Source: Rhabdaerophilum calidifontis (GTDB lineage Bacteria; Pseudomonadota; Alphaproteobacteria; Rhizobiales; Beijerinckiaceae). Taken from it: a DNA stretch of 64,000 nt. Positions 1 through 64,000 of this stretch are shown in pieces (the stretch's first letter is position 1; each line of letters starts with the position of its first letter). Under the pieces are notes generated by a model that did not search any database, was not told where the DNA came from, and saw only the letters and a program-made list of their open reading frames with translations. Location of the stretch: NCBI RefSeq assembly GCF_008641065.1, contig NZ_VTRS01000002.1, positions 186,001 through 250,000 on the forward strand, in the 5' to 3' direction. The translations under genes were made by a program, and so were the position numbers.

Positions 1-2
1 TC

Positions 3-431
3 GTGCCGAAGAATGTCCGCAATGCGGTGGCGATCGGCGGCGCGTCGCTGATCATCCCGGCCGGCGTCGAGGGGGCGCGGCGTGACGCGGCCTGGACCAT
101 GATCAAGTGGATGACCGGCCCCGAGAAGAGCGGCTGGTGGAGCCGCGCGACGGGTTATTTCGCGCCGAACATGGCGGCCTACGACACCGCCGAGATGAAG
201 GAATATCTCGCCAAGCGGCCGCAGGCGCAGGTGGCGGTCAACCAGCTTGTCCATGCCCGGCCGTGGTTCGCGACCTTCAAGACCGTGCCCGTGCGCAAGG
301 CGCTGGAGGATGAGGTTCAGGCCGTGCTTTCGGGCAAGAAGTCGCCGAAGGAAGCGCTCGTCGCCGCGCAGAAGGCTGCCGACGAGATCCTCGCGCCCTT
401 CAACAAGGAGACATCGCTCCGGAATTTCTAA
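3..431 (+). CDS. ABC importer periplasmic substrate-binding protein, C-terminal part
   Basis: This is the last 142 or so residues of a family-1 extracellular solute-binding protein, the type that delivers sugars or glycerol-3-phosphate to an ABC importer in the periplasm. The frame is open to the left edge, so the signal peptide and N-terminal lobe lie outside the window. Family features visible are the segment with WTMIKWM followed by GYFAPN, and an amphipathic helical tail ending before NKETSLRNF. The permease and ATPase genes that normally accompany such a protein are not within the visible part, and they do not follow downstream, because a strong terminator comes right after the stop and the next gene is convergent. 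The exact substrate cannot be told from this fragment. Confidence 0.8.
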   Translation: MPKNVRNAVAIGGASLIIPAGVEGARRDAAWTMIKWMTGPEKSGWWSRATGYFAPNMAAYDTAEMKEYLAKRPQAQVAVNQLVHARPWFATFKTVPVRKALEDEVQAVLSGKKSPKEALVAAQKAADEILAPFNKETSLRNF

Positions 432-455
432 CTCCCCTTTTCCGGGGCGATTCCT

Positions 456-485
456 GGCCGCCGGCTCGTTCCGGCGGCCTTTTTT
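456..485 (+). terminator. Rho-independent terminator after the solute-binding protein gene
   Basis: A perfect 9-bp stem (GGCCGCCGG at 456-464 and CCGGCGGCC at 471-479) with a 6-nt loop is followed directly by six T residues (480-485). It sits 24 nt after the stop codon of the upstream gene and ends 19 nt before the 3' end of the convergent dinB gene. Confidence 0.9.
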
Positions 486-504
486 GTCCGGCTGCCGGGC
501 TTGC

Positions 505-1626
505 TCAGAAATCGAGCGCGAGCTGGCCGTTCGCCGGCGCCTCCGGCTCGCCCGCGCCGCCGAGCGTCGAGAGCGTGACGCCGAACAGCCGGAATCCGAG
601 ATCGGTGGGGAAGAGCGGCGCGAGCAGCGCGTCCGTCAGCCAGACGAGTTCGGATTCCGAGCCGATCGGCACCGGCAGGGTGCGCGAGCGCGTGACGACG
701 CGGAAATCGGCGTATTTCGCCTTGAGCGTGACGGTGCGGGCATGGATCCGGTTCCGGGTCGCCGCCGCCCAGACCTTGGCGGTGATCGGCCGCATTTCGG
801 TGCGGGCATGGTCGAGCGCGAAGATATCCGTGAAGAATGTATCCTCCGCGCCGAGCGATTTGCGCACCCGGTCCGGCCGCACCGGACGCAGGTCGATCCC
901 GCGCGCGATATCGTGGAAGAACCGGCCTGATTTGCCGAAATGCGTCTCGAGGACGGCAAGGGGGCAGGCGGCGAGATCGGCGCCGGTTGTGATGCCGAGC
1001 CGGTTCATCCGCGCCGCCGTCGCCGGGCCGACGCCGTGGAACTTCGCCACCGGCAGCGCCGCGACGAAGGCCGCGCCGAGGCGCGGCGGGATGACATGGA
1101 GCCCGTCCGGCTTGTTGTGCTCCGAGGCGAGCTTGGCGAGGAACTTGTTGTAGGAGATCCCGGCCGAGGCGGTGAGCCGCGTCTCGGCGCGGATGCGGGC
1201 GCGGATCTCCTCTGCGATCGCGGTGGCGCTCGGATGACCGCGCCGGTTGGCGGTGACGTCGAGATAGGCCTCGTCGAGGCTGAGCGGCTCGATGAGATCG
1301 GTGTAATCGGCGAAAATGGCGCGGATCTGCAGCGAAACGGCGCGGTAGACATCGAAGCGCGGCCTGACGAAGACGAGGTCTGGGCATCTGCGCCGCGCGG
1401 TCACCGCCGGCATCGCCGAGCGCACCCCGAAGCGGCGCGCCTCGTAGCTCGCCGCCGCGACGACGCCGCGCGGGGAATCGCCGCCCACCGCCACCGGAAG
1501 CCCGCAGAGCGCCGGATCGTCGCGCTGCTCGACTGCGGCGAAGAAGGCATCCATGTCGACATGGATGATCTTGCGGACCGTCGCCGCCGCGGGGTCGGGG
1601 ATCGTCTCGCTCTCGGCCATCATCAT
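505..1626 (-). CDS. dinB: DNA polymerase IV (Y-family translesion polymerase)
   Basis: DinB is an error-prone polymerase that copies across damaged template bases. The 373-residue product has the usual family length. Catalytic carboxylates are in place: D24 in the N-terminal motif HVDMDAFFAAVE and the D118-E119 pair in SLDEAYLDV. The helix-hairpin-helix and little-finger regions follow, and the protein ends in QLALDF, a likely beta-clamp binding motif. Three consecutive Met codons open the frame, so the exact start could be any of them. The gene stands alone, convergent with the solute-binding protein gene. No clear alphaproteobacterial LexA site (GTTC-N7-GTTC) was seen upstream. Confidence 0.95.
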   Translation of the reverse strand: MMMAESETIPDPAAATVRKIIHVDMDAFFAAVEQRDDPALCGLPVAVGGDSPRGVVAAASYEARRFGVRSAMPAVTARRRCPDLVFVRPRFDVYRAVSLQIRAIFADYTDLIEPLSLDEAYLDVTANRRGHPSATAIAEEIRARIRAETRLTASAGISYNKFLAKLASEHNKPDGLHVIPPRLGAAFVAALPVAKFHGVGPATAARMNRLGITTGADLAACPLAVLETHFGKSGRFFHDIARGIDLRPVRPDRVRKSLGAEDTFFTDIFALDHARTEMRPITAKVWAAATRNRIHARTVTLKAKYADFRVVTRSRTLPVPIGSESELVWLTDALLAPLFPTDLGFRLFGVTLSTLGGAGEPEAPANGQLALDF

Positions 1627-1868
1627 CGCGGACCGGCCAGATCCGGCGCCGGGGTGTTCGGTGCTGCGGCATCAGGCACAGATATCGGCGTTCAGGCTTG
1701 CCGCCGGCGAAGCGGGGCGTCAAGCGCGCCGGCCCCCGGCGGGGGCCTGCCTGCGCCTCTGCTGCCGCATCCTGACAGGTTCTGCACGCCTGAGGGGCTG
1801 GACCCGTCGCGCGTCCCGACTAAGATTTCCCGACAGGACCCGATTCAGCCGCGGGTCACCCCTTCCCG

Positions 1869-3737
<1,869 letters not shown>

Positions 3738-3788
3738 CAGGCGACGCCGGCCGGCCTTCCCTGCCGACCCGGGAACAAGGGGGGCGGC

Positions 3789-4688
3789 ATGTCGGATTAT
3801 GTGGAACGGGACCCGCGCTTCCGCGCGCTGATCGCCGGCTCGGCCCGGCTCGAACGGCTCTGGACCGGCGGACGCTGGCTGGAGGGACCGGCCTGGTTCC
3901 CGGCCTTCCGCTCGCTCCTCTTCTCCGACATCCCGAACGACCGCATCCTGCGCCTCGACGAGGCGGACGGCCATGTCTCGGTGTTCCGCCAGCCGGCGGG
4001 CTTCGCCAACGGCCATACGCGCGACCGCGCCGGCCGGCTGGTCTCCTGCGAGCACGGCAACCGGCGCGTGACGCGCACCGAGCATGACGGCCGCATCACC
4101 GTGCTGGCCGAGCGGTTCGGCGGGCACCGGTTCAATTCCCCGAACGATGTGGTCGCGAAATCCGACGGCTCGATCTGGTTCTCGGACCCGACCTACGGCA
4201 TCGACAGCGATTACGAGGGCCACCGCGCGGCCTCCGAGATCGGGGCCGCGCATGTCTACCGCATCGACCCCGACGGCACGGTAACGGCGGTCGCGACCGA
4301 TCGGGTGCAGCCGAACGGGCTCGCCTTCTCGCCCGACGAGACGATCCTCTACATCGCCGATACCGGCGCCACCCACCGGCCCGGTCTGCCGGCGACGATC
4401 CACGCCTATCCGGTTTCGGCCGATGGCCGGAGCCTCGGCGCGCCGCGGCTGTTCGCCACCTGTCCGGCCGGGCTCTATGACGGGTTCCGGCTCGATTCCG
4501 CCGGCAATCTCTGGACATCGACCGGCGAGGGCGTGCATGTCCATGCGCCCGACGGCGCCCATCTCGGCACGATCCTGGTGCCGGAGGTCGTCGCCAATCT
4601 CTGCTTCGGCGGCGCGAAGCGGAACCGGCTCTTCATCACCGCCACCACCTCGCTCTACGCGATCTATCTCCACGCCAACGGCGCCTGA
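3789..4688 (+). CDS. SMP-30/gluconolactonase family lactone hydrolase
   Basis: A 299-residue six-bladed beta-propeller hydrolase of the SMP-30/gluconolactonase/LRE family, which opens sugar lactones using one divalent metal ion. The expected metal and substrate residues are visible: E32 in LEGPAWF, N119 in NSPND, N176 in QPNGLAF and D231 in YDGFRLD. There is no signal peptide, so it should be cytoplasmic. The ATG is preceded by a strong purine-rich ribosome site (AAGGGGGGC). It follows the ABC exporter by 51 nt and converges on the MarR-like gene. The natural lactone is unknown; no sugar dehydrogenase is adjacent. Confidence 0.9.
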   Translation: MSDYVERDPRFRALIAGSARLERLWTGGRWLEGPAWFPAFRSLLFSDIPNDRILRLDEADGHVSVFRQPAGFANGHTRDRAGRLVSCEHGNRRVTRTEHDGRITVLAERFGGHRFNSPNDVVAKSDGSIWFSDPTYGIDSDYEGHRAASEIGAAHVYRIDPDGTVTAVATDRVQPNGLAFSPDETILYIADTGATHRPGLPATIHAYPVSADGRSLGAPRLFATCPAGLYDGFRLDSAGNLWTSTGEGVHVHAPDGAHLGTILVPEVVANLCFGGAKRNRLFITATTSLYAIYLHANGA

Positions 4689-4745
4689 GGCGCCTCGCCG
4701 CGCCCGGCGGCTCCGGGCAGGCTCGCCGGGCCGGGCAGGATCCCG

Positions 4746-5306
4746 CTAGAGGCTCGCGGCGGCGCGCGCGGCCTGGTCGTAATGGCCGGACAGCGCCCGC
4801 ATCCGCTGCGCCACATCGTGCAGCACCGCCTCGTCGAGCCCGAGCGAGCGGACGGCCCGCACCAGCAGCGCCTCGCGGATCTCGCGATAGCGCAGGCAGG
4901 CGGCTTCGCCCTCCGGCGTGATGGTGACCGATTTCTCCTTGCCCGCGCGGCCGGATTTCACCAGCCGCAGCCGTTCGAGCTTCTTGAGCGCGTAGGCGAC
5001 CGTGTGGGTATCCTCGACATTGAGGACGAGGCAGATATCGGCGAGGCGCTTCGCCCGTCCGCGATGGTTGACGGTGTGCAGCACCAGCACGTCAAGCGGC
5101 GAGCAATCCTTGACGCCGGCAGCGGCCATGCAGCGCACCATCCAGCGGTCGAAGGCATGGCCGACGAGGATCAGTCCGAACTCGAATTCGGACAGCGCCG
5201 GACTCGCGCCCGCGGCGAGATGCGCGGAGGAGACGATCGGACCGAGCAACGCGCGGAGCGGCGGCTCGGCCGCCGCCTCCGGTTCCGGTGTCCCGCCCTT
5301 GGCCAT
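4746..5306 (-). CDS. MarR-like winged-helix transcriptional regulator
   Basis: A 186-residue regulator whose middle holds a winged-helix DNA-binding domain (recognition region around VEDTHTVAYALKKLERL, wing around KEKSVTITPEG). It is the last gene of a leftward operon, 9 nt after dctM, and probably controls that operon or the divergent oxoprolinase gene in response to the imported compound. The order is DUF1445 protein, DctP, DctQ, DctM, regulator. MarR proteins usually bind short palindromes; a candidate site, TTGT-CA-ACAA, lies at 9200-9209 in the divergent promoter region. Effector unknown. Confidence 0.8.
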   Translation of the reverse strand: MAKGGTPEPEAAAEPPLRALLGPIVSSAHLAAGASPALSEFEFGLILVGHAFDRWMVRCMAAAGVKDCSPLDVLVLHTVNHRGRAKRLADICLVLNVEDTHTVAYALKKLERLRLVKSGRAGKEKSVTITPEGEAACLRYREIREALLVRAVRSLGLDEAVLHDVAQRMRALSGHYDQAARAAASL

Positions 5307-5315
5307 GCGCAGCCC

Positions 5316-6623
5316 TCACTTCACGCCGAGCATCTGGTTCGGCAGCCAGGATACCAGATCCGGAAACAGGATGATGAGAAAGACCATCCCGATCATCGCC
5401 AGGAAGAACGGCAGGGCGGCAAGGGCGATATAGCCCATGTTCTTCCCGGTCAAGCCTTGCAGCACATAGAGGTTGAACCCGACCGGCGGCGTGATCTGCG
5501 CCATCTCGACCACGAGCACGACGAAGACGCCGAACCAGACGAGATCGATCCCCGCCGCCTTCACCGCCGGCATGACCACCGCCGCCGTCAGCACCACCAT
5601 CGAGATGCCGTCGATCAGGCAGCCGAGGACGAGATAGACGACCATCAGCGCCATGATCAGCCCGAACTTGCTGAGGCCAAGCGCGTTGATCCATTCCGCG
5701 AAGAGCCGCGGCAGGCCGGTGAAGCCCATCGCCACCGTGAGGAAGGCGGCGCCGGCGAGGATGATGCCGATCATCGCGTTGGTGCGCACGGCGCCGAGCA
5801 CGCTGTCGCGGAACATCGCCCAGGAGAAGGTGCCGGTCGCGAGCGTCAGCGCCAGCGCGCCGAGCACGCCGAGCACGGCGCTCTCGGTCGGGGTGGCGAT
5901 GCCGGAATAGATCGAGCCGAGCACCAGCGCGATCAGCCCGACGATCGGGATGAGGCGGCGACTCTCGTGCAGCTTCTCGCCGAGCGTCATCGGCGGATCG
6001 GGTGGCGGCACCTTGTCCGGATGCATCAGCGCCCAGCCGATCAGCACGGCGGAGAAGATCAGCATCAGCACGATGCCCGGAACGATGCCGGCGATGAACA
6101 GCCGCGCGATCGAGACCTCCGCCGCCACGCCGTAGACGATCAGGATGATCGAGGGCGGAATGAGCAGCCCGAGCGTGCCGGAGCCGGCAAGCGAGCCGAT
6201 ATTCATGAAATCGTCATAGCCACGCCGTCGCAGTTCGGGGATCGTCATCCGGCCGATCGTGGCGGCGGTCGCGGCCGATGAGCCGGAGATCGCCGCAAAG
6301 ATGCCGCAGCCGAAGACATTGGTGTGCAGGAGCCGCCCCGGCAGGCGCTGCATCCACGGGGCGAGCCCGCGGAACATGTCGTCGGAAAGGGAGGACCGGA
6401 ACAGGATCTCGCCCATCCAGATGAACATCGGCAGGGCGGTCAATGTCCAGGAATTCATCGAGCCCCAGATCGTGGGCGCGAAGGAGAGGGCGGGATCGGC
6501 CTTGGTCATCAGCGCGAAGGCGACAAAGCCGACGAGCCCGAGCGCGAGCCCGATCCAGATGCCCGAGGCGAGGATCACGAGCATCAGGCCGATCAGCACG
6601 AGGGCGGCGGTGGCGGGTTCCAT
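5316..6623 (-). CDS. dctM: TRAP transporter large permease subunit (DctM family)
   Basis: A 435-residue integral membrane protein with about twelve hydrophobic segments, the length and pattern of the DctM subunit that carries the transport path of TRAP (tripartite ATP-independent periplasmic) importers. Recognisable segments include GSLAGSGTLGLLIPPSI and QITPPVGFNLYVLQG, both typical of DctM. The ATG at 6623 was chosen because the protein then begins at the first membrane segment; the frame stays open further upstream, but that would overlap dctQ. It starts 7 nt after dctQ and is followed 9 nt later by the regulator gene. Confidence 0.93.
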   Translation of the reverse strand: MEPATAALVLIGLMLVILASGIWIGLALGLVGFVAFALMTKADPALSFAPTIWGSMNSWTLTALPMFIWMGEILFRSSLSDDMFRGLAPWMQRLPGRLLHTNVFGCGIFAAISGSSAATAATIGRMTIPELRRRGYDDFMNIGSLAGSGTLGLLIPPSIILIVYGVAAEVSIARLFIAGIVPGIVLMLIFSAVLIGWALMHPDKVPPPDPPMTLGEKLHESRRLIPIVGLIALVLGSIYSGIATPTESAVLGVLGALALTLATGTFSWAMFRDSVLGAVRTNAMIGIILAGAAFLTVAMGFTGLPRLFAEWINALGLSKFGLIMALMVVYLVLGCLIDGISMVVLTAAVVMPAVKAAGIDLVWFGVFVVLVVEMAQITPPVGFNLYVLQGLTGKNMGYIALAALPFFLAMIGMVFLIILFPDLVSWLPNQMLGVK

Positions 6624-6630
6624 GGCGGCC

Positions 6631-7158
6631 TCACTTCTCGACCGGCATGGCGTCGCCGGCATGGGCGGCGAGGTGGCTCTGCGTCCCGCCGGCAAGATCG
6701 GTGACGAGATCGTCGAGGAGCGCGACGAAGAAGACGAGCAGGCCGAAGGCCATCAGGCTCTGCGGATACCAGAGCTTCACCGCAACGAGGCCCTGATTGA
6801 TCTCGTTGTAGACATAGCTCTCGTGGACGAAGCGGATCGTGTGCCACGCCGCCCAGCCGACAAGCAGCGCCGAGACCGCCGTCACCCCCCGCTCCAGTGC
6901 CCGGCGCACGGGATAGCCGAGCGGGAAGCGCTCGATCAGCAACCCGACGCGGATATGCGCGTTGCGGCGATAGGCCGGCGCAAGGCCGACGATCGTCGTC
7001 GCGACAAGCGCGAAACCGGCGAAATCATCGGCGGAGGGAAGCTGGCTGCCGAGCGCGCGCAGCCCGACCTGGGCCAGGACCAGCAGCGCGATCGTCACCA
7101 GGCTCGCGGCGGCGACGAAGGCCGCGCAGGCATAAAGGGCATCGAGTGCGCGTCGCAT
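6631..7158 (-). CDS. dctQ: TRAP transporter small permease subunit (DctQ family)
   Basis: A 175-residue protein with four predicted membrane helices, which is the DctQ layout. DctQ pairs with DctM in the inner membrane and takes part in docking of the binding protein. The N-terminal helix (MRRALDALYACAAFVAA) and the conserved HIRVG segment after the second helix fit the family. It lies between dctP (77-nt spacer with two hairpins) and dctM (7 nt). Confidence 0.9.
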   Translation of the reverse strand: MRRALDALYACAAFVAAASLVTIALLVLAQVGLRALGSQLPSADDFAGFALVATTIVGLAPAYRRNAHIRVGLLIERFPLGYPVRRALERGVTAVSALLVGWAAWHTIRFVHESYVYNEINQGLVAVKLWYPQSLMAFGLLVFFVALLDDLVTDLAGGTQSHLAAHAGDAMPVEK

Positions 7159-7180
7159 GGCGCATCACCTCGCATCAGGG

Positions 7181-7214
7181 GGGAGGGGGCGCTCCCCCGC
7201 GCGGCGTCGCCGCG
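7181..7214 (-). other. Intercistronic hairpins between dctP and dctQ
   Basis: Two back-to-back inverted repeats fill the dctP-dctQ spacer: GGGGG (7185-7189) with CCCCC (7194-7198), and a perfect CGCGGC/GCCGCG stem with a 3-nt loop (7200-7214). No T-tract follows. Such structures often protect the 3' end of the binding-protein mRNA so that the periplasmic protein is made in excess over the permease; that role is inferred. Confidence 0.55.
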
Positions 7215-7235
7215 GGAGGGAACGCCGGATCGGGC

Positions 7236-8207
7236 TTACTTCGCGAAATCGGCGAGAAGCTTCTCGCCATCCGCGCCGGCCTTGGCGGCCCATTCCTTGG
7301 CCATGGTCGCGCCGATTGCCTTCAGCTCGGCCTTCATGGCGTCGCTGGCCGGATTGACCTTGATCCCCTTCTCGGCAAGCGTCTTCTTGTAGCCCTCGTT
7401 GAGATCCTGGCTCATCTTCCAGCCGCGATCCTCGGCGCGGGCGGCGGCCTCCAGCACGCCCTTGCGGACATCCTCGGGCAGGGCATCGAAGGCGCGCTTG
7501 TTCACGAAGACGAGGTTCTGCGGCAGGAAGGCCTGCGTGTCGTAGTAATGGCTGAGGTAATCCCAGGCCTGCTGGTCGACGCCGGTGGCACCGGACGTGA
7601 TCATCGCGTCGAGCACGCCGGTGCGGAAGGCCTGCGCGATCTCCGGCACCTGGATCGTCGTCGGCACCGCGCCGACAAGCTGGATGAAGCGCGCCGTCGC
7701 CGGGTTGTAGGAGCGGAATTTCGTGCCCTTGAGATCGGCGAGCGCCTTGATCTCCTTCTTGGTGTAGACGCCCTGCGGCGGCCAGGCGACCGAGTAGAGA
7801 TACATCATGCCCTGCTTCTCGAGCCGCGCGGCGATATAGGGCTTGGCGAGGTTGTGCAGCTTGCGCGCCGCTTCATAGGAGGTGGCAAGGCCCGGCACGC
7901 TCTCGAAGCCGAACATCGCATCCTCGTTGGCGAGCACCGAGATCAGGATCTCGCCGATCGGCGCCTGGCCCGACTGGATGGCGCGCTTCATCTCCGGCAT
8001 CTTCACGAGGCTCGCGTTCGAATGCACCGTGATGTCGAGCTTGCCGCCGGTCGTCTTCTTCACATCCTCGACGAAGGCGCGGACATTGACGGTCTGGAAC
8101 GTGCCGTCCGAATAGGGGGTCGGCATGTCCCATTTGGTCTGGCCCATGGCCGGCGCGGCGATGAGTGCGAAGCCGGCGAGGATCGCGGCGTGGAGGGTCG
8201 AGTTCAT
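7236..8207 (-). CDS. dctP: TRAP transporter periplasmic solute-binding protein (DctP family)
   Basis: A 323-residue DctP-type binding protein, with a 21-residue signal peptide ending APAMGQ. It carries the DctP pattern, with the substrate-carboxylate arginine expected in the segment LKGTKFRSYNPAT. The ATG at 8207 fits because it begins the signal peptide; the frame is open 18 codons further upstream without a ribosome site. It is the second gene of the leftward operon, after the DUF1445 gene (60 nt). TRAP importers take up organic acids and related anions using the sodium or proton gradient. The gene neighbours suggest a lactam or amino-acid-derived acid, but the sequence does not prove it. 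Confidence 0.92.
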   Translation of the reverse strand: MNSTLHAAILAGFALIAAPAMGQTKWDMPTPYSDGTFQTVNVRAFVEDVKKTTGGKLDITVHSNASLVKMPEMKRAIQSGQAPIGEILISVLANEDAMFGFESVPGLATSYEAARKLHNLAKPYIAARLEKQGMMYLYSVAWPPQGVYTKKEIKALADLKGTKFRSYNPATARFIQLVGAVPTTIQVPEIAQAFRTGVLDAMITSGATGVDQQAWDYLSHYYDTQAFLPQNLVFVNKRAFDALPEDVRKGVLEAAARAEDRGWKMSQDLNEGYKKTLAEKGIKVNPASDAMKAELKAIGATMAKEWAAKAGADGEKLLADFAK

Positions 8208-8267
8208 CCCTGATCTCCCTGTTTCTGGGAACCCGGCAGGGGATCGGGCTCCCGGTTGCACCAGCTG

Positions 8268-9092
8268 CTATAATGCGGCGAGTTTCGAATTGCGGATATC
8301 CGTGATCAGCATCGATCCCGGATAATGCGTGATGGCGAAATCCGGCCGCGCCGCCGCGATCACCGCCTGCGGGGTGACGCCGCAGGCCCAGAAGACCGGC
8401 AATTCATCCGCCCGGATCTCGACCGGATCGCCGTAATCGGGCCGGGCGAGATCGGCGATGCCGATCATCGCCGGCATGCCGATATGCACCGGCGCGCCGT
8501 GCACGGCCGGAAAGCGCGAGGTGATCTGGATCGCGCGGATCGCATCCGCCGGTCTGAGCGGCCGCATCGAGACCACCATCGGCCCGGCGAAGGGGCCGGC
8601 CGGCGCGCAGGCGATGCTGGTGCGGTACATCGCGACATTGCTGCCGCAGGCGATGTGGCGCAGCGGGATCCCGTCCTCGATCAGCGCTTCCTCGAAGGAG
8701 AAGCTGCATCCGATGACGAAGGCGACCAGATCGTCGCGCCAGAATTCGCGGATCTCGGCCGGCTCTGCGATGCATTCGCCGTTCCGCCAGACGCGGTAGC
8801 GCGGCAGGTCGGTCCGCAGATCGATCCCGGCGCCGAGCGCCGGCACATGCGGCGAGCCGGGCTCGCTCATGCCGATGATCGGGCAGGATTTGGGATTGCG
8901 CAGCGCGAATCGCAGGAAATCACCGGCGAGCGCCCGCGGCAGGATCGCGAGATTGCCCTGGACGAAGCCGGGTGCCATGCCGGCGGTGGAGCCGGAATGT
9001 CGCCCCGCGCGGATCGCGGCGCGCGCCGCCTCCGGGGCCGTCTCATGCGGCAAGGATGCCGTCCCCCCGCCTGCTTCACCCGCATGCCGCAT
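8268..9092 (-). CDS. DUF1445 family protein (putative hydro-lyase / D-glutamate cyclase type)
   Basis: A 274-residue protein of the DUF1445 family (YcsI type). The mammalian member is a D-glutamate cyclase that forms 5-oxo-D-proline, and bacterial members are usually labelled putative hydro-lyases. Conserved segments seen include [23 protein letters not shown], a glycine-rich [10 protein letters not shown], and the C-terminal FWACGVTPQ with ITHYPGSML. The ATG at 9092 has a good ribosome site (AAGGGAG) 6 nt upstream, whereas the open frame further upstream lacks one. It is the first gene of the TRAP operon and diverges from the oxoprolinase gene, which fits a pathway handling D-glutamate and 5-oxoproline. 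That pathway assignment is inference. Confidence 0.85.
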
Positions 9093-9199
9093 GCGGTTCT
9101 CCCTTCTGGCCGGTCTTGACGCCGGTTCCCCGGCTGCTCGCGGGGCAGCCCTGGGCAGCCTAAAGCAGCATTGGTGAACGGTGCCCTGAAAGAGTGATC

Positions 9200-9209
9200 T
9201 TGTCAACAA
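9200..9209. promoter_or_regulatory. Candidate operator in the DUF1445/oxoprolinase divergent promoter region
   Basis: The 174-nt gap between the two divergent start codons contains TTGT-CA-ACAA, an inverted repeat of the kind bound by MarR or GntR family regulators, inside an AT-rich patch that is otherwise rare here. The MarR-like gene at the end of the operon is the obvious candidate binder. This is a motif match by eye only. Confidence 0.3.
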
Positions 9210-9266
9210 ATTATCGACGTTTTAAGAGTGAGGCATAAAGAGGGCATAATCCGGGAGGGGTCAGCC

Positions 9267-12200
9267 ATGGCGCAATCGATCGCAGCAACCGGAAAGGTCT
9301 GGGATTTCTGGATCGATCGCGGCGGAACCTTCACCGATGTCATCGGCCGGGATCCTGCTGGCAAGCTGCATGCCAGGAAGATGCTCTCGGAAAATCCGCG
9401 CGTCTACCGCGATGCTGCCGTGCAGGGCATCCGCGAATTGCTCGGGCTTGCGGCCGGCGCGCCGATCCCCGCGGGGCTGGTCGGCGAGGTGCGGATGGGC
9501 ACCACCGTCGCCACCAATGCGCTGCTGGAACGCAAGGGCGAGCGCACGGTGCTCGTCACCACGCGCGGCTTCCGCGATGCGCTCGAACTCGGGTATCAGG
9601 CGCGGCTGGACATCTTCGCCAAGGCGATTATGAAGCCGGAACTGCTCTATGCCGAGGCGGTCGAGATCGCCGAGCGCGTCCTGGCCGACGGCACGGTGGA
9701 AACGCCGCTCGACGAGGCCGAGGCCGAGGCGGCGCTTGCGGCGCTGAAGGCGCGCGGGGTCGAGGCGATCGCCATCGTGTTCATGCATGCCTATCGCTAT
9801 CCGGCGCATGAGGCGCGCGTGGCGGCCATCGCGCGCCGGCTCGGCTTCGCGCAGGTCTCGGTCAGCCACGAGGTCTCGCCGCTGATCAAGCTCGTCGGGC
9901 GCGGCGACACCACGGTGGTCGATGCCTATCTCTCGCCGATTCTGGCCCGTTATGTCCGGCAGGTCTCCGAGGAGCTGGATGTCGCGCGCACCGGCATCCG
10001 GCTGATGTTCATGATGTCCTCGGGCGGGCTCACGGCGGCGGACCTGTTCCAGGGCAAGGATGCGATCCTGTCCGGCCCCGCCGGCGGGGTGGTCGCGCTG
10101 GCGGAAACCGGCCGCGCGGCCGGGTTTGGCCGGGTGATCGGCTTCGACATGGGCGGCACCTCGACCGATGTCGCGCATTACGACGGTGCCTTCGAGCGCG
10201 CCTTCGAGACCGAGGTGGCCGGGGTGCGCATGCGCGCGCCGATGATGCGCATCCACACGGTGGCGGCGGGCGGCGGCTCGATCCTGCATTACGACGGCGC
10301 CCGCTTCCGCGTCGGGCCGGATTCGGCCGGTGCCAATCCCGGCCCCGCCTGCTACCGCAATGACGGCCCCCTTGCGGTGACGGATGCCAATGTCATGGTC
10401 GGCAAGCTCGATCCCGCATATTTCCCGGCGATCTTCGGCCCGAAGCGGAACGAGCCGCTGGATGTCGAGGCGGTGCGGCGGAAATTCGCGGCGCTGGCGG
10501 CGGCGCTGCCCGGCAAGAGCGCCGAGGAGATCGCCGACGGCTTCATCGCCATCGCGGTGATGAACATGGCCAATGCCATCAAGAAAATCTCGGTCGAGCG
10601 CGGCTATGACGTCACCCGCTACGCGCTCAACTGCTTCGGCGGCGCCGGCGGCCAGCATGCCTGCCTCGTCGCCGATCAGCTCGGCATGCGCGAAATCCTG
10701 ATCCATCCGTTCTCGGGCCTGCTCTCGGCCTATGGAATGGGGCTCGCGGCGATCCGCGCGACGCGGCAGATGGCGGTGGAGGCGCCGCTCGCCGGCGATG
10801 TCGGCGCGCGCGTTGCCGCGGCCGCGGCCGGAATCGGCGCCGAGGCTTTGGCCGAGGTCGCTGGGCAGGGCGTGGCGCCGGAGGCGATCCGCCTCGTGAC
10901 GGCGCTGCATCTGCGCTATGCCGGCACCGACAGCCCCATCGATATCGTCTGGAATGCGGGGGACGGCCCCCAGGCGCTGCGCGCGCGGTTCGAGGCCGCG
11001 CATCGTGCGCGGTTCGGCTTCACGGATTCGGCGAAATCGGTCGTCATCGAGGCGATCTCGGTCGAGGCCGTCGGCGGCGGCGCCGGCTTCGAGGAGCCCG
11101 CCGCGCCGGCGCCGGAGCACCGGCCGGAGCCGGTGTCGCGCACGCGCTTCTATTCGCAAGGCGCCTGGCGCGAGGCGGGCATTTTCCTGCGCGATCGCCT
11201 CGCGCCCGGCGCACGGATCACCGGCCCGGCGATCCTGATCGAACCGAACCAGACGATCGTCGTCGAGCCCGGCTGGTCGGCGCAGCTCACCGCGAAGGAT
11301 CATGTCGTGCTGACGCGCGGCGAGGCCCTGCTGCGGGAGAAGGCGATCGGCACCGGCGCGGGCGGCGGCGCGGGTGCCGATCCGGTTCTGCTCGAGATCT
11401 TCAACAATCTCTTCATGTCGATCGCCGAGCAGATGGGGGTGGCGCTTCAGAACACCGCCTATTCGGTGAACATCAAGGAGCGGCTCGATTTCTCCTGCGC
11501 GGTTTTCGACCGCGACGGGCGGCTGGTCGCCAACGCGCCGCATATGCCGGTGCATCTGGGCTCCATGGACCGTTCGGTGGAGAGCATCATCCGCAACAAC
11601 GCCACCATCCTGCCCGGTGATGTCTACGCGATCAACGCGCCCTATAACGGCGGCACGCATCTGCCGGACATCACGGTCTGCACGCCGGTCTTCGATTCCA
11701 GAGGCGAGAGGCTGCTCTTCTGGGTCGCGAGCCGCGGCCATCATGCCGATATCGGCGGCATTGCCCCCGGCTCGATGTCGCCGCTCGCCACCAATATCGA
11801 GGAAGAGGGCGTCTATATCGACAATTTCAAGCTGGTGGACCAGGGCGAATTCCGCGAGGAGGCGCTGGTGAGGCTGCTGACCGGCGCGCGATATCCGGTG
11901 CGCAACGTCGTCCAGAACGTCAACGACCTCAAGGCGCAGATCGCGGCCAACGCCAAGGGGGTCGCCGAACTCGAACGGATGATCGAGTCGTTCGGCCTCG
12001 ATGTCGTCGAGGCCTATATGGGCCATGTGCAGGACAATGCCGCCGAGAGCGTCGCGCGTGTCGTGGCGCGGCTGCATGATTCATCCTTCGAATACGAGAT
12101 GGACCAGGGCTGCTTCATCCGCGTGAAGATCAGCGTTGATCGCGAGAAGCGGGAAGCAACGGTCGATTTCACCGGCACCTCGCCGCAGCGCGCCGACAAT

Positions 12201-12902
12201 TTCAACGCGCCCGAACCGGTGACGCGTGCGGCGGTGCTCTATGTCTTCCGCGTGATGGTGGAGGACATGATCCCGATGAATGCGGGCTGCCTGCGCCCCA
12301 TCCGCATCATCGTGCCGGAGGGCTCGATGCTCTCGCCGCGCTACCCCGCCGCCGTGGTTGCGGGCAATGTCGAGGTCTCCCAGGCGGTGACGAACTGCCT
12401 GTTCGGCGCGCTGGGCGCCATGGCGGCGGCGCAAGGAACGATGAACAACCTCACCTTCGGCAACGAGACCTATCAATATTACGAGACGATCTGTTCCGGT
12501 TCGCCCGCCGGCCCCGGCTGGCACGGCACGCCGGGCGTCCATACCCATATGACGAACAGCCGTCTCACCGATCCGGAAATCCTCGAATTGCGCTTCCCCG
12601 TGGTGCTGGAGGATTTCCACATCCGCCGCGGCTCGGGCGGGGCGGGGCAATGGCGCGGCGGCGACGGCACGCATCGCCGCATCCGCTTCCGCGAGCGCAT
12701 GGAATGCGCGCTGCTCTCCGGCCATCGCCGTGTTCCACCTTTCGGGCTCGCGGGCGGTTCGCCGGGGCTCGTCGGCCGCAACAGCGTGCGCCGGGCGGAC
12801 GGGCGGATCGAAACCCTCAAGGGCTGCGACCAGACCTGGCTCGAACCGGGCGAGGCGATCATCATCGAGACGCCGACGCCCGGCGGGTTCGGCGCGGCGT
12901 GA
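9267..12902 (+). CDS. Fused hydantoinase/5-oxoprolinase (HyuA-HyuB in one chain)
   Basis: A 1211-residue ATP-dependent lactam hydrolase in which the HyuA-like and HyuB-like halves are one polypeptide, as in eukaryotic 5-oxoprolinase. The HyuA half begins with [11 protein letters not shown] and contains [10 protein letters not shown] in the nucleotide-binding fold. The HyuB half starts near residue 705 ([16 protein letters not shown]) and carries [12 protein letters not shown] and [10 protein letters not shown]. Such enzymes open 5-oxoproline, hydantoins or related rings at the cost of ATP. The ATG at 9267 is preceded by GGGAGGGG; an in-frame upstream ATG lacks a ribosome site. The gene diverges from the DUF1445/TRAP operon, and the two arms look like one uptake and ring-opening pathway. 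The exact ring substrate is unproven. Confidence 0.9.
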
Positions 12903-12958
12903 AGCCGCAGGAAAGGCGCAATCAAAGGCAAGGTTGCGCGCGTGAATTGCACAAAACC

Positions 12959-12990
12959 AAGCTAAAATTGCGCAAGCGCAATTTTAGCTT
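12959..12990. repeat. Perfect 15-bp inverted repeat (hairpin)
   Basis: AAGCTAAAATTGCGC (12959-12973) and its exact reverse complement (12976-12990) are separated by two bases. In RNA this makes a long stem with an effective loop of a few bases. No T-run follows on the + strand, so it is not a classic terminator, though the AT-rich outer stem could serve one. It may also be a protein binding site or an insertion scar. Confidence 0.75.
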
Positions 12991-13100
12991 GTTCCCCGCT
13001 CCCTGCTCAAAAAATATGCAGATCGATTCTGAAAGGGAAACAAAAGCACGCTCAGGTAGAAATGCCCCAAAAAGTTCAACCTAAGGGTAGTGATTTTGAC

Positions 13101-13127
13101 TTGATCTAATTTTGAATTCAGTATACT
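13101..13127 (+). promoter_or_regulatory. Possible sigma-70 promoter for the globin-coupled sensor
   Basis: TTGATC (13101-13106) and TATACT (13122-13127) resemble -35 and -10 boxes, but the 15-bp spacing is short. TTGACT at 13096 would give an over-long 20-bp spacing. It lies about 95 nt upstream of the chosen start codon in the AT-rich stretch. Confidence 0.3.
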
Positions 13128-13220
13128 AGAACACGCTGAATAAATATGACTTTTATAGATTGTTAATCAGTAAAACATGATATGCAAAACTGTATGAAAC
13201 GCAGAGGTGGGGCTTCTGTT

Positions 13221-14570
13221 ATGTCCAAGGTTGAATTTGATCAATATAAGCTCAATCTATTTAAGATGTACAACATAGACGAAGGCATTTTGAAAACTAT
13301 TGTTTCAAACAAAAAAGAAATAATAGAGCATGTATCCGCTGTTCTTGATGATTTTTATGTGCATATTATAAAAATACCTGATATTTATAGAATTTTTGAG
13401 AATGATGAGCGGCGAAATTACGCTCAAAAAATGCAATTGAAGCATTGGGATATGATAACGGACGCGAAGTTTGACGGAGATTATTTTGCGTCTGTCCGGC
13501 GCACCGGGGAAGTTCATAACAAGCTCGGGCTTTCAATTTCCGCCTATATTGGGGGATATCGCTTTGTCGTCGCCTCTGTGATCGAGCGCATGGCCAAGAA
13601 ACATTGCTCCGGACTGTTTGGTCGCAACCGGTTTGCGGAATTGGCCGGCGCCTTCATCACACTGGCAATGCTCGACATGGATTGCGTGATCCATGTGTAC
13701 GAGCGTGCCATGCAGCGAGACCGGCAACAGGCGATCGAGAACATTGCACAGGAGTTTAACAATCGCATCCGTCCGATCGTCGTGGATACCGCAGAGGCGA
13801 CCACCTCCCTTGAGGGCATCGCCCGAGAGGTTGCCTCCATGGCAGAGAAGACCAATTCGCAATCAACCATGATTGCTGCCGCGGCAGAGCAGGCGTCACT
13901 CAGTGTCAACACAGTCGCCGCCGCTTCGGAAGAACTGGCTGCTTCGATCGATGATATCGCGCTCAAGGCGGGCGAGGCGAGCCGGGTCGCGGCGGAGGCA
14001 ATGACCTCCGCCGATACCACCGCGCGGCAGATCAGCGAATTGCTTCAGGCAGCGCAGAAGATAGGCTTGGTCGTCGGGCTCATTGAATCCATTGCGAGCC
14101 AAACCAACTTGCTCGCACTCAATGCGACTATTGAGGCTGCGCGCGCGGGTGAATCGGGGCGCGGCTTCGCCGTGGTTGCTGCGGAAGTGAAGCAGCTTGC
14201 AACCCAGACCGCGAAGGCCACCGCCGACATTTCGGGCCAGATCGCGGCCATCCAGCATTCGACCGAATTGTCCGCCGGGGCGATCGGTGCGATCACCGAG
14301 GTCATCGGCCGCCTCAACGATTTCGCTTCAGCGATCGCGGAATCCGTTGCGCAGCAGAAACAGGCGACCGACGAGATCGCACAAAGCGCGCAGGAAGTAT
14401 CGACCGGCACCCGTGACGTCACGCGGAATATCGAAGGGGTCGCTGGTGCGACAGAGGCTGTTGCCGGTCATTCCGACCGCCTGCTGGCGGCCAGTCACGA
14501 TATGAGCCGGCAGATTGACCTGCTCTCCGCCCAGGTGTCGGGGTTCCTAGATAAGATCAGCGCAGCCTGA
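13221..14570 (+). CDS. Globin-coupled methyl-accepting chemotaxis transducer (HemAT-like)
   Basis: A 449-residue soluble transducer. Residues 1 to about 170 form a protoglobin-type heme domain with the likely proximal histidine H99 in the motif [17 protein letters not shown], which matches the globin-coupled sensor signature. Residues 220-449 form a cytoplasmic chemotaxis signalling domain with the hairpin tip around [19 protein letters not shown] and [10 protein letters not shown]. There is no membrane helix, so oxygen or another gas is probably sensed in the cytoplasm and passed to CheA/CheW. The ATG at 13221 has GAGGTGGGG 8 nt upstream; an earlier in-frame ATG (13182) lacks a good site. 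The base composition of the 5' third is strikingly AT-rich (29% GC by hand count over 13261-13440) while the signalling part is near 60% GC. Confidence 0.9.
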
Positions 14571-14585
14571 GGACCCGCCGCGCCT

Positions 14586-15026
14586 TCACCAGGTGCCGGT
14601 ATTGGGCATGCTTGCCCAGGGCTCTGCCACCGGCAGGGCCTCGCCCTTCTGGAGGAGTTCGACCGAAATCCCGTCCGGGCTCTTCACGAACGCCATCCGG
14701 CCTTCGCGCGGCGGGCGGTGGATCGTGTAGCCCGCGGCCTGGATATGCGCGCAGGTGGCGTAGATATCGTCGACGCGATAGGCGAGATGGCCGAAATTCC
14801 GCCCGCCGGCATATTCCTCGTCGTCCCAGTTGTAGGTGAGTTCCAGTTCTTTCGATTTGTGCGCCTTGGCATGCTCGACATCGCCGGGCGCCGCGAGAAA
14901 GATCAGCGTGAACCGGCCTTGCGGGTTGTCGATCCGGCGCGTTTCGACCAGGCCGAGCGCGCCGCAATAGAAGCGGAGGCTCGCCTCGACATCGCGGATC
15001 CGGACCATCGTGTGCAGGTATTCCAT
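14586..15026 (-). CDS. gloA: Lactoylglutathione lyase (glyoxalase I)
   Basis: A 146-residue vicinal-oxygen-chelate enzyme that turns the methylglyoxal-glutathione hemithioacetal into S-lactoylglutathione. The four metal ligands of bacterial glyoxalase I are in place: H5, E62 (in ELTYNW), H80 (in NFGHLAYRV) and E123 (in GISVELLQ). The length matches the short bacterial nickel type. The ATG at 15026 gives the usual start MEYLHTMVRI and has AAAGGAT upstream; the longer open frame above it is not coding. It is convergent with the chemotaxis gene (15 nt apart) and divergent from eda. Confidence 0.95.
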   Translation of the reverse strand: MEYLHTMVRIRDVEASLRFYCGALGLVETRRIDNPQGRFTLIFLAAPGDVEHAKAHKSKELELTYNWDDEEYAGGRNFGHLAYRVDDIYATCAHIQAAGYTIHRPPREGRMAFVKSPDGISVELLQKGEALPVAEPWASMPNTGTW

Positions 15027-15191
15027 GCCGGAGATCCTTTCGGGGCTTGCGGGCAGCGGGAGGCTTGGCAATAACGCAGGCGGCGCGGGGGAAATAGGCC
15101 GGCAGCGCCGCGCCGCAAGGGGCGGTTTCCGCCCGTCCCGACCCGCCGTCACTCCGTTCCGTCCGGGCCGGACTGCTTCCGAGGAGCCGCC

Positions 15192-15827
15192 ATGTCGAGC
15201 CTGCCCCTGTTCTCGCCGCTGCTGCGCGGCGCGCGCGTCGTCCCCGTGCTGACGATCGAGCACGTCGAGCATGCCGTGCCGCTGGCGCGTGCGCTCGCCG
15301 CCGGCGGGCTCGACGTCATCGAGGTCACGCTGCGCACCGAGGCCGCGCTGCGCGCCTGCGAGGCGATCGCCGCGCAATGCCCGGAGGTGGTGCTCGGCAT
15401 CGGCACGGTGCTGACGCCGGCGCAGATCGGCGAGGCGCGCGATGCCGGCGCGCGCTTCCTCGTCACCCCCGGCACCAGCGCGCGCATGGCGCGGGCAACC
15501 GCCGAGAGCGGCCTGCCCGTGCTGCCGGGTGCGGCGACCGTCTCCGAGATGCTGACGCTGATGGAACTCGGCTTCCGCGAGCTGAAATTCTTCCCCGCCG
15601 AGGCCGCCGGCGGGCTCGATTACCTGAAATCCGTCGCCGGGCCGCTCGCGGAACTGCGCTTCTGCCCCACGGGCGGGATCGGCCCGCAGAACGCGCCGGC
15701 CTATCTCGCGCAGAAGAACATCCTCTGCGTCGGCGGGTCCTGGATCGTGCCGAAAGCGGCGCTGGAGGCGGGTGATTTCGCCGCCATCACCTGGCTCGCG
15801 GCCGAGGCCGCCGCGCTTGGCCGCTGA
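15192..15827 (+). CDS. eda: KDPG/KHG aldolase
   Basis: A 211-residue class I aldolase that cleaves 2-keto-3-deoxy-6-phosphogluconate to pyruvate and glyceraldehyde-3-phosphate in the Entner-Doudoroff pathway. The Schiff-base lysine is K132 in ELKFFPAEA, close to position 133 of the E. coli enzyme. The catalytic glutamate motif EVTLRTEAA and the phosphate-binding CPTGGIG are also present. The start is preceded by GAGGAG. The gene stands alone; the rest of the Entner-Doudoroff genes (edd, zwf) are not in the window. The family is bifunctional, so it may also cleave 4-hydroxy-2-oxoglutarate. Confidence 0.95.
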   Translation: MSSLPLFSPLLRGARVVPVLTIEHVEHAVPLARALAAGGLDVIEVTLRTEAALRACEAIAAQCPEVVLGIGTVLTPAQIGEARDAGARFLVTPGTSARMARATAESGLPVLPGAATVSEMLTLMELGFRELKFFPAEAAGGLDYLKSVAGPLAELRFCPTGGIGPQNAPAYLAQKNILCVGGSWIVPKAALEAGDFAAITWLAAEAAALGR

Positions 15828-16038
15828 ACGGCGCCGCGTGCTCTGTCGGGACGGGCGGCGCGGGGTTATCCCCGCATGATTGCGCGGCCCCGCCTTCCGG
15901 GATTGCTGACAAGCCGGGAATGGATGCTATGGTTAACGCAGGAGAAAGATTCGTCGTGCGTTCGCCTGTCTCCAGGTCCTGAAGAACCCCGGAGCGGTCC
16001 CGAACACGCGGCGCAACGATAGCGGGCCTCGGGTAGCG

Positions 16039-16650
16039 ATGGGTGACGATTTCGGAGCGAAGGGGTTCGGCAGCCGGTTCATGGTCCCGGGCGCCGCGCG
16101 CGATCAGGAGACCCGCCAGGACGACCAGCCGCTCGATCTGGTCGAGATTTCCGGGCGCATCAAGTGGTTCGACGTTTCGAAAGGTTTCGGCTTCATCGTT
16201 CCGGATAACGGCATGGCCGATGTCCTGCTCCATGTGAGCTGCCTGCGCCGCGACGGCTATCAATCCGCCCCCGAAGGTGCGCGCATCGTCTGCGAGGCGC
16301 TTGAACGGCCGCGCGGATATCAGGCGTTCCGCATCCTCTCGATGGATGTGACGACCGCGACGCATCCCTCGCAATTGCCGCCGGCCCGGACCCATGTCCA
16401 GGTGACGCCGACGGGCGGTTTCGAGCGCACGGTCGTCAAATGGTTCAACCGGCTGCGCGGCTTCGGCTTCGTGACACGGGGCGATGGCACGGAGGATATC
16501 TTCGTCCATATGGAAACGCTCCGCCGCACCGGCATCGCCGAGCTGACGCCGGGCGAGACGGTCTATGTCCGCTTCGGCAACGGCCCCAAGGGGCTGATGG
16601 CGTCCGAGGTCCGGTTGCCGGAGAAGGGCAACCCGCCAAGCTCGCATTAA
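16039..16650 (+). CDS. Double cold-shock domain protein
   Basis: A 203-residue protein with two cold-shock domains in tandem joined by a linker. The first is around residues 40-105 ([16 protein letters not shown], then DVLLHVSCL) and the second around 130-198 ([17 protein letters not shown], then DIFVHMETL). Each keeps the RNP1- and RNP2-like aromatic motifs that stack on single-stranded RNA or DNA. Single-domain Csp proteins are about 70 residues; this two-domain form with an N-terminal extension is known from Hyphomicrobiales, where it is often called CspD. It probably acts as an RNA chaperone or translational regulator. The DUF192 gene follows in the same direction. Confidence 0.9.
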
Positions 16651-16790
16651 CCGCGCGCGCGGGCGGCCGATGCCCACGCATGCGGCCGGCTGCGGTTTCT
16701 GGTATCATTGTGACACGGAATCGGTCGGCCATGAGAACCATGGCCGCGGCAAACGGGAACGGAGCGAACCAGAAGGGAGCGCTTGCGCAA

Positions 16791-17351
16791 ATGGCCGAAC
16801 AGAAACACAACCCTGGGGATAAAATCGGTTCTCTTGCACGCAGCCGCATCTTCATTCTCGGCTTCTGCGCGGTGCTGGCGGGGGTGGTTGCGATCTCGCT
16901 CACCTCCAATCTCGGCCGCATGTGGGAGAACTGGGATACCGCCGGCAAGACCAATGCCAGTTTTACCGCCGCGCCGCGTCTCGAACGGCTCGAGATCCTC
17001 TCGCGCGAGCGGCGGCATTCGGTGAATGTCGAGGTTGCCCGCACCGAGAACGAGCGCGCGCGCGGCCTGATGTTCCGTCGCACCATGCCGCAGGACCAGG
17101 GCATGCTGTTCGATTTCCAGCAGGACCAGATGGTCTCGATGTGGATGAAGAACACCTATATCCCGCTCGACATGATCTTCGTCTTCGCCGACGGCCGTAT
17201 CCACCGCATCGAGAGCCGGACGGAACCGGAATCCGAGCGGGTGATTTCATCGGGCGTGCCGGTGCGGGCGGTGCTGGAACTCAATGCCGGGGCCGCGGCG
17301 CGGCTCGATCTCCGCCCGGGCGACCGGCTGATCCATCCGATCTTCCGGTGA
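16791..17351 (+). CDS. DUF192 family envelope protein
   Basis: A 186-residue protein with one N-terminal hydrophobic segment (near residues 18-40, a membrane anchor or uncleaved signal) and a DUF192 domain of about 110 residues. The domain carries its typical motifs: [21 protein letters not shown] and [14 protein letters not shown]. Its biochemical role is not established. The ATG at 16791 starts shortly before the membrane segment and has GAAGGGAG upstream at a somewhat long spacing; in-frame ATGs at 16731 and 16740 are alternatives. It follows the cold-shock gene and precedes tRNA-Pro. Confidence 0.85.
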
Positions 17352-17403
17352 GCGGCGGCGGTTGTCCGGGCCGATGCGCTGTGATAGCCGGAGAGCTTGC
17401 CGG

Positions 17404-17480
17404 CGGGGTATAGCGCAGCCTGGTAGCGCGGAAGTTTTGGGTACTTCAGGTCGCAGGTTCGAATCCTGCTGCCCCGACCA
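17404..17480 (+). tRNA. tRNA-Pro (anticodon TGG)
   Basis: A full 77-nt cloverleaf with encoded CCA. The acceptor arms CGGGGTA and TGCCCCG pair, the anticodon stem GAAGT/ACTTC encloses the loop TTTGGGT, giving anticodon TGG, and the T-arm contains GGTTCGAATCC. Confidence 0.97.
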
Positions 17481-17530
17481 ATAAACCCTCCCGAGCAATA
17501 AACCTTCTCGAGCAGGAAACCCTCCCGAGC
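17480..17530. repeat. Three tandem 17-bp repeats abutting tRNA-Pro
   Basis: Three head-to-tail units of 17 bp lie at 17480-17496, 17497-17513 and 17514-17530. The first reads AATAAACCCTCCCGAGC; the second differs at two positions and the third at two. The first base is the final A of the tRNA CCA end, so the array begins exactly at the tRNA 3' terminus. It lies in the short gap before the convergent efflux pump gene. Function unknown; no T-rich terminator was seen here. Confidence 0.85.
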
Positions 17531-17588
17531 TTAACCCGGTCGGTTCATCCGCTCCGGGCGGACGCGGCGCGCCCGCCCGTTCTCCGGC

Positions 17589-20500
17589 TCAGCCGGCGGC
17601 GGCGGGGCCCGGCGCGCCGTCACCCACAGGCCCGTGCCCGCCGTCTGGTCCTTGACCGTCCGATGAATGCCCGCCACGGCGGCGCAGGCGGGCCGCGCCA
17701 TCGGCGATGCCCTGGCAGACGGTGTAGAAGATCGGCGTGAAGACGAGCCCGAACAGCGTCACGCCGAGCATGCCGGCGAAGACGGCGGTACCGAGCGATT
17801 GCCGCATCTCGGCGCCGGCGCCGGAGGCGAAGACCAGCGGCACCACGCCGAGGATGAAGGCCAGCGAGGTCATGATGATCGGCCGCAGGCGCGTGCGCGC
17901 CGCCGCCACCGCCGCCTCCGCGCGCCCCATGCCCGCCTCATGCGCCTGCTTGGCGAACTCGACGATCAGGATTGCGTTCTTGGCCGCGAGGCCGACGAGC
18001 ACGATCAGCCCGATCTCGACCAGGATGTTGCGGTCGAGATCGCGGATCCCGACGCCGATCATCGCCGCGAGGATGCACATCGGCACGATCAGCACCACCG
18101 CGAGCGGCAGCAGCCAGCTCTCGTAGAGCGCCGCGAGCAGCAGGAAGACGAACACCACCGCAAGCCCGAAGGCGAGCAGCGCCGTGTTGCCGGCGAGCTT
18201 TTCCTGCAACGCGATCTCGGTCCATTCGAAACCGATCCCGGGCGGCAGCCGCTCGGCCGCGAGCTTCTCGACCACGCGGATCGCCTCGCCCGAGGAATAG
18301 CCGCGCGCCAGACTGACCTGCACCTCCGCCGCCGGGTAGAGGTTGTAGCGCGGCACGCGGAAGGCGCTCGTCGTGTCCGCGAAGGTAGCGATCGAGCCGA
18401 TCGGCACCATCTCGCCGGTGGCGTTGCGGGTCCGGAGATTGGCGACGTCGCGCAATTCGAGCCGGTAGGGGTTGTCGGCCTGCGCCGTCACCCGGAAGGT
18501 ACGACCCAGGATATTGAAATCATTGACGAAGGCCGAGCCCATATAGATCGAGAGCGTCTCGAAGATCCGGCTGATCGGCACGCCCATCTGCTCGGCCTTG
18601 GTGCGGTCGATATCGGCGTAGATCTGCGGCGTGCGCGTGTTGAACAGCGTGAAGGCCGAGGTGAAGCCCGGCATGGCGTTGAGCGGCCCGGCCATCGCCC
18701 AGGCTGCGCCCTCCAGCGCCGGGAGCCCGCGGCCCGACCGGTCCTGGACATAGGCCTTGAGGCCGCCGCTGGTGCCGATTCCGGGCACCGAGGGCGGCTC
18801 GATCACCAGCACGAAGGCTTCTGGAATTGCGAACATCGCCCGCCGGAGATCGGTGAGGATGCCCTGATAGCTGAGCCCCTCCTTCTCCCGCGCCTTGAAA
18901 TCCTTGAGGCGGACGAAGATCACGCCGGTGTTGGGGGCATTGGTGAAGGTCGCGCCGTCGAAGCCGACGAAGGCCACCGAATCGAGCACGCCCGGCCGGG
19001 ATTGCAGGATGTCGGACGCCCTGCGGACCACCGCATCGGCGCGCTCCAGCGTCGCGCCGGGCGGGAGCTGGAAGGCGGTGATAAAATAGCCGCGGTCGAG
19101 CTGCGGGATCAGCCCGGTCGGGGTCTGGACGAGCCGGAAATAGGTCAGCCCGAGCAGCCCGCCATAGGCGACCAGGACGAGGAGGCCCACCCGGATCAGC
19201 CGTCGCGTCAGCCCGGCATAGCGGTCTCCGAGGAAGCGGAAGGACCGGTTGAAGCCGCGGAAGAATGCGCGCAGCGGCGCCCCCAGCACGTAGAGAAGGC
19301 CGCCGGCCGGCGCCTTGTGCGCGTCATGCGGCTTGAGCAGGATCGCGGCCATCGCCGGCGAGAGCGTGATCGAGACGAAGGCGGAGATCAGCGTCGCCGC
19401 CGCGATGGTCACCGCGAATTGCCGGTAGAACGAGCCCTGGAGCCCGGTGATGAAGGCGGTGGGGATGAACACCGCGCAGAGCACGAGCGCGATCGCGATC
19501 AGCGCCGAGCCGACCTCGTCCATCGTCTTGTGGGCGGCCTCCGGCGCCGACATGCCCTCGGCGAGGTAGCGCTCCACATTCTCGACCACGACGATCGCGT
19601 CATCAACAACGATGCCGATCGCCAGCACCAGCCCGAACAGCGACAGCGTGTTGAACGAGATCCCCACCGCGCCCATCACCAGGAAGGCGCCGAGCAGCGA
19701 GACCGGGATCGCCATGATCGGGATGATCGCCGCGCGCCAGCTCTGGAGGAACAGGATCACCACCAGCACGACGAGCAGGATCGCCTCGATCAGCGTCTTG
19801 ACGACCTCGTTGATCGATTCCTGGATGAATTCCGTCGGGTTGTAGACGATGGAATAATCGACGCCGGCGGGGAAATCCCGCTTCATCGCCTCCATCTGCG
19901 CCTTGACCGCCTCCGCCGTCGAGAGCGCGTTGGAGCCGGGGCGCTGGAACAGCACCATCGCGGTCGCGACCTTGTTGTTGAGATAGGCGTTGACCGTGTA
20001 ATCCTGCGAGCCGAGTTCGACGCGCGCGATGTCGCGCACGCGGATATAGGAGCCGTCGGCTTCCGCCCGGACCACGATATCGTTGAACTGCTCCGGCTCC
20101 GAGAGCCGGCCGAGCGTTTTCACCGCCAGCTGGAACGCGCCCTGCGTGGCGCCGGGCGGCTGGTTGATCGCCCCGGCCGCCACCTGGAGATTGGCGGCCC
20201 GCAGCGCCGCGACGACCTCGCTTGCCGTCAGATTGCGCTCGGCGATCTTGCCGGGGTCGAGCCAGACGCGCATCGAGTAATCGCGGGCGCCGAAGACATT
20301 GACCGCGCCGATGCCGTCGATGCGCGCCAGCACGTCCTTCACGTAGAGCGAGGCGTAGTTCGAGATGTATTGCTGGTCGCGCGAGCCATCGGGCGAGATC
20401 ATGTGCACGACCATCATCAGGTCGGGCGAGGCCTTGCGCACGGTGATGCCGAGCCGGCGCACCTCCTCCGGAAGGCGCGGTTCCGCGACCGAGACGCGGT

Positions 20501-20831
20501 TCTGCACCAGCACCTGTGCCTGGTCGATATTCGTGCCCGGCTTGAACACGACATTGATCGACAGCCGCCCATCACCCGTCGATTGCGAGCCGATATAGAG
20601 CATGTTGTCGACGCCGTTGACCTCCTGCTCGATCGGCGTCGCCACCGTGTCGGCGATGACGCTGGCTTCGGCGCCGGGATAGGTCGCAGTGATGTTGACC
20701 GTCGGCGGCGCGATCTCGGGATATTCCGCGATCGGCAGCGCGTTGAGCGTGATGAACCCGGCGATCGTGATGATGATCGAGAGCACGGAGGCGAAGATCG
20801 GGTGCTTGATGAAGAAATGCGCGAACCGCAT
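17589..20831 (-). CDS. RND multidrug efflux pump inner-membrane subunit (AcrB/MexB type)
   Basis: A 1080-residue proton-driven exporter of the hydrophobe/amphiphile efflux family (HAE-1). It opens with the family N-terminus MRFAHFFIKHPIFASV. The paired proton-relay aspartates are seen in GIVVDDAIVVVENVER of the fourth membrane helix, and the relay lysine in GLAAKNAILIVEFAKQ of the tenth. Two large periplasmic loops and twelve membrane segments account for the length. It works as a trimer with the adaptor encoded just upstream (37 nt) and an outer-membrane TolC; the TolC gene at 44.3 kb is a possible partner. No dedicated regulator gene is adjacent. Substrates cannot be read from sequence. Confidence 0.95.
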   Translation of the reverse strand: MRFAHFFIKHPIFASVLSIIITIAGFITLNALPIAEYPEIAPPTVNITATYPGAEASVIADTVATPIEQEVNGVDNMLYIGSQSTGDGRLSINVVFKPGTNIDQAQVLVQNRVSVAEPRLPEEVRRLGITVRKASPDLMMVVHMISPDGSRDQQYISNYASLYVKDVLARIDGIGAVNVFGARDYSMRVWLDPGKIAERNLTASEVVAALRAANLQVAAGAINQPPGATQGAFQLAVKTLGRLSEPEQFNDIVVRAEADGSYIRVRDIARVELGSQDYTVNAYLNNKVATAMVLFQRPGSNALSTAEAVKAQMEAMKRDFPAGVDYSIVYNPTEFIQESINEVVKTLIEAILLVVLVVILFLQSWRAAIIPIMAIPVSLLGAFLVMGAVGISFNTLSLFGLVLAIGIVVDDAIVVVENVERYLAEGMSAPEAAHKTMDEVGSALIAIALVLCAVFIPTAFITGLQGSFYRQFAVTIAAATLISAFVSITLSPAMAAILLKPHDAHKAPAGGLLYVLGAPLRAFFRGFNRSFRFLGDRYAGLTRRLIRVGLLVLVAYGGLLGLTYFRLVQTPTGLIPQLDRGYFITAFQLPPGATLERADAVVRRASDILQSRPGVLDSVAFVGFDGATFTNAPNTGVIFVRLKDFKAREKEGLSYQGILTDLRRAMFAIPEAFVLVIEPPSVPGIGTSGGLKAYVQDRSGRGLPALEGAAWAMAGPLNAMPGFTSAFTLFNTRTPQIYADIDRTKAEQMGVPISRIFETLSIYMGSAFVNDFNILGRTFRVTAQADNPYRLELRDVANLRTRNATGEMVPIGSIATFADTTSAFRVPRYNLYPAAEVQVSLARGYSSGEAIRVVEKLAAERLPPGIGFEWTEIALQEKLAGNTALLAFGLAVVFVFLLLAALYESWLLPLAVVLIVPMCILAAMIGVGIRDLDRNILVEIGLIVLVGLAAKNAILIVEFAKQAHEAGMGRAEAAVAAARTRLRPIIMTSLAFILGVVPLVFASGAGAEMRQSLGTAVFAGMLGVTLFGLVFTPIFYTVCQGIADGAARLRRRGGHSSDGQGPDGGHGPVGDGAPGPAAAG

Positions 20832-20868
20832 GGCGCGATCCTTTCAGAGGGGAGCGGGTGCGGAAGCG

Positions 20869-22023
20869 TCAGTTCTGGGCCTTGATCTCGGCCGGCTGCG
20901 GGTTGACCACCGCCCCCGGCCGGACCATCGGATTGGCGATGCCGGTGATGATCACCCTGTCCTGCGCCGTCAGCCCCTCGCGGATCACGCGCAGGCCGTT
21001 GGCGATCGGTCCGAGGGTCACGACCTTTGGCACCACCTTGTTCTCGGGTCCGACCACCAGCACGACCTTGCGCGCCTGGTCGGAAACGATCGCCGCATCT
21101 GGAACCAGTAGCACGTCGGCATCCCCGCCCCAGAGCCGCATCCGCCCGAAGGTGCCGGGCGTGAGGAGCTGGTCGGCGTTGTCGAAGACCGCGCGGCCGC
21201 GGATCGTGCCCGAGCGGGCATTGATGCGGTTGTCCACGAAATCCATCTTGCCGGTGCGCTTCCAGTCCTTCTCGTCCGAGAGCCGGACCTGGACAGGGTT
21301 CGCCGTGTTGCGGCCGGAGGGCCGGTCCCCCGAGGCGGAGAGCCGCGAATAGCGGAGGAAATCGGCTTCCGAGGCGTCGAATTCGAAATGGATCGGATCG
21401 AGCCGGACGATCGTCGTCAGCAGCGTCGCGCCGGCCTGTCCGCCGGCAATCAGGTTGCCGACATCGATGCGCTTGTCGGAGATGCGGCCGTCGATCGGCG
21501 CGCGGACCTCGGTCCATTCGACATTGAGTTCGGCAGTCTTGGCATTGGCCTCCGCCGCGAGCAGCACGGCGCGCTGCACCGCGAGCGTCGAGCGGCGCTG
21601 GTCGACATCGCGCGCGGTGATCGTCTGGTTGCGGATCAGCCCCTCGGCGCGCTCGACCTCGTTCTCGGCCAGCTGGACCTGCGCCTGCGCGCGGGCCACT
21701 TCGGCGCGCGCGGCCTCGAGCGCGAGCTGGAAGGGGCGGGGATCGATCGTGAACAGCAGATCGCCGCGCTTGACGATCTGCCCGTCGCGGAAATGGATCT
21801 TGTCGACATAACCCGAGACGCGCGCGCGCACCTCGACCTGCTCGAAGGGCACGAAGCGGCCGGTATATTCGTCCCAGAGCTGCACCCGCTGCTGGAGCGG
21901 CTGTGCCGCCCCCACCACGGGCGCGGGCGGGGTCCCCTGCGCCAGGGCTGCCGGGGCGGTGGCGACGAGCCCCGCGGCGAGCAGACCATACCGGACCCAA
22001 TGCTGGTGCCGCGGCTTTTCCAT
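20869..22023 (-). CDS. RND efflux periplasmic adaptor subunit (AcrA/MexA type)
   Basis: A 384-residue membrane-fusion protein. A signal peptide ends around APAALAQG, followed by a biotinyl-lipoyl-like half, a helical hairpin (heptad-rich, around LALEAARAEVARAQAQVQL), the second lipoyl half (VRAPIDGRIS) and beta-barrel and membrane-proximal domains. There is no lipobox cysteine, so it is probably soluble or anchored by an uncleaved N-terminus. The ATG at 22023 has AGAGGT upstream; the open frame extends further but would precede the signal peptide. It is the first gene of the efflux operon and bridges the pump to the outer-membrane channel. Confidence 0.93.
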   Translation of the reverse strand: MEKPRHQHWVRYGLLAAGLVATAPAALAQGTPPAPVVGAAQPLQQRVQLWDEYTGRFVPFEQVEVRARVSGYVDKIHFRDGQIVKRGDLLFTIDPRPFQLALEAARAEVARAQAQVQLAENEVERAEGLIRNQTITARDVDQRRSTLAVQRAVLLAAEANAKTAELNVEWTEVRAPIDGRISDKRIDVGNLIAGGQAGATLLTTIVRLDPIHFEFDASEADFLRYSRLSASGDRPSGRNTANPVQVRLSDEKDWKRTGKMDFVDNRINARSGTIRGRAVFDNADQLLTPGTFGRMRLWGGDADVLLVPDAAIVSDQARKVVLVVGPENKVVPKVVTLGPIANGLRVIREGLTAQDRVIITGIANPMVRPGAVVNPQPAEIKAQN

Positions 22024-22265
22024 GACGATACCTCTGGGCAAAATTGGCGGAATTGTCGCGTAAGTATGGCTGGACACCTCATGTTGCGAGCCCCCGCGCG
22101 CCGGAAAATGTCAGGAGTGATGCATTTTGGGGAATCTGCGTCAGGTTCCAGTGCTGGGTAACCGGCCGGGTTTCCGCAACGCGGCGAGTTGATCCCGCGC
22201 GGCGCGGCCGGTATGAGGGGGCGCGCGCAAAGCGCGGAATCGATCGAATGCCGGAAGGTGCCCCG

Positions 22266-22571
22266 ATGAAGGCCCGGATCTACCGCCCCGCCAAGACCGC
22301 CATGCAATCCGGCCAGGCCAAGACGCAGCGCTGGCTGCTCGAATTCGAGCCCGAGGCGCGCCGCGTGCGCGAGCCGCTGATGGGCTGGACGAGTTCCGCC
22401 GACATGCGCAGCCAGATCCGCCTGTGGTTCGACAGCGCCGACGAGGCCGTTGCCTATGCGCGGCGCGAGGGCATCCCGTTCCGGCTCGAGGCGCCCAAGG
22501 AGGCGAGCCGCCGCACCATCGCCTATTCCGACAATTTCCGTTTCGACCGCATCGGCACCTGGACGCATTGA
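22266..22571 (+). CDS. Complex I accessory subunit, NDUFS4 family (ETC complex I subunit)
   Basis: A 101-residue protein of the NDUFS4 (18 kDa) family, an accessory subunit of NADH:ubiquinone oxidoreductase shared by mitochondria and alphaproteobacteria. Family motifs are KARIYRPAKTAMQSG, WLLEFEP, PLMGWTSSADMRSQI, AVAYARREGI and a C-terminal YSDNFRFDRIGTWTH. It is encoded alone, away from the nuo operon, as is usual. The ATG at 22266 has GGAAGG upstream; an ATG 18 nt earlier is possible. A 7-bp inverted repeat lies in the 115-nt gap after the gene. Confidence 0.95.
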   Translation: MKARIYRPAKTAMQSGQAKTQRWLLEFEPEARRVREPLMGWTSSADMRSQIRLWFDSADEAVAYARREGIPFRLEAPKEASRRTIAYSDNFRFDRIGTWTH

Positions 22572-22644
22572 GCGCGCCGGCGCCGCGGAGCGATCTCCCC
22601 AGCGTCGCGCCGCACGGCCGGTTGTGGCTAAGGCCCGAATCTCG

Positions 22645-22665
22645 GACAAGACATCATTTCTTGTC
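22645..22665 (+). terminator. Possible terminator-like inverted repeat
   Basis: GACAAGA (22645-22651) and TCTTGTC (22659-22665) form a perfect 7-bp stem with a 7-nt loop about 75 nt after the NDUFS4-like gene. The following sequence (TCAATCTC) is only weakly T-rich, so terminator function is uncertain; it is also just upstream of the next start codon. Confidence 0.35.
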
Positions 22666-22686
22666 TCAATCTCAGAAAGCGATGGC

Positions 22687-24927
22687 GTGCTGAGGATCGC
22701 CGCAACGTTCGCCTTGCTTGTTGCTTGTGCGATTTTCATGGTTGCGCTGGGCGATGCCGGTGCGATCCCCGATGTTCTGGGCAAGCTCTCGCCCGGCATC
22801 GCCCTTCTCGCCTTTCTCTTTCTGGTCCTCAACGCGCTCGCGGCCTCGTTCCGGCTCCAGATCATCGCCCGCGAATATGGCTGCCGGCTCTCGTTCCGCC
22901 AGGCGATGGCGGCGGTCGGCGGCGGCAGCATCGGCGGGGCGCTGTTCTTCCAGCTCGCGGGGCAATTGTTCGCGCAGAGCGCGATCCTGGCGCGGAGCGG
23001 CGTCTCGGCGGCGACGACCGTGCTCGTCACCGGCCACGAGCGGCTGGTTGCGGCCGCGATCTCGGGCATCCTCGCGCTCGGCGGCGCCTATCTGATCTAT
23101 GGCCGCATCGCGATCCGCGCCGAGGCCGGCGGGCTGGAATTCGCGAAGATCGTCGCGGGGCTGGCGCTCGCGGCCGCGGCCGCGGCGGTGATCGGCTATC
23201 CGGACCTGTTCCAGGATGCCCGGCGCGCCCTGAAGGGGCGGAATGTCGCCGGCGCCCTCCTCATCTCGGCATTGTCGAGCCTGATCGTTCAGCTGCCGAT
23301 GATGGCGGCCTATGCGGTGCTGATCCGGTTCTTCGTGCCGGCGGTGCCGATGGCCGATCTCCTCGCCGCCACGGCGATCATCATGTTCGCGGCGAGCGTG
23401 CCGATCAGCTTCGCGGGCTGGGGCGTGCGCGAGATGAGCGCGCTGCTCGCGCTTGGCGTCATCGGGGTGGAGCCGGGCGTGGCGCTTGTGACGGCCGTGT
23501 TCGTGGGCGCCGGTTCCCTTGCCGCGATGATGCTGATCACGCTGCTCGCGCTGTCCGAGCGGCGCATGCCGCCCACGGCGGATGCCAGCGATGTCGCCGA
23601 TCCGGCGCGGGCCCGGCTTGATTCCGTGCTAACGGCGGGCATTCCGCTGCTGATCGCGACGCTGATCCCGTTCCAGCTCTTCCTGCCCACCGCCGGCGGG
23701 CTCGTGAATGTCAACCTGGCCGATCCGTTCGCGCTGCTCGCCGCCGCCTGGACGATCCTGCTGCTCCAGCGCGCGGGGCGGGTGCGCGCGGCGCTGAGGA
23801 GCCCCGTGGGGCTGGCGCTTGCGGCGATGACGCTCGCGCTGACGCTGTCGCTGCTGATCGGGGCCGCCATGTTCGGCTGGACGAACTGGGCGACGACCAA
23901 TCGCTATTTCGGCTGGTTCGTGCTGCTCGGCTATTTCGCCGCCGGCGGGCTGCTGGTCCGGCAAGCCGGGCTTGCCGGCCTGCGCATGGTCGGCCTCGCG
24001 CTGGCCGGCGCCGTGACGGCGATCGCCGTGATGGAACTCTCCCTCCTCTCGCTGGTGGCGGCGGGGCTCAAGGTGCCGGAGGTGCTGCTGACGAATCCGA
24101 TCGCCGGCTTCGCCCAGAACCGGAACGCCTTCGCGCTGCAATTGCTGACGGCGGCGGCGCTGACCGCCGCCCTAGCGCCGGCGGGGCGCGGGCGGCTGGC
24201 GATGCTCGCGATCCAATGCGTCTGCCTCGTGGCGACCGGTTCCCGCGCCGGCTGGGGGGCCGGGCTGGTGCTGCTCGCGGCGATGATCCTCCTCGGCCGT
24301 CTGCGGGCGCCGGATGCGGCGAAGCTCGCCGGTGCCTGCCTGCTGGTGGTCGGCGCGCTGGCTTTGCCGGCCGGTTTGGTGTTCCTCCTCGAAGCCGTGA
24401 TTCCGCAAGCCCTGCGCGCTCTCGGCCTCGATCCCGTGGGTCCGTCCTCGCTCGGCAATACGCGCCAGATGGCGGGCATCAGTATCGTGCCCAATCCATC
24501 GACCAATGCCGAACGTTTCCACAGCATCGAGACCGGGCTCGCCATGTTCCGGGATGCGCCGTTGTTCGGCGCCGGGCTGGGGGCCTTCGTCCGGCAGGAA
24601 CTCGCCGCGAGCGGCCGTTTCCTGGTCATCCATTCGACACCGGTCTGGCTGCTCGCGGAATTGGGGCTGGCCGGTTTCCTCGCCTTCGCCGCCCCGCTGC
24701 TCGCCCTTGTCGGGAGGGCGCTGCGGCCCGCCCGGCGCGGGGATGCCGCGGCCCAGCTTGTCCTGTTCCTGCTTCTGGTCTTCGGAACCATGGCGCTCGT
24801 CCATGACATGCTCTACCAGCGCATCCTCTGGTTCGCGCTGGGCGGCGGGGTGGCGGCGCTGCTCGCTTCCGGCCGGAACGGGGCGGCGGAGAATTGCGCC
24901 GGCGGCGGAAATCTGCTTCCTCCATGA
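22687..24927 (+). CDS. Flippase-like (LPG-synthase TM) domain fused to O-antigen ligase
   Basis: A 746-residue polytopic membrane protein with two parts. The first 300 or so residues resemble the lysylphosphatidylglycerol-synthase transmembrane family (flippase-like), with segments FRLQIIAREYG, TTVLVTGHERL and ISFAGWGVREMSALLALG. The rest (about residue 320 to the end) is a WaaL/Wzy-type O-antigen ligase with TGSRAGWGAG, a conserved arginine R610 in AERFHSIETGL and the likely catalytic H649 in HSTPVWLLAELGLAG. The ligase half would attach a lipid-linked glycan to another acceptor in the periplasm. The start is uncertain: GTG at 22687 gives a hydrophobic N-terminus, but its ribosome site is weak. 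tRNA-Arg and glycosyltransferase genes follow. I do not recall this fusion being described. Confidence 0.8.
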   Translation: MLRIAATFALLVACAIFMVALGDAGAIPDVLGKLSPGIALLAFLFLVLNALAASFRLQIIAREYGCRLSFRQAMAAVGGGSIGGALFFQLAGQLFAQSAILARSGVSAATTVLVTGHERLVAAAISGILALGGAYLIYGRIAIRAEAGGLEFAKIVAGLALAAAAAAVIGYPDLFQDARRALKGRNVAGALLISALSSLIVQLPMMAAYAVLIRFFVPAVPMADLLAATAIIMFAASVPISFAGWGVREMSALLALGVIGVEPGVALVTAVFVGAGSLAAMMLITLLALSERRMPPTADASDVADPARARLDSVLTAGIPLLIATLIPFQLFLPTAGGLVNVNLADPFALLAAAWTILLLQRAGRVRAALRSPVGLALAAMTLALTLSLLIGAAMFGWTNWATTNRYFGWFVLLGYFAAGGLLVRQAGLAGLRMVGLALAGAVTAIAVMELSLLSLVAAGLKVPEVLLTNPIAGFAQNRNAFALQLLTAAALTAALAPAGRGRLAMLAIQCVCLVATGSRAGWGAGLVLLAAMILLGRLRAPDAAKLAGACLLVVGALALPAGLVFLLEAVIPQALRALGLDPVGPSSLGNTRQMAGISIVPNPSTNAERFHSIETGLAMFRDAPLFGAGLGAFVRQELAASGRFLVIHSTPVWLLAELGLAGFLAFAAPLLALVGRALRPARRGDAAAQLVLFLLLVFGTMALVHDMLYQRILWFALGGGVAALLASGRNGAAENCAGGGNLLPP

Positions 24928-24958
24928 GCGGAGGGCGCGGCTTTTCCCGCGCCCCCAC

Positions 24959-25035
24959 GGCCCCTTAGCTCAGCTGGATAGAGCACGTGCCTTCTAAGCA
25001 TGAGGTCGCAGGTTCGAACCCTGCAGGGGTCGCCA
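24959..25035 (+). tRNA. tRNA-Arg (anticodon TCT)
   Basis: A 77-nt cloverleaf with encoded CCA. The acceptor strands GGCCCCT and AGGGGTC pair (one G-T), the anticodon stem CGTGC/GCATG encloses the loop CTTCTAA, giving anticodon TCT, and the T-arm contains GGTTCGAACCC. Confidence 0.97.
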
Positions 25036-25143
25036 AACGCTTGCCCGGCCTCGTTCCAACCGGCTTGCATCGCCCGGCCTGAGCGCGCAAAAGGGCGAGG
25101 GTCGGGGCAGGGCCGGCGATGGCCAGAGCGGACGGATTCCATC

Positions 25144-26889
25144 ATGCGATATGCCAAGGCCACGCTTCTCAACCAGGATTGGCGCGGCGTGTTCCTCGCG
25201 CTGACGCGCAGCCATCTGCGCGCGATCCTCGCGCTTGCGCTCATCTCCTTCTGCCTGTTCGCGCCGGGGCAGATCAGCCTTCAGCCGATGGACCGTGACG
25301 AGCCGCGCTTCGCGCAGGCGACGAAGCAGATGCTGGAGACGGGGGATTTCGTCGATATCCGCTTCCAGGACGAGGCCCGCCACAAGAAGCCGGTTGGGAT
25401 CTACTGGCTTCAGGCGGCCGCGGTCTCGGCCGGCGAGGCGCTGGGGATCGACGGTGCGCGGACGACGATCGCGCTCTACCGCCTGCCATCGCTGATCGGC
25501 GCGATCGCCATGGTTTTGCTGACCTATTGGGCGGCGCTCGCCTTCCTTTCGCGCGAGGGGGCGCTGCTCGCGGCCCTGATCATGGCCGGCTCGGTGCTGC
25601 TCGGGGTCGAGGCGCGGCTCGCCAAGACCGATGCCGTGCTCGGCGCGCTCTCGGTCGCGGCCTTCGGCTTCCTCGCCCGTGCCTATCTCGCTGCGCGCGC
25701 GCCGGGCATCGCGCCGGCACCGGCTTCCGCGCACCACACCGCCTTCTGGCTGGTGATCGGTGCCGCGGTGCTGATCAAGGGTCCAATCACGCCGCTGATC
25801 GTGGGGCTGGCCCTGGCCGTTCTTGCGGTGCGGGACCGGGATCTTGGCTGGTTCCGGGCCATGCGGCCGTGGCGGGGGCTCGCGCTCGTCGCACTCGTCG
25901 TGCTGCCCTGGCTCGTGCTGATCCTCTACAAGGCCGGCTGGAGCTTCATCGCCGATTCGGTCGGCCGGGACATGCTGGCCAAGGTCGGCGGCGCGCAGGA
26001 GAAGCATGGCGCGCCGCCCGGCACCTATCTCGGCGTCTTCTGGCTCACCTTCTGGCCGGCGGCGCCGCTGGCGCTGCTCGCCGCACCCTTCGCCTTCCGC
26101 GAGCGGCGCGATGACGGCGTCGCCCTGCTCCTCGCCTGGATCGTGCCGTTCTGGCTGATCCTCGAGGCGGTGCCGACGAAGCTGCCGCATTACGTGCTGC
26201 CGCTCTATCCGGCGCTGGCGATCCTGATCATGCTCGCCGCCGAGCGCGCCGGGCTGATGCGGTCGTGCTGGGCGCTGGCGCTTGCGGCCGGGCTGATGGC
26301 GCTGGTGCCGCTGGTCTTCCTCGTCGGGGCGCCGGCCCTGTTCCTGATCCTCGAGGAAGGGCAGCCGCTGTTCCGTCTGCCCTTCCTGGCGCTGCCCTTC
26401 CTGGTGATCGCAGCCTGTCTCGGCCTGCTCGCGGCATTGACGATCCTGCGCGAGGCGCGGCCGGTGCGCGGGCTGGTGCTGGGGCTCTGCGCGTCGGCCG
26501 CCCTGGTGGTTGCGGCCTATCCGTTCGGCTTGCCCGCTCTCAAGGCGCTCAATCTCTCGCCGCGCCTTGCCGAGGCGGCGCGGGCGACGGGCTGCGTCGA
26601 TCCCGAATTCCTGACCGTCGGCTATCGCGAGCCGAGCCTCGTTTTCCTGACCGCGACCGGCCTGCGCATGCCGAACGCCGCCGAGGCGGCCGCGCTGATG
26701 GACCGCGACGGCGACGGCTGCCGGATCGCCTTCATCGAGCAGGCGCATGAGGAGGCGTTCCGCGCGGCGCTGCAGGGCCGCGCCGCGCCGGCGCTGGTGA
26801 CGCGGGTGCGCGGCGTCAACATCAACGCCGCGCTCGACAAGAGCCGCCGGTTGCGCGTGCTCGATATTGGCGTCTATGTGCGCCGCTGA
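25144..26889 (+). CDS. ArnT-like lipid A glycosyltransferase (GT83/GT39-type membrane enzyme)
   Basis: A 581-residue integral membrane glycosyltransferase that uses a polyprenyl-phosphate sugar. The first periplasmic loop carries the acidic motif MDRDEPRFAQATKQML and the stretch HKKPVGIYWLQAA, both typical of ArnT and its relatives; the aspartate-glutamate pair is the catalytic site. About ten to twelve membrane segments follow, then a C-terminal periplasmic domain. The ATG at 25144 gives a short cytoplasmic tail before the first helix. It is the first of three close genes (17-nt gap, then 1-nt overlap) that look like a lipid A decoration operon similar to the rhizobial rgtD/rgtE/rgtF set. 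Whether the sugar is galacturonate, aminoarabinose or another is not known. Confidence 0.85.
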   Translation: MRYAKATLLNQDWRGVFLALTRSHLRAILALALISFCLFAPGQISLQPMDRDEPRFAQATKQMLETGDFVDIRFQDEARHKKPVGIYWLQAAAVSAGEALGIDGARTTIALYRLPSLIGAIAMVLLTYWAALAFLSREGALLAALIMAGSVLLGVEARLAKTDAVLGALSVAAFGFLARAYLAARAPGIAPAPASAHHTAFWLVIGAAVLIKGPITPLIVGLALAVLAVRDRDLGWFRAMRPWRGLALVALVVLPWLVLILYKAGWSFIADSVGRDMLAKVGGAQEKHGAPPGTYLGVFWLTFWPAAPLALLAAPFAFRERRDDGVALLLAWIVPFWLILEAVPTKLPHYVLPLYPALAILIMLAAERAGLMRSCWALALAAGLMALVPLVFLVGAPALFLILEEGQPLFRLPFLALPFLVIAACLGLLAALTILREARPVRGLVLGLCASAALVVAAYPFGLPALKALNLSPRLAEAARATGCVDPEFLTVGYREPSLVFLTATGLRMPNAAEAAALMDRDGDGCRIAFIEQAHEEAFRAALQGRAAPALVTRVRGVNINAALDKSRRLRVLDIGVYVRR

Positions 26890-26906
26890 ACGGAACCGGA
26901 GCGCCC

Positions 26907-27662
26907 ATGGCAGAACAATCCGAGACGCCGCACGAGAGCGGGCCCCCGCGCGTCTCCGTCGTCGTGCCGATGCGCAACGAGCAGGGCAATGTCGCCCCGC
27001 TCGTCGCCGAGATCGCGGCCGTGCTCGACGGGCGCGAAGCCTACGAGCTGATCGTCGTCGATGACGGCTCGACCGACGAGACCGCCACGATCCTCGCCAA
27101 TCTCCGCGCGACCTATCCCGCCCTGCGCGTTCTGCGCCATGCCGCGAGCGGCGGCCAATCGGCCGCGATTCGCGCCGGCGTCTATGCCGCGCGCGGCGGG
27201 GAGATCGTGACGCTCGACGGCGACGGCCAGAACAACCCCGCCTTCATTCCCCTTCTCCTTCAAACGCTGCGCGGCGATCCGGCGATCGGCCTTGTCCAGG
27301 GTCAGCGCATCGGGCGCAAGGATACGGCGTTCAAGCGCTGGCAATCGCGCATGGCGAACCGGATCCGCGGTGCGATCCTCAAGGACGGCACCCGCGACAC
27401 CGGCTGCGGGCTGAAGGCCTTCCCGCGCGCGGTCTATCTCCGGCTGCCCTATTTCGATGCCATCCACCGCTTCATGCCGGCGCTGGTGCGGCGGGAAGGG
27501 GGCGTGGTGGCGCTGGTCGATGTGGTGGACCGGCCGCGCGGGTCGGGCCGCTCGAATTACGGGTTCTGGGGGCGGCTCGGGATCGGCATTCTCGACCTTG
27601 CCGGCGTGTGGTGGCTCATCCGGCGCAAGCGCCCCACCCCTGGCGTCACGGAGATCGCCTGA
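26907..27662 (+). CDS. GT2 polyprenyl-phosphate glycosyltransferase (DPM1/ArnC/RgtE type)
   Basis: A 251-residue inverting GT-A enzyme that loads a nucleotide sugar onto a polyprenyl phosphate on the cytoplasmic face. Motifs are VVVPMRNEQGNV at the start of the fold, the nucleotide-binding IVVDDGSTDET, the metal-binding TLDGDGQNNP, DTGCGLKAF, and the arginine-rich RPRGSGRSNYG near the end. One hydrophobic segment at the C-terminus (residues 220-240) would tether it to the membrane. Its product would be the donor for the ArnT-like enzyme encoded upstream. The stop codon overlaps the next start (TGATG), which implies coupled translation. Confidence 0.92.
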   Translation: MAEQSETPHESGPPRVSVVVPMRNEQGNVAPLVAEIAAVLDGREAYELIVVDDGSTDETATILANLRATYPALRVLRHAASGGQSAAIRAGVYAARGGEIVTLDGDGQNNPAFIPLLLQTLRGDPAIGLVQGQRIGRKDTAFKRWQSRMANRIRGAILKDGTRDTGCGLKAFPRAVYLRLPYFDAIHRFMPALVRREGGVVALVDVVDRPRGSGRSNYGFWGRLGIGILDLAGVWWLIRRKRPTPGVTEIA

Positions 27663-28009
27663 TGCTGATCCAGCTGTCGCAGGGGCTCAATTCCTTCCTC
27701 CACGAAGTGTTCATCAGCAATTTCACCTGGTGGGCGGCGATGGGCGTGTTCGGGCAATTGCTGTTCGCGGCGCGCTTCATCGTGCAATGGATCGCGAGCG
27801 AGCGCGCGGGGCGCTCGGTCGTGCCGCTCGCCTTCTGGTTCTTCTCGATCGGCGGCGCCGCGATCGTGCTCGCCTACGGCATCCACAAGCGCGACCCCGT
27901 GATCATTCTCGGGCAGGCCTTGTCCTTCTTCATCTATTTCCGCAATCTCGCACTGATCGCGAAGGAGCGGCGCGAGCGCGGCAGGGTCGCGGTCGAGGGC
28001 GATTCCTGA
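27662..28009 (+). CDS. Small LpxB N-terminal-domain membrane protein (LAB_N family)
   Basis: A 115-residue membrane protein with three or four helices belonging to the family named after the N-terminal domain of some lipid A disaccharide synthases. Motifs include WAAMGVFGQLLFAARFIVQW, SVVPLAFWFFSIGG and FIYFRNLALI. It has no catalytic part of LpxB. Family members often accompany polyprenyl-phosphate glycosyltransferases; here it may help to flip or hold the lipid-linked sugar, comparable to the third gene of the rhizobial rgt operon. It overlaps the GT2 stop codon by one base and ends the operon, convergent with metC. Confidence 0.85.
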   Translation: MLIQLSQGLNSFLHEVFISNFTWWAAMGVFGQLLFAARFIVQWIASERAGRSVVPLAFWFFSIGGAAIVLAYGIHKRDPVIILGQALSFFIYFRNLALIAKERRERGRVAVEGDS

Positions 28010-28044
28010 GGCGCGCCCCTTCGACCCGCCTGGACCCGCCCCGC

Positions 28045-29229
28045 TCAGACCCGCGCCATGGCCGCGAGCGCCTGGTCGAGATCGGCGATCAGATCCTTCG
28101 GCGATTCGAGCCCGATATTGAGGCGCACGGCCCGCCCGCCCGGCGCGAACCGCGTCGCGGAGCGGTAATCGGTGCAGTCGAACGGCACCGCGAGGCTCTC
28201 GAAACCGCCCCAGGAATAGCCCATCGCGAACAGCTTCAGGCTATCAAGGAAGGTCTCGACCTGGCGATCGCTCTCGGCTTTCAGCACGATCGCGAACAGG
28301 CCCGAGGCGCCCTTGAAATCGCGCGCGAAGAATTCATGGCCCGGGCAGCCCGGCAGCGCCGGATGCCGGACGGATGCGACCTGCGGATGGCCGGCGAGAT
28401 GCTTGGCCACCCGCAGCGCATTGGCGCCCTGTTCGCGCAGGCGCAGCCCCATGGTGCGCAGCCCGCGCAGCGTCAGGAACACATCGTCCGGCCCGAGATA
28501 GAGCCCGAGATCGCCATGCGTCGCCTTGAGCGCCGGAAAGGCGGCGGCATTGGCCGCAACGAGCCCGATCAGCACGTCCGAATGCCCGGACGGATATTTG
28601 GTCGCGGCGTTGATCGCGATGTCGACGCCGAAATCGAGCGGCCGGAACAGGAGCGGCGTCGCCCAGGTATTGTCGATCAGCGTGACGAGGCCGCGCGCTT
28701 TCGCGACCCCGACGATCGCCGGCACGTCCTGCACCTCGAAGGTCTGCGAGCCGGGGCTTTCCAGGTAGATCGCGCGCGTGTTCGGCCGGACGAGATCGGC
28801 GATCCCGGCCCCGATCATCGGATCGTAATAGGAGGTCTCGACGCCGTAGCGCCGCAGCACGCCGTCGCAGAAGCTGCGCGTCGGGCGATAGGTGGAATCG
28901 ACCATCAGCAGGTGGTCGCCCGCCTTCAGGCAGGAGAGGATCGCGGTCGAGACCGCCGCAGCGCCGGACGGGCAGATCACGGTGCCGGCCGCGCCCTCAA
29001 GCTCCGACCACAGGCTTTCCAGCGCCTCGGAGGTCGGGTTGCCGCGCCGCCCGTAGGTGAAGCGGTTGCGGTGCGCGAGGCAATCCGCCGCGTTCGCATA
29101 GACCACGGTCGAGCCGCGATAGGGCGGGGTGTTGACGAAGCCGAAGCTCTCCGCGGTGTTGCGGCCGCCGACCACGAGCAGGGTATCGGAATCTAGGGTC
29201 GATTTTTCTTGATTTGAGAGTTTCTTCAT
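28045..29229 (-). CDS. metC: Cystathionine beta-lyase
   Basis: A 394-residue PLP enzyme of the Cys/Met metabolism family that splits cystathionine into homocysteine, pyruvate and ammonia. The PLP lysine is K211 in NAATKYPSGHSD; PPYRGSTVVY, FTYGRRGNPT and YLESPGSQTFEV are typical of the beta-lyase branch rather than the gamma-lyases. It diverges from aapJ, and metC next to aapJQMP is a familiar arrangement in rhizobia. The ribosome site before the ATG is weak. An AT-rich -10-like TATAAT lies on the minus strand (29252-29257) about 25 nt above the start. Other activities of the family (such as L-cysteine desulfhydrase) cannot be excluded. Confidence 0.93.
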   Translation of the reverse strand: MKKLSNQEKSTLDSDTLLVVGGRNTAESFGFVNTPPYRGSTVVYANAADCLAHRNRFTYGRRGNPTSEALESLWSELEGAAGTVICPSGAAAVSTAILSCLKAGDHLLMVDSTYRPTRSFCDGVLRRYGVETSYYDPMIGAGIADLVRPNTRAIYLESPGSQTFEVQDVPAIVGVAKARGLVTLIDNTWATPLLFRPLDFGVDIAINAATKYPSGHSDVLIGLVAANAAAFPALKATHGDLGLYLGPDDVFLTLRGLRTMGLRLREQGANALRVAKHLAGHPQVASVRHPALPGCPGHEFFARDFKGASGLFAIVLKAESDRQVETFLDSLKLFAMGYSWGGFESLAVPFDCTDYRSATRFAPGGRAVRLNIGLESPKDLIADLDQALAAMARV

Positions 29230-29418
29230 AATCTTGTTCTCATTTCAGGCTATTATAAGGGATAATTTTCTGAAGAGAGTGTAGACGCCCCGCCGGTTCG
29301 GGGCAAGGGGGCATGCGCGGATGCCGTCGGTTGCGGCGGCATGCCGTCCCCGGTTGCATCCTGCCGGATTGCGCGGCCGGTCGCGCGGTCGCGAAACCTA
29401 ACCGATTGTAACTATCGC

Positions 29419-29447
29419 TTGACCTTTCGTCTTAGATCGCCTGTCAT
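29419..29447 (+). promoter_or_regulatory. Likely sigma-70 promoter of aapJ
   Basis: TTGACC (29419-29424) and TGTCAT (29442-29447) are separated by 17 bp, a near-consensus housekeeping promoter about 85 nt upstream of the aapJ start codon in the 304-nt metC/aapJ divergent gap. The remainder of the gap holds the metC promoter side and no gene. Confidence 0.5.
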
Positions 29448-29533
29448 GCCGCGTCCTGCCGCTGACGATCGAACCTTGGCGCGCAAAACCGGCGCCCCGG
29501 CGGGAGCAGTGAAACACTCGGGGAGACGAGTTT

Positions 29534-30550
29534 ATGAAAAAGCTGATGATGTCCGTCGCTCTCGGCGCGGCCCTTGGCATGGTCGCCGGCGCGGCTTCGG
29601 CGCAGACGCTGAACCAGGTCAAGACGCGCGGTGTTCTGCAATGCGGCTCGAATACCGGCCTCGCGGGCTTCGGGCAGCCGGACGCGCAGGGCAACTGGAC
29701 GGGCCTCGATGTCGATTTCTGCCGGGCGGTCGCCGCGGCGATCTTCAACGATGCCGCGAAGGTGAAGTTCGTCCCGCTCTCCGCGAAGGACCGCTTCACG
29801 GCGCTGCAATCCGGCGAGGTCGATGTCCTCGTCCGCAACACGACCTGGACGATGTCGCGCGATACCTCGCTGGGCCTCGAATTCGGCCCGGTGAATTATT
29901 ACGACGGTCAGGGCTTCATGGTGCGCAAGAAGCTCAAGATCGCCTCGGCGATGGAGCTTTCGGGTGCCTCGGTCTGCACCCAGCAGGGCACGACCACCGA
30001 ACTCAATCTCGCAGATTTCTTCCGTGCCAATAAGCTCAAATACGAGGTCGTGACCTTCGCAACCTCCGACGAGACGACCAAGGCCTATGATGCCGGCCGC
30101 TGCGACGCCTTCACGACCGACGCCTCGGGCCTCTATTCGGAGCGCCTGCGCCTCACCAACCCGGACGATCACATGGTCCTGCCGGAGATCATCTCCAAGG
30201 AGCCGCTCGGCCCGGCCTGGCGCCATGGCGACAACCAATGGGGCGACATCATCAAGTGGACGCATTACGCCATGCTGACCGCCGAGGAACTCGGGGTGAC
30301 CAAGGCCAATGTCGACGAGCAGCTCAAATCCACCAACCCGGACGTGAAGCGCCTGCTCGGCACCGAGGGCAAGTTCGGCGAGGCGATCGGCCTCACCAAC
30401 GACTGGGCCTACCGGATCATCAAGCATGTCGGCAATTACGGCGAGGTCTTCGAGAAGAATGTCGGCCAGGGCTCGCGGCTGAAGATCGCCCGCGGCGTCA
30501 ACGCGCTGTGGAACAAGGGCGGCCTGCAATACGCACCGCCGATCCGCTGA
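29534..30550 (+). CDS. aapJ: General L-amino-acid ABC transporter binding protein
   Basis: A 338-residue periplasmic binding protein of the polar amino-acid family, with a cleavable signal peptide ending GAASAQT. Conserved parts are TRGVLQCGSNTGLAGFG, the GLDVDFCRAVAAA strand, and VLVRNTTWTMSRD. It supplies amino acids to the AapQMP importer encoded downstream. The length and motifs match AapJ/BztA rather than the shorter HisJ type. The ribosome site is GGGGAGACG. A hairpin in the 274-nt gap before aapQ may set a higher level of binding protein. Confidence 0.95.
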   Translation: MKKLMMSVALGAALGMVAGAASAQTLNQVKTRGVLQCGSNTGLAGFGQPDAQGNWTGLDVDFCRAVAAAIFNDAAKVKFVPLSAKDRFTALQSGEVDVLVRNTTWTMSRDTSLGLEFGPVNYYDGQGFMVRKKLKIASAMELSGASVCTQQGTTTELNLADFFRANKLKYEVVTFATSDETTKAYDAGRCDAFTTDASGLYSERLRLTNPDDHMVLPEIISKEPLGPAWRHGDNQWGDIIKWTHYAMLTAEELGVTKANVDEQLKSTNPDVKRLLGTEGKFGEAIGLTNDWAYRIIKHVGNYGEVFEKNVGQGSRLKIARGVNALWNKGGLQYAPPIR

Positions 30551-30559
30551 GCGGCTGAC

Positions 30560-30593
30560 GCGGGAGCGGTCGGCCCCTGCCGGCTGTTCCCGC
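30560..30593 (+). other. Intercistronic hairpin between aapJ and aapQ
   Basis: GCGGGA (30560-30565) and TCCCGC (30588-30593) close a GC-rich imperfect stem-loop starting 9 nt after the aapJ stop codon. No T-run follows. It could act as an mRNA stabiliser or partial terminator between the binding protein and permease genes. The rest of the 274-nt gap shows no coding signal. Confidence 0.5.
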
Positions 30594-30824
30594 CTCTCAA
30601 TCCGGCGTGCCGGGGATCCCTTGCGGGAGGCGCGCCGGATCAATCGGAAACGGGCGGCATAAGCCCGATCCGGGTTGGTTCTGCCGGCCATCTCCCTGTC
30701 GGCAGTCGTGATCGCGCAGCGTTCGGCGCTGCCGCGAAGCGGCGGCCGACAGGATGGGGAGAGCCGGTCGGATCCGGTGGGGAGGGGTTGCGGCCTGATC
30801 CCCGATCGATGTGGGGAGAGTGCG

Positions 30825-32033
30825 GTGAGTTCGATCGATGCCCGGCCCTCCGGGGCGACGGGGAGCGATTCCCGCCCGCATGTGGCCTTCTGGAACAATC
30901 CGAAGGCGCGCGGGGTCCTTTTTCAGATGCTCCTGTTCCTGGCCGTCGGCTTCCTGGCCTATGCGGCGGCCTCGAACGCGATCGAAAACCTCCAGAAGCA
31001 GAAGATCGCTTCCGGTTTCGGTTTCTGGAACAACATCGCCGGCTTCGATATCGGCCAGCGGCTGATCCCCTACGAGACGACCTCGACCTATGGCCGAGCC
31101 TTCTGGGTGGGCCTCCTCAACACCTTGCTGGTGGCGGGGATCGGCATCGTGCTGGCCACGCTTCTCGGCTTTGTCATCGGCATTGCGCGCCTGTCGCGGA
31201 ACTGGCTCGTCGCGAAGCTCGCAACGGTCTATGTCGAGCTGATCCGCAACACGCCGCTGCTGCTGCAATTGCTGTTCTGGTACAATGCGGTGCTGAAAGC
31301 GCTGCCGGAAGTGCGCGAGAGCCTCGCGCTGCCAGGTGGGGCCTTTCTCAACACGCGCGGCCTGTTCGTGCCGGAGCCGGTTTTCGGCGCGGGCTTCTCC
31401 CTCGTTCTCGGCGCGCTCGGTGCCGGATTCGTCGCGCATCTCGGCATCCGCCGCTGGGCGCGCCGCCGGCAGGAGCGGACGGGGCAGCGTGCGCCGGTTC
31501 TCGCGATCGGCTTCGGGCTGATCGTCCTGCTGCCGCTGCTGGTCTATCTGCTTGCCGGGCAGCCGCTGAGCTTCGCCTATCCCGATCTCGGCCGCTTCAA
31601 CATCCGCGGCGGGGTGCAGGTCTATCCCGAATTCGTGGCCCTGCTGCTGGGGCTCGTGATCTATACCGCCGCCTTCATCGCCGAAGTGGTGCGGGCCGGC
31701 ATCCAGGCGGTCTCGAAAGGGCAGACCGAGGCTGCCTATGCGCTGGGGCTGCGCCCCGGCCCGACGCTGGATCTCGTCGTCATTCCGCAGGCGATGCGGG
31801 TGATCATCCCGCCGCTCACCTCGCAATATCTCAACCTCACGAAGAATTCCTCGCTCGCGGTGGCGGTCGGCTACCCGGATCTCGTGCAGGTCTTCGCCGG
31901 CACGGTGCTGAACCAGACCGGCCAGGCGGTGGAGGTGATCGCGATCACCATGGCCGTCTATCTGACGATCAGCCTCGCGACTTCGCTGATCATGAACTGG
32001 TACAACGCGCGCAAGGCGCTGGTCGAGCGCTGA
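30825..32033 (+). CDS. aapQ: General L-amino-acid ABC transporter permease
   Basis: A 402-residue inner-membrane permease of the His/Glu/Gln/Arg type. The EAA loop that contacts the ATPase is seen in YAAFIAEVVRAGIQAVSKGQ followed by TEAAYALGLRPG. The long N-terminal part with NVAFWNNP-like sequence and extra hydrophobic segments is typical of AapQ/BztB. The GTG at 30825 is chosen because GGGGAGAG lies 4-5 nt upstream; upstream in-frame codons have no such site. It is separated from aapM by 9 nt. AapQ and AapM form the heterodimeric channel. Confidence 0.93.
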   Translation: MSSIDARPSGATGSDSRPHVAFWNNPKARGVLFQMLLFLAVGFLAYAAASNAIENLQKQKIASGFGFWNNIAGFDIGQRLIPYETTSTYGRAFWVGLLNTLLVAGIGIVLATLLGFVIGIARLSRNWLVAKLATVYVELIRNTPLLLQLLFWYNAVLKALPEVRESLALPGGAFLNTRGLFVPEPVFGAGFSLVLGALGAGFVAHLGIRRWARRRQERTGQRAPVLAIGFGLIVLLPLLVYLLAGQPLSFAYPDLGRFNIRGGVQVYPEFVALLLGLVIYTAAFIAEVVRAGIQAVSKGQTEAAYALGLRPGPTLDLVVIPQAMRVIIPPLTSQYLNLTKNSSLAVAVGYPDLVQVFAGTVLNQTGQAVEVIAITMAVYLTISLATSLIMNWYNARKALVER

Positions 32034-32042
32034 GGGGGCGAG

Positions 32043-33419
32043 ATGAGCACGGAAATGTCCTCCGCCCCGCCCTCCGGCACCGCGTCCCGCGCCTATGTCC
32101 GCGCAGCGGCGGCGCAGGTTCTGCCGCCGCCGGTCGCGACATCGGGGCTCATCGGCTGGCTGCGGACCAATCTCTTCTCGTCGCCCGGCAACACGCTCCT
32201 CACCCTGCTGGCGCTGCTGATCGCCTTTTGGATCATCCCCGGCTTCGTACGCTTCCTGATCACCGACGCCGTCTGGAGCGGGGCTGATCGCGAGGCCTGC
32301 GTGGCAAAAGGCGGCGTGCTGCCCGGCGCCTGCTGGGCCTTCGTCAAGGACCGGCTGGCCTATTTCATCTATGGCGCCTATCCGGTCGAGAGCCGCTGGC
32401 GGGCGGATCTGTTCTTCCTGCTCGGCGCTCTCGGCATCGGCTGGCTGCTCTGGCTCAACGCGCCGCGGCGCGATCTCGGCCTCGTCTATTTCCTGGTCGT
32501 GCTGCCGCTCGCGGTCTATGGGCTGCTGAGCGGCCGCAACCCGCTCGCCTTCCTCGCCTATCCTTACGATCTCGTCACGGGGCGGAGCGTGATTCTCGGC
32601 CTCGTCTTCGCGGCGCTGCTGTTCCTGGCAGGGTTTCTCGTCGCGCGGTCGGAAGGGGTGAGGGCGGGCCGGGCGGCGCTCTTCGGCCTCGCGGCGCTTG
32701 TCATCCTGACGGCGGCGGGGCTGGCCTTCGAGCGCCTCTGGGGGGCGATCGGGCTCGCGCCGGTCGATACCGCGCGCTGGGGCGGGCTGATGGTGACGCT
32801 GGTGGTGGCGGGGGTTGGCATCGTCGCCTCGCTGCCGCTTGGCATCCTGCTGGCGCTCGGCCGGCGCTCGAAACTGCCGGTGATCAAGTTCTTCTCGGTG
32901 CTGTTCATCGAGTTCGTGCGCGGCGTGCCGCTGATCACCGTGCTGTTCATGGCGAACACGATGCTGCCGCTGTTCCTGCCGGACGACATCACGGTCGACA
33001 AGCTGCTGCGCGCGCTGGTCGGCATCGCGCTCTTCGCCTCGGCCTATATGGCAGAGGTGGTGCGCGCCGGGCTCCAGGCGCTGCCCAAGGGCCAGTATGA
33101 GGGGGCGATGGCGGTCGGCCTCGGCTATTGGCAGATGATGCGGCTCATCATCCTGCCGCAGGCGCTGAAGGTGACGATCCCCAACATCGTCAACACCTAT
33201 ATCGGCCTGTTCAAGGATACGTCGCTGCTGCTGATCGTCGGCATCTTCGATTTCCTCAAGGCGATCGAGACCGCGCGCATCGACCCGCAATGGGCGGCGC
33301 CGACGGTCTCGGCCACGGGCTACGCCTTCGCGGCGATCGTCTATTTCATCTTCTGCTATGGCATGGCGAGCTATGCCCGCGCGACCGAGCGGCGGCTCTC
33401 GAAAGCCGACAAGAGGTAA
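32043..33419 (+). CDS. aapM: General L-amino-acid ABC transporter permease
   Basis: A 458-residue permease, second half of the Aap channel. After a 45-residue N-terminal tail it has a first membrane block, a periplasmic loop with [15 protein letters not shown], several more helices and the standard permease core with EAA loop [19 protein letters not shown]. AapM/BztC proteins are longer than simple amino-acid permeases, as here. The gene begins 9 nt after aapQ and is followed 14 nt later by aapP, so the whole aapQMP group is one transcription unit. Confidence 0.93.
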
Positions 33420-33433
33420 GGGAGTATCCTCGA

Positions 33434-34204
33434 ATGGCGGTTCTCAATCTCAAGCCGACCCCGCTGACCAGCGCGATCGCGGTGGAGATGATCGATGTCC
33501 ACAAATGGTATGGCGAGTTCCATGTCCTCAAGGACATCAACCTGAAGGTGACGCGCGGCGAGAAGATCGTAGTCTGCGGCCCCTCGGGCTCGGGCAAATC
33601 GACGATGATCCGCTGCATCAATCGTCTGGAGGAGCATCAGAAGGGCTCGATCATCGTCGACGGTGTGGAACTGACCGACGATCTCAAGAAGATCGACGAA
33701 ATCCGCCGCGATGTCGGCATGGTGTTCCAGCATTTCAACCTGTTTCCGCATCTCACCATCCTCGAAAACTGCACGCTCGCCCCGATCTGGGTGCGGAAGA
33801 TGCCGAAGAAGGAGGCGGAGGAGATCGCGATGCATTACCTCACGCGCGTCAAGATCCCGGAACAGGCGGGGAAATATCCCGGCCAGCTCTCCGGCGGCCA
33901 GCAGCAGCGCGTGGCGATTGCACGGGCGCTGTGCATGGCGCCGAAAATCATGCTGTTCGACGAGCCCACCTCGGCGCTCGACCCCGAGATGGTCAAGGAG
34001 GTGCTCGACACCATGGTCTCGCTCGCCGAGGACGGCATGACCATGCTGTGCGTAACCCACGAGATGGGCTTCGCGCGTCAGGTGGCGGACCGGGTGATCT
34101 TCATGGATCAGGGCCAGGTTGTGGAGATGAACGAGCCGAACGAGTTCTTCAAGAACCCGCAGCACGAGCGCACGAAGCTCTTCCTCAGCCAGATCCTGCA
34201 TTGA
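33434..34204 (+). CDS. aapP: General L-amino-acid ABC transporter ATPase
   Basis: A 256-residue ATP-binding subunit. Walker A is [10 protein letters not shown], the Q-loop is in [11 protein letters not shown], the signature is LSGGQQQR, Walker B is [11 protein letters not shown] and the switch histidine is in CVTHEMGFA. These match the polar amino-acid importer class closely. The ATG at 33434 follows GGAGTATCC. It ends the aapJQMP operon; no clear T-rich terminator follows in the 91-nt gap before the convergent sulfurtransferase gene. Confidence 0.95.
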
Positions 34205-34295
34205 ATCGGCCGGGCGGGCCGGAATCGCGGTCCGTCTCCCCGCCGGCTGATCGGTCCGGCCGGCAGCGCGGACCGGCGCATCACGCCCCTATGCA

Positions 34296-35147
34296 TCACT
34301 CTCCTGTCTGAACCGGCAGGTCCTCCCGGCCCCCCCATTCGGCCCAGGAGCCGTCATAGATCGCCTGCACATCGGCGCCGGCCTGGGACAGCGCCATCGC
34401 GATGATCACGGCGGAGACGCCCGAGCCGCAGCTCGTGATGATCGGCTTGGCGGGGTCGATCCCCGCCTTCGCCATTTCGGCGCGCACCGTCTCCGGCGTG
34501 CAGAGGCGCCCGTCGGCCGTCACGATATCGAAAGGCAGGTTGAAGCTGCCGGGCATGTGGCCGGGCCGGATGCCGGGCCTGGGCTCCGGCGCATCGCCGA
34601 GGAATCGCGCGCGCGGGCGGGCATCGACGATCTGCGCCGAGCCCTCGCGCAGATGCGCGGCGACGCGGGCGAGATCGGCCACGGTATCGCCGGCGAGCCG
34701 GGTCTCGAAGCGCGCCGGGGCCGGGGCAGGCGCCTCGGCGGTCACCGGGTGCCCCTCGCGACGCCAGCGCGGCAGGCCGCCGGCGAGGATCTGCACGTTC
34801 TCGGCGCCGTAGATCCGGAACATCCAGGCGACGCGCGGCGCGGTGAAAAGGCCGAGCTGATCATAGACCACGATCGTGTCGCGCTCGGAAATGCCCATCG
34901 CGCCCACCGCCGCGCCGAAGAAATCGGCATCCGGCAGCATATGCGGCAGGGGCGAGGCGGGGTCTGAGACCCTGTCGAGATCGAAGAAGACCGCGCCGGG
35001 GATATGCGCCTCGGCATATTCGGCCGCGCCGACACGCCCCGTGGGCGGCAGATGCCAGGAGCCGTCGACGATGCGGAGACGCGCGTCGCCGAGGCGCGCG
35101 GCGAGCCAATCCGGCTCGACGAAGGGAATGGAGGCGAAGATGGACAT
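34296..35147 (-). CDS. sseA: 3-mercaptopyruvate sulfurtransferase (rhodanese family)
   Basis: A 283-residue protein with two rhodanese domains; only the second is catalytic. The active-site loop C240-GSGVSA is close to the mercaptopyruvate signature CGSGVTA and differs from the CRKGVT of thiosulfate sulfurtransferases. The first domain shows IVDGSWHLPP and AHIPGAVFFDLD, again typical of SseA. It moves sulfur from 3-mercaptopyruvate to thiophilic acceptors. The ATG at 35147 starts at the rhodanese domain; the frame stays open upstream through a low-complexity proline-rich stretch encoded by the G-rich repeats and is unlikely to be translated. It lies 77 nt downstream of alaX. Confidence 0.92.
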   Translation of the reverse strand: MSIFASIPFVEPDWLAARLGDARLRIVDGSWHLPPTGRVGAAEYAEAHIPGAVFFDLDRVSDPASPLPHMLPDADFFGAAVGAMGISERDTIVVYDQLGLFTAPRVAWMFRIYGAENVQILAGGLPRWRREGHPVTAEAPAPAPARFETRLAGDTVADLARVAAHLREGSAQIVDARPRARFLGDAPEPRPGIRPGHMPGSFNLPFDIVTADGRLCTPETVRAEMAKAGIDPAKPIITSCGSGVSAVIIAMALSQAGADVQAIYDGSWAEWGGREDLPVQTGE

Positions 35148-35166
35148 GGCGGTCTCCGGATGGGAC

Positions 35167-35196
35167 GGGTCGGGGAGGGGCGGGTCGGGGAGGGGC
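35167..35196. repeat. Two tandem 15-bp G-rich repeats
   Basis: GGGTCGGGGAGGGGC occurs twice in a row (35167-35181 and 35182-35196) in the alaX-sseA gap. On the + strand the four-G runs could in principle form a G-quadruplex; the transcribed RNA would be C-rich. The repeat is just upstream of the sseA start. Confidence 0.7.
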
Positions 35197-35224
35197 CTGG
35201 CAAGGGCAGCGGGCGGGCGCGGCC

Positions 35225-36013
35225 TCACGCGAAGGCGATCCGCACCCGGCGGTTCTGTTTGCCCTTCTTCTCGATCTGGGTCACGCCGATACGGCCGATC
35301 TCGCCCGTCGCGCGGACATGGGTGCCGCCGCAGGGCTGGAGATCGAGGGGCGTGCGGCCGGGCTCCGCGATTTCGACCAGCCGCACGCGCCCCGCACCGC
35401 GCGGCGGTTTCACCGACATCGTTTTCACGAGGCCGGGATTGGCGTCGAGTTCCGCTTCGGTGATCCAGCGGTCGCGGACCTCGGCGTCGGTCGCGATCAG
35501 CGCGTTGAGGCGGGCGGAAATCTCGTCGCGGTCGAGGCCGGCATCGGGAATGTCGAAATCGAGTCGGCTTTCTTCCTCGCTGATCGCGCCGCCGGTAACG
35601 GGATAGGGCAGCACCACCGAGAGCAGATGCAGCGCCGTGTGCATGCGCATCAGCCGGTGGCGGCGCGCGAAATCGAGCCGGAGCGTCAGCCTCGCGCCGA
35701 GCAGGGCGGCGGCATCCGCGCCCTCGGGCAGGGCATGGCCGATCACGGTCTTGGCGGCGTCGAGGTAGCGCAGGCCGGCAAGCGGCAGGGTTTGGCCATC
35801 CGGCCCCATGATCGTGCCGGTATCGGAGGGCTGGCCGCCGGAGGCGGCATAGAACAGCGTGCGGTCGAGCACCAGCATGCCCTCGTGCAGGGCGATCACC
35901 TCCGCCTCGACCGCGTCGGCATAGGCATCCTCGCGGAAGATCAGGCGGGTGGCGGGCAGGTCGGGGGCGGCGGGGGGTGCGGACAAGGTTGGCTCCGGCT
36001 CAAGATCGGGCAT
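35225..36013 (-). CDS. alaX: Alanyl-tRNA editing protein (AlaX)
   Basis: A 262-residue free-standing editing domain related to that of alanyl-tRNA synthetase, which removes serine or glycine wrongly attached to tRNA-Ala. The zinc-site motifs are intact: HTALH (H125, H129) and CGGTH (C228, H232). There is no aminoacylation domain. The length matches the longer AlaX type with an N-terminal glycine-rich barrel (YAASGGQPSDTG). It is the first gene of a leftward pair with sseA and diverges from the ChrR-like gene; the first 20 residues are proline-rich and the exact start is not certain. Confidence 0.93.
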   Translation of the reverse strand: MPDLEPEPTLSAPPAAPDLPATRLIFREDAYADAVEAEVIALHEGMLVLDRTLFYAASGGQPSDTGTIMGPDGQTLPLAGLRYLDAAKTVIGHALPEGADAAALLGARLTLRLDFARRHRLMRMHTALHLLSVVLPYPVTGGAISEEESRLDFDIPDAGLDRDEISARLNALIATDAEVRDRWITEAELDANPGLVKTMSVKPPRGAGRVRLVEIAEPGRTPLDLQPCGGTHVRATGEIGRIGVTQIEKKGKQNRRVRIAFA

Positions 36014-36146
36014 GCGATCTTAGTCGCCCCCGCGGCGAAGGGAAGCACCCGGCAGGCCGGCCGGGCGATGCGGCAAACAGCCCCGTTGCGGAGGCGCGGT
36101 GCGCGGGGCTAATCGGCCGCATATGCGCGCCGGGAATCGCCCGGCA

Positions 36147-36176
36147 TGATCCGGTTTCGCCGAGCTTGCGTATCTT
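36147..36176 (+). promoter_or_regulatory. ECF sigma (RpoE/ChrR type) promoter upstream of the ChrR-like gene
   Basis: TGATCC (36147-36152), an 18-bp spacer, and TATCTT (36171-36176) match the promoter architecture of the Rhodobacter sphaeroides sigma-E regulon (TGATC, 18 bp, then a TA-starting -10 box). It lies about 80 nt upstream of the TTG start of the ChrR-like gene. A fit in exactly this position suggests that the gene is under control of a RpoE-like sigma factor encoded elsewhere. The match was made by eye. Confidence 0.6.
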
Positions 36177-36256
36177 TCGTGGCGCGCATTCTTGTCGTAA
36201 GGGCTGCCGGCGGTGGCATCCGGCGTGACGCCGGCCTGGGTTTGGGGAAGTTTGTC

Positions 36257-36904
36257 TTGGATTCGTCGCCTGAACATTCCGCGCTTGACGCGATCCTTGC
36301 AGGCTATGCCTGCGGCACGCTGTCTCCGGCCCTGCATGCGCTGGTCGGCGCGCATCTGGAACTGTCGCCGCGCAACCGCGCCTTTGTCACCGCGCTGGAA
36401 ACCACGCTCGGCCGCGTAGCCCTCGCCCGTGGCGATCTGCCCTGCGCGGGCGGCATCCGGCGTCGTGAGGCCCGCCTCGACGCGATCTTCGCGCTTCCCG
36501 GCGTCGAACCCTCCACGCCCTGCGCGATCACGCCGGGGCCGCTGCGGCATTTCCTCGGCAAGCCGCTCGACGCGCTCGAATATCGCCCCGTCCTCCCCGG
36601 CATCCGCGAATGCCGGCTCGATGGCGGCGAGGACACACGCGCCGTGCTCTATCGCATCCGGCCGGGCCGGAAGATGCCGCAGCACAGCCATGAGGGAATG
36701 GAAGTGACCCTGGTGCTCAAGGGCGGCTTCCGTGATGAGGCCGGCCATTTCCGGCGCGGCGACATCGTCGTGGCCGACGAGCATCTCGATCACGTCCCGG
36801 TTGCCGATCCGGACGAGGAATGCATCTGCTTCGCCGTGCTCGACGCGCCGCTCAAGCTCACCGGGCCGTTCGGGCGCCTGATCAACCGCTTCGTGCGCCA
36901 TTGA
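36257..36904 (+). CDS. ChrR-type anti-sigma factor homologue with cupin domain
   Basis: A 215-residue homologue of ChrR, the zinc protein that holds the sigma factor RpoE inactive until singlet oxygen appears. The N-terminal anti-sigma part keeps H7 and H33, but the two zinc cysteines expected in H-x3-C-x2-C are S37 and N40. The C-terminal cupin keeps its metal set H143, H145, E149 and H179, each exactly two positions from the ligands of R. sphaeroides ChrR. The TTG at 36257 is taken as start: GGGGAAG lies 6 nt upstream, and the only upstream ATG (36146) falls inside the ECF promoter. No sigma factor gene is adjacent. The last base pairs overlap the SDR start. Confidence 0.85.
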   Translation: MDSSPEHSALDAILAGYACGTLSPALHALVGAHLELSPRNRAFVTALETTLGRVALARGDLPCAGGIRRREARLDAIFALPGVEPSTPCAITPGPLRHFLGKPLDALEYRPVLPGIRECRLDGGEDTRAVLYRIRPGRKMPQHSHEGMEVTLVLKGGFRDEAGHFRRGDIVVADEHLDHVPVADPDEECICFAVLDAPLKLTGPFGRLINRFVRH

Positions 36905-37695
36905 CCCAGCCGAGGCCCGCGACACCGGCGGATGGGCTGTTCTGGATCACCGGCGCGAGTTCCGGCATCGGCCGGGCCGTCGCCATCGAAGCCTCTCGAC
37001 GCGGCTGGCGCGTGGTTGCCACCGCGCGCCGGGGCGAGGATCTCGTCCGCCTCGCATCGGACGCCGAAGGCCCCGGCGCGATCATCCCGGCCGCGGCGGA
37101 CGTGACCGAGCCGTCCGGGCTCGCCGATCTTGTGGCGCGGATCGAGGCGGAGCACGGACCGGTCGTGCGCGCCTTCCTCAATGCCGGGCTCTACCTGCCG
37201 GTGCGTGCCGTGCCGTTCGAGGCCGAAAAATTCCATCGCAGCTTCGCCGTCAATCTCGGCGGCACGGTCAACGGCCTCGCCGCCGTGCTGCCGCGCATGG
37301 CGGCGCGCGGTTTCGGGCAGATCGCGATCAACGCCTCCGTCGCGGGCTATTCCGGCCTGCCGACCTCGGCCGCCTATGGTGCCACCAAGGCCGGGCTGAT
37401 CAACCTCGCGGAGAGCCTGAAGTTCGATTGCGACAATCGCGGCATCCTGATCCAGATCGTCAATCCCGGCTTCGTCCGCACGCCGGCGACCGATGTGAAC
37501 CCGTTCCCGATGCCGTTTCTCCAGCCGGTCGAGCGCGCGGCGCAACGGGTGCTCGACGGCATGGCGCGGCCCGGATTCGAGATCGCCTTTCCGCGTCGCT
37601 TCGCCTATCTCCTCAAGCTGCTGCGTCTGCTGCCGCACAGCCTCTATTTCCCGCTCGTCGCCCGCGCCACCGGCTGGCGCGACCGGGTCGATTGA
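36901..37695 (+). CDS. Short-chain dehydrogenase/reductase
   Basis: A 264-residue classical SDR with cofactor motif ITGASSGIG, the NAG-type strand (FLNAGLYLP), catalytic serine in INASVAGYSG and the active-site YGATK. The arginine after the second strand (ATARRGED) suggests NADP(H). It starts at a TTG that overlaps the ChrR-like stop codon (TTGA), so it is probably translated by coupling and belongs to the same regulon. It ends 3 nt from the convergent Cfa-like gene. SDR genes are frequently found in ChrR-regulated photo-oxidative stress clusters. The substrate is unknown; a fatty or aldehyde product of lipid oxidation is possible. Confidence 0.88.
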   Translation: MTQPRPATPADGLFWITGASSGIGRAVAIEASRRGWRVVATARRGEDLVRLASDAEGPGAIIPAAADVTEPSGLADLVARIEAEHGPVVRAFLNAGLYLPVRAVPFEAEKFHRSFAVNLGGTVNGLAAVLPRMAARGFGQIAINASVAGYSGLPTSAAYGATKAGLINLAESLKFDCDNRGILIQIVNPGFVRTPATDVNPFPMPFLQPVERAAQRVLDGMARPGFEIAFPRRFAYLLKLLRLLPHSLYFPLVARATGWRDRVD

Positions 37696-37698
37696 TGC

Positions 37699-38931
37699 TC
37701 ATGCGGGCCGGTAGACGAGTTGGCGCACGTCGATCGTGCCGATCTCGAACCCGGCTTCGCAATAGCTGAGATAATAGCGCCAGAGCCGCCGGAACGGCGT
37801 GTCGAACCCGAGAGGGACGAGCCTCGGCCAGGCGGCTTCGAAGGATTGGCGCCAATGCCGCAGCGTCTCGGCGTAATCGCGGCCGAAGATGCGCTCGCTT
37901 TCGAGCGTGAATCCGGCCGCGCCGGCGAGATCGGCGAGGCGCCCCGGCGCGGGCAGCATGCCGCCGGGGAAGATATGCCGGCGGATGAAATCGACATTGC
38001 GCCGGTAATCCTCGAAGAACCGGTCCTGGATGGTGATGATCTGCAGCCCCGCGCGGCCGCCCGGCCGCAGGCGCTCCGCCAGCACCGCGAAGAAGCCCGG
38101 CCAGTAGCGCTCACCGACCGCCTCGAACATCTCGATCGAGCCGATGGCATCGAAGCGCCCCGTGATGTCCCGGTAATCCTGGAGGCGGATTTCGACCCGC
38201 TCGCCGAGCCCGGAGGCGCGGATCCGCGCCTCGGCATAAGCGTGCTGCGCGCGGCTGATCGTCACCGCGGTGACGCGCGCGCCGTGCTCGCGTGCGAGAT
38301 ATTCGGCGAACCCGCCCCAGCCGCAGCCGATCTCGAGCACGTGATCGCCGGGCCGGACGCGCATGCCTTCGGCAAGCACGCGGTATTTGCGGGTCTGCGC
38401 GGCTTCGAGATCGTTGTCCCCCGGCGCGAACAGCGCCGAGGAATAGGTCATCGAGGGGTCGAGCCAATGGCCGTAGAAGGCGTTGCCGAGGTCGTAATGC
38501 GCCGAGATGTTGCGGCGCGCGCCGGCGCGGCTGTTGCGGTTGAGGATCAGGTGCCGGAAGCGCAGCGCGAGCCGCGTCAGCGGTGCCCGCGCGAGGAAAT
38601 CCTGCGCGAGCTCGGCATTCGCCGCGAACAACGCGAGCACGGCGGTGACATCCGGGCTGTCCCAGTCGCCGTCGCGATAGCTTTCGCCGAGGCCGACATC
38701 GCCCTTGATGAGCGCGCGCCGCGCGAAGCGCCAGGCGGCGACGCGGATCTCGGCCGACGGGCCGGGGCACCCGGTCTCGATCCGGAAGCGGCTGCCGTCC
38801 GGCAGCGTCACCTCGGCCGTGCCGACGCGGATCCCGGTCAGGAAGCGCAGGGCGAGGCGCGTCGCGCGCGGCAGCCGGGCGAGCAGGCGCGGCGCGTTCT
38901 GCGCATCGAGCAGGATCGGCTGCGGGCTCAT
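37699..38931 (-). CDS. Cyclopropane-fatty-acid synthase-like lipid methyltransferase
   Basis: A 410-residue SAM-dependent enzyme of the cyclopropane/mycolic acid synthase family that methylates unsaturated acyl chains of membrane phospholipids. The SAM site VLEIGCGWGGFAEYL is intact, preceded by HYDLGNAFYGHWLDPSMTYS, the family signature. It is the last gene of an operon with photolyase, a flavoprotein and DUF1365, and its start overlaps the DUF1365 stop (ATGA). Relatives in RpoE-ChrR regulons act in modified-fatty-acid synthesis during photo-oxidative stress. Whether the product here is a cyclopropane, methyl-branched or furan chain is not decided by sequence. Confidence 0.9.
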   Translation of the reverse strand: MSPQPILLDAQNAPRLLARLPRATRLALRFLTGIRVGTAEVTLPDGSRFRIETGCPGPSAEIRVAAWRFARRALIKGDVGLGESYRDGDWDSPDVTAVLALFAANAELAQDFLARAPLTRLALRFRHLILNRNSRAGARRNISAHYDLGNAFYGHWLDPSMTYSSALFAPGDNDLEAAQTRKYRVLAEGMRVRPGDHVLEIGCGWGGFAEYLAREHGARVTAVTISRAQHAYAEARIRASGLGERVEIRLQDYRDITGRFDAIGSIEMFEAVGERYWPGFFAVLAERLRPGGRAGLQIITIQDRFFEDYRRNVDFIRRHIFPGGMLPAPGRLADLAGAAGFTLESERIFGRDYAETLRHWRQSFEAAWPRLVPLGFDTPFRRLWRYYLSYCEAGFEIGTIDVRQLVYRPA

Positions 38932-39719
38932 CGCGGTTCCGGCTCCGCAGGGGCACGATGGACGGCGATGCCCTTGAACCAGAGCCGCAGCGCCTCGAAA
39001 TGGATGCCGAGCACGACCTTGATCGTCATCAGCGGCATGGTGAGCGCGAGGCGCAGGCAGGCGGCATCGCTGAGCGGCAGCGCCGTTCCGGTGAACGTCG
39101 CGGCGAGAATCGGGCCATCCGCGTCGGTTTCGAGAATGCGCACGGCCACGTCCCGCGTGCCGGGCGGACGCAGGCGGAAATGGTAGCGCATCACCGGGCC
39201 GAGGAAGGGCGAGACATGGAAGCGCTTCTCGGCCTCCTGGCGGATGCCCGCCGCGCTCGCCTCGCCCGCGCGCAGCGGCGCGACATAGCTGTGGCGCCCG
39301 CCGAAGGTGTTGCGTACCTCGTAGACGATCCCGATCAGCCGCTCCGCCGCGTCATAGGCGAAATAGACCGCGAGCGGGTTGAACACGAAGCCGAGCACGC
39401 GCGGATGGCAGAGCAGCAGCACCCGTGCGACCGGTGTCGCGAGCCCGGCATCTGCGAGCAGGCGCCGCGCCGCGGCGGCCGGATCGGTCTCGCCCGGCGC
39501 GCCATGATCACGCGGCGAGAAGCCGATCAGGTTGAATCGCCCGACCGAGAACAACCGCGCGAGCCGCCCGGCCGCGTCGAGCCGGTCGAGATCGACGAGC
39601 AGCGAGAACACCGAATAGCGGAAGCGGTGCGGCGCCGGCCGCATGCGCTGGTGCATCACCGCTCCGGTGTAGAAGAGCGCCGGCGCTGTGGGCGGCGGGA
39701 AGGGAAGGGCGGTATCCAT
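38928..39719 (-). CDS. DUF1365 family protein
   Basis: A 263-residue protein of the DUF1365 family. Motifs seen are YTGAVMHQRMRPAPHRFRY at the start, FNPLAVYFAYD, YEVRNTFGGRHSYV and FHVSPFL. Its activity is not established, but it nearly always sits between a flavin amine-oxidase-like gene and a Cfa-like methyltransferase, as here, which points to a role in modifying membrane fatty acids. Its start is 8 nt after the flavoprotein stop codon and its end overlaps the Cfa-like start by four bases. The ATG at 39719 gives a compact protein; the longer open frame upstream overlaps the flavoprotein gene. Confidence 0.85.
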   Translation of the reverse strand: MDTALPFPPPTAPALFYTGAVMHQRMRPAPHRFRYSVFSLLVDLDRLDAAGRLARLFSVGRFNLIGFSPRDHGAPGETDPAAAARRLLADAGLATPVARVLLLCHPRVLGFVFNPLAVYFAYDAAERLIGIVYEVRNTFGGRHSYVAPLRAGEASAAGIRQEAEKRFHVSPFLGPVMRYHFRLRPPGTRDVAVRILETDADGPILAATFTGTALPLSDAACLRLALTMPLMTIKVVLGIHFEALRLWFKGIAVHRAPAEPEPR

Positions 39720-39727
39720 GGCGCGGC

Positions 39728-41029
39728 TCACTCGGCCGCCGCCGGCATGCGCGCCGTGGCGGGCACATGGTCGGCGATCAGCCGCTCCGCCGCTGCATAG
39801 CCGCTCCGGAGCCCGTCCTCGTGGAACCCGTATCCGGCCCAGGCGCCGGCGAAATAGACCCCGCCATTGCCCTGCAGGCGCGGCAGCGCCGCCTGCGCGG
39901 CGATGGCCGCCGCGTCGAACTGGGGATGCGCATAGCTGTAGCGCCCGAAGACGCATTCCGCCGCGGGCGGCTCCGGCGGATTGAGGCTGACGAAAACCGG
40001 CCGTGCCGGGTCGAGCCCCTGGAGCCGGTTCATCCAATAGGTGATGGCGACAGGGCGCGCGTCGGAACCGGGCCCGCGGAGCACGTTCCAGGCCGCCCAG
40101 GCGGCGCGGCGGCGCGGCATCAGCCGCACATCCCGGTGCAGGTAGACATCATTGGCCGCATGCCGGATGGCGCCGAGAACCGCACGCTCCTCGGGCCGCG
40201 GCGCGTCGAGAAGCGCCAGCGCCTGATCGGCATGCGTCGCGAGGAGGACCGCGTCGAACAGCGTTCGCTCGCCGTGCTCGGTCGCAAGCTCGACGCCTTC
40301 CGGGCGCCGCCGCACGGCGACGATCGCGGTGTTGCAACGCAATTCATGACCCGAGGCGGCCTGGAGGCGGTCGACATAGGCGCGGCTGCCGCCGGTGACG
40401 GTGCGCCAGGCGGGGCGGCTGGCATGAAGCAGGCGGTGATTGTCGAAGAAGCGCAGGAACCGCTCCGCCGGAAAATCGAGCACGTCCCGCGCCGGCATCG
40501 ACCAGATTGCGGCACCCATCGGCAGGATGTAATTGTCGCGGAAATCCGCGCCGAGCCGCTCACGCGCGAGGAACCCGGCGAGCGTCTCCGTTCCGATCCT
40601 CCCCGTATCGAGCGCCTTCCGCGCCGCGCGGTTGAAGCGCAGGATGTCGCCCAGCATCCGCCAGAAGCGCGGCGAGACGAGATTCTCCGGCTGGGCGAAC
40701 AGGCTTCGCAGCCGGTTCCGGTCCTGTCCCGACCATTCGAAGGCGCCGCCATCGAGGGAGAGCGAGAAGCTCATCTCGGAAGGCTGGGTGGGAACGCCGA
40801 GTTCCGTGAACAGGGCATCGAGCAGCGGATAGTTCAGCCGGTTATAGACGATGAACCCGGTATCGACCGTCATTCGCGCGCCGTCATACGCGATATCGAC
40901 CGTCGCGGCGTGCCCGCCGGGTCGTGCCGATTTCTCGAACAGGGTCACGGCCCGCGCGCCGAATTGCCGCGTCAGGCGATAGGCGGCGCCGTGCCCGGCG
41001 ATGCCGCTGCCGATGATTGCGATCCGCAT
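39728..41029 (-). CDS. FAD-dependent amine-oxidase-like protein (COG2907 type)
   Basis: A 433-residue flavoprotein with the dinucleotide-binding N-terminus IAIIGSGIAGHGAAYRL, the second FAD motif FEKSARPGGHA and the C-terminal FAD loop YFAGAWAGYGFHEDGLRSG. It belongs to the amine-oxidase/desaturase-like group that travels with DUF1365 and Cfa-like genes. A desaturase or oxidase acting on methylated acyl chains is the best guess; this is inference from gene neighbours. It starts 23 nt after the photolyase stop and lies 8 nt before DUF1365. Confidence 0.87.
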   Translation of the reverse strand: MRIAIIGSGIAGHGAAYRLTRQFGARAVTLFEKSARPGGHAATVDIAYDGARMTVDTGFIVYNRLNYPLLDALFTELGVPTQPSEMSFSLSLDGGAFEWSGQDRNRLRSLFAQPENLVSPRFWRMLGDILRFNRAARKALDTGRIGTETLAGFLARERLGADFRDNYILPMGAAIWSMPARDVLDFPAERFLRFFDNHRLLHASRPAWRTVTGGSRAYVDRLQAASGHELRCNTAIVAVRRRPEGVELATEHGERTLFDAVLLATHADQALALLDAPRPEERAVLGAIRHAANDVYLHRDVRLMPRRRAAWAAWNVLRGPGSDARPVAITYWMNRLQGLDPARPVFVSLNPPEPPAAECVFGRYSYAHPQFDAAAIAAQAALPRLQGNGGVYFAGAWAGYGFHEDGLRSGYAAAERLIADHVPATARMPAAAE

Positions 41030-41052
41030 TCCGCCCCCTTGGTTCCGGCCGC

Positions 41053-42531
41053 TCAGGCCGGCATTTCGGTGCCGCCCGAGATCGCCTCGAACGCGGCGAG
41101 CGCCCTGGCCCGCGCGCGCTCATGGCTGACGATCGGCGCGGGATAGGTCGACCCGAGGGATATACTCGCGCCGGCAAGGATCGGATGAGGTGCTTCCCAT
41201 GGCCGGTGAATGAAGGCCGGCGGCAGGCCGGCCAGTTCGGGCACGAAGCGGCGGATATAGGCGCCGTCGGGGTCGAATTTCGCACCCTGCGTGATGGGGT
41301 TGAAGATGCGGAAATACGGCGCCGCATCGGCGCCCGAGCCGGCGACCCATTGCCAGCTCGCGGCATTGCTGGCGGGATCGGCGTCGCAGAGCGTGTCCCA
41401 GAACCAGGCCTCGCCGGCGCGCCAATCGATCATCAGGTGCTTGATCAGGAATGAGGCCACGATCATGCGTACGCGGTTGTGCATGGTGCCGGTCTGCCAC
41501 AATTCCCGCATCCCGGCATCGACGATCGGGTAGCCGGTGCGACCGCGCTTCCAGGCCGCAAGCGCCGCACCGTCTTCCTGCCAGGGGAAGACGTCGAACT
41601 TGCGCTGGTAATTCGCCGTCGCGAGATCGGGGTAATGGTAGAGCAGGTGGTAGGAGAATTCGCGCCAGCCCAGTTCGGCAAGGAATTTCTCGACATCGCG
41701 GCCAGAGGCCGGGCTTCGGCCCGCCCGCGCCGCAAATTCGACCGCGTGCCAGACCTGGCGCGGCGAGATCTCCCCGAAGGCGAGATGCGGCGAAAGCCGC
41801 GAGGTGGCGGCGAGGTCCGGCCGGTCGCGGTTCCCGGCATAGCCGGCGAGGCCGCCATCGAGAAACGCGTCGAGCCGCGCCGCCGCACCGGCCTCGCCCG
41901 GCATCCAGGCGGCGCGCAATCCGCCCGCCCAATCCGGCGTGGTCGGCAGCAGCGCAAGCGTGCCGAGATCCGTCTCGCCCGGCAGAGCGGGGCATGGGCC
42001 CGGAGGCGGCAGCCGCGCCGGCACCGGCAGCGGCATGGCGGGCGGACCCATGGCGCAGGCCGCGCGCCAGAACGGCGAGAACACGCGCATCGGCCCGCCG
42101 GCCTTCGAGCGGATCTGCCATGGTTCGTGGAGAAGATGACTGTTGAAGCTCTCGGCCCTTATCCCCGCATCGCGGAGCCCGGCCTTGATCGCGCCGTCGA
42201 GATCGCGCTCGGCGCCCCCGTAGCGCCGCGACCAGGTGACGAGATCGGCCCCGAGCGCGCCCGCGATCGCGGGAACCAGCCTACGGGCTTCACCGCGCGC
42301 GATCACGAGCCGGCCACCGCGCGCCGCGAGCGATTCGTCGAGCCGCGCGAGCGAATGGTGCAGCCACCAGCGGGCCGCGCCGCCCCGCGCGCGCAGGCCG
42401 GGATCGGTCTCGTCGATGAAGAGTGTTATGAGCCGCTCTGCTTCCGCCGCTGCGAGCAGGGCGGGGTTATCCGCAAGGCGGAGATCGTTGCGGAACCAGT
42501 GCAGCGCAAGCCGAGCGGAGGAATCGGTCAT
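41053..42531 (-). CDS. phrB: Deoxyribodipyrimidine photolyase (class I/cryptochrome family)
   Basis: A 492-residue light-driven DNA repair enzyme that splits cyclobutane pyrimidine dimers. The N-terminal antenna domain begins LHWFRNDLRLADNP. The FAD domain includes WREFSYHLLYHYPD, RTGYPIVDAGMRELWQTG, MHNRVRMIVASFL and SQW-like NAASWQWVAGSGADAAPYFRIFNP, all signatures of CPD photolyases. It heads the operon with the flavoprotein, DUF1365 and Cfa-like genes, a grouping known from RpoE/ChrR photo-oxidative stress regulons. The ATG at 42531 starts the antenna domain exactly; no ECF promoter like that of the ChrR-like gene was found in the 104-nt gap above it, which does hold a 12-bp palindrome CCTGAATTCAGG (42596-42607). 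Confidence 0.93.
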   Translation of the reverse strand: MTDSSARLALHWFRNDLRLADNPALLAAAEAERLITLFIDETDPGLRARGGAARWWLHHSLARLDESLAARGGRLVIARGEARRLVPAIAGALGADLVTWSRRYGGAERDLDGAIKAGLRDAGIRAESFNSHLLHEPWQIRSKAGGPMRVFSPFWRAACAMGPPAMPLPVPARLPPPGPCPALPGETDLGTLALLPTTPDWAGGLRAAWMPGEAGAAARLDAFLDGGLAGYAGNRDRPDLAATSRLSPHLAFGEISPRQVWHAVEFAARAGRSPASGRDVEKFLAELGWREFSYHLLYHYPDLATANYQRKFDVFPWQEDGAALAAWKRGRTGYPIVDAGMRELWQTGTMHNRVRMIVASFLIKHLMIDWRAGEAWFWDTLCDADPASNAASWQWVAGSGADAAPYFRIFNPITQGAKFDPDGAYIRRFVPELAGLPPAFIHRPWEAPHPILAGASISLGSTYPAPIVSHERARARALAAFEAISGGTEMPA

Positions 42532-42635
42532 GATGCCGAAATACGCCTTACGCGCGCCGGCGGAAGGGGGTGCGACGATCCGCACGCACGGGGCACCTGA
42601 ATTCAGGCCGGCCGGACAAGAATGGCGCGGAAAAA

Positions 42636-42711
42636 TGGCTCCTCGAGTAGGACTCGAACCTACGACCCAGCGATTAACAGTCGCTTGCTCTACCGACTGA
42701 GCTATCGAGGA
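42636..42711 (-). tRNA. tRNA-Asn (anticodon GTT)
   Basis: A 76-nt cloverleaf on the minus strand with encoded CCA. Acceptor strands TCCTCGA and TCGAGGA pair, the anticodon loop reads CTGTTAA (anticodon GTT) and the T-arm contains GGTTCGAGTCC. Five T residues follow the CCA, a likely terminator tail. Confidence 0.97.
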
Positions 42712-42887
42712 ATGGAGGCAGGCGTGTAGCGAAATTCTCGGCAAAAGGCAAATGGGATTCTCCGAATTCCCGCGCCGTGCGGCGGGCCCGGCCGTCCGGA
42801 CGCCGGACGGGCGAAAAATGAACCCTTTGGCCCGCTTCACGGTTGCGTGAAGGGCGCCCCGGGGCTAAGAGGCCGTCTTCGCCCAAC

Positions 42888-42961
42888 GGCCTCGTGGCGG
42901 AGTGGTTACGCAGAGGACTGCAAATCCTTGTACGGGGGTTCGATTCCCTCCGAGGCCTCCA
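42888..42961 (+). tRNA. tRNA-Cys (anticodon GCA)
   Basis: A 74-nt cloverleaf with encoded CCA. Acceptor strands GGCCTCG and CGAGGCC pair, the anticodon loop is CTGCAAA (GCA), and the T-arm contains GGTTCGATTCC. Its 3' end is duplicated at 43322-43337, so it has served as the integration site of a mobile element. Confidence 0.97.
42946..42961. mobile_element. Attachment site copy within tRNA-Cys 3' end (attL)
   Basis: CCCTCCGAGGCCTCCA, the last 16 bases of tRNA-Cys, is repeated exactly 376 bp downstream. tRNA 3' ends are the classic target of tyrosine integrases. Confidence 0.85.
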
Positions 42962-42969
42962 TCCCATTT

Positions 42970-43337
42970 TCAGGTGCTTGAATTTTCTTTTGTTTTTGCG
43001 CCGATTGGGACACCCTGGGCAAAGGTATCCCAATCGGTGTTCTTCGGACGTTCGGACAGAAGCATGATCGCTGATGCGGAAAGGCGCGCGCGATTCGCCT
43101 CTCGGGTATAAATCGCCGCCTCCTTCGGGTCCTTCCAGCCAAAAACTGCCATAAGCTGATGCTCGCTCGCGCCGGCGTTGGCCAGGCGGGTTGCCGCGGC
43201 TTTTCTGAGGACATGGGCGGAGCCGGGGCACCCGGCCTCATCGCATCGCGCGCGGAACCATTGCCCGGCGCTCTTGATCGAGAATGCCTGCCCCGCCTCG
43301 GTCCGCACGAAAAGCATCTGCCCCTCCGAGGCCTCCA
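42970..43337 (-). pseudogene. Tyrosine recombinase (phage integrase) remnant, C-terminal catalytic part
   Basis: About 115 codons that encode the end of an integrase catalytic domain: an HVLRKAAATRLANAG segment with the His and Arg of the HxxR motif, then a W in FGWKDPKEAAIYTREANR with the nucleophile tyrosine. Everything upstream (the arm-binding and core-binding domains and the first catalytic arginine) is missing. The reading frame runs back exactly into the second copy of the 16-bp attachment sequence and there it stops being integrase-like. The 3' end lies 9 bp from tRNA-Cys and is AT-rich. An internal inverted repeat, CCGATTGGGA (43001-43010) with TCCCAATCGG (43028-43037), is present. 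The element is deleted and immobile. Confidence 0.88.
43322..43337. mobile_element. Second attachment site copy (attR)
   Basis: An exact 16-bp direct repeat of the tRNA-Cys 3' end (CCCTCCGAGGCCTCCA). Together with 42946-42961 it bounds a 360-bp remnant that contains only the integrase tail. Confidence 0.85.
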
Positions 43338-43339
43338 AT

Positions 43340-43384
43340 CCTGCTTTCCGTGGCCCTGCTTTGTGCGGCCTTGCTTTCGCGGCG
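43340..43384. repeat. Three tandem 15-bp repeats next to the attachment site
   Basis: CCTGCTTTCCGTGGC (43340-43354), CCTGCTTTGTGCGGC (43355-43369) and CTTGCTTTCGCGGCG (43370-43384) are imperfect head-to-tail copies sharing the core TGCTTT, two bases outside the second attachment copy and 61 bp upstream of pcm. They could be arm-type recombinase sites, an upstream regulatory array for pcm, or slippage products. Confidence 0.65.
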
Positions 43385-43445
43385 CGTCTCGCGCAAAAGC
43401 GCCGGCGGGGGCGATGTCCTTGATCGATGAACCCGGGAGCGAGCG

Positions 43446-44120
43446 ATGGGCGACATGCGGGATGCGCGCCGCGTGATGGTCGACAACCAGATCCGGACCT
43501 TCGACGTCACTGATCGCGGCGTGCTGGCCGCTTTCGATACGGTGCCGCGCGAGCTTTTCGTGCGCCCGGCGGATCGCGCCATCGCCTATTCCGATCGGCC
43601 GCTGGTGGTCGAGGCCGGCGAGGCCCGCCGACCGCTGCTGATGCCGCTGGTGCTGGCGCGGCTGATCCAGGCGCTTCAGCCGGAGCCGGGCGAATCGGCG
43701 CTCGACGTCATGGGCGGCACGGGCTATTCCGCCGCGATTCTCGCCGCGATCGGGCTCGACACCACGGCCCTGGAACGGGATCCGGCTTTCGCCGAGGCGG
43801 CGCGCGCCGCGCTTGCGGCGGCCGGTGCCGCGGTCACCGTGCTGCCGGCGGTGCCGGGGCTCTCCGCCGAGGCCGGCGCCGCGCTCGCGACGGGCCTGTT
43901 CGACATCATCCTGATCAACGGCGCGAGCGAGAAGGTCCCCTCCGGCTTCTTCCCGCTGCTGAAGGATGGCGGCCGGCTCGGGATCATCCTCCAGGATGGC
44001 GGCGTGCAGCGCGCGATGGTATTCGTGAAATCGGCCGGCCATGCGAGCCCGCGCCGGGCTTTCGATGCCGCCGCGCAGGTGCTGCCGGGTTTCGCGAGCG
44101 AGCCCGGTTTCGTCTTCTGA
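43446..44120 (+). CDS. pcm: Protein-L-isoaspartate O-methyltransferase family protein
   Basis: A 224-residue SAM-dependent methyltransferase of the Pcm family, which repairs isoaspartyl residues in aged proteins. The start (ARRVMVDNQIRTFDVTD) and SAM motif ALDVMGGTGYSAAILA match the alphaproteobacterial version. The motif is less canonical than that of E. coli Pcm, so the substrate may differ. It lies upstream of tolC, an order common in Hyphomicrobiales. Two closely spaced ATGs (43446, 43455) are possible; the first follows GGGAGCGAG. Confidence 0.88.
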   Translation: MGDMRDARRVMVDNQIRTFDVTDRGVLAAFDTVPRELFVRPADRAIAYSDRPLVVEAGEARRPLLMPLVLARLIQALQPEPGESALDVMGGTGYSAAILAAIGLDTTALERDPAFAEAARAALAAAGAAVTVLPAVPGLSAEAGAALATGLFDIILINGASEKVPSGFFPLLKDGGRLGIILQDGGVQRAMVFVKSAGHASPRRAFDAAAQVLPGFASEPGFVF

Positions 44121-44316
44121 TCCGGTGTCTCACTGACGGATTTCATCAGAACGTCATGCCTGTTGTGTTTTCGTCTCACTCGATGGTGAAAGTCGTCGGG
44201 CCGCGCGGGCGTAACCTAACGAAGTGTTTACAAGCATCGCCGCGCCGGTAGAACTGGCTCAGGCGCAGCGATGGCGCTGCCTCGGCCAACGAGGTGGCAC
44301 GGTTTGATCGCGACGC

Positions 44317-45738
44317 ATGGCGAATTCAGGATTTCAGGTCGGGCAGATCAACGTGAACCGGTGGAAGCGTCTCGTTCTGGGTTCGGTTGCCGTGGCCCTG
44401 CTGCCCGGCGTCGTTGCCGCGCAGGATCTTTCGACGGCGCTGGCGAATGCCTATCGCGTCAATCCGGAACTCAATGCCGCCCGCGCCAGCACGCGCGGCA
44501 TCGACGAAGGGGTGCCGACCGCGAAATCGGCGGCGCGGCCCTCGATCACCGCTTCGGCCGATGCCGGCGCCACCCGCACCACCACGGCGACCTCCGGCAC
44601 GTTCGGCGGCACGGTGCGCGGGGAGAGCAACCTGCTCCCGCGCGGTGCCGGGGTGACGATCAGCCAGAATCTCTATCGCGGTGGCCGAATCGAGAATTCG
44701 ATCCGCCAGGCCGAATCGAACGTGCTCGCAGCGCGGGAAACGCTGCGCAACACCGAGCAGAACACGCTGCTCGCGGCCGTGACCGCCTATATGAATGTGG
44801 TGCGCGATACCGCGATCAATAATGTCCGTCAGAACAACGTCAATGTCCTCAACGAGCTTGTCCGCCAGACGCGGGACCGGTTCAATGTCGGCGAGGTGAC
44901 GCGCACCGATGTCGCGCAGGCCGAGGCCCGGCTGGCCGGCGCGAAATCCGATCTCGCGCTGTCGCAATCCAATCTCCGCGCCTCGATCGCCACCTTCAAG
45001 CAGGTGATCGGGCTCGATCCGAAGAAGCTTGCGCCGGTCAAGCCGGTGGTGCGCAGCCGGCTGCCGAAATCGCAGGGCGAGGCGGTCAACCGCGCGCTCC
45101 AGGATCATCCCGCCATCGCGGCGTCGATGCACGGCGTCGATGCCCAGCTTCTCCAGGTGAAGATCGTCGAGGGCGAGCTTTATCCGACGATCTCCGTCTC
45201 CGGCTCGCTGACGCGCCGCTACGAGGTGCAATCTCCCGGAGACAGCCGTACCACCGGCTCGGTGGTCGGCCAGATCTCGATCCCGATCTATGACGGCGGT
45301 TCGGCCTATTCCCGCACCCGCGCCGCCAAGGAGACCCTGGGCGAGCGGCGGCTGAACGTCGATACCGCGCGCGACCGTGTGGTACAGGCGGCGACGGCGG
45401 CCTGGGCGCTGCTTGAGGCGACCGGTTTCCAGATCGAGGGCGCGGCGGCGCAGGTCGCGGCGGCCGAGATCGCCCTGAACGGCGTGCGCGAGGAGGCACG
45501 GGTCGGTCAGCGCACGACGCTCGATGTGCTGAACGCCCAGCAGGAACTGCTCAATGCCCGCGTCGTGCAGATCACGGCGCAGCGCGACCAGGTGGTCGCC
45601 TCCTATTCGCTCCTCTCGGCGATCGGGCAATTGTCTGCCCGGGCGCTCGGGCTCAAGGTCGCGACCTACGACCCGAAGGTCCATTTCGAGCAGGTGAAGG
45701 ATAGCTGGCTCGGCCTGCGCACGCCGAGCGGCGAATAA
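44317..45738 (+). CDS. tolC: TolC family outer-membrane efflux protein
   Basis: A 473-residue outer-membrane channel with a signal peptide ending GVVAAQD and the duplicated TolC helical hairpins. Family hallmarks are LSTALANAYRVNPEL at the mature start, GEVTRTDVAQAEARLAGA and its repeat GQRTTLDVLNAQQELLNAR. It forms a trimeric tunnel used by type I secretion and RND pumps, such as that encoded at 17.6-22.0 kb. The ATG at 44317 is used; a GTG at 44353 would give a more typical short signal peptide (NRWKRLVLGSVAV) and is a real alternative. Gene order pcm-tolC-popZ-valS is typical of the order. Confidence 0.93.
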   Translation: MANSGFQVGQINVNRWKRLVLGSVAVALLPGVVAAQDLSTALANAYRVNPELNAARASTRGIDEGVPTAKSAARPSITASADAGATRTTTATSGTFGGTVRGESNLLPRGAGVTISQNLYRGGRIENSIRQAESNVLAARETLRNTEQNTLLAAVTAYMNVVRDTAINNVRQNNVNVLNELVRQTRDRFNVGEVTRTDVAQAEARLAGAKSDLALSQSNLRASIATFKQVIGLDPKKLAPVKPVVRSRLPKSQGEAVNRALQDHPAIAASMHGVDAQLLQVKIVEGELYPTISVSGSLTRRYEVQSPGDSRTTGSVVGQISIPIYDGGSAYSRTRAAKETLGERRLNVDTARDRVVQAATAAWALLEATGFQIEGAAAQVAAAEIALNGVREEARVGQRTTLDVLNAQQELLNARVVQITAQRDQVVASYSLLSAIGQLSARALGLKVATYDPKVHFEQVKDSWLGLRTPSGE

Positions 45739-45974
45739 CGCCGCCGGACCGTTGCGCCGGGGTGCGGCCCCGGCAAGCCCGGTTTGGATCTGCCTCCCGC
45801 ATCCTGGCATTGCTTGTCCCCAGCCAAGCGGGGTCTCGTCGCCGCGCTTGCTTGATCCGCCCGAATCGCGTCCGCATACTGCGCGGAGATCCGGCGATTC
45901 CGCCCCGAAGGGCGCGACGCCGGCCTCCGCCATGCGGGCGGACGAACCCGGGCAGTCACGAACGGAGCGTTGCG

Positions 45975-46568
45975 ATGTCTTCCAAGGCGGCCACCAAGCC
46001 GGAAACGACGGATGAGAACGAACCGTCGATGGAGGAAATCCTCGCCTCCATCCGGAAGATCATCGCCGACGATTCCCTCGGCACCAAGAAGGACGAGCCT
46101 ACGAAGAAGCCGGCGCCTGCGGCGAAGAAGGCGCCTGAGCCGCCGCCCGCCGCCGAGATCGACGAGGATGCCGAGATCCTCGATCTCGCCAAGGTCGCGA
46201 CCGTCGCCAGCACCCCGCAGGAAGTGTCGGTTGAAACCGTGGCGCCCGCGATCGTTCCGGAGACCGTCGCCATGCCCGAGCCCGAGCTCGAACCCGCGCC
46301 GGAACCCGTGACCGAGATGCCGGCCCCGGTCCGGTCTGTGGCGGCCTTGGAGGAGCGGATCATGTCGGACAATACCAAGGCGCTGGTCAGCCAGGCTTTC
46401 CAGACCCTTTCGCGCCACACCGCGATGCCGGCGATGGGGCGGAGCCTTGAGGATGTCGTGGTGGAATTGCTGCGGCCGATGCTGCGCGACTGGATCGATT
46501 CGCATCTGCCGGCGATCGTCGAGAAGCATGTCCGGGCCGAGATCGAGCGGGTGGCGCGCGGCGGCTGA
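45975..46568 (+). CDS. popZ: PopZ-like polar organising protein (DUF2497)
   Basis: A 197-residue protein with the two conserved ends of PopZ/DUF2497: an N-terminal helix SMEEILASIRKIIADD that recruits partner proteins, and a C-terminal self-assembly region LEDVVVELLRPMLRDWIDSH followed by VEKHVRAEIERVARGG. Between them is an acidic, proline-rich disordered linker of roughly 80-90 residues. PopZ forms a matrix at the cell pole that anchors the chromosome origin and signalling proteins. The ATG at 45975 follows ACGGAG. A terminator follows, then valS; this popZ-valS order is usual in alphaproteobacteria. Confidence 0.92.
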   Translation: MSSKAATKPETTDENEPSMEEILASIRKIIADDSLGTKKDEPTKKPAPAAKKAPEPPPAAEIDEDAEILDLAKVATVASTPQEVSVETVAPAIVPETVAMPEPELEPAPEPVTEMPAPVRSVAALEERIMSDNTKALVSQAFQTLSRHTAMPAMGRSLEDVVVELLRPMLRDWIDSHLPAIVEKHVRAEIERVARGG

Positions 46569-46620
46569 GCCAGAAGCGCCTTGACGCGGCATCGTTCCGC
46601 GATATTCGACTGAAGCGAAG

Positions 46621-46650
46621 GGGCGCCCGTCCGGCGCCCGTTTTCGTTTG
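46621..46650 (+). terminator. Rho-independent terminator after popZ
   Basis: GGGCGCC (46621-46627) pairs with GGCGCCC (46633-46639) across a 5-nt loop and is followed by GTTTTCGTTTG. It ends 36 nt before the valS start. Confidence 0.7.
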
Positions 46651-46686
46651 TCCGGCGGGTTCCGCCGCTCCTGCGCTGAAGATCCG

Positions 46687-49515
46687 ATGGAAAAGACCTA
46701 CGACCCGTACGCGATCGAGCTCCGCATCAACGCGGCCTGGGAAGCATCCGGCGCGTTCAGGGCCGGCGCGCCCGGCCGCGCCGGCGCCGCGCCCTTCACC
46801 ATCGTGATCCCGCCGCCGAATGTCACCGGCTCGCTGCATATGGGGCATGCGCTCAACAACACGTTGCAGGACATTCTCTGCCGCTACTGGCGCATGAAAG
46901 GCTGCGACGTGCTCTGGCAGCCCGGCACCGACCATGCCGGCATCGCGACCCAGATGGTCGTCGAGCGCCAGATGGCCGAGCGGCAGGAGCCGGATCGGCA
47001 CCAGATCGGCCGCGAGGCGTTCCTGGAGAAGGTCTGGGCCTGGAAGGCGCAATCCGGCGGCACGATCATCAACCAGCTGAAGCGTCTCGGCGCCTCCTGC
47101 GACTGGAGCCGCGAGCGCTTCACCATGGGCAACCGTGCGGATGGCGAGACCGGCCAGATGCAGCGCGCCGTGCTGCAATTCTTCGTTACGCTGCACGAGA
47201 AGGGCCTGCTCTACAAGGACAAGCGCCTTGTGAACTGGGATCCGAAGCTGCTCACCGCGATCTCGGATCTGGAGGTCGAGCAGCGCGAGGTGAAGGGAAG
47301 CTTCGCGTGGAAGCGCGGCGAGACCGACAAGGAAGGCAACCTGAAGCCCTTCGATGCCGCCGCGCTGGCCAAGGTGCTCGACCGCGAGCCCGGCGGCCAT
47401 CTCTATTATTTCGATTATCCGCTTCAAGGCGCGACCTACGACGCCGATGACCCCGCGACCTTCATCACCGTCGCGACGACGCGGCCGGAGACGCTGCTCG
47501 GCGATACCGGCGTCGCCGTGCACCCGGAGAACGAGAAGCTCGGGCATCTCATCGGGAAGAATGTGGTGCTGCCGCTGGTGGGGCGCGTGATCCCGATCAT
47601 CGGCGACGAATACGCCGATCCCGAGAAGGGCACCGGCGCGGTGAAGATCACGCCCGCGCATGATTTCAACGATTTCGAGGTGGGCAGGCGCGCCGATCCG
47701 CCGCTGGCCATGGTCAATGTCTTCACCCGCGAGGCGCGGCTCGATCTCGGCGGAGCGGATTTCGCCGGCGCGCCGAAGGCGACGCGCGCGCTTACCGGCC
47801 TCGACCGCTTCACCGCGCGCAAGGAAATCGTTGCGATGATGGCGGCCGAGGGCCTCCTGCGCCGGGTCGAGCCCAGCGTGCAGCAGGTGCCGCATGGGGA
47901 CCGGTCCGGGGTTCCGATCGAGCCCTGGCTCACGGAGCAATGGTATGTGAACGTCAAGCCCCTCGCCGAGCAGGCGATGGCATGGGTGCGGGCGGGCCGG
48001 ACGAAAATCCACCCCGCGAACCGCGAGGCGGATTTCTTCCGCTGGATGGAGAATATCGAGCCCTGGTGCATTTCGCGCCAGCTCTGGTGGGGGCACCAGA
48101 TTCCGGCCTGGTATGGGCCGGATGGCGATTACGTGATCGCGCGGGACGAGGCCGAGGCGCGCAGCAGGGCCGATGCGAAATGGGGCCCGGGCGCCGCCAT
48201 CACGCGCGACCCCGATGTGCTCGATACCTGGTTCTCCTCCGCGCTCTGGCCATTCTCGACGCTCGGCTGGCCGGACGAGACGGCCGAGTTGGACCGCTAT
48301 TACCCGACCTCGGTTCTGGTGACGGGGTTCGACATCCTCTTCTTCTGGGTCGCGCGGATGATGATGGCCTCCGCCGCCTGCGATCTGGCGCCGCCCTTCC
48401 ACACCGTCTATCTCCACGGTCTCGTGCGGGACGAGAAGGGCCGGAAGATGTCGAAATCGGTCGGCAATGTCATCGACCCGCTCGTGGTGATCGACGCGCT
48501 CGGCGCGGATGCCCTGCGCTTCACGCTTGCGAGCCTCGCCGCGCAGGGGCGCGACCCGAAGCTCGGCGTCCGGACCGCCGAGGGCTACCGCAATTTCTGC
48601 ACCAAGCTCTGGAACGCCTCGCGCTTCGCGGAGATGAATGCCTGCCGGCGCGTTGCGGGGTTCGATCCGCAATCGGTGACGCTGCCGCTCAATATCTGGG
48701 CGATTTCGGAGATGGATCGCACGCTGGGCGAGGTGGTGGCCGGCATCGAGGGCTACCGGTTCAACGAGGCCGCGCTCGCGGCCTACCGCTTCACCTGGAA
48801 CACGTTCTGCGACTGGTATCTCGAACTCGCCAAGCCCGTGCTGACCGGCACCGACGCGGCCGCGAAAGCCGAGACGCAGGCCGTCACCGCCTTCCTGCTC
48901 GATCGCATCGTGGCGATGCTGCACCCGTTCATGCCCTATATCACGGAAGAACTCTGGGCGGCCTATGCCGCCGGGGCGGGGCAGCCCGAGGCCGGCCTTC
49001 TCTGCGTCGAGCCCTGGCCGGAACCGACCGGCCTTGCCGGCGGCGCGGCGGCGGCGGAGATCGGTTTCCTCGTCGATCTCATCACCGAGATCCGGTCCGC
49101 GCGCGCCGAGATGAACGTGCCGCCCGGCACGCTGGCGCCGCTGGTCATCGTCGGCGGCGGGGATCGGGTCACGACGCTGCTCTCGGCCTCGCTCGACGCG
49201 CTGAAGCGGCTCGCGCGGGTCTCGGAATTGCGCTTCGCGGCCGCGCCGCCGGAGAGCAGCGTGCAGGTCGTCGTCGCCGGCACCGTCGCCTGCATCCCGC
49301 TCGCGGGGGTGATCGATTTCGCCGCCGAGAAGAAGCGCCTCGCCGTCGAACGCGAGAAGCTCGCGAAGGACGTGGACGCCACCCGCCGCAAGCTCGACAA
49401 CCCGGATTTCGTTGCCCGCGCGCCGGAGGAGGTCGTCGAGGAGAACCGCGAGCGCGTCGCCGAGGCGGAGGGGCGCATCGCGCGCATCGACGAGGCGCTG
49501 CGCCGGCTGGGGTGA
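46687..49515 (+). CDS. valS: Valyl-tRNA synthetase
   Basis: A 942-residue class Ia synthetase that charges tRNA-Val and edits threonine. The HIGH-type motif is PPPNVTGSLHMGHAL, the KMSKS motif is GRKMSKSVGN, and the editing domain follows the VATTRPETLLGDTGVAVHP signature. The C-terminal coiled-coil arm (about residues 870-942) is present. The ATG at 46687 gives MEKTYDPYAIE, the usual start; the frame is open 13 codons upstream into the spacer. It follows the popZ terminator. Confidence 0.97.
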   Translation: MEKTYDPYAIELRINAAWEASGAFRAGAPGRAGAAPFTIVIPPPNVTGSLHMGHALNNTLQDILCRYWRMKGCDVLWQPGTDHAGIATQMVVERQMAERQEPDRHQIGREAFLEKVWAWKAQSGGTIINQLKRLGASCDWSRERFTMGNRADGETGQMQRAVLQFFVTLHEKGLLYKDKRLVNWDPKLLTAISDLEVEQREVKGSFAWKRGETDKEGNLKPFDAAALAKVLDREPGGHLYYFDYPLQGATYDADDPATFITVATTRPETLLGDTGVAVHPENEKLGHLIGKNVVLPLVGRVIPIIGDEYADPEKGTGAVKITPAHDFNDFEVGRRADPPLAMVNVFTREARLDLGGADFAGAPKATRALTGLDRFTARKEIVAMMAAEGLLRRVEPSVQQVPHGDRSGVPIEPWLTEQWYVNVKPLAEQAMAWVRAGRTKIHPANREADFFRWMENIEPWCISRQLWWGHQIPAWYGPDGDYVIARDEAEARSRADAKWGPGAAITRDPDVLDTWFSSALWPFSTLGWPDETAELDRYYPTSVLVTGFDILFFWVARMMMASAACDLAPPFHTVYLHGLVRDEKGRKMSKSVGNVIDPLVVIDALGADALRFTLASLAAQGRDPKLGVRTAEGYRNFCTKLWNASRFAEMNACRRVAGFDPQSVTLPLNIWAISEMDRTLGEVVAGIEGYRFNEAALAAYRFTWNTFCDWYLELAKPVLTGTDAAAKAETQAVTAFLLDRIVAMLHPFMPYITEELWAAYAAGAGQPEAGLLCVEPWPEPTGLAGGAAAAEIGFLVDLITEIRSARAEMNVPPGTLAPLVIVGGGDRVTTLLSASLDALKRLARVSELRFAAAPPESSVQVVVAGTVACIPLAGVIDFAAEKKRLAVEREKLAKDVDATRRKLDNPDFVARAPEEVVEENRERVAEAEGRIARIDEALRRLG

Positions 49516-49813
49516 GACGGCACGGGGCGGCAAGGCTCCGTCCGCGCTTGTGACGTTTGCGCAACAACCTGGAATGATTTGCGGCTGGCCGCGCCGGGCG
49601 CCGGGCCGCGCCGCTTTTGCGCCACAAAGCGCGCTGCATTCTGCCCTCGGCTAACATCCTTGGAAGATTGTTGTTTTCAACAGTCCGGCACGCCGCCGGG
49701 AACATCAACCATCGCTTCGGAACCCGGCTCCGGCCCGATTGAGGGGCGCCTTGCGCTGTGGCATCGAAGCGGCGGGTGTTGCGCAGGGCACACGCCAGGG
49801 ATCGGGGGTTGGA

Positions 49814-51544
49814 ATGGATCATCGCGTTTACGACAAGTCGAGGCTGCCGAGCCGCCATGTGACCGAAGGTCCGGAGCGGGCGCCGCATCGATCCTATTAT
49901 TACGCGATGGGCCTCACCCGCCAGCAGATGCGCCAGCCCTTCATCGGTGTCGCCTCGTGCTGGAACGAGGCCGCGCCGTGCAATATCGCACTGATGCGCC
50001 AGGCGCAGGCGGTGAAGAAGGGCGTCGCCTCCGCCGGCGGCACGCCGCGCGAATTCTGCACGATCACCGTCACCGACGGCATCGCCATGGGCCATCAGGG
50101 GATGAAATCCTCGCTGGTCAGCCGCGAGGTGATCGCCGATTCGGTCGAGCTGACGATGCGCGGCCATTGCTACGATGCGCTGGTCGGCCTTGCAGGCTGC
50201 GACAAATCCCTGCCCGGCATGATGATGGCGATGGTGCGCCTCAACGTGCCGTCGATCTTCATCTATGGCGGTTCGATCCTGCCCGGCACCTTCAAGGGCA
50301 AGCCGGTCACGGTTCAGGACGTGTTCGAGGCCGTCGGCAAGCATTCCGTCGGCGCGATGTCGGATGAGGATCTGGAAACGCTCGAAGCCGCCGCCTGCCC
50401 CTCGGCCGGCGCCTGCGGCGCGCAGTTCACAGCCAACACCATGGCCACGGTCTCCGAGGCGATCGGCCTCGCGCTGCCCTATTCGGCCGGCGCCCCGGCG
50501 CCTTACGAGATTCGCGACCGGTTCTGCATGACCGCCGGCGAAATGGTGATGGAACTCGTCGCGAAGAACATCCGCCCGCGCGATATCGTGACGCGCAAGG
50601 CGCTCGAGAACGCCGCGACCGTGGTGGCGGCCTCCGGCGGCTCGACCAATGCGGCGCTGCATCTGCCGGCCATCGCCCATGAGGCGGGGATCAAGTTCGA
50701 CCTGTTCGACGTTGCCGAAATCTTCAAGAGGACGCCCTATATTGCCGATCTCAAGCCGGGTGGGCGCTATGTCGCGAAGGACATGTTCGAGGTTGGCGGT
50801 ATCCCCCTGCTGATGAAGACGCTGCTCGACCACGGTTTCATGCACGGCGATTGCCTCACCGTCACCGGCCGCACCATGGCCGAGAACCTTGCTTCGGTGA
50901 AATGGAACGACGAACAGGATGTCGTGCGGCCCGCCAATGCGCCGATCACCGCCACTGGGGGCGTTGTCGGCCTTTCCGGCAATCTCGCGCCGGAAGGGGC
51001 GATCGTGAAGGTGGCCGGCATGAGCCAGGACCGGCTGACCTTCACCGGCCCGGCGCGCTGCTTCGACAGCGAGGAACAGGCCTTCGAGGCGGTCAGGAAC
51101 CGGAATTACAAGGAAGGCGAGGTGCTCGTCATCCGCTATGAGGGGCCGAAGGGCGGGCCGGGCATGCGCGAGATGCTCGCGACCACCGCTGCGCTCTACG
51201 GCCAGGGCATGGGCGACAAGGTCGCGCTCATCACCGATGGTCGCTTCTCCGGCGCCACGCGCGGCTTCTGCATCGGCCATGTCGGGCCGGAGGCGGCGGT
51301 CGGCGGTCCGATCGCGCTGCTCCGGGACGGCGACATCATCGAAATCGACGCGGTCAAGGGAACGCTCCAAGTTCGCCTTGACGATGCCCAACTTGCAGCG
51401 CGTCGTGGCGAGTGGAAGGCGCGGGAGACCGATTACCAATCGGGCGCGCTTTGGAAATTCGCCCAGACGGTCGGATCGGCGCGCGACGGCGCCGTCACCC
51501 ATCCGGGCGGTGGAGCCGAGACACACAGCTATGCGGATATCTGA
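49814..51544 (+). CDS. ilvD: Dihydroxy-acid dehydratase
   Basis: A 576-residue Fe-S dehydratase for the third step of branched-chain amino-acid synthesis. Cluster cysteines lie in AGCDKSLPGM and CPSAGACGAQFTANTM, plus an early CWNEAAPCN; the C-terminal KVALITDGRFSGATRGFCIGH is a family signature. The ATG at 49814 follows a GGGGGTTGG stretch; the frame is open upstream. The preceding 298-nt gap to valS has an AT-richer patch near 49660 with a TGTTG-TTTT-CAACA inverted repeat, probably the promoter region. The end overlaps the ExoR-like gene by 14 nt. Confidence 0.96.
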   Translation: MDHRVYDKSRLPSRHVTEGPERAPHRSYYYAMGLTRQQMRQPFIGVASCWNEAAPCNIALMRQAQAVKKGVASAGGTPREFCTITVTDGIAMGHQGMKSSLVSREVIADSVELTMRGHCYDALVGLAGCDKSLPGMMMAMVRLNVPSIFIYGGSILPGTFKGKPVTVQDVFEAVGKHSVGAMSDEDLETLEAAACPSAGACGAQFTANTMATVSEAIGLALPYSAGAPAPYEIRDRFCMTAGEMVMELVAKNIRPRDIVTRKALENAATVVAASGGSTNAALHLPAIAHEAGIKFDLFDVAEIFKRTPYIADLKPGGRYVAKDMFEVGGIPLLMKTLLDHGFMHGDCLTVTGRTMAENLASVKWNDEQDVVRPANAPITATGGVVGLSGNLAPEGAIVKVAGMSQDRLTFTGPARCFDSEEQAFEAVRNRNYKEGEVLVIRYEGPKGGPGMREMLATTAALYGQGMGDKVALITDGRFSGATRGFCIGHVGPEAAVGGPIALLRDGDIIEIDAVKGTLQVRLDDAQLAARRGEWKARETDYQSGALWKFAQTVGSARDGAVTHPGGGAETHSYADI

Positions 51545-52394
51545 GCCCATCGGTCAGCCTGCGGCCCGAGCCGCCCCGCTGGTCACGCTCGTGGTGGCGG
51601 GGCAGATGGCGTTTGCCCTCTGCGCTGCCGGCACCGCCCTTGCCCTCGACGTGAAGGAGGGCCCGCCGGCGCCGGTGGAAAAGGGCACGATGTTCAAGTC
51701 GGTCGGCGAGAGTCTGCGCGCCGGCCTGCGCGCGCTTTCGAGCGGCGATCCCGGCTCGGCGGTCGAGCCACTGACCTTCGCCGCCCGCGAAGGCAACGAC
51801 ATCGCCGAATGGAAGCTCGGCCGCATGTATGCCGAGGGGGAGGGCGTGCCGCGCGACCCCTACAAGGCCTATGTGCATTTCTCGCAGATCGTGAACCGCC
51901 GCGCCGATCTCGCGCCGGATTCGCCCAATGCCCGTATCGTCGCCCAGGCCTTCGTCGCGCTCGGCGGCTATCACCTGACCGGCATCCCCAACAGCCGCAT
52001 CCGGCGCGAGCCGGCCCGCGCCGCCGAGATGTTCCATTACGCGGCCTCCTATTACAACGATGCCGACGCGCAATACGAGCTTGGCCGCATGCTGGCGGAG
52101 GGAATCGCCGGCGAGAAGAATCTCCAGCAGGCGGCGCGCTGGTTCAACCTCGCCGCCGAGCAGGGGCATGTCTATGCCCAGGCCCGCCTCGGCCATCTGC
52201 TCTTCAACGGCGAGGGAGTGCCGCGCCAGGCGCCGCGTGGCCTGATGTGGATGAAGATCGCGACCGCGAGCGCCGATCCCGACCGCGATTCCTGGGTTCT
52301 GGAACTGAACCGCCGCGCGCAGGCCGTGGCGACCGATGACGAACGTCGGCTGGCGGATGCCTTCGCCAAGAAGCGGGAGCGCAATTCGCGCTGA
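51531..52394 (+). CDS. ExoR-like periplasmic Sel1-repeat protein
   Basis: A 287-residue exported protein with an N-terminal hydrophobic signal (cleavage near GTALALDV) and four or five Sel1-like tetratricopeptide repeats, for example EWKLGRMYAEGEGVPRDPYKA, AQYELGRMLAEG and AQARLGHLLFNGEGV. Length and repeat layout match rhizobial ExoR, the periplasmic inhibitor of the ExoS-ChvI two-component system that controls exopolysaccharide, motility and envelope stress. Proteolysis of ExoR relieves the inhibition. It overlaps the ilvD 3' end by 14 nt, which implies at least partial cotranscription with branched-chain amino-acid synthesis. Orthology to ExoR is likely but not certain because Sel1 proteins are numerous. 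Confidence 0.78.
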   Translation: MRISEPIGQPAARAAPLVTLVVAGQMAFALCAAGTALALDVKEGPPAPVEKGTMFKSVGESLRAGLRALSSGDPGSAVEPLTFAAREGNDIAEWKLGRMYAEGEGVPRDPYKAYVHFSQIVNRRADLAPDSPNARIVAQAFVALGGYHLTGIPNSRIRREPARAAEMFHYAASYYNDADAQYELGRMLAEGIAGEKNLQQAARWFNLAAEQGHVYAQARLGHLLFNGEGVPRQAPRGLMWMKIATASADPDRDSWVLELNRRAQAVATDDERRLADAFAKKRERNSR

Positions 52395-52439
52395 AGGCAG
52401 CGGGCGCGAGCCCATGCCGCGGCCCGCGCCCGGGAAGGA

Positions 52440-53234
52440 TCAGCCGAGTTCAGCCCAGACGGGCACGTGATCCGAAGGCTTCTCCGCACCGCGCAGGTCG
52501 CGGTCGATCCCAGCCCCGCGCAGCCGATCCGCCGCCTGCGGCGAGAGCAGCAGATGATCGATGCGGATGCCGTTGTCGCGCGGCCAGGCGCCGGCCTGAT
52601 AATCCCAGAACGAGTAGAGCCCGCCGGAATCGGTGGTGGCGCGCAGGGCGTCCGTCAGGCCGAGCGTCAGGAGGCGGCGGAAATCCGCGCGGCTCTCGGG
52701 CAGGAACAGCGCGTCCGCCCGCCAAAGATCCGGGTTCCGGGCGTCGCGCGGCTCGGGAATGACATTGTAATCCCCGGCCAGCACCAGCATCTCCTCCAGC
52801 GCCAGCAGCGCGCGGGCATGCCCCATGAGCGCCGCCATGAACGCGCGTTTATACGCGTATTTCGGTCCTGGCGCCGGGTTGCCGTTGGGGCAATAGATGC
52901 TCGCGACCCGGATCGCCGTGCCCGGCGCGCCCTTCTCGCCCGGAAGCGAGGCGACCGCCTCGATATAGCGCGCCTGCTCGTCCGGAAAGCCGGGCAGCCC
53001 ACGCTCTTCGATCGTGATCGGGAATCGCGACAGGATGGCGACGCCGTTGAATGTCTTCTGCCCATGCGTTTCGACCTGATAGCCGAGCGCCTCGATCTCG
53101 GATCGGGGGAAGGCGTGATCCTCGCATTTCAGTTCCTGCAGGCACACGATATCCGGCGCCCGCGCCTTCAGCCATCGCACGAGATGCGCCTCGCGCTGGC
53201 GGACGGAATTGACGTTGAAGGTCGCGATGATCAT
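52440..53234 (-). CDS. xth: Exodeoxyribonuclease III / AP endonuclease
   Basis: A 264-residue exonuclease III family enzyme that cuts DNA at abasic sites and trims 3' ends. Motifs are ATFNVNSVRQRE, the metal site LQELKCEDHAFP, the YCPNGN loop, GDYNVIPEPRDARNP and the C-terminal RIDHLLLSP with SDHVPVWAEL. It is convergent with the ExoR-like gene and divergent from the ceramidase gene. A neighbouring ceramidase gene is common in Hyphomicrobiales. Confidence 0.95.
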   Translation of the reverse strand: MIIATFNVNSVRQREAHLVRWLKARAPDIVCLQELKCEDHAFPRSEIEALGYQVETHGQKTFNGVAILSRFPITIEERGLPGFPDEQARYIEAVASLPGEKGAPGTAIRVASIYCPNGNPAPGPKYAYKRAFMAALMGHARALLALEEMLVLAGDYNVIPEPRDARNPDLWRADALFLPESRADFRRLLTLGLTDALRATTDSGGLYSFWDYQAGAWPRDNGIRIDHLLLSPQAADRLRGAGIDRDLRGAEKPSDHVPVWAELG

Positions 53235-53304
53235 CGCCGGACCCTAGCGGAATTGCGCGCCGCGCGACATAACCGGGCTGGAATTATCTCCGGGAATTTC
53301 TCCG

Positions 53305-54030
53305 ATGCAGCCCGATCCGCGGTTCCTGATGGCCTATTGCGAGCGGCTCGGCCGGCCGGATTTCTGGGCCGAGCCGCTCAACGCCGTCACCAACGGGGCG
53401 TTCCTCGTCGCCGCCGCGCTCGGCTTCGCGCTGTGGCTCGCACGAAAGCGGCCGGACTGGCTCGTGCTGGCGCTGATCCTGCTCATGGTGGCGATCGCGA
53501 TCGGCTCGTTCCTGTTCCACACCATCCCCAACGGCACGACGGTGCTGATGGATGTGCTGCCGATCCAGGGCTTCATCCTCGTCTATTTCGGGCTGGCGCT
53601 GCGGCGTTTCCTCGGCGCGCCGCTCTGGCTGGCGCTCATCGGGCCTTTGCTGTTCTTCGCGGCGAGCGCGGGATTCGTGGAACTGGCGGGCAGCCGGGTG
53701 TTGCGCGGTGGTGTGGGCTATCTGCCGGCGCTCCTTGCGCTCATCGGCTTCGGGCTGATCCTGGCGTGGCGGGGCAGGGGGGCCATGGGAGCATTGCCTG
53801 CGGGCGCGGATGCGGCCTATGCCGCCCGCGCAGGATTATGGGGTGATGAGGCGCGCCGCGCGGCACGCGGGCTGCTGATCGCCGGCGGGCTGTTCACGCT
53901 TTCGCTCACCCTGCGCACGCTCGACCTGCCGCTCTGCTCGAGCTGGCCCGCCGGCCTGCATTTCCTCTGGCATATGCTCAATGCGAGCGTGCTGGGGGTG
54001 CTGGTGGTGACGGGGATGGGGAGGGGTTAG
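53305..54030 (+). CDS. Ceramidase-like membrane hydrolase (CREST superfamily)
   Basis: A 241-residue protein with about seven membrane helices, of the ceramidase family in the CREST superfamily of zinc-dependent membrane hydrolases. Conserved zinc-site motifs are seen: YCERLG with EPLNAVTN at the start, GSFLFHT, an aspartate in TTVLMDVLP, and the C-terminal HFLWHMLNA. The bacterial substrate is not known; ceramide-like lipids may or may not be present. Its stop codon overlaps the end of a decayed antitoxin gene on the other strand. Confidence 0.85.
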   Translation: MQPDPRFLMAYCERLGRPDFWAEPLNAVTNGAFLVAAALGFALWLARKRPDWLVLALILLMVAIAIGSFLFHTIPNGTTVLMDVLPIQGFILVYFGLALRRFLGAPLWLALIGPLLFFAASAGFVELAGSRVLRGGVGYLPALLALIGFGLILAWRGRGAMGALPAGADAAYAARAGLWGDEARRAARGLLIAGGLFTLSLTLRTLDLPLCSSWPAGLHFLWHMLNASVLGVLVVTGMGRG

Positions 54031-54222
54031 GCCACCTTCCCCAACGCCCCGGCGACCATCTCCGGCTCGCTGGCGATGACTTTCAAATACGCCCGCGCGG
54101 GGGGCATCGGGCGTCGAGCGGCCCTGCTCCCAGACGCGCAGGGTGCCGAGCGCGATCAAGTAGCGCTCGGCGAACTCCTCCTGCGTGAGCCCGTCCGCTT
54201 TCCAGTATCTTCTCAGCTGCAC
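54027..54222 (-). pseudogene. Decayed XRE-type (HigA-like) antitoxin fragment
   Basis: Reading leftward from the nrdJ stop codon, the sequence encodes a helix-turn-helix part DGLTQEEFAERYLIALGTLRVWEQGRSTPDAP, typical of HigA-like antitoxins. After a run of six C (G6 on the + strand at 54099-54104) the family tail continues only in another frame (ARAYLKVIASEPEMVAGAL, then a stop at 54027). Five C would restore one frame, so there is a single-base insertion. The N-terminal part is missing; the fragment abuts and overlaps nrdJ by 10 nt. No toxin gene is beside it. Confidence 0.8.
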
Positions 54223-57200
54223 CCCGTCGTGCTTCCACACGTTTCGCACTTGAGGCACGTGCCATTCCGCACGAGCGTGAAGTTCATGCATTCCGGGCAG
54301 GCTTCGCCGACATAGCCCTTCATCCGGGCGATGGAGCGTTTCGTCGCCAGATCATCCGCTCCGGAAAAGCCCGTTTTCGTTGACGGATCCGCCGCCGCGC
54401 GGATCTCCGGCGCCGCGAAGCCGAGCCGCTCGATGGCGTCCTTGATGTCGGCATCCTGCTTCAGCGCGGTGGCGCCGGCGATGGCGAACACCCCGCCCGA
54501 TGCCGTCGTCACGCTCGCCCCGGAGGCGGCACCCCCCTCGACCACGCCGAGGAAATTGGTCGCCCGGCCCCGCACCAGCCCCTTCGAGACCACGCGCGTG
54601 GCGGGCGAGGGCGCCTCGGGCAGGCCCTCGGCATCGTCGCCGCGGCCGATCGTCGTGTGACCGAGATCCTCCTCGGTCACATGCGCGAGGTCCGAGCGGC
54701 CGAGATAGGAGATCGCGAGTTCGCGGAACACGTAATCAAGGATCGAGGTCGCGCTCTTGATCGCATCGTTCCCCTGCACGAAGCCCGCGGGCTCGAAGCG
54801 CGTGAAGGTGAAGGCATCGACATATTCCTCGAGCGGCACGCCGTATTGCAGGCCGAGCGAGATGGCGATGGCGAAATTGTTCATCATCGCGCGGAAGGCG
54901 GCGCCCTCCTTGTGCATGTCGATGAAGATCTCGCCGAGCCGGCCATCCTCGTACTCGCCGGTGCGGAGATAGACCTTGTGGCCGCCGACAATGGCCTTCT
55001 GCGTATAGCCCTTGCGCCGCGCCGGCAGCTTCTCGCGCTCGCGCACCTTCTCGATGCGCTCAATGACGCGCTCGACGATCCGCTCGGTAATCTGGGTGGC
55101 GCGCGCGGCGTTCGGCAGTGCGACCAGCGCCTCCACCGCCTCCTCGGCCTCCTCGTCCTCATCCTCGATCAGCGCCGCGTTGAGGGGCTGCGAGAGCTTC
55201 GAGCCGTCGCGGTAGAGCGCATTGGCCTTGAGCGCGAGCTTCCACGAGAGCATGTAGGCGTTCTTGCAATCCTCGACCGTGGCCTCGTTCGGCATGTTGA
55301 TGGTCTTGGAGATCGCGCCCGAGATGAAGGGCTGCGCCGCCGCCATCATGTGGATATGGCTTTCCACCGAGAGGTAGCGCTTGCCGAGCCGCCCGCAGGG
55401 ATTGGCGCAATCGAACACCGGATAATGCTCCGGCTTCAGATGCGGCGCACCCTCGAGCGTCATCGCGCCGCAGACATGGATATTGGCGGCCTCGATCTCC
55501 TTCCTGCTGAACCCGAGGAAGGGCAGCAATTCGAAGCCCATGTCGTTGAGCTGCGCCTCCGAGACGCCGAGCGCCCGCATGGCCTCGTCGCCGAAGGTCC
55601 AGCGGTTGAAGGCGAACTTGATGTCGAAGGCGCTCGGCAGGGCCTTTTCGAGCTTGTCGAGCATTTCCGGGGTGAAGCCCCTGGCGGTAAGCGACGTGTG
55701 GTTGATGCCGGGCGCCTGGCGGAGAGAGCCATGGCCGACGGCATAGGCCTCGATCTCGCCGATCTCGGCCTCCGAATAGCCGAGCGTGCGCAGGGCCGGC
55801 AGCACCGCCTGGTTGATGATCTTGAAATAGCCGCCGCCGGCGAGCTTCTTGAACTTCACCAGCGCGAAATCCGGTTCGATTCCGGTCGTGTCGCAATCCA
55901 TCACCAGGCCGATCGTGCCGGTGGGCGCAAGCACCGAGACCTGGGCGTTGCGGAACCCGTGCGCCTCGCCGAGCGCCAGGGCCTCCTCCCAGCTCCGGAC
56001 CGCGTGCGAGACCAGCGCCGGGATCGGGCAATGGGCATGGTCGAGCGGCACGGGATTGACCGCGAGCCCCTCATAGCCTTGCGTTTCGCCGCGCGCCGCG
56101 CGGGCATGGTTGCGGATGACGCGCAGCATATGCGCCGCGTTTTTCCTGTAGCCGGGAAAGGCGCCGACTTCCGCCGCGATCTCGGCCGAGGTGCGATAGC
56201 TCATGCCGGTCATCAGCGCGGTCAGCGCGCCGCAAAGCGCGCGGCCTTCCGCGGAATCGTAAGGCAATCCCATGGTCATCAGCAGCCCGCCGATATTGGC
56301 GTAGCCGAGGCCGAGCGTGCGGAACTCGTAGGAGAGTTCAGCGATCTCGCGGCTGGGGAATTGCGCCATGAGCACGGAAATCTCGAGCACCAGCGTCCAC
56401 AGGCGCACCGTGTGCTCATAGGCCGCGATGTCGAATTGCCGCGTCTCGGTGGAATAGAAGGTCAGCAGGTTCATCGACGCCAGGTTGCAGGCGGTATCGT
56501 CGAGGAACATGTATTCCGAGCACGGATTGGAGGCGTTGATCCGTCCCGAGGCCGGGCAGGTATGCCAATCGTTCATCGTGGTGTTGAAATGCAGCCCCGG
56601 ATCGGCCGAGGCCCAGGCGGCATAGCCGATCTTCTCCCAGAGATCGCGGGCCTTCAGCGTCTTGCTGACCTTGCCGTCGATGCGCCGGACCAGGTTCCAG
56701 TCGCCATCCTCCTCGACCGCGCGCAGGAAATCGTCGGTCAGCGACACGGAATTGTTCGAGTTCTGCCCCGCGACGGTGAGATAGGCCTCGCTGTCCCAAT
56801 CGGTGTCGTAGATGTCGAAGGCGATATCCTTGTAGCCCTGTTTCGCGAACTGGATGACGCGCTTGATGTAATTGTCCGGCACCATCATGCGCCGCGCGGC
56901 CTTGATCTCGCGCTTGAGCGCCGGGTTCTTCTCGGGGTCGAAACAGGCATCCGCATCGCCGCCCTCGCAGTTGAGGCAGGCGCGCATGATGGCCTTGAGG
57001 CATTTCGCGTTGATCTTGGAGCCGGTGACCAAGGCCGCGACCTTCTGCTCCTCCTTCACCTTCCAGTCGATATAGGCCTCGATATCCGGATGATCGGCAT
57101 TGACGACGACCATCTTCGCGGCGCGCCGCGTCGTGCCGCCGGACTTGATCGCGCCGGCCGCGCGGTCGCCGATCTTGAGGAAGCTCATCAGGCCGGAGGA

Positions 57201-57953
57201 ACGGCCGCCGCCCGAGAGCTTCTCGCCCTCGCCGCGCAAGGCCGAGAAATTGGAGCCGGTGCCCGAGCCATATTTGAACAGCCGCGCCTCGCGCACCCAG
57301 AGATCCATGATCCCGCCCTCGTTCACGAGGTCGTCCTTGACGCTCTGGATGAAGCAGGCATGCGGCTGCGGATGCTCGTAGGCGGATTTGGACCGGGTGA
57401 GCTTGCCGGTCCTGTAATCGACGTAGAAATGCCCCTGGCCGGGCCCGTCGATGCCATAGGCCCAGTGCAGGCCAGTGTTGAACCATTGCGGCGAGTTCGG
57501 CGCGCAGCGCTGGGTGGCGAGCATGAAGATCATCTCGTCGAGGAAGGTCCGGGCATCCTCCTCGGACGAGAAATAGCCGCCCTTCCAGCCCCAATAGGTC
57601 CAGCAGCCGGCCAGCCGGTTGAAGACCTGCCGCGCGCTGGTCTCGGAGCCGTAGCGCTCGCCCTCGGGCAGCGCGGCGAGCGCCGCCTCGTCCGGTACGG
57701 AGCGCCAGAGGAAGGAGGGGACGTCGTTCTCCTCGACGCGCTTGAGCACCGCCGGTACGCCCGCCTTGCGGAAATATTTCTGGGCGAGGACATCCGCCGC
57801 AACCTGGCTCCAGCTCGCCGGAACCTCGAGCCTGTCGAGGCGGAACACCACCGAACCGTCGGGATTCTTGATCTCCGAGCGGGTCTCGTGGAAGGCGATC
57901 CCCTGATAGGGAGATTGTCCCGCCTTGGTGAAAAGCCGTTCGAACTTCATCAT
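54213..57953 (-). CDS. nrdJ: Adenosylcobalamin-dependent ribonucleotide reductase (class II)
   Basis: A 1246-residue class II reductase that makes deoxynucleotides with or without oxygen and needs vitamin B12 as radical source. Signature parts are [20 protein letters not shown] in the active site, [20 protein letters not shown], and [20 protein letters not shown]. The C-terminus has a zinc-ribbon-like ACPECM...CLKCETC pattern and the redox-active TGCS tail. The length is usual for the alphaproteobacterial type. No class I (nrdAB) genes are in view. Two tandem NrdR-like boxes lie about 300 nt upstream. The stop codon touches the antitoxin remnant. Confidence 0.95.
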
Positions 57954-58246
57954 CGTCCCCTTGTCGGGCGCGTCCTGTCCGCGCCGCTATGCCCGGAGCC
58001 CGCGTCTTGAGACGACAAGCCCTCGAGAACCGTGACACACACGGCCCCCGCCCCAACTCGATTTGACAGCCAAGACCCCCACGCTCACGCATGGGGACCA
58101 GCGGTTCGGGCGTCCTTGCCGGTCGATCCGGTCTCGTGCCCGCCGCCTGTGCGGCCAGCGCTTCCGAGCCCCCGAAAGGCTCCCGGAAGCGGCCGGCCGT
58201 CCCACCCGCGAAGACCCTCAGGCTAGGATGCCGATCGTCCGGTCGT

Positions 58247-58291
58247 CAATATCTAGTTGGGTCACGACGCAATCGTCGCAACATCTGGTGA
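58247..58291 (-). promoter_or_regulatory. Candidate tandem NrdR boxes controlling nrdJ
   Basis: CAATATCTAGTTG (58247-58259) and CAACATCTGGTG (58279-58290) are similar 12-13-bp sequences with start points 32 bp apart, three helical turns, as NrdR box pairs usually are. Both follow TCGTC. They resemble the NrdR consensus (a short inverted repeat with central ATAT) only in part. A CGACG-CAAT-CGTCG inverted repeat lies between them (58265-58278). They are about 300 nt from the nrdJ start, so a long leader or an uncertain start would be implied. Confidence 0.35.
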
Positions 58292-58462
58292 GCAACTTGT
58301 GAATCGTGGGGAAAGCTGCGCGATTCGCGGCAATGCGCTGACTCAGTTCGCCTTTTCGTGTCGGGCGCTGCGTGCACTGCTGTGCGGCGCCGGAAATCAA
58401 GCGGCAATCGACGGCTTTCCCCGACGCGGATCGTCCCGGATCGGCACAAGATATGGTAGGTC

Positions 58463-58553
58463 GTGGCGGCGATGCCACAAGCAGCGCGCGCAGGCGCGCG
58501 TGAGGTGCCTGCCGCCCGGCCGGCGATTCGTCTCCGCCCGGGGGCGCGAATCG
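58463..58553 (+). other. Structured leader candidate upstream of the NDUFA12-like gene
   Basis: Three perfect inverted repeats follow each other: GTGGC/GCCAC (58463-58478), CGCGCG/CGCGCG with loop CAGG (58485-58500) and CGATTCG/CGAATCG (58524-58553), the last followed by TTTCG. They lie in the ORF-free stretch before the gene and could be a structured 5' leader or a small RNA with a weak terminator. Confidence 0.3.
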
Positions 58554-58683
58554 TTTCGCTGGACCGGCGGGCGCAAATTTGCGACAAGCCGGCATCTCGC
58601 TCCGGGGTTCCGGCCCGCGAATCGGCGCCATCCTCCGGGATCCGCCGGCCTTTGGTGATGCCGCCTCTTGGGATCATGTCACG

Positions 58684-59091
58684 ATGAAGACCTTCCTGAT
58701 CCAATTCTTCACCTGGTGGAACGGGCAGACGCTCGGCACGCGCTTCACCACCTGGCGGCGCGGCGAGCGGGTCGGTCGCGACCAGTTCGGCAATACCTAC
58801 TACCGCTCCCGCGGCCGGGCGATCGACCCGGCGCTGGGCCATGAGCGGCGCTGGGTCATCTATAACGGCGAGGCCGATGCCTCGATGATCCCGCCCGGCT
58901 GGCACGGCTGGATGCATCACCGCACGGATGTTCCTCCTTCCGAGGAAAGCTATGCTGCGCGCGAATGGGAGGCCCCGCACGAAGGCAACCCGACCGGCAC
59001 CGCCCGCGCCCATCGCCCGGCGGGCTCGACGCTGCGGCCGGGCGGCAAGCCGGCGATGCCGCCCGAGACCTATCAGCCCTGGACGCCCTGA
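58684..59091 (+). CDS. Complex I accessory subunit, NDUFA12 family
   Basis: A 135-residue homologue of the mitochondrial NDUFA12 (B17.2) subunit of NADH:ubiquinone oxidoreductase. The start MKTFLIQFFTWWNGQTLGTR and the later VGRDQFGNTYYRS, RRWVIYNGEADASMIPP and WHGWMHH stretches are the family signature. It is found in mitochondria and alphaproteobacteria. The gene begins the conserved NDUFA12-DUF2155 pair. The ATG at 58684 is chosen because it opens the family domain; the frame is open further upstream without a start of similar quality. Confidence 0.95.
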   Translation: MKTFLIQFFTWWNGQTLGTRFTTWRRGERVGRDQFGNTYYRSRGRAIDPALGHERRWVIYNGEADASMIPPGWHGWMHHRTDVPPSEESYAAREWEAPHEGNPTGTARAHRPAGSTLRPGGKPAMPPETYQPWTP

Positions 59092-59216
59092 GGCGCCGCC
59101 CTTTTTTCGGCGGGATTGTCATGCTAGTGGCTGCCGCCTTGCCATGCCGTCCGGGGCGAAGGGCGTCGGCCGCACCGCGGCGGAATGGCTCCGCGCGCCC
59201 GCCCGAGACAGGATCC

Positions 59217-59876
59217 ATGACCCGCGTATCTCCGTCCCTCCGAGCCCTTCTCGTCGCGAGCATGGCGCTTGCCGCCGGTTCCGGCGTTGCCCGCGCCGAC
59301 AAGATCAAGAACCCGACCGCGATCTTCGCCGGGCTCGACAAGATCACGGGCCGCATCATCGCCTTCGAGGCGGCGGTGGACGAGACCGTGCAGTTCGGTT
59401 CGCTCCAGCTCACCGCGCGTGTCTGCTACTCGCGGCCGGAATACGAGAACCCGCAGACCACGACCTTCGTAGAGGTCGAGGAGGTCTCGAACGACAACCA
59501 GTACAAGCGGCTGTTCTCGGGCTGGATGCTGGCGGCGAGCCCCGGCCTCAACGCGATCGAGCATCCCGTCTACGATATCTGGCTGACGGATTGCAAAGGC
59601 GGCACCGAGATCATCAAGACCCCGCCGGAGCAGGAGGAGGTTGACGAGCCGCCGCCTGCGCTCGAGGCGAAGAAGCCGCCGCGGCCGGCGGTGGCGCTGC
59701 CGTCCAACCGCGGCAACCCGGCGACCAATGCGCCGCTGCGCCTGCCGGATGCCAGCGCGAGCGGCGCCCCGGTCCCGCCCTCCGGCGCGCGGCCGGCGCC
59801 GCAGCAGCGCTTCTTCCCCACCAATTCCGGCCCTGTCGGGCGCGGCTATGATCCCGCCGGCGGCGCCGGCCGCTGA
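59217..59876 (+). CDS. DUF2155 family exported protein
   Basis: A 219-residue protein with a signal peptide (cleavage near GVARADK) and a DUF2155 domain of about 85 residues: [16 protein letters not shown], two conserved cysteines in RVCYSRP and WLTDCKGG that probably form a disulfide, and [19 protein letters not shown]. The C-terminal 75 residues are proline- and alanine-rich and probably disordered. Function unknown; the family occurs in alphaproteobacteria next to NDUFA12 and aat, as here. Its last 31 nt overlap the convergent aat gene. Confidence 0.88.
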
Positions 59877-60553
59877 GCCGCCCCGCGCGCGATCGCAACG
59901 ATATCGGTGCCGGGCGGCGCGCCTGTTTGCGGCCAGACGGCGAAATTCCCGCGCAGGCGCAACGCTTCGGCCAGCAATTGCCGGTATTCGCGCCGCGGGA
60001 TCTCGATCGCCCCGAATTGCTGGAGATGCGCGGTGATGAACTGGGTGTCGAGCAGCGTGAATCCGCCGGCCCGCAGCCGCGCGACGAGATGGACCAGCGC
60101 GAGCTTGGAGCAATCGCGCGCGCGGTGGAACATGCTCTCGCCGAAGAACGCCGCCCCCAGCGCGATGCCGTAGAGCCCGCCGACGAGCCGCTCTCCGTCA
60201 TAGACCTCCACCGTATGGCAATGGCCGGCTTCGAAAAGCTGGCCGTAAAGCCGCCGGATCGGGCCGTTGATCCAGGTTTCGCCCGAGCCCGGCCGCGGCG
60301 CGGCGCAGGCCTCGATGACGGATCGGAAATCATGGTTGACCACGACGCGGTAAGGATTGTTCCGGATAAACCGCGCAAGCCGGGCCGGGATGTGGAACCG
60401 GTCGAGCGGCAGGATGCCGCGCCGCTGCGGCTCGATCCAGTGCAGGCCGGGATCGCCGGCGCTCTCGGCCATCGGAAAGATCCCGGCCGCGTAGGCGCCG
60501 AGCAGGATTTCCGGGGTGATCGGGAAATCGTGGTCGGAATCGGGCGCGTGCAT
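59846..60553 (-). CDS. aat: Leucyl/phenylalanyl-tRNA-protein transferase
   Basis: A 235-residue enzyme that adds Leu or Phe to N-terminal Arg or Lys of proteins, marking them for ClpS/ClpAP (N-degron pathway). Motifs include [15 protein letters not shown] near the start, [43 protein letters not shown] in pieces, and the [18 protein letters not shown] signature. It overlaps the convergent DUF2155 gene by 31 nt. It lies downstream of accBC in the same direction, an order conserved in Hyphomicrobiales. Confidence 0.96.
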
Positions 60554-60630
60554 GGCCGCAGGCTAGAGCATTTCCCGAGCGGATGGATACGGGCTGCGCG
60601 CGGAAAATGCGGCTCCGGGCCGCCGCGGGC

Positions 60631-62001
60631 TCAGCCGGCCTCACCCGGCAGGTCACCCATGCCGCCATCCTTCAGGAACTTTTCGAGCCAGTGGATGTCG
60701 TAGAGCCCGTTCTGGATGTCCTGGTTGCGCACCAGCGTCCGGAACAGCGGCAGGGTGGTCTCGATGCCGTCGACGACGAATTCATCGAGCGCGCGCCGCA
60801 GCCGCATCAGGCATTCGTTGCGGGTGCGGCCATGGACGATCAGCTTGGCGACGAGCGAATCGTAGTTCGGCGGGATGCGGTAGCCCTGATAGACCGCCGA
60901 ATCGACGCGCACGCCGAGCCCGCCGGGCGGGTGGAAATAGGTGACGAGCCCCGGCGAGGGGCGGAAGGTCGCGGGATGCTCCGCGTTGACGCGGCACTCG
61001 ATCGCGTGGCCGGAGACCCGGATATCGCCCTGGCGGACGGAGAGCGGCGAGCCGGCCGCGACCTTGATCTGCTCGTTGACGAGATCGATCCCGGTGATCA
61101 TCTCGGTCACCGGATGCTCGACCTGGATGCGGGTGTTCATCTCGATGAAATAGAATTCGCCGTCCTCGTAGAGGAATTCGATGGTTCCGGCGCCGAGATA
61201 GCCGAGTTCCTGCATCGCCCGCGCGACGATATTGCCGATCTTCTCGCGGCTCTCGGCGTTGAGGGCGGGCGAGGGGCCTTCCTCCCACACCTTCTGATGG
61301 CGGCGCTGGAGCGAGCAATCGCGCTCGGCGAGATGCACCGCGCCGCCCTTGCCGTCGCCGAGCACCTGGACCTCGATATGGCGCGGCCTTTCGAGATATT
61401 TCTCGAGATAGACCGCGTCGTCGCCGAAGGCGGCCTTGGCCTCGGTGCGCGCGGTCGCGAGCGCGTGGGAGAGGTCCTCCTCCGTGCGCGCGACCTTCAT
61501 GCCGCGCCCGCCGCCGCCCGCCGCCGCCTTGACGAGCACCGGATAGCCGATCCCCGCCGCGATGCGCTTGGCCTCGCCGTCATCGGTGACGCCGCCCTCG
61601 GAGCCGGGCACCACGGGGATGCCGAGCCGGACGGCGGTCTTCTTCGCCTCGATCTTGTCGCCCATCGTGCGGATATGCTCGGATTTCGGGCCGATGAAGC
61701 TGATCTTGTGCTGCTCGAGCACCTCGGCGAAGCGGGCATTCTCGCTGAGGAAACCGTAACCGGGATGGATCGCGTCGGCGCCGGTGATCTCGCAGGCCGC
61801 GATCAGCGCCGGAATGTTGAGATAGCTGTCGCGCGGCGGCGGCGGGCCGATGCAGACGCTTTCGTCGGCGAGCTTGACATGCATCGCATCCGCATCCGCG
61901 GTCGAATGCACGGCGACCGTGGCGATGCCGAGTTCCTTGCAGGCGCGCAGGATGCGGAGCGCGATCTCGCCCCGGTTCGCGATGAGAACCTTGTCGAACA
62001 T
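60631..62001 (-). CDS. accC: Acetyl-CoA carboxylase biotin carboxylase subunit
   Basis: A 456-residue ATP-grasp enzyme that carboxylates biotin on AccB, the first half-reaction of fatty-acid synthesis. Motifs are [17 protein letters not shown], the flexible loop [27 protein letters not shown] and [11 protein letters not shown]. The ATG at 62001 is the usual start; an in-frame ATG 15 nt upstream is less likely. It lies 18 nt after accB in one operon. The carboxyltransferase genes accA and accD are not in the window. Confidence 0.97.
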
Positions 62002-62019
62002 CTGCCGCGCCTCCAACCG

Positions 62020-62514
62020 TTACTCGATGACGACGAGCGGCTCGCCGTATTCCACCGGCTGGCCGTCCTCGACGAGGATATGCGTGACCGTGCCGGCCTT
62101 CGGCGCCACGATCTCGTTGAAGGTCTTCATCGCCTCGACGAGCAGCAGCTTGTCGCCCGCCTTCACCTGGGTGCCGATCTCGATGAAGGCATTGGCGCCC
62201 GGCGAGGGGCGGCGATAGGCGGTGCCGACCATCGGCGAACGCACCGCGCCGGGATGGGCGCCAAGATCGGCGGCGGCCGGGGTGGCCGCCGGGCCGGCGG
62301 CCGGCGCCTGGGGCGGGGCGAGTGTCTGGGGCACGGCCATCGCGGGCGCCATCGGCACCGCGTAGTTCTGCGCCACCGGCTGGGGCATGACCTGGCGCGC
62401 GACCCGGATGCGCAGATCGCCGCGCTCGACCTCGATCTCGGTAAGATCCGTTTCCGAGATCAGCTTGGCGATCTCGCGGACGAGATCGGGATCGATGCTG
62501 TGTTCCTTGGACAT
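62020..62514 (-). CDS. accB: Acetyl-CoA carboxylase biotin carboxyl carrier protein
   Basis: A 164-residue carrier with a C-terminal biotinyl domain (biotinylated lysine in the motif [12 protein letters not shown]) and an alanine-proline-rich linker of about 40 residues. The N-terminal part [20 protein letters not shown] is the family dimerisation region. Two starts are possible; the ATG at 62514 (MSKEHSID) is the one usually seen, and an ATG 18 nt upstream exists. It starts the accBC operon, 214 nt from dsbA. In most relatives aroQ lies between dsbA and accB, but there is no room for it here. Confidence 0.95.
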
Positions 62515-62728
62515 GGACGCCGCCGCCTTCATCGAGGAAACCGCCGCGGGCCGGTTCCGGACCCCCGGACAGCACGCGGAAAGCGGCAGCGCATAGCCCG
62601 GCCAGCGCCGATGCGCAATCGCAAACCATGACTTTCCCCGCGCGTTACGCGGGATTGCCGGCCTGCCGCGCCGGCCGCCGCCATTGCCGCCGCCATTGCC
62701 GCCGTCATGGCCGCACCGCGAAGGCGGC

Positions 62729-63490
62729 TCAGCACGCGGCCTTCTGGCACTTGCGATAGGCGGCGATCCGCGCGCTCAGCAGGTCGTAGCCGCGCGCGCC
62801 GACGACGAGATCCTCCGCCACGACATAGCTCGGGGTGCCGTTGATGCCGAGCGCGTCGGCGAGCAGCTTGCTTTCATCGAGCGCCGCCTGGATGGCGGGC
62901 GCCGCCATCGCAGCCTCGAGCTTGCGCATGTCGGCGCCGAGATCCTTCGCCACGCCGAGCGCCTGCTCCCTGCCGATCTGGCCGCGGACATTCATCAGCT
63001 TGGTGTGGAAGCTCCAGAGCTTCGCCGCGTCGAACTGCTCGCGCAGCGCCAGCGCCACGACCGATGCCTCGCGCGAGCCGGGCGAGAGGATCGGGAATTC
63101 CTTGAGAACCACCCGGACATTGCGGTCGGTGTCGAGAACCTTCTGGATGTCGGCGAGCCCGCGTTTGCAGAAGCCGCAATTGTAATCGAAGAACTCGACC
63201 AGCGTGACATCACCGTTGGGGTTGCCGACCACGGTGTGATGCGCGGAGACATAGAGCGGGCTCTTCGGATCGGCGGTGATCTTGCGCAGCGCCGCCTGCT
63301 CACTCTCGCGCTGGCGACGCTCCAGCTCGACCAGCGCCTCCTGGATGATCTCCGGGTTCTTGATGAGGTAATCGCGGATCACGGCCTCGATCTCGGCGCG
63401 CGGCGGCGCGGCGTTCTGCGCCTGCGCGGCGCCGGCCATCAGCAGCGCGGCGGCCGCGAGGGCGGTGCCCAGGCGGCGCCGGTCGGTCAT
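62729..63490 (-). CDS. DsbA family thiol:disulfide interchange protein
   Basis: A 253-residue exported thioredoxin-fold protein. A signal peptide ends near GAAQAQN, followed by a helical N-terminal extension ([16 protein letters not shown]) typical of the Com1/BdbD-like DsbA group and the redox motif C105-GFC-C108 region (NCGFCKR). The cis-proline loop is NGTPSYVV. It probably introduces or shuffles disulfides in the periplasm. The ATG at 63490 gives a good signal peptide; an ATG 24 nt upstream is possible. It lies between an M48-type protease and accB. Confidence 0.92.
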
Positions 63491-63549
63491 CGGGCGGGGC
63501 GGGGGGCAGGTCATGCGGCAGAACCTTTCGCGTGGAGCCGGAAAACCGT

Positions 63550-64000
63550 TCAGGGCGAGCGCTCGGGGCGGGCCTCGGCGATGTCCCTGGCCGCCAGATA
63601 GGCGGGCGAACCGGGTTGAAGCAAGGGCATGGCGCGGCTTGCGAAGCGGCGGGCATCCTGCACCTGGCCGATGACCAGCGCCTCGCGCGCCGCCGCAAGC
63701 GCCGCGTTGCCCTCGTCTCCGCGCCGGGCATGGGCCTGGCTGAGATAGCGGAAACCCTCGTAATTGTCGGGGTCGCGCGCGGTGGCATTGGTCAGTTCGC
63801 GCACCGCCTCGTCGAGCGATTGCGGCGTGCCCTGGGCGAGGAGCGCATGGCCGAGCATGGTGCGGATCAGCGGCTGGTTCGGGGCGATCGCCACCGCGCG
63901 GCGCAGGGGCGCCACGGCCTCGGCCGCGCGGCCGGCCTCCAGCAGGGCCTGGCCCTTCAGCTCCCAGAAATAGGGGTTGCGCGGCTGCTCGGCGATCAGC
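63550..64000 (-). CDS. M48-type metalloprotease (BepA-like), C-terminal repeat domain
   Basis: The last 150 residues of a protein whose frame is open to the right edge. They are TPR-like helical repeats, such as NPYFWELKGQALLEAGRAAEA and RDPDNYEGFRYLSQAHARRG, matching the C-terminal domain of BepA/YfgC-like periplasmic M48 proteases that tend outer-membrane proteins. The zinc-site HExxH motif would lie outside the window, so the assignment rests on this tail and on the usual position before dsbA. It ends 59 nt from the dsbA start. Confidence 0.75.
   Translation of the reverse strand, partial: LIAEQPRNPYFWELKGQALLEAGRAAEAVAPLRRAVAIAPNQPLIRTMLGHALLAQGTPQSLDEAVRELTNATARDPDNYEGFRYLSQAHARRGDEGNAALAAAREALVIGQVQDARRFASRAMPLLQPGSPAYLAARDIAEARPERSP

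Follow-up and report, generated by a model that had tools for sequence, protein, structure and literature searches.

Studies of how lipid-linked glycans cross the inner membrane and reach their transferase usually deal with Wzx, Wzy and WaaL as separate proteins, and family PF04932 spans LPS ligase, Wzy polymerase and protein O-oligosaccharyltransferase activities. WaaL-type enzymes take diphospholipid-linked sugars, according to PMC10920833, which also describes the CAZy GT121 (O-Lig) family. UPF0104 domains, in turn, are lipid translocases, either predicted or shown, as stated in excerpts of PMC5898192 and PMC11980842. Other excerpts report that mutations of conserved residues in the flippase domain of S. 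aureus stop flipping (PMC6299216), that the gate of R. tropici MprF is a Glu280-Arg304 pair (PMC8131360), and that P. aeruginosa MprF scrambles many lipids, a PEGylated one included, without an energy source (PMC11980842). In a passage of the same paper, Hankins et al. 2025 (PMC11980842) mention frequent fusions of MprF-type transport domains with O-antigen ligases and refer for this to a preprint by Hauser et al. 2022 whose title, as given there, names the UPF0104-type domain PplT.

The window, a stretch of 64,000 nucleotides of Rhabdaerophilum calidifontis DNA, encodes a protein that is another member of this already described, functionally untried domain pairing. The sequence-only reading of the window did not know the combination of a flippase-like half and an O-antigen ligase half from described ligases, and the suggestion of an undescribed pairing is not supported in view of the passage in PMC11980842; as the architecture is already in print, the surprise is limited. 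The features of the gene, all given in window coordinates, are the following.

22687..24927, + strand: whole fused gene, 746 aa, GTG start from alignment
22708..23535, + strand: N half, LPG_synthase_TM / UPF0104 domain, residues 8-283 (PF03706; MprF fold Z 21.6)
22975..22977, + strand: Gln97, Gln in the window copy, Arg in 53/55 fused N halves, gap in one
23401..23433, + strand: PISFAGWGVRE motif, residues 239-249, its Glu aligned with the MprF gate-motif Glu in a weak profile alignment
23554..23601, + strand: linker between the halves in the AlphaFold2 model, residues 290-305, of near-constant length in relatives
23611..24879, + strand: C half, complete WaaL-type domain, residues 309-731 (WaaL fold 7tpg_B, Z 24.3)
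24202..24690, + strand: Wzy_C (O-antigen ligase) profile match, residues 506-668 (PF04932)
24244..24246, + strand: conserved Arg520, Arg in 50/56 fused C halves
24514..24516, + strand: conserved Arg610, Arg in 50/56 fused C halves, His in 5, gap in 1
24631..24633, + strand: conserved His649, the expected ligase histidine, His in 54/56 fused C halves

The gene is a single open frame with zero internal stops, and the earlier claim that neither a stop nor a frameshift lies between the halves was borne out; its GTG first codon was inferred from the alignment and is not proven. A frame error joining two genes was ruled out by the coding-type codon-position G+C that holds across the N half, the linker and the C half, by the spacing from G274 to D346 over the junction (70-81 residues in 45/45 aligned fused rows), and by the relatives, because 55 nonredundant fused rows span many genera. 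A plasmid-borne gene was considered and rejected, as none of the plasmid records matched.

A domain search of the full chain, as proposed with the sequence-only reading, placed both expected families over their curated cut-offs: LPG_synthase_TM covers residues 8-283 (E 1.4e-13, 51.4 bits versus 33.4) and Wzy_C covers residues 506-668 (E 5.6e-12, 46.1 bits versus 31.7), with no Pfam family beyond these two at E 10 or better. NCBIfam returned TIGR00374 alone, a flippase-like family, below its cut-off. The AlphaFold2 model, built from a 45-row alignment (A2), has a mean pLDDT of 87.0 and a pTM of 0.87; Foldseek against the PDB ranked WaaL 7tpg_B first (E 2.3e-5), followed by MprF chains (E 0.017 to 0.12). 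VIA-align superposed model residues 22-353 on MprF 6lvf_A over 232 residues (Z 21.6, rmsd 2.8), and six MprF entries match the N half at Z 17.8-21.6. When only the N half was compared by sequence with the PDB, nothing came up at E 10 or better, so that the link to MprF rests on the fold and on Pfam. The first half is thus LPG-synthase-TM-like, as had been proposed, and the profile and fold searches ruled out that it is an ordinary part of the ligase family.

Within the N half, a glycine-containing hairpin motif ending in Glu is strictly kept, with P239, G244, G246, R248 and E249 each present in 55/55 fused N halves, and R56 and E118 are each kept in 54/55. Glu249 aligns with the equivalent of Glu280 of the MprF gate in a global hhalign comparison that set five MprF rows against the fused N halves (probability 22, E 1.9e-4), an alignment that is weak and was therefore used solely for placing the motif Glu; the Arg partner of the gate is absent from the window protein. 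The absence of this arginine, together with Gln97 at a position that is nearly always Arg, would suit an N half that has lost lipid transport and serves as membrane scaffold or regulator only. We regard this as very improbable, since the motif residues and R56, kept across the fused N halves, point to a continued function of the family. The flippase half of the window copy, with its Gln97, may nevertheless differ in function from its relatives. Position 93 is Gln in 51/55 fused N halves versus Gly in 48/56 single and 12/13 split ones, which may hint at a change of substrate in the fused clade.

As for the C half, model residues 309-731 match WaaL 7tpg_B over 324 residues of its 403-residue chain (Z 24.3, rmsd 4.0); RodA/FtsW, of related fold, come after WaaL and MprF at Z 11-13, and all others are at 6.1 or lower. 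Because the ligase half begins near residue 309, both domains are complete. Profile and fold agree with the earlier description of this half as WaaL/Wzy-like, and R610 and H649 were found where that description had them; they lie in the large periplasmic loop and would be the catalytic ligase residues. Four of the five fused C halves with His610 are named as, or group with, Afipia-like genomes.

The only PDB sequence match at E 1 or better is 9rmk_A, an oligosaccharyltransferase chain (E 2.4e-7 versus the C half), and sequence thus leaves the choice between LPS ligase and protein transferase undecided. As to extra domains of the PglL/PglS type beside Wzy_C, Pfam gave none at E 10 or better, but the sequence match to 9rmk_A stands next to this result. 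Both this match and the breadth of PF04932, which includes all three activities, would be in line with a C half that acts as Wzy polymerase or protein O-oligosaccharyltransferase, so that the fusion would couple flipping to polymerization or to protein glycosylation. This alternative seems unlikely to us: the nearest listed fold is WaaL, the chain stops right after its last helix and Pfam gives nothing beyond the two families down to E 10, and separate Wzy_C genes stand in polysaccharide clusters both at another fused locus (L057) and in the genome of the window.

That genome has three Wzy_C genes, namely, the fusion and one gene each at L177 and L178. The former site (L177, 263-7800) is an O-antigen-like cluster with Polysacc_synt_2, Glycos_transf_4 (WecA-type), Wzy_C and GDP-mannose dehydratase genes, and no Wzx-type gene was noticed in the 12 kb read; at the latter, the Wzy_C gene sits among glycosyltransferases and a Wzz gene. 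These two could be polymerases and, as they lie in polysaccharide clusters, the fusion is a reasonable candidate for the role of O-antigen ligase in its own genome. The window gene itself is flanked by an NDUS4 gene before it and a tRNA-Arg after it. Past the tRNA, window positions 25144-28009 hold a series of three genes (PMT-type transferase, GT2 glycosyltransferase and LAB_N), likely a set for the glycosylation of lipid or lipid A.

The survey of the architecture across genomes, another check suggested at the outset, showed that the fusion recurs in many alphaproteobacterial genera and also, beyond the class, in some other genomes, with 55 fused rows left once repeats were taken out. In four samples, each of which contained the genome of the window, the full fused gene occurs in 6/397 genomes of the family, 7/397 of the order, 10/385 of the class and 4/398 of the phylum; all matches, including those to one half only, split genes and broken frames, number 8, 26, 28 and 10, respectively, and two of the phylum sample, G1300 and G1369, are not members of the class. 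None of 16 congeners matched (0/16). A scan of named genomes kept 80 loci, which were pooled with the earlier ones and freed of repeats to give the 44 fused rows that, with the window copy, form alignment A2. Among the carriers with a name are Bradyrhizobium, Afipia, Chelatococcus, Thalassospira, Filomicrobium, Ferrovibrio, Blastochloris and Agaricicola. In its grouping, the window copy joins those of Hyphomicrobiales, Pseudolabrys and Pseudorhodoplanes rather than clustering with Chelatococcus of its own family group (name inferred), which suggests that transfer or loss took part in its history. In metagenome bins, the fused copies L017 (1336-3605) and L082 (1-2986) have a frame interrupted by a stop or shift, which may reflect either decay or assembly error.

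Trees of the two halves, which are quick, unrooted and made without bootstrap, were compared. In the N-half tree (124 rows), a branch (support 98) separates 55/55 fused copies and the split copy L153 from the other 12 split and 56 single ones; in the C-half tree (78 rows), a branch (support 99) sets the 56 fused copies, L153, L007 and a piece of L082 apart. The window copy is found in corresponding groups of 8 and 20 rows in the two trees. The simplest account would be one fusion event, joint inheritance thereafter, and one later split that gave L153, the sister of the fused L152. The pairing of a flippase-type with a ligase-type domain is genuine, old and conserved.

At 13 loci the two halves exist as adjoining genes on the same strand, with the N-half gene first. 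Adjoining flippase-type and ligase-type genes were seen at L072, L078, L081, L083-L087 and others, from Micavibrio-like and other alphaproteobacterial bins. The equivalent of H649 is Asp in 9/13 split pairs, which makes a different reaction possible; these nine C halves may not be WaaL-type ligases. A further arrangement joins flippase-type, ligase-type and GT4-type glycosyltransferase domains in one frame, in two genomes of one genus (G877 and G1148).

L127, 1480-4845, + strand: triple fusion, 1122 aa
L128, 373-3717, - strand: triple fusion, 1115 aa

Pfam finds PF03706 and a glycosyltransferase in both. Wzy_C is below its cut-off in L127 and missing at E 1e-5 in L128, and the C-half profile built here matches both. 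G877, a genome with the triple fusion, also carries a second, divergent fused copy (L148, 1459-3690). Our literature search, with most subscription papers and all bioRxiv preprints lying outside it, turned up no description of the split genes, of the triple form or of any function, and no activity reported for any fused member.

The neighborhoods of the fused copies were scanned with Pfam locus by locus for 20 proteins, the 2 triple fusions and 18 neighbors picked by hand and thus nonrandom, so that the scans give the existence of contexts and not their frequency. L057 has a Wzy_C gene and a heptosyltransferase (PF01075) directly upstream and a GT4 gene downstream, L049 adjoins Polysacc_synt_2 and GT4 genes, L071 and L079 adjoin Polysacc_synt_2 genes, and L056 and L082 adjoin asparagine synthase genes. 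The neighbor of L061 is a nucleotide-sugar dehydrogenase, that of L073 a C-methyltransferase, and those of L052 are PMT_2 and also GT87. Among the examined neighbors of L059, L068, L070, L078 and L086, there are no sugar genes but housekeeping or unrelated ones. Sugar genes therefore adjoin some fused copies, not all. A wider tally, based on home-made gene calling, comprised 266 neighbors of at least 150 aa located at most 3.5 kb away, of which 139 were chosen and 125 scanned with Pfam; the top family appeared in only 6/125 scanned proteins, so that no general context for the fusion stood out.

The reading that we prefer, with a probability of about one half, assigns to the N half the passage of a lipid-linked glycan or its carrier over the inner membrane and to the C half the transfer of the glycan, the two steps being coupled by the fusion. 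The protein would sit in the inner membrane as a UPF0104/MprF-type translocase domain joined to a complete WaaL-type glycan transferase. The putative substrate of the N half, either the lipid-linked glycan or the lipid carrier left after ligation, would cross the membrane, and the C half, acting as ligase rather than polymerase, would attach the glycan, on the periplasmic side, to an acceptor that is probably lipid A-core; being fused would hold transport and transfer at one place. The adjacent-gene versions, the triple fusion and some of the neighborhoods are compatible with an N half that feeds the ligase. Counted against this explanation are the position of the window copy between NDUS4 and tRNA-Arg, the Wzx-type matches elsewhere, the Asp in split pairs, the absence of the MprF gate arginine and of YRxxY, Q97, the match of the C half to 9rmk_A, and the several copies without sugar-gene neighbors.

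The Wzx-type matches bear on what the N half would carry. PF01943 has a match in 20/23 searched fusion genomes, over the cut-off in 19/23, and none in three, so that the N half is generally not the sole glycan flippase there. In the genome of the window, there is one borderline PF01943 match (28.3 bits; 26.2 for the trimmed frame versus a cut-off of 28.2), and this site is also the only place where Polysacc_synt_3 exceeds its cut-off; besides the fusion, the genome has two UPF0104 matches, a solitary gene on contig C14 and a weak match on C11. Donor flipping may come from the Wzx-type proteins, and MprF-type domains are promiscuous (PMC11980842, in excerpts); the N half could then be a general scramblase of phospholipid or carrier, for example for the return of undecaprenyl phosphate (Und-P) after ligation, or a mover of the lipid acceptor, and not a carrier of the donor. 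We hold this as a tentative and rather improbable alternative, as the triple fusion with a cytoplasmic-type glycosyltransferase suits a sugar-bearing lipid better.

A bolder form of the preferred reading is a self-contained flip-and-ligate protein, in which the N half would replace Wzx for a short Und-PP-linked glycan and hand it over directly to the ligase half. This is quite unlikely in our judgment, with pointers in the O-antigen-like cluster without a noticed Wzx-type gene, the borderline PF01943 match, the 3/23 genomes without PF01943, and Gln93. If true, it would be a surface-glycan route independent of Wzx and of ABC exporters; in the triple form, the third domain would also add a sugar. 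More generally, one natural chain with both steps, accompanied by split and triple relatives, offers a test of glycolipid movement by MprF-type domains and of coupling, and glycolipid transport, if true, would hand the large UPF0104 group a substrate class.

In comparison with known systems, the N half has the fold of the first transmembrane subdomain of MprF (Z 21.6), and both proteins combine an enzyme with a lipid transport domain in one chain. In contrast to MprF, the window protein lacks the second transmembrane subdomain, the PF09924 synthase and YRxxY, and the partner is a glycan transferase. PF09924 (aminoacyl-PG synthase) is not found in the window protein at E 10 or better, nor anywhere in its genome, and the YRxxY motif, located in TM8 of MprF according to excerpts of PMC8131360, is absent from the N half; on these two grounds, MprF proper was ruled out. 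The C half resembles WaaL in PF04932, in the fold shared over 324 residues and in the conserved Arg and His, whereas the 403 residues of 7tpg_B have no flippase-type domain ahead. WadA of Brucella, as presented in PMC9938171, is likewise bifunctional, contains an O-antigen ligase domain and belongs to Rhizobiales, but its N-terminal domain is a cytoplasmic glycosyltransferase, whereas that of the window protein is PF03706. AglD of Haloferax also has a UPF0104 domain fused to a glycan-pathway enzyme, although there the partner is a cytoplasmic glycosyltransferase and the UPF0104 domain is C-terminal (PMC5898192, in excerpts). The PplT-type/O-antigen ligase fusions of Hauser et al. 2022, as described in the citing sentence of PMC11980842, have the same domain pair as the window protein.
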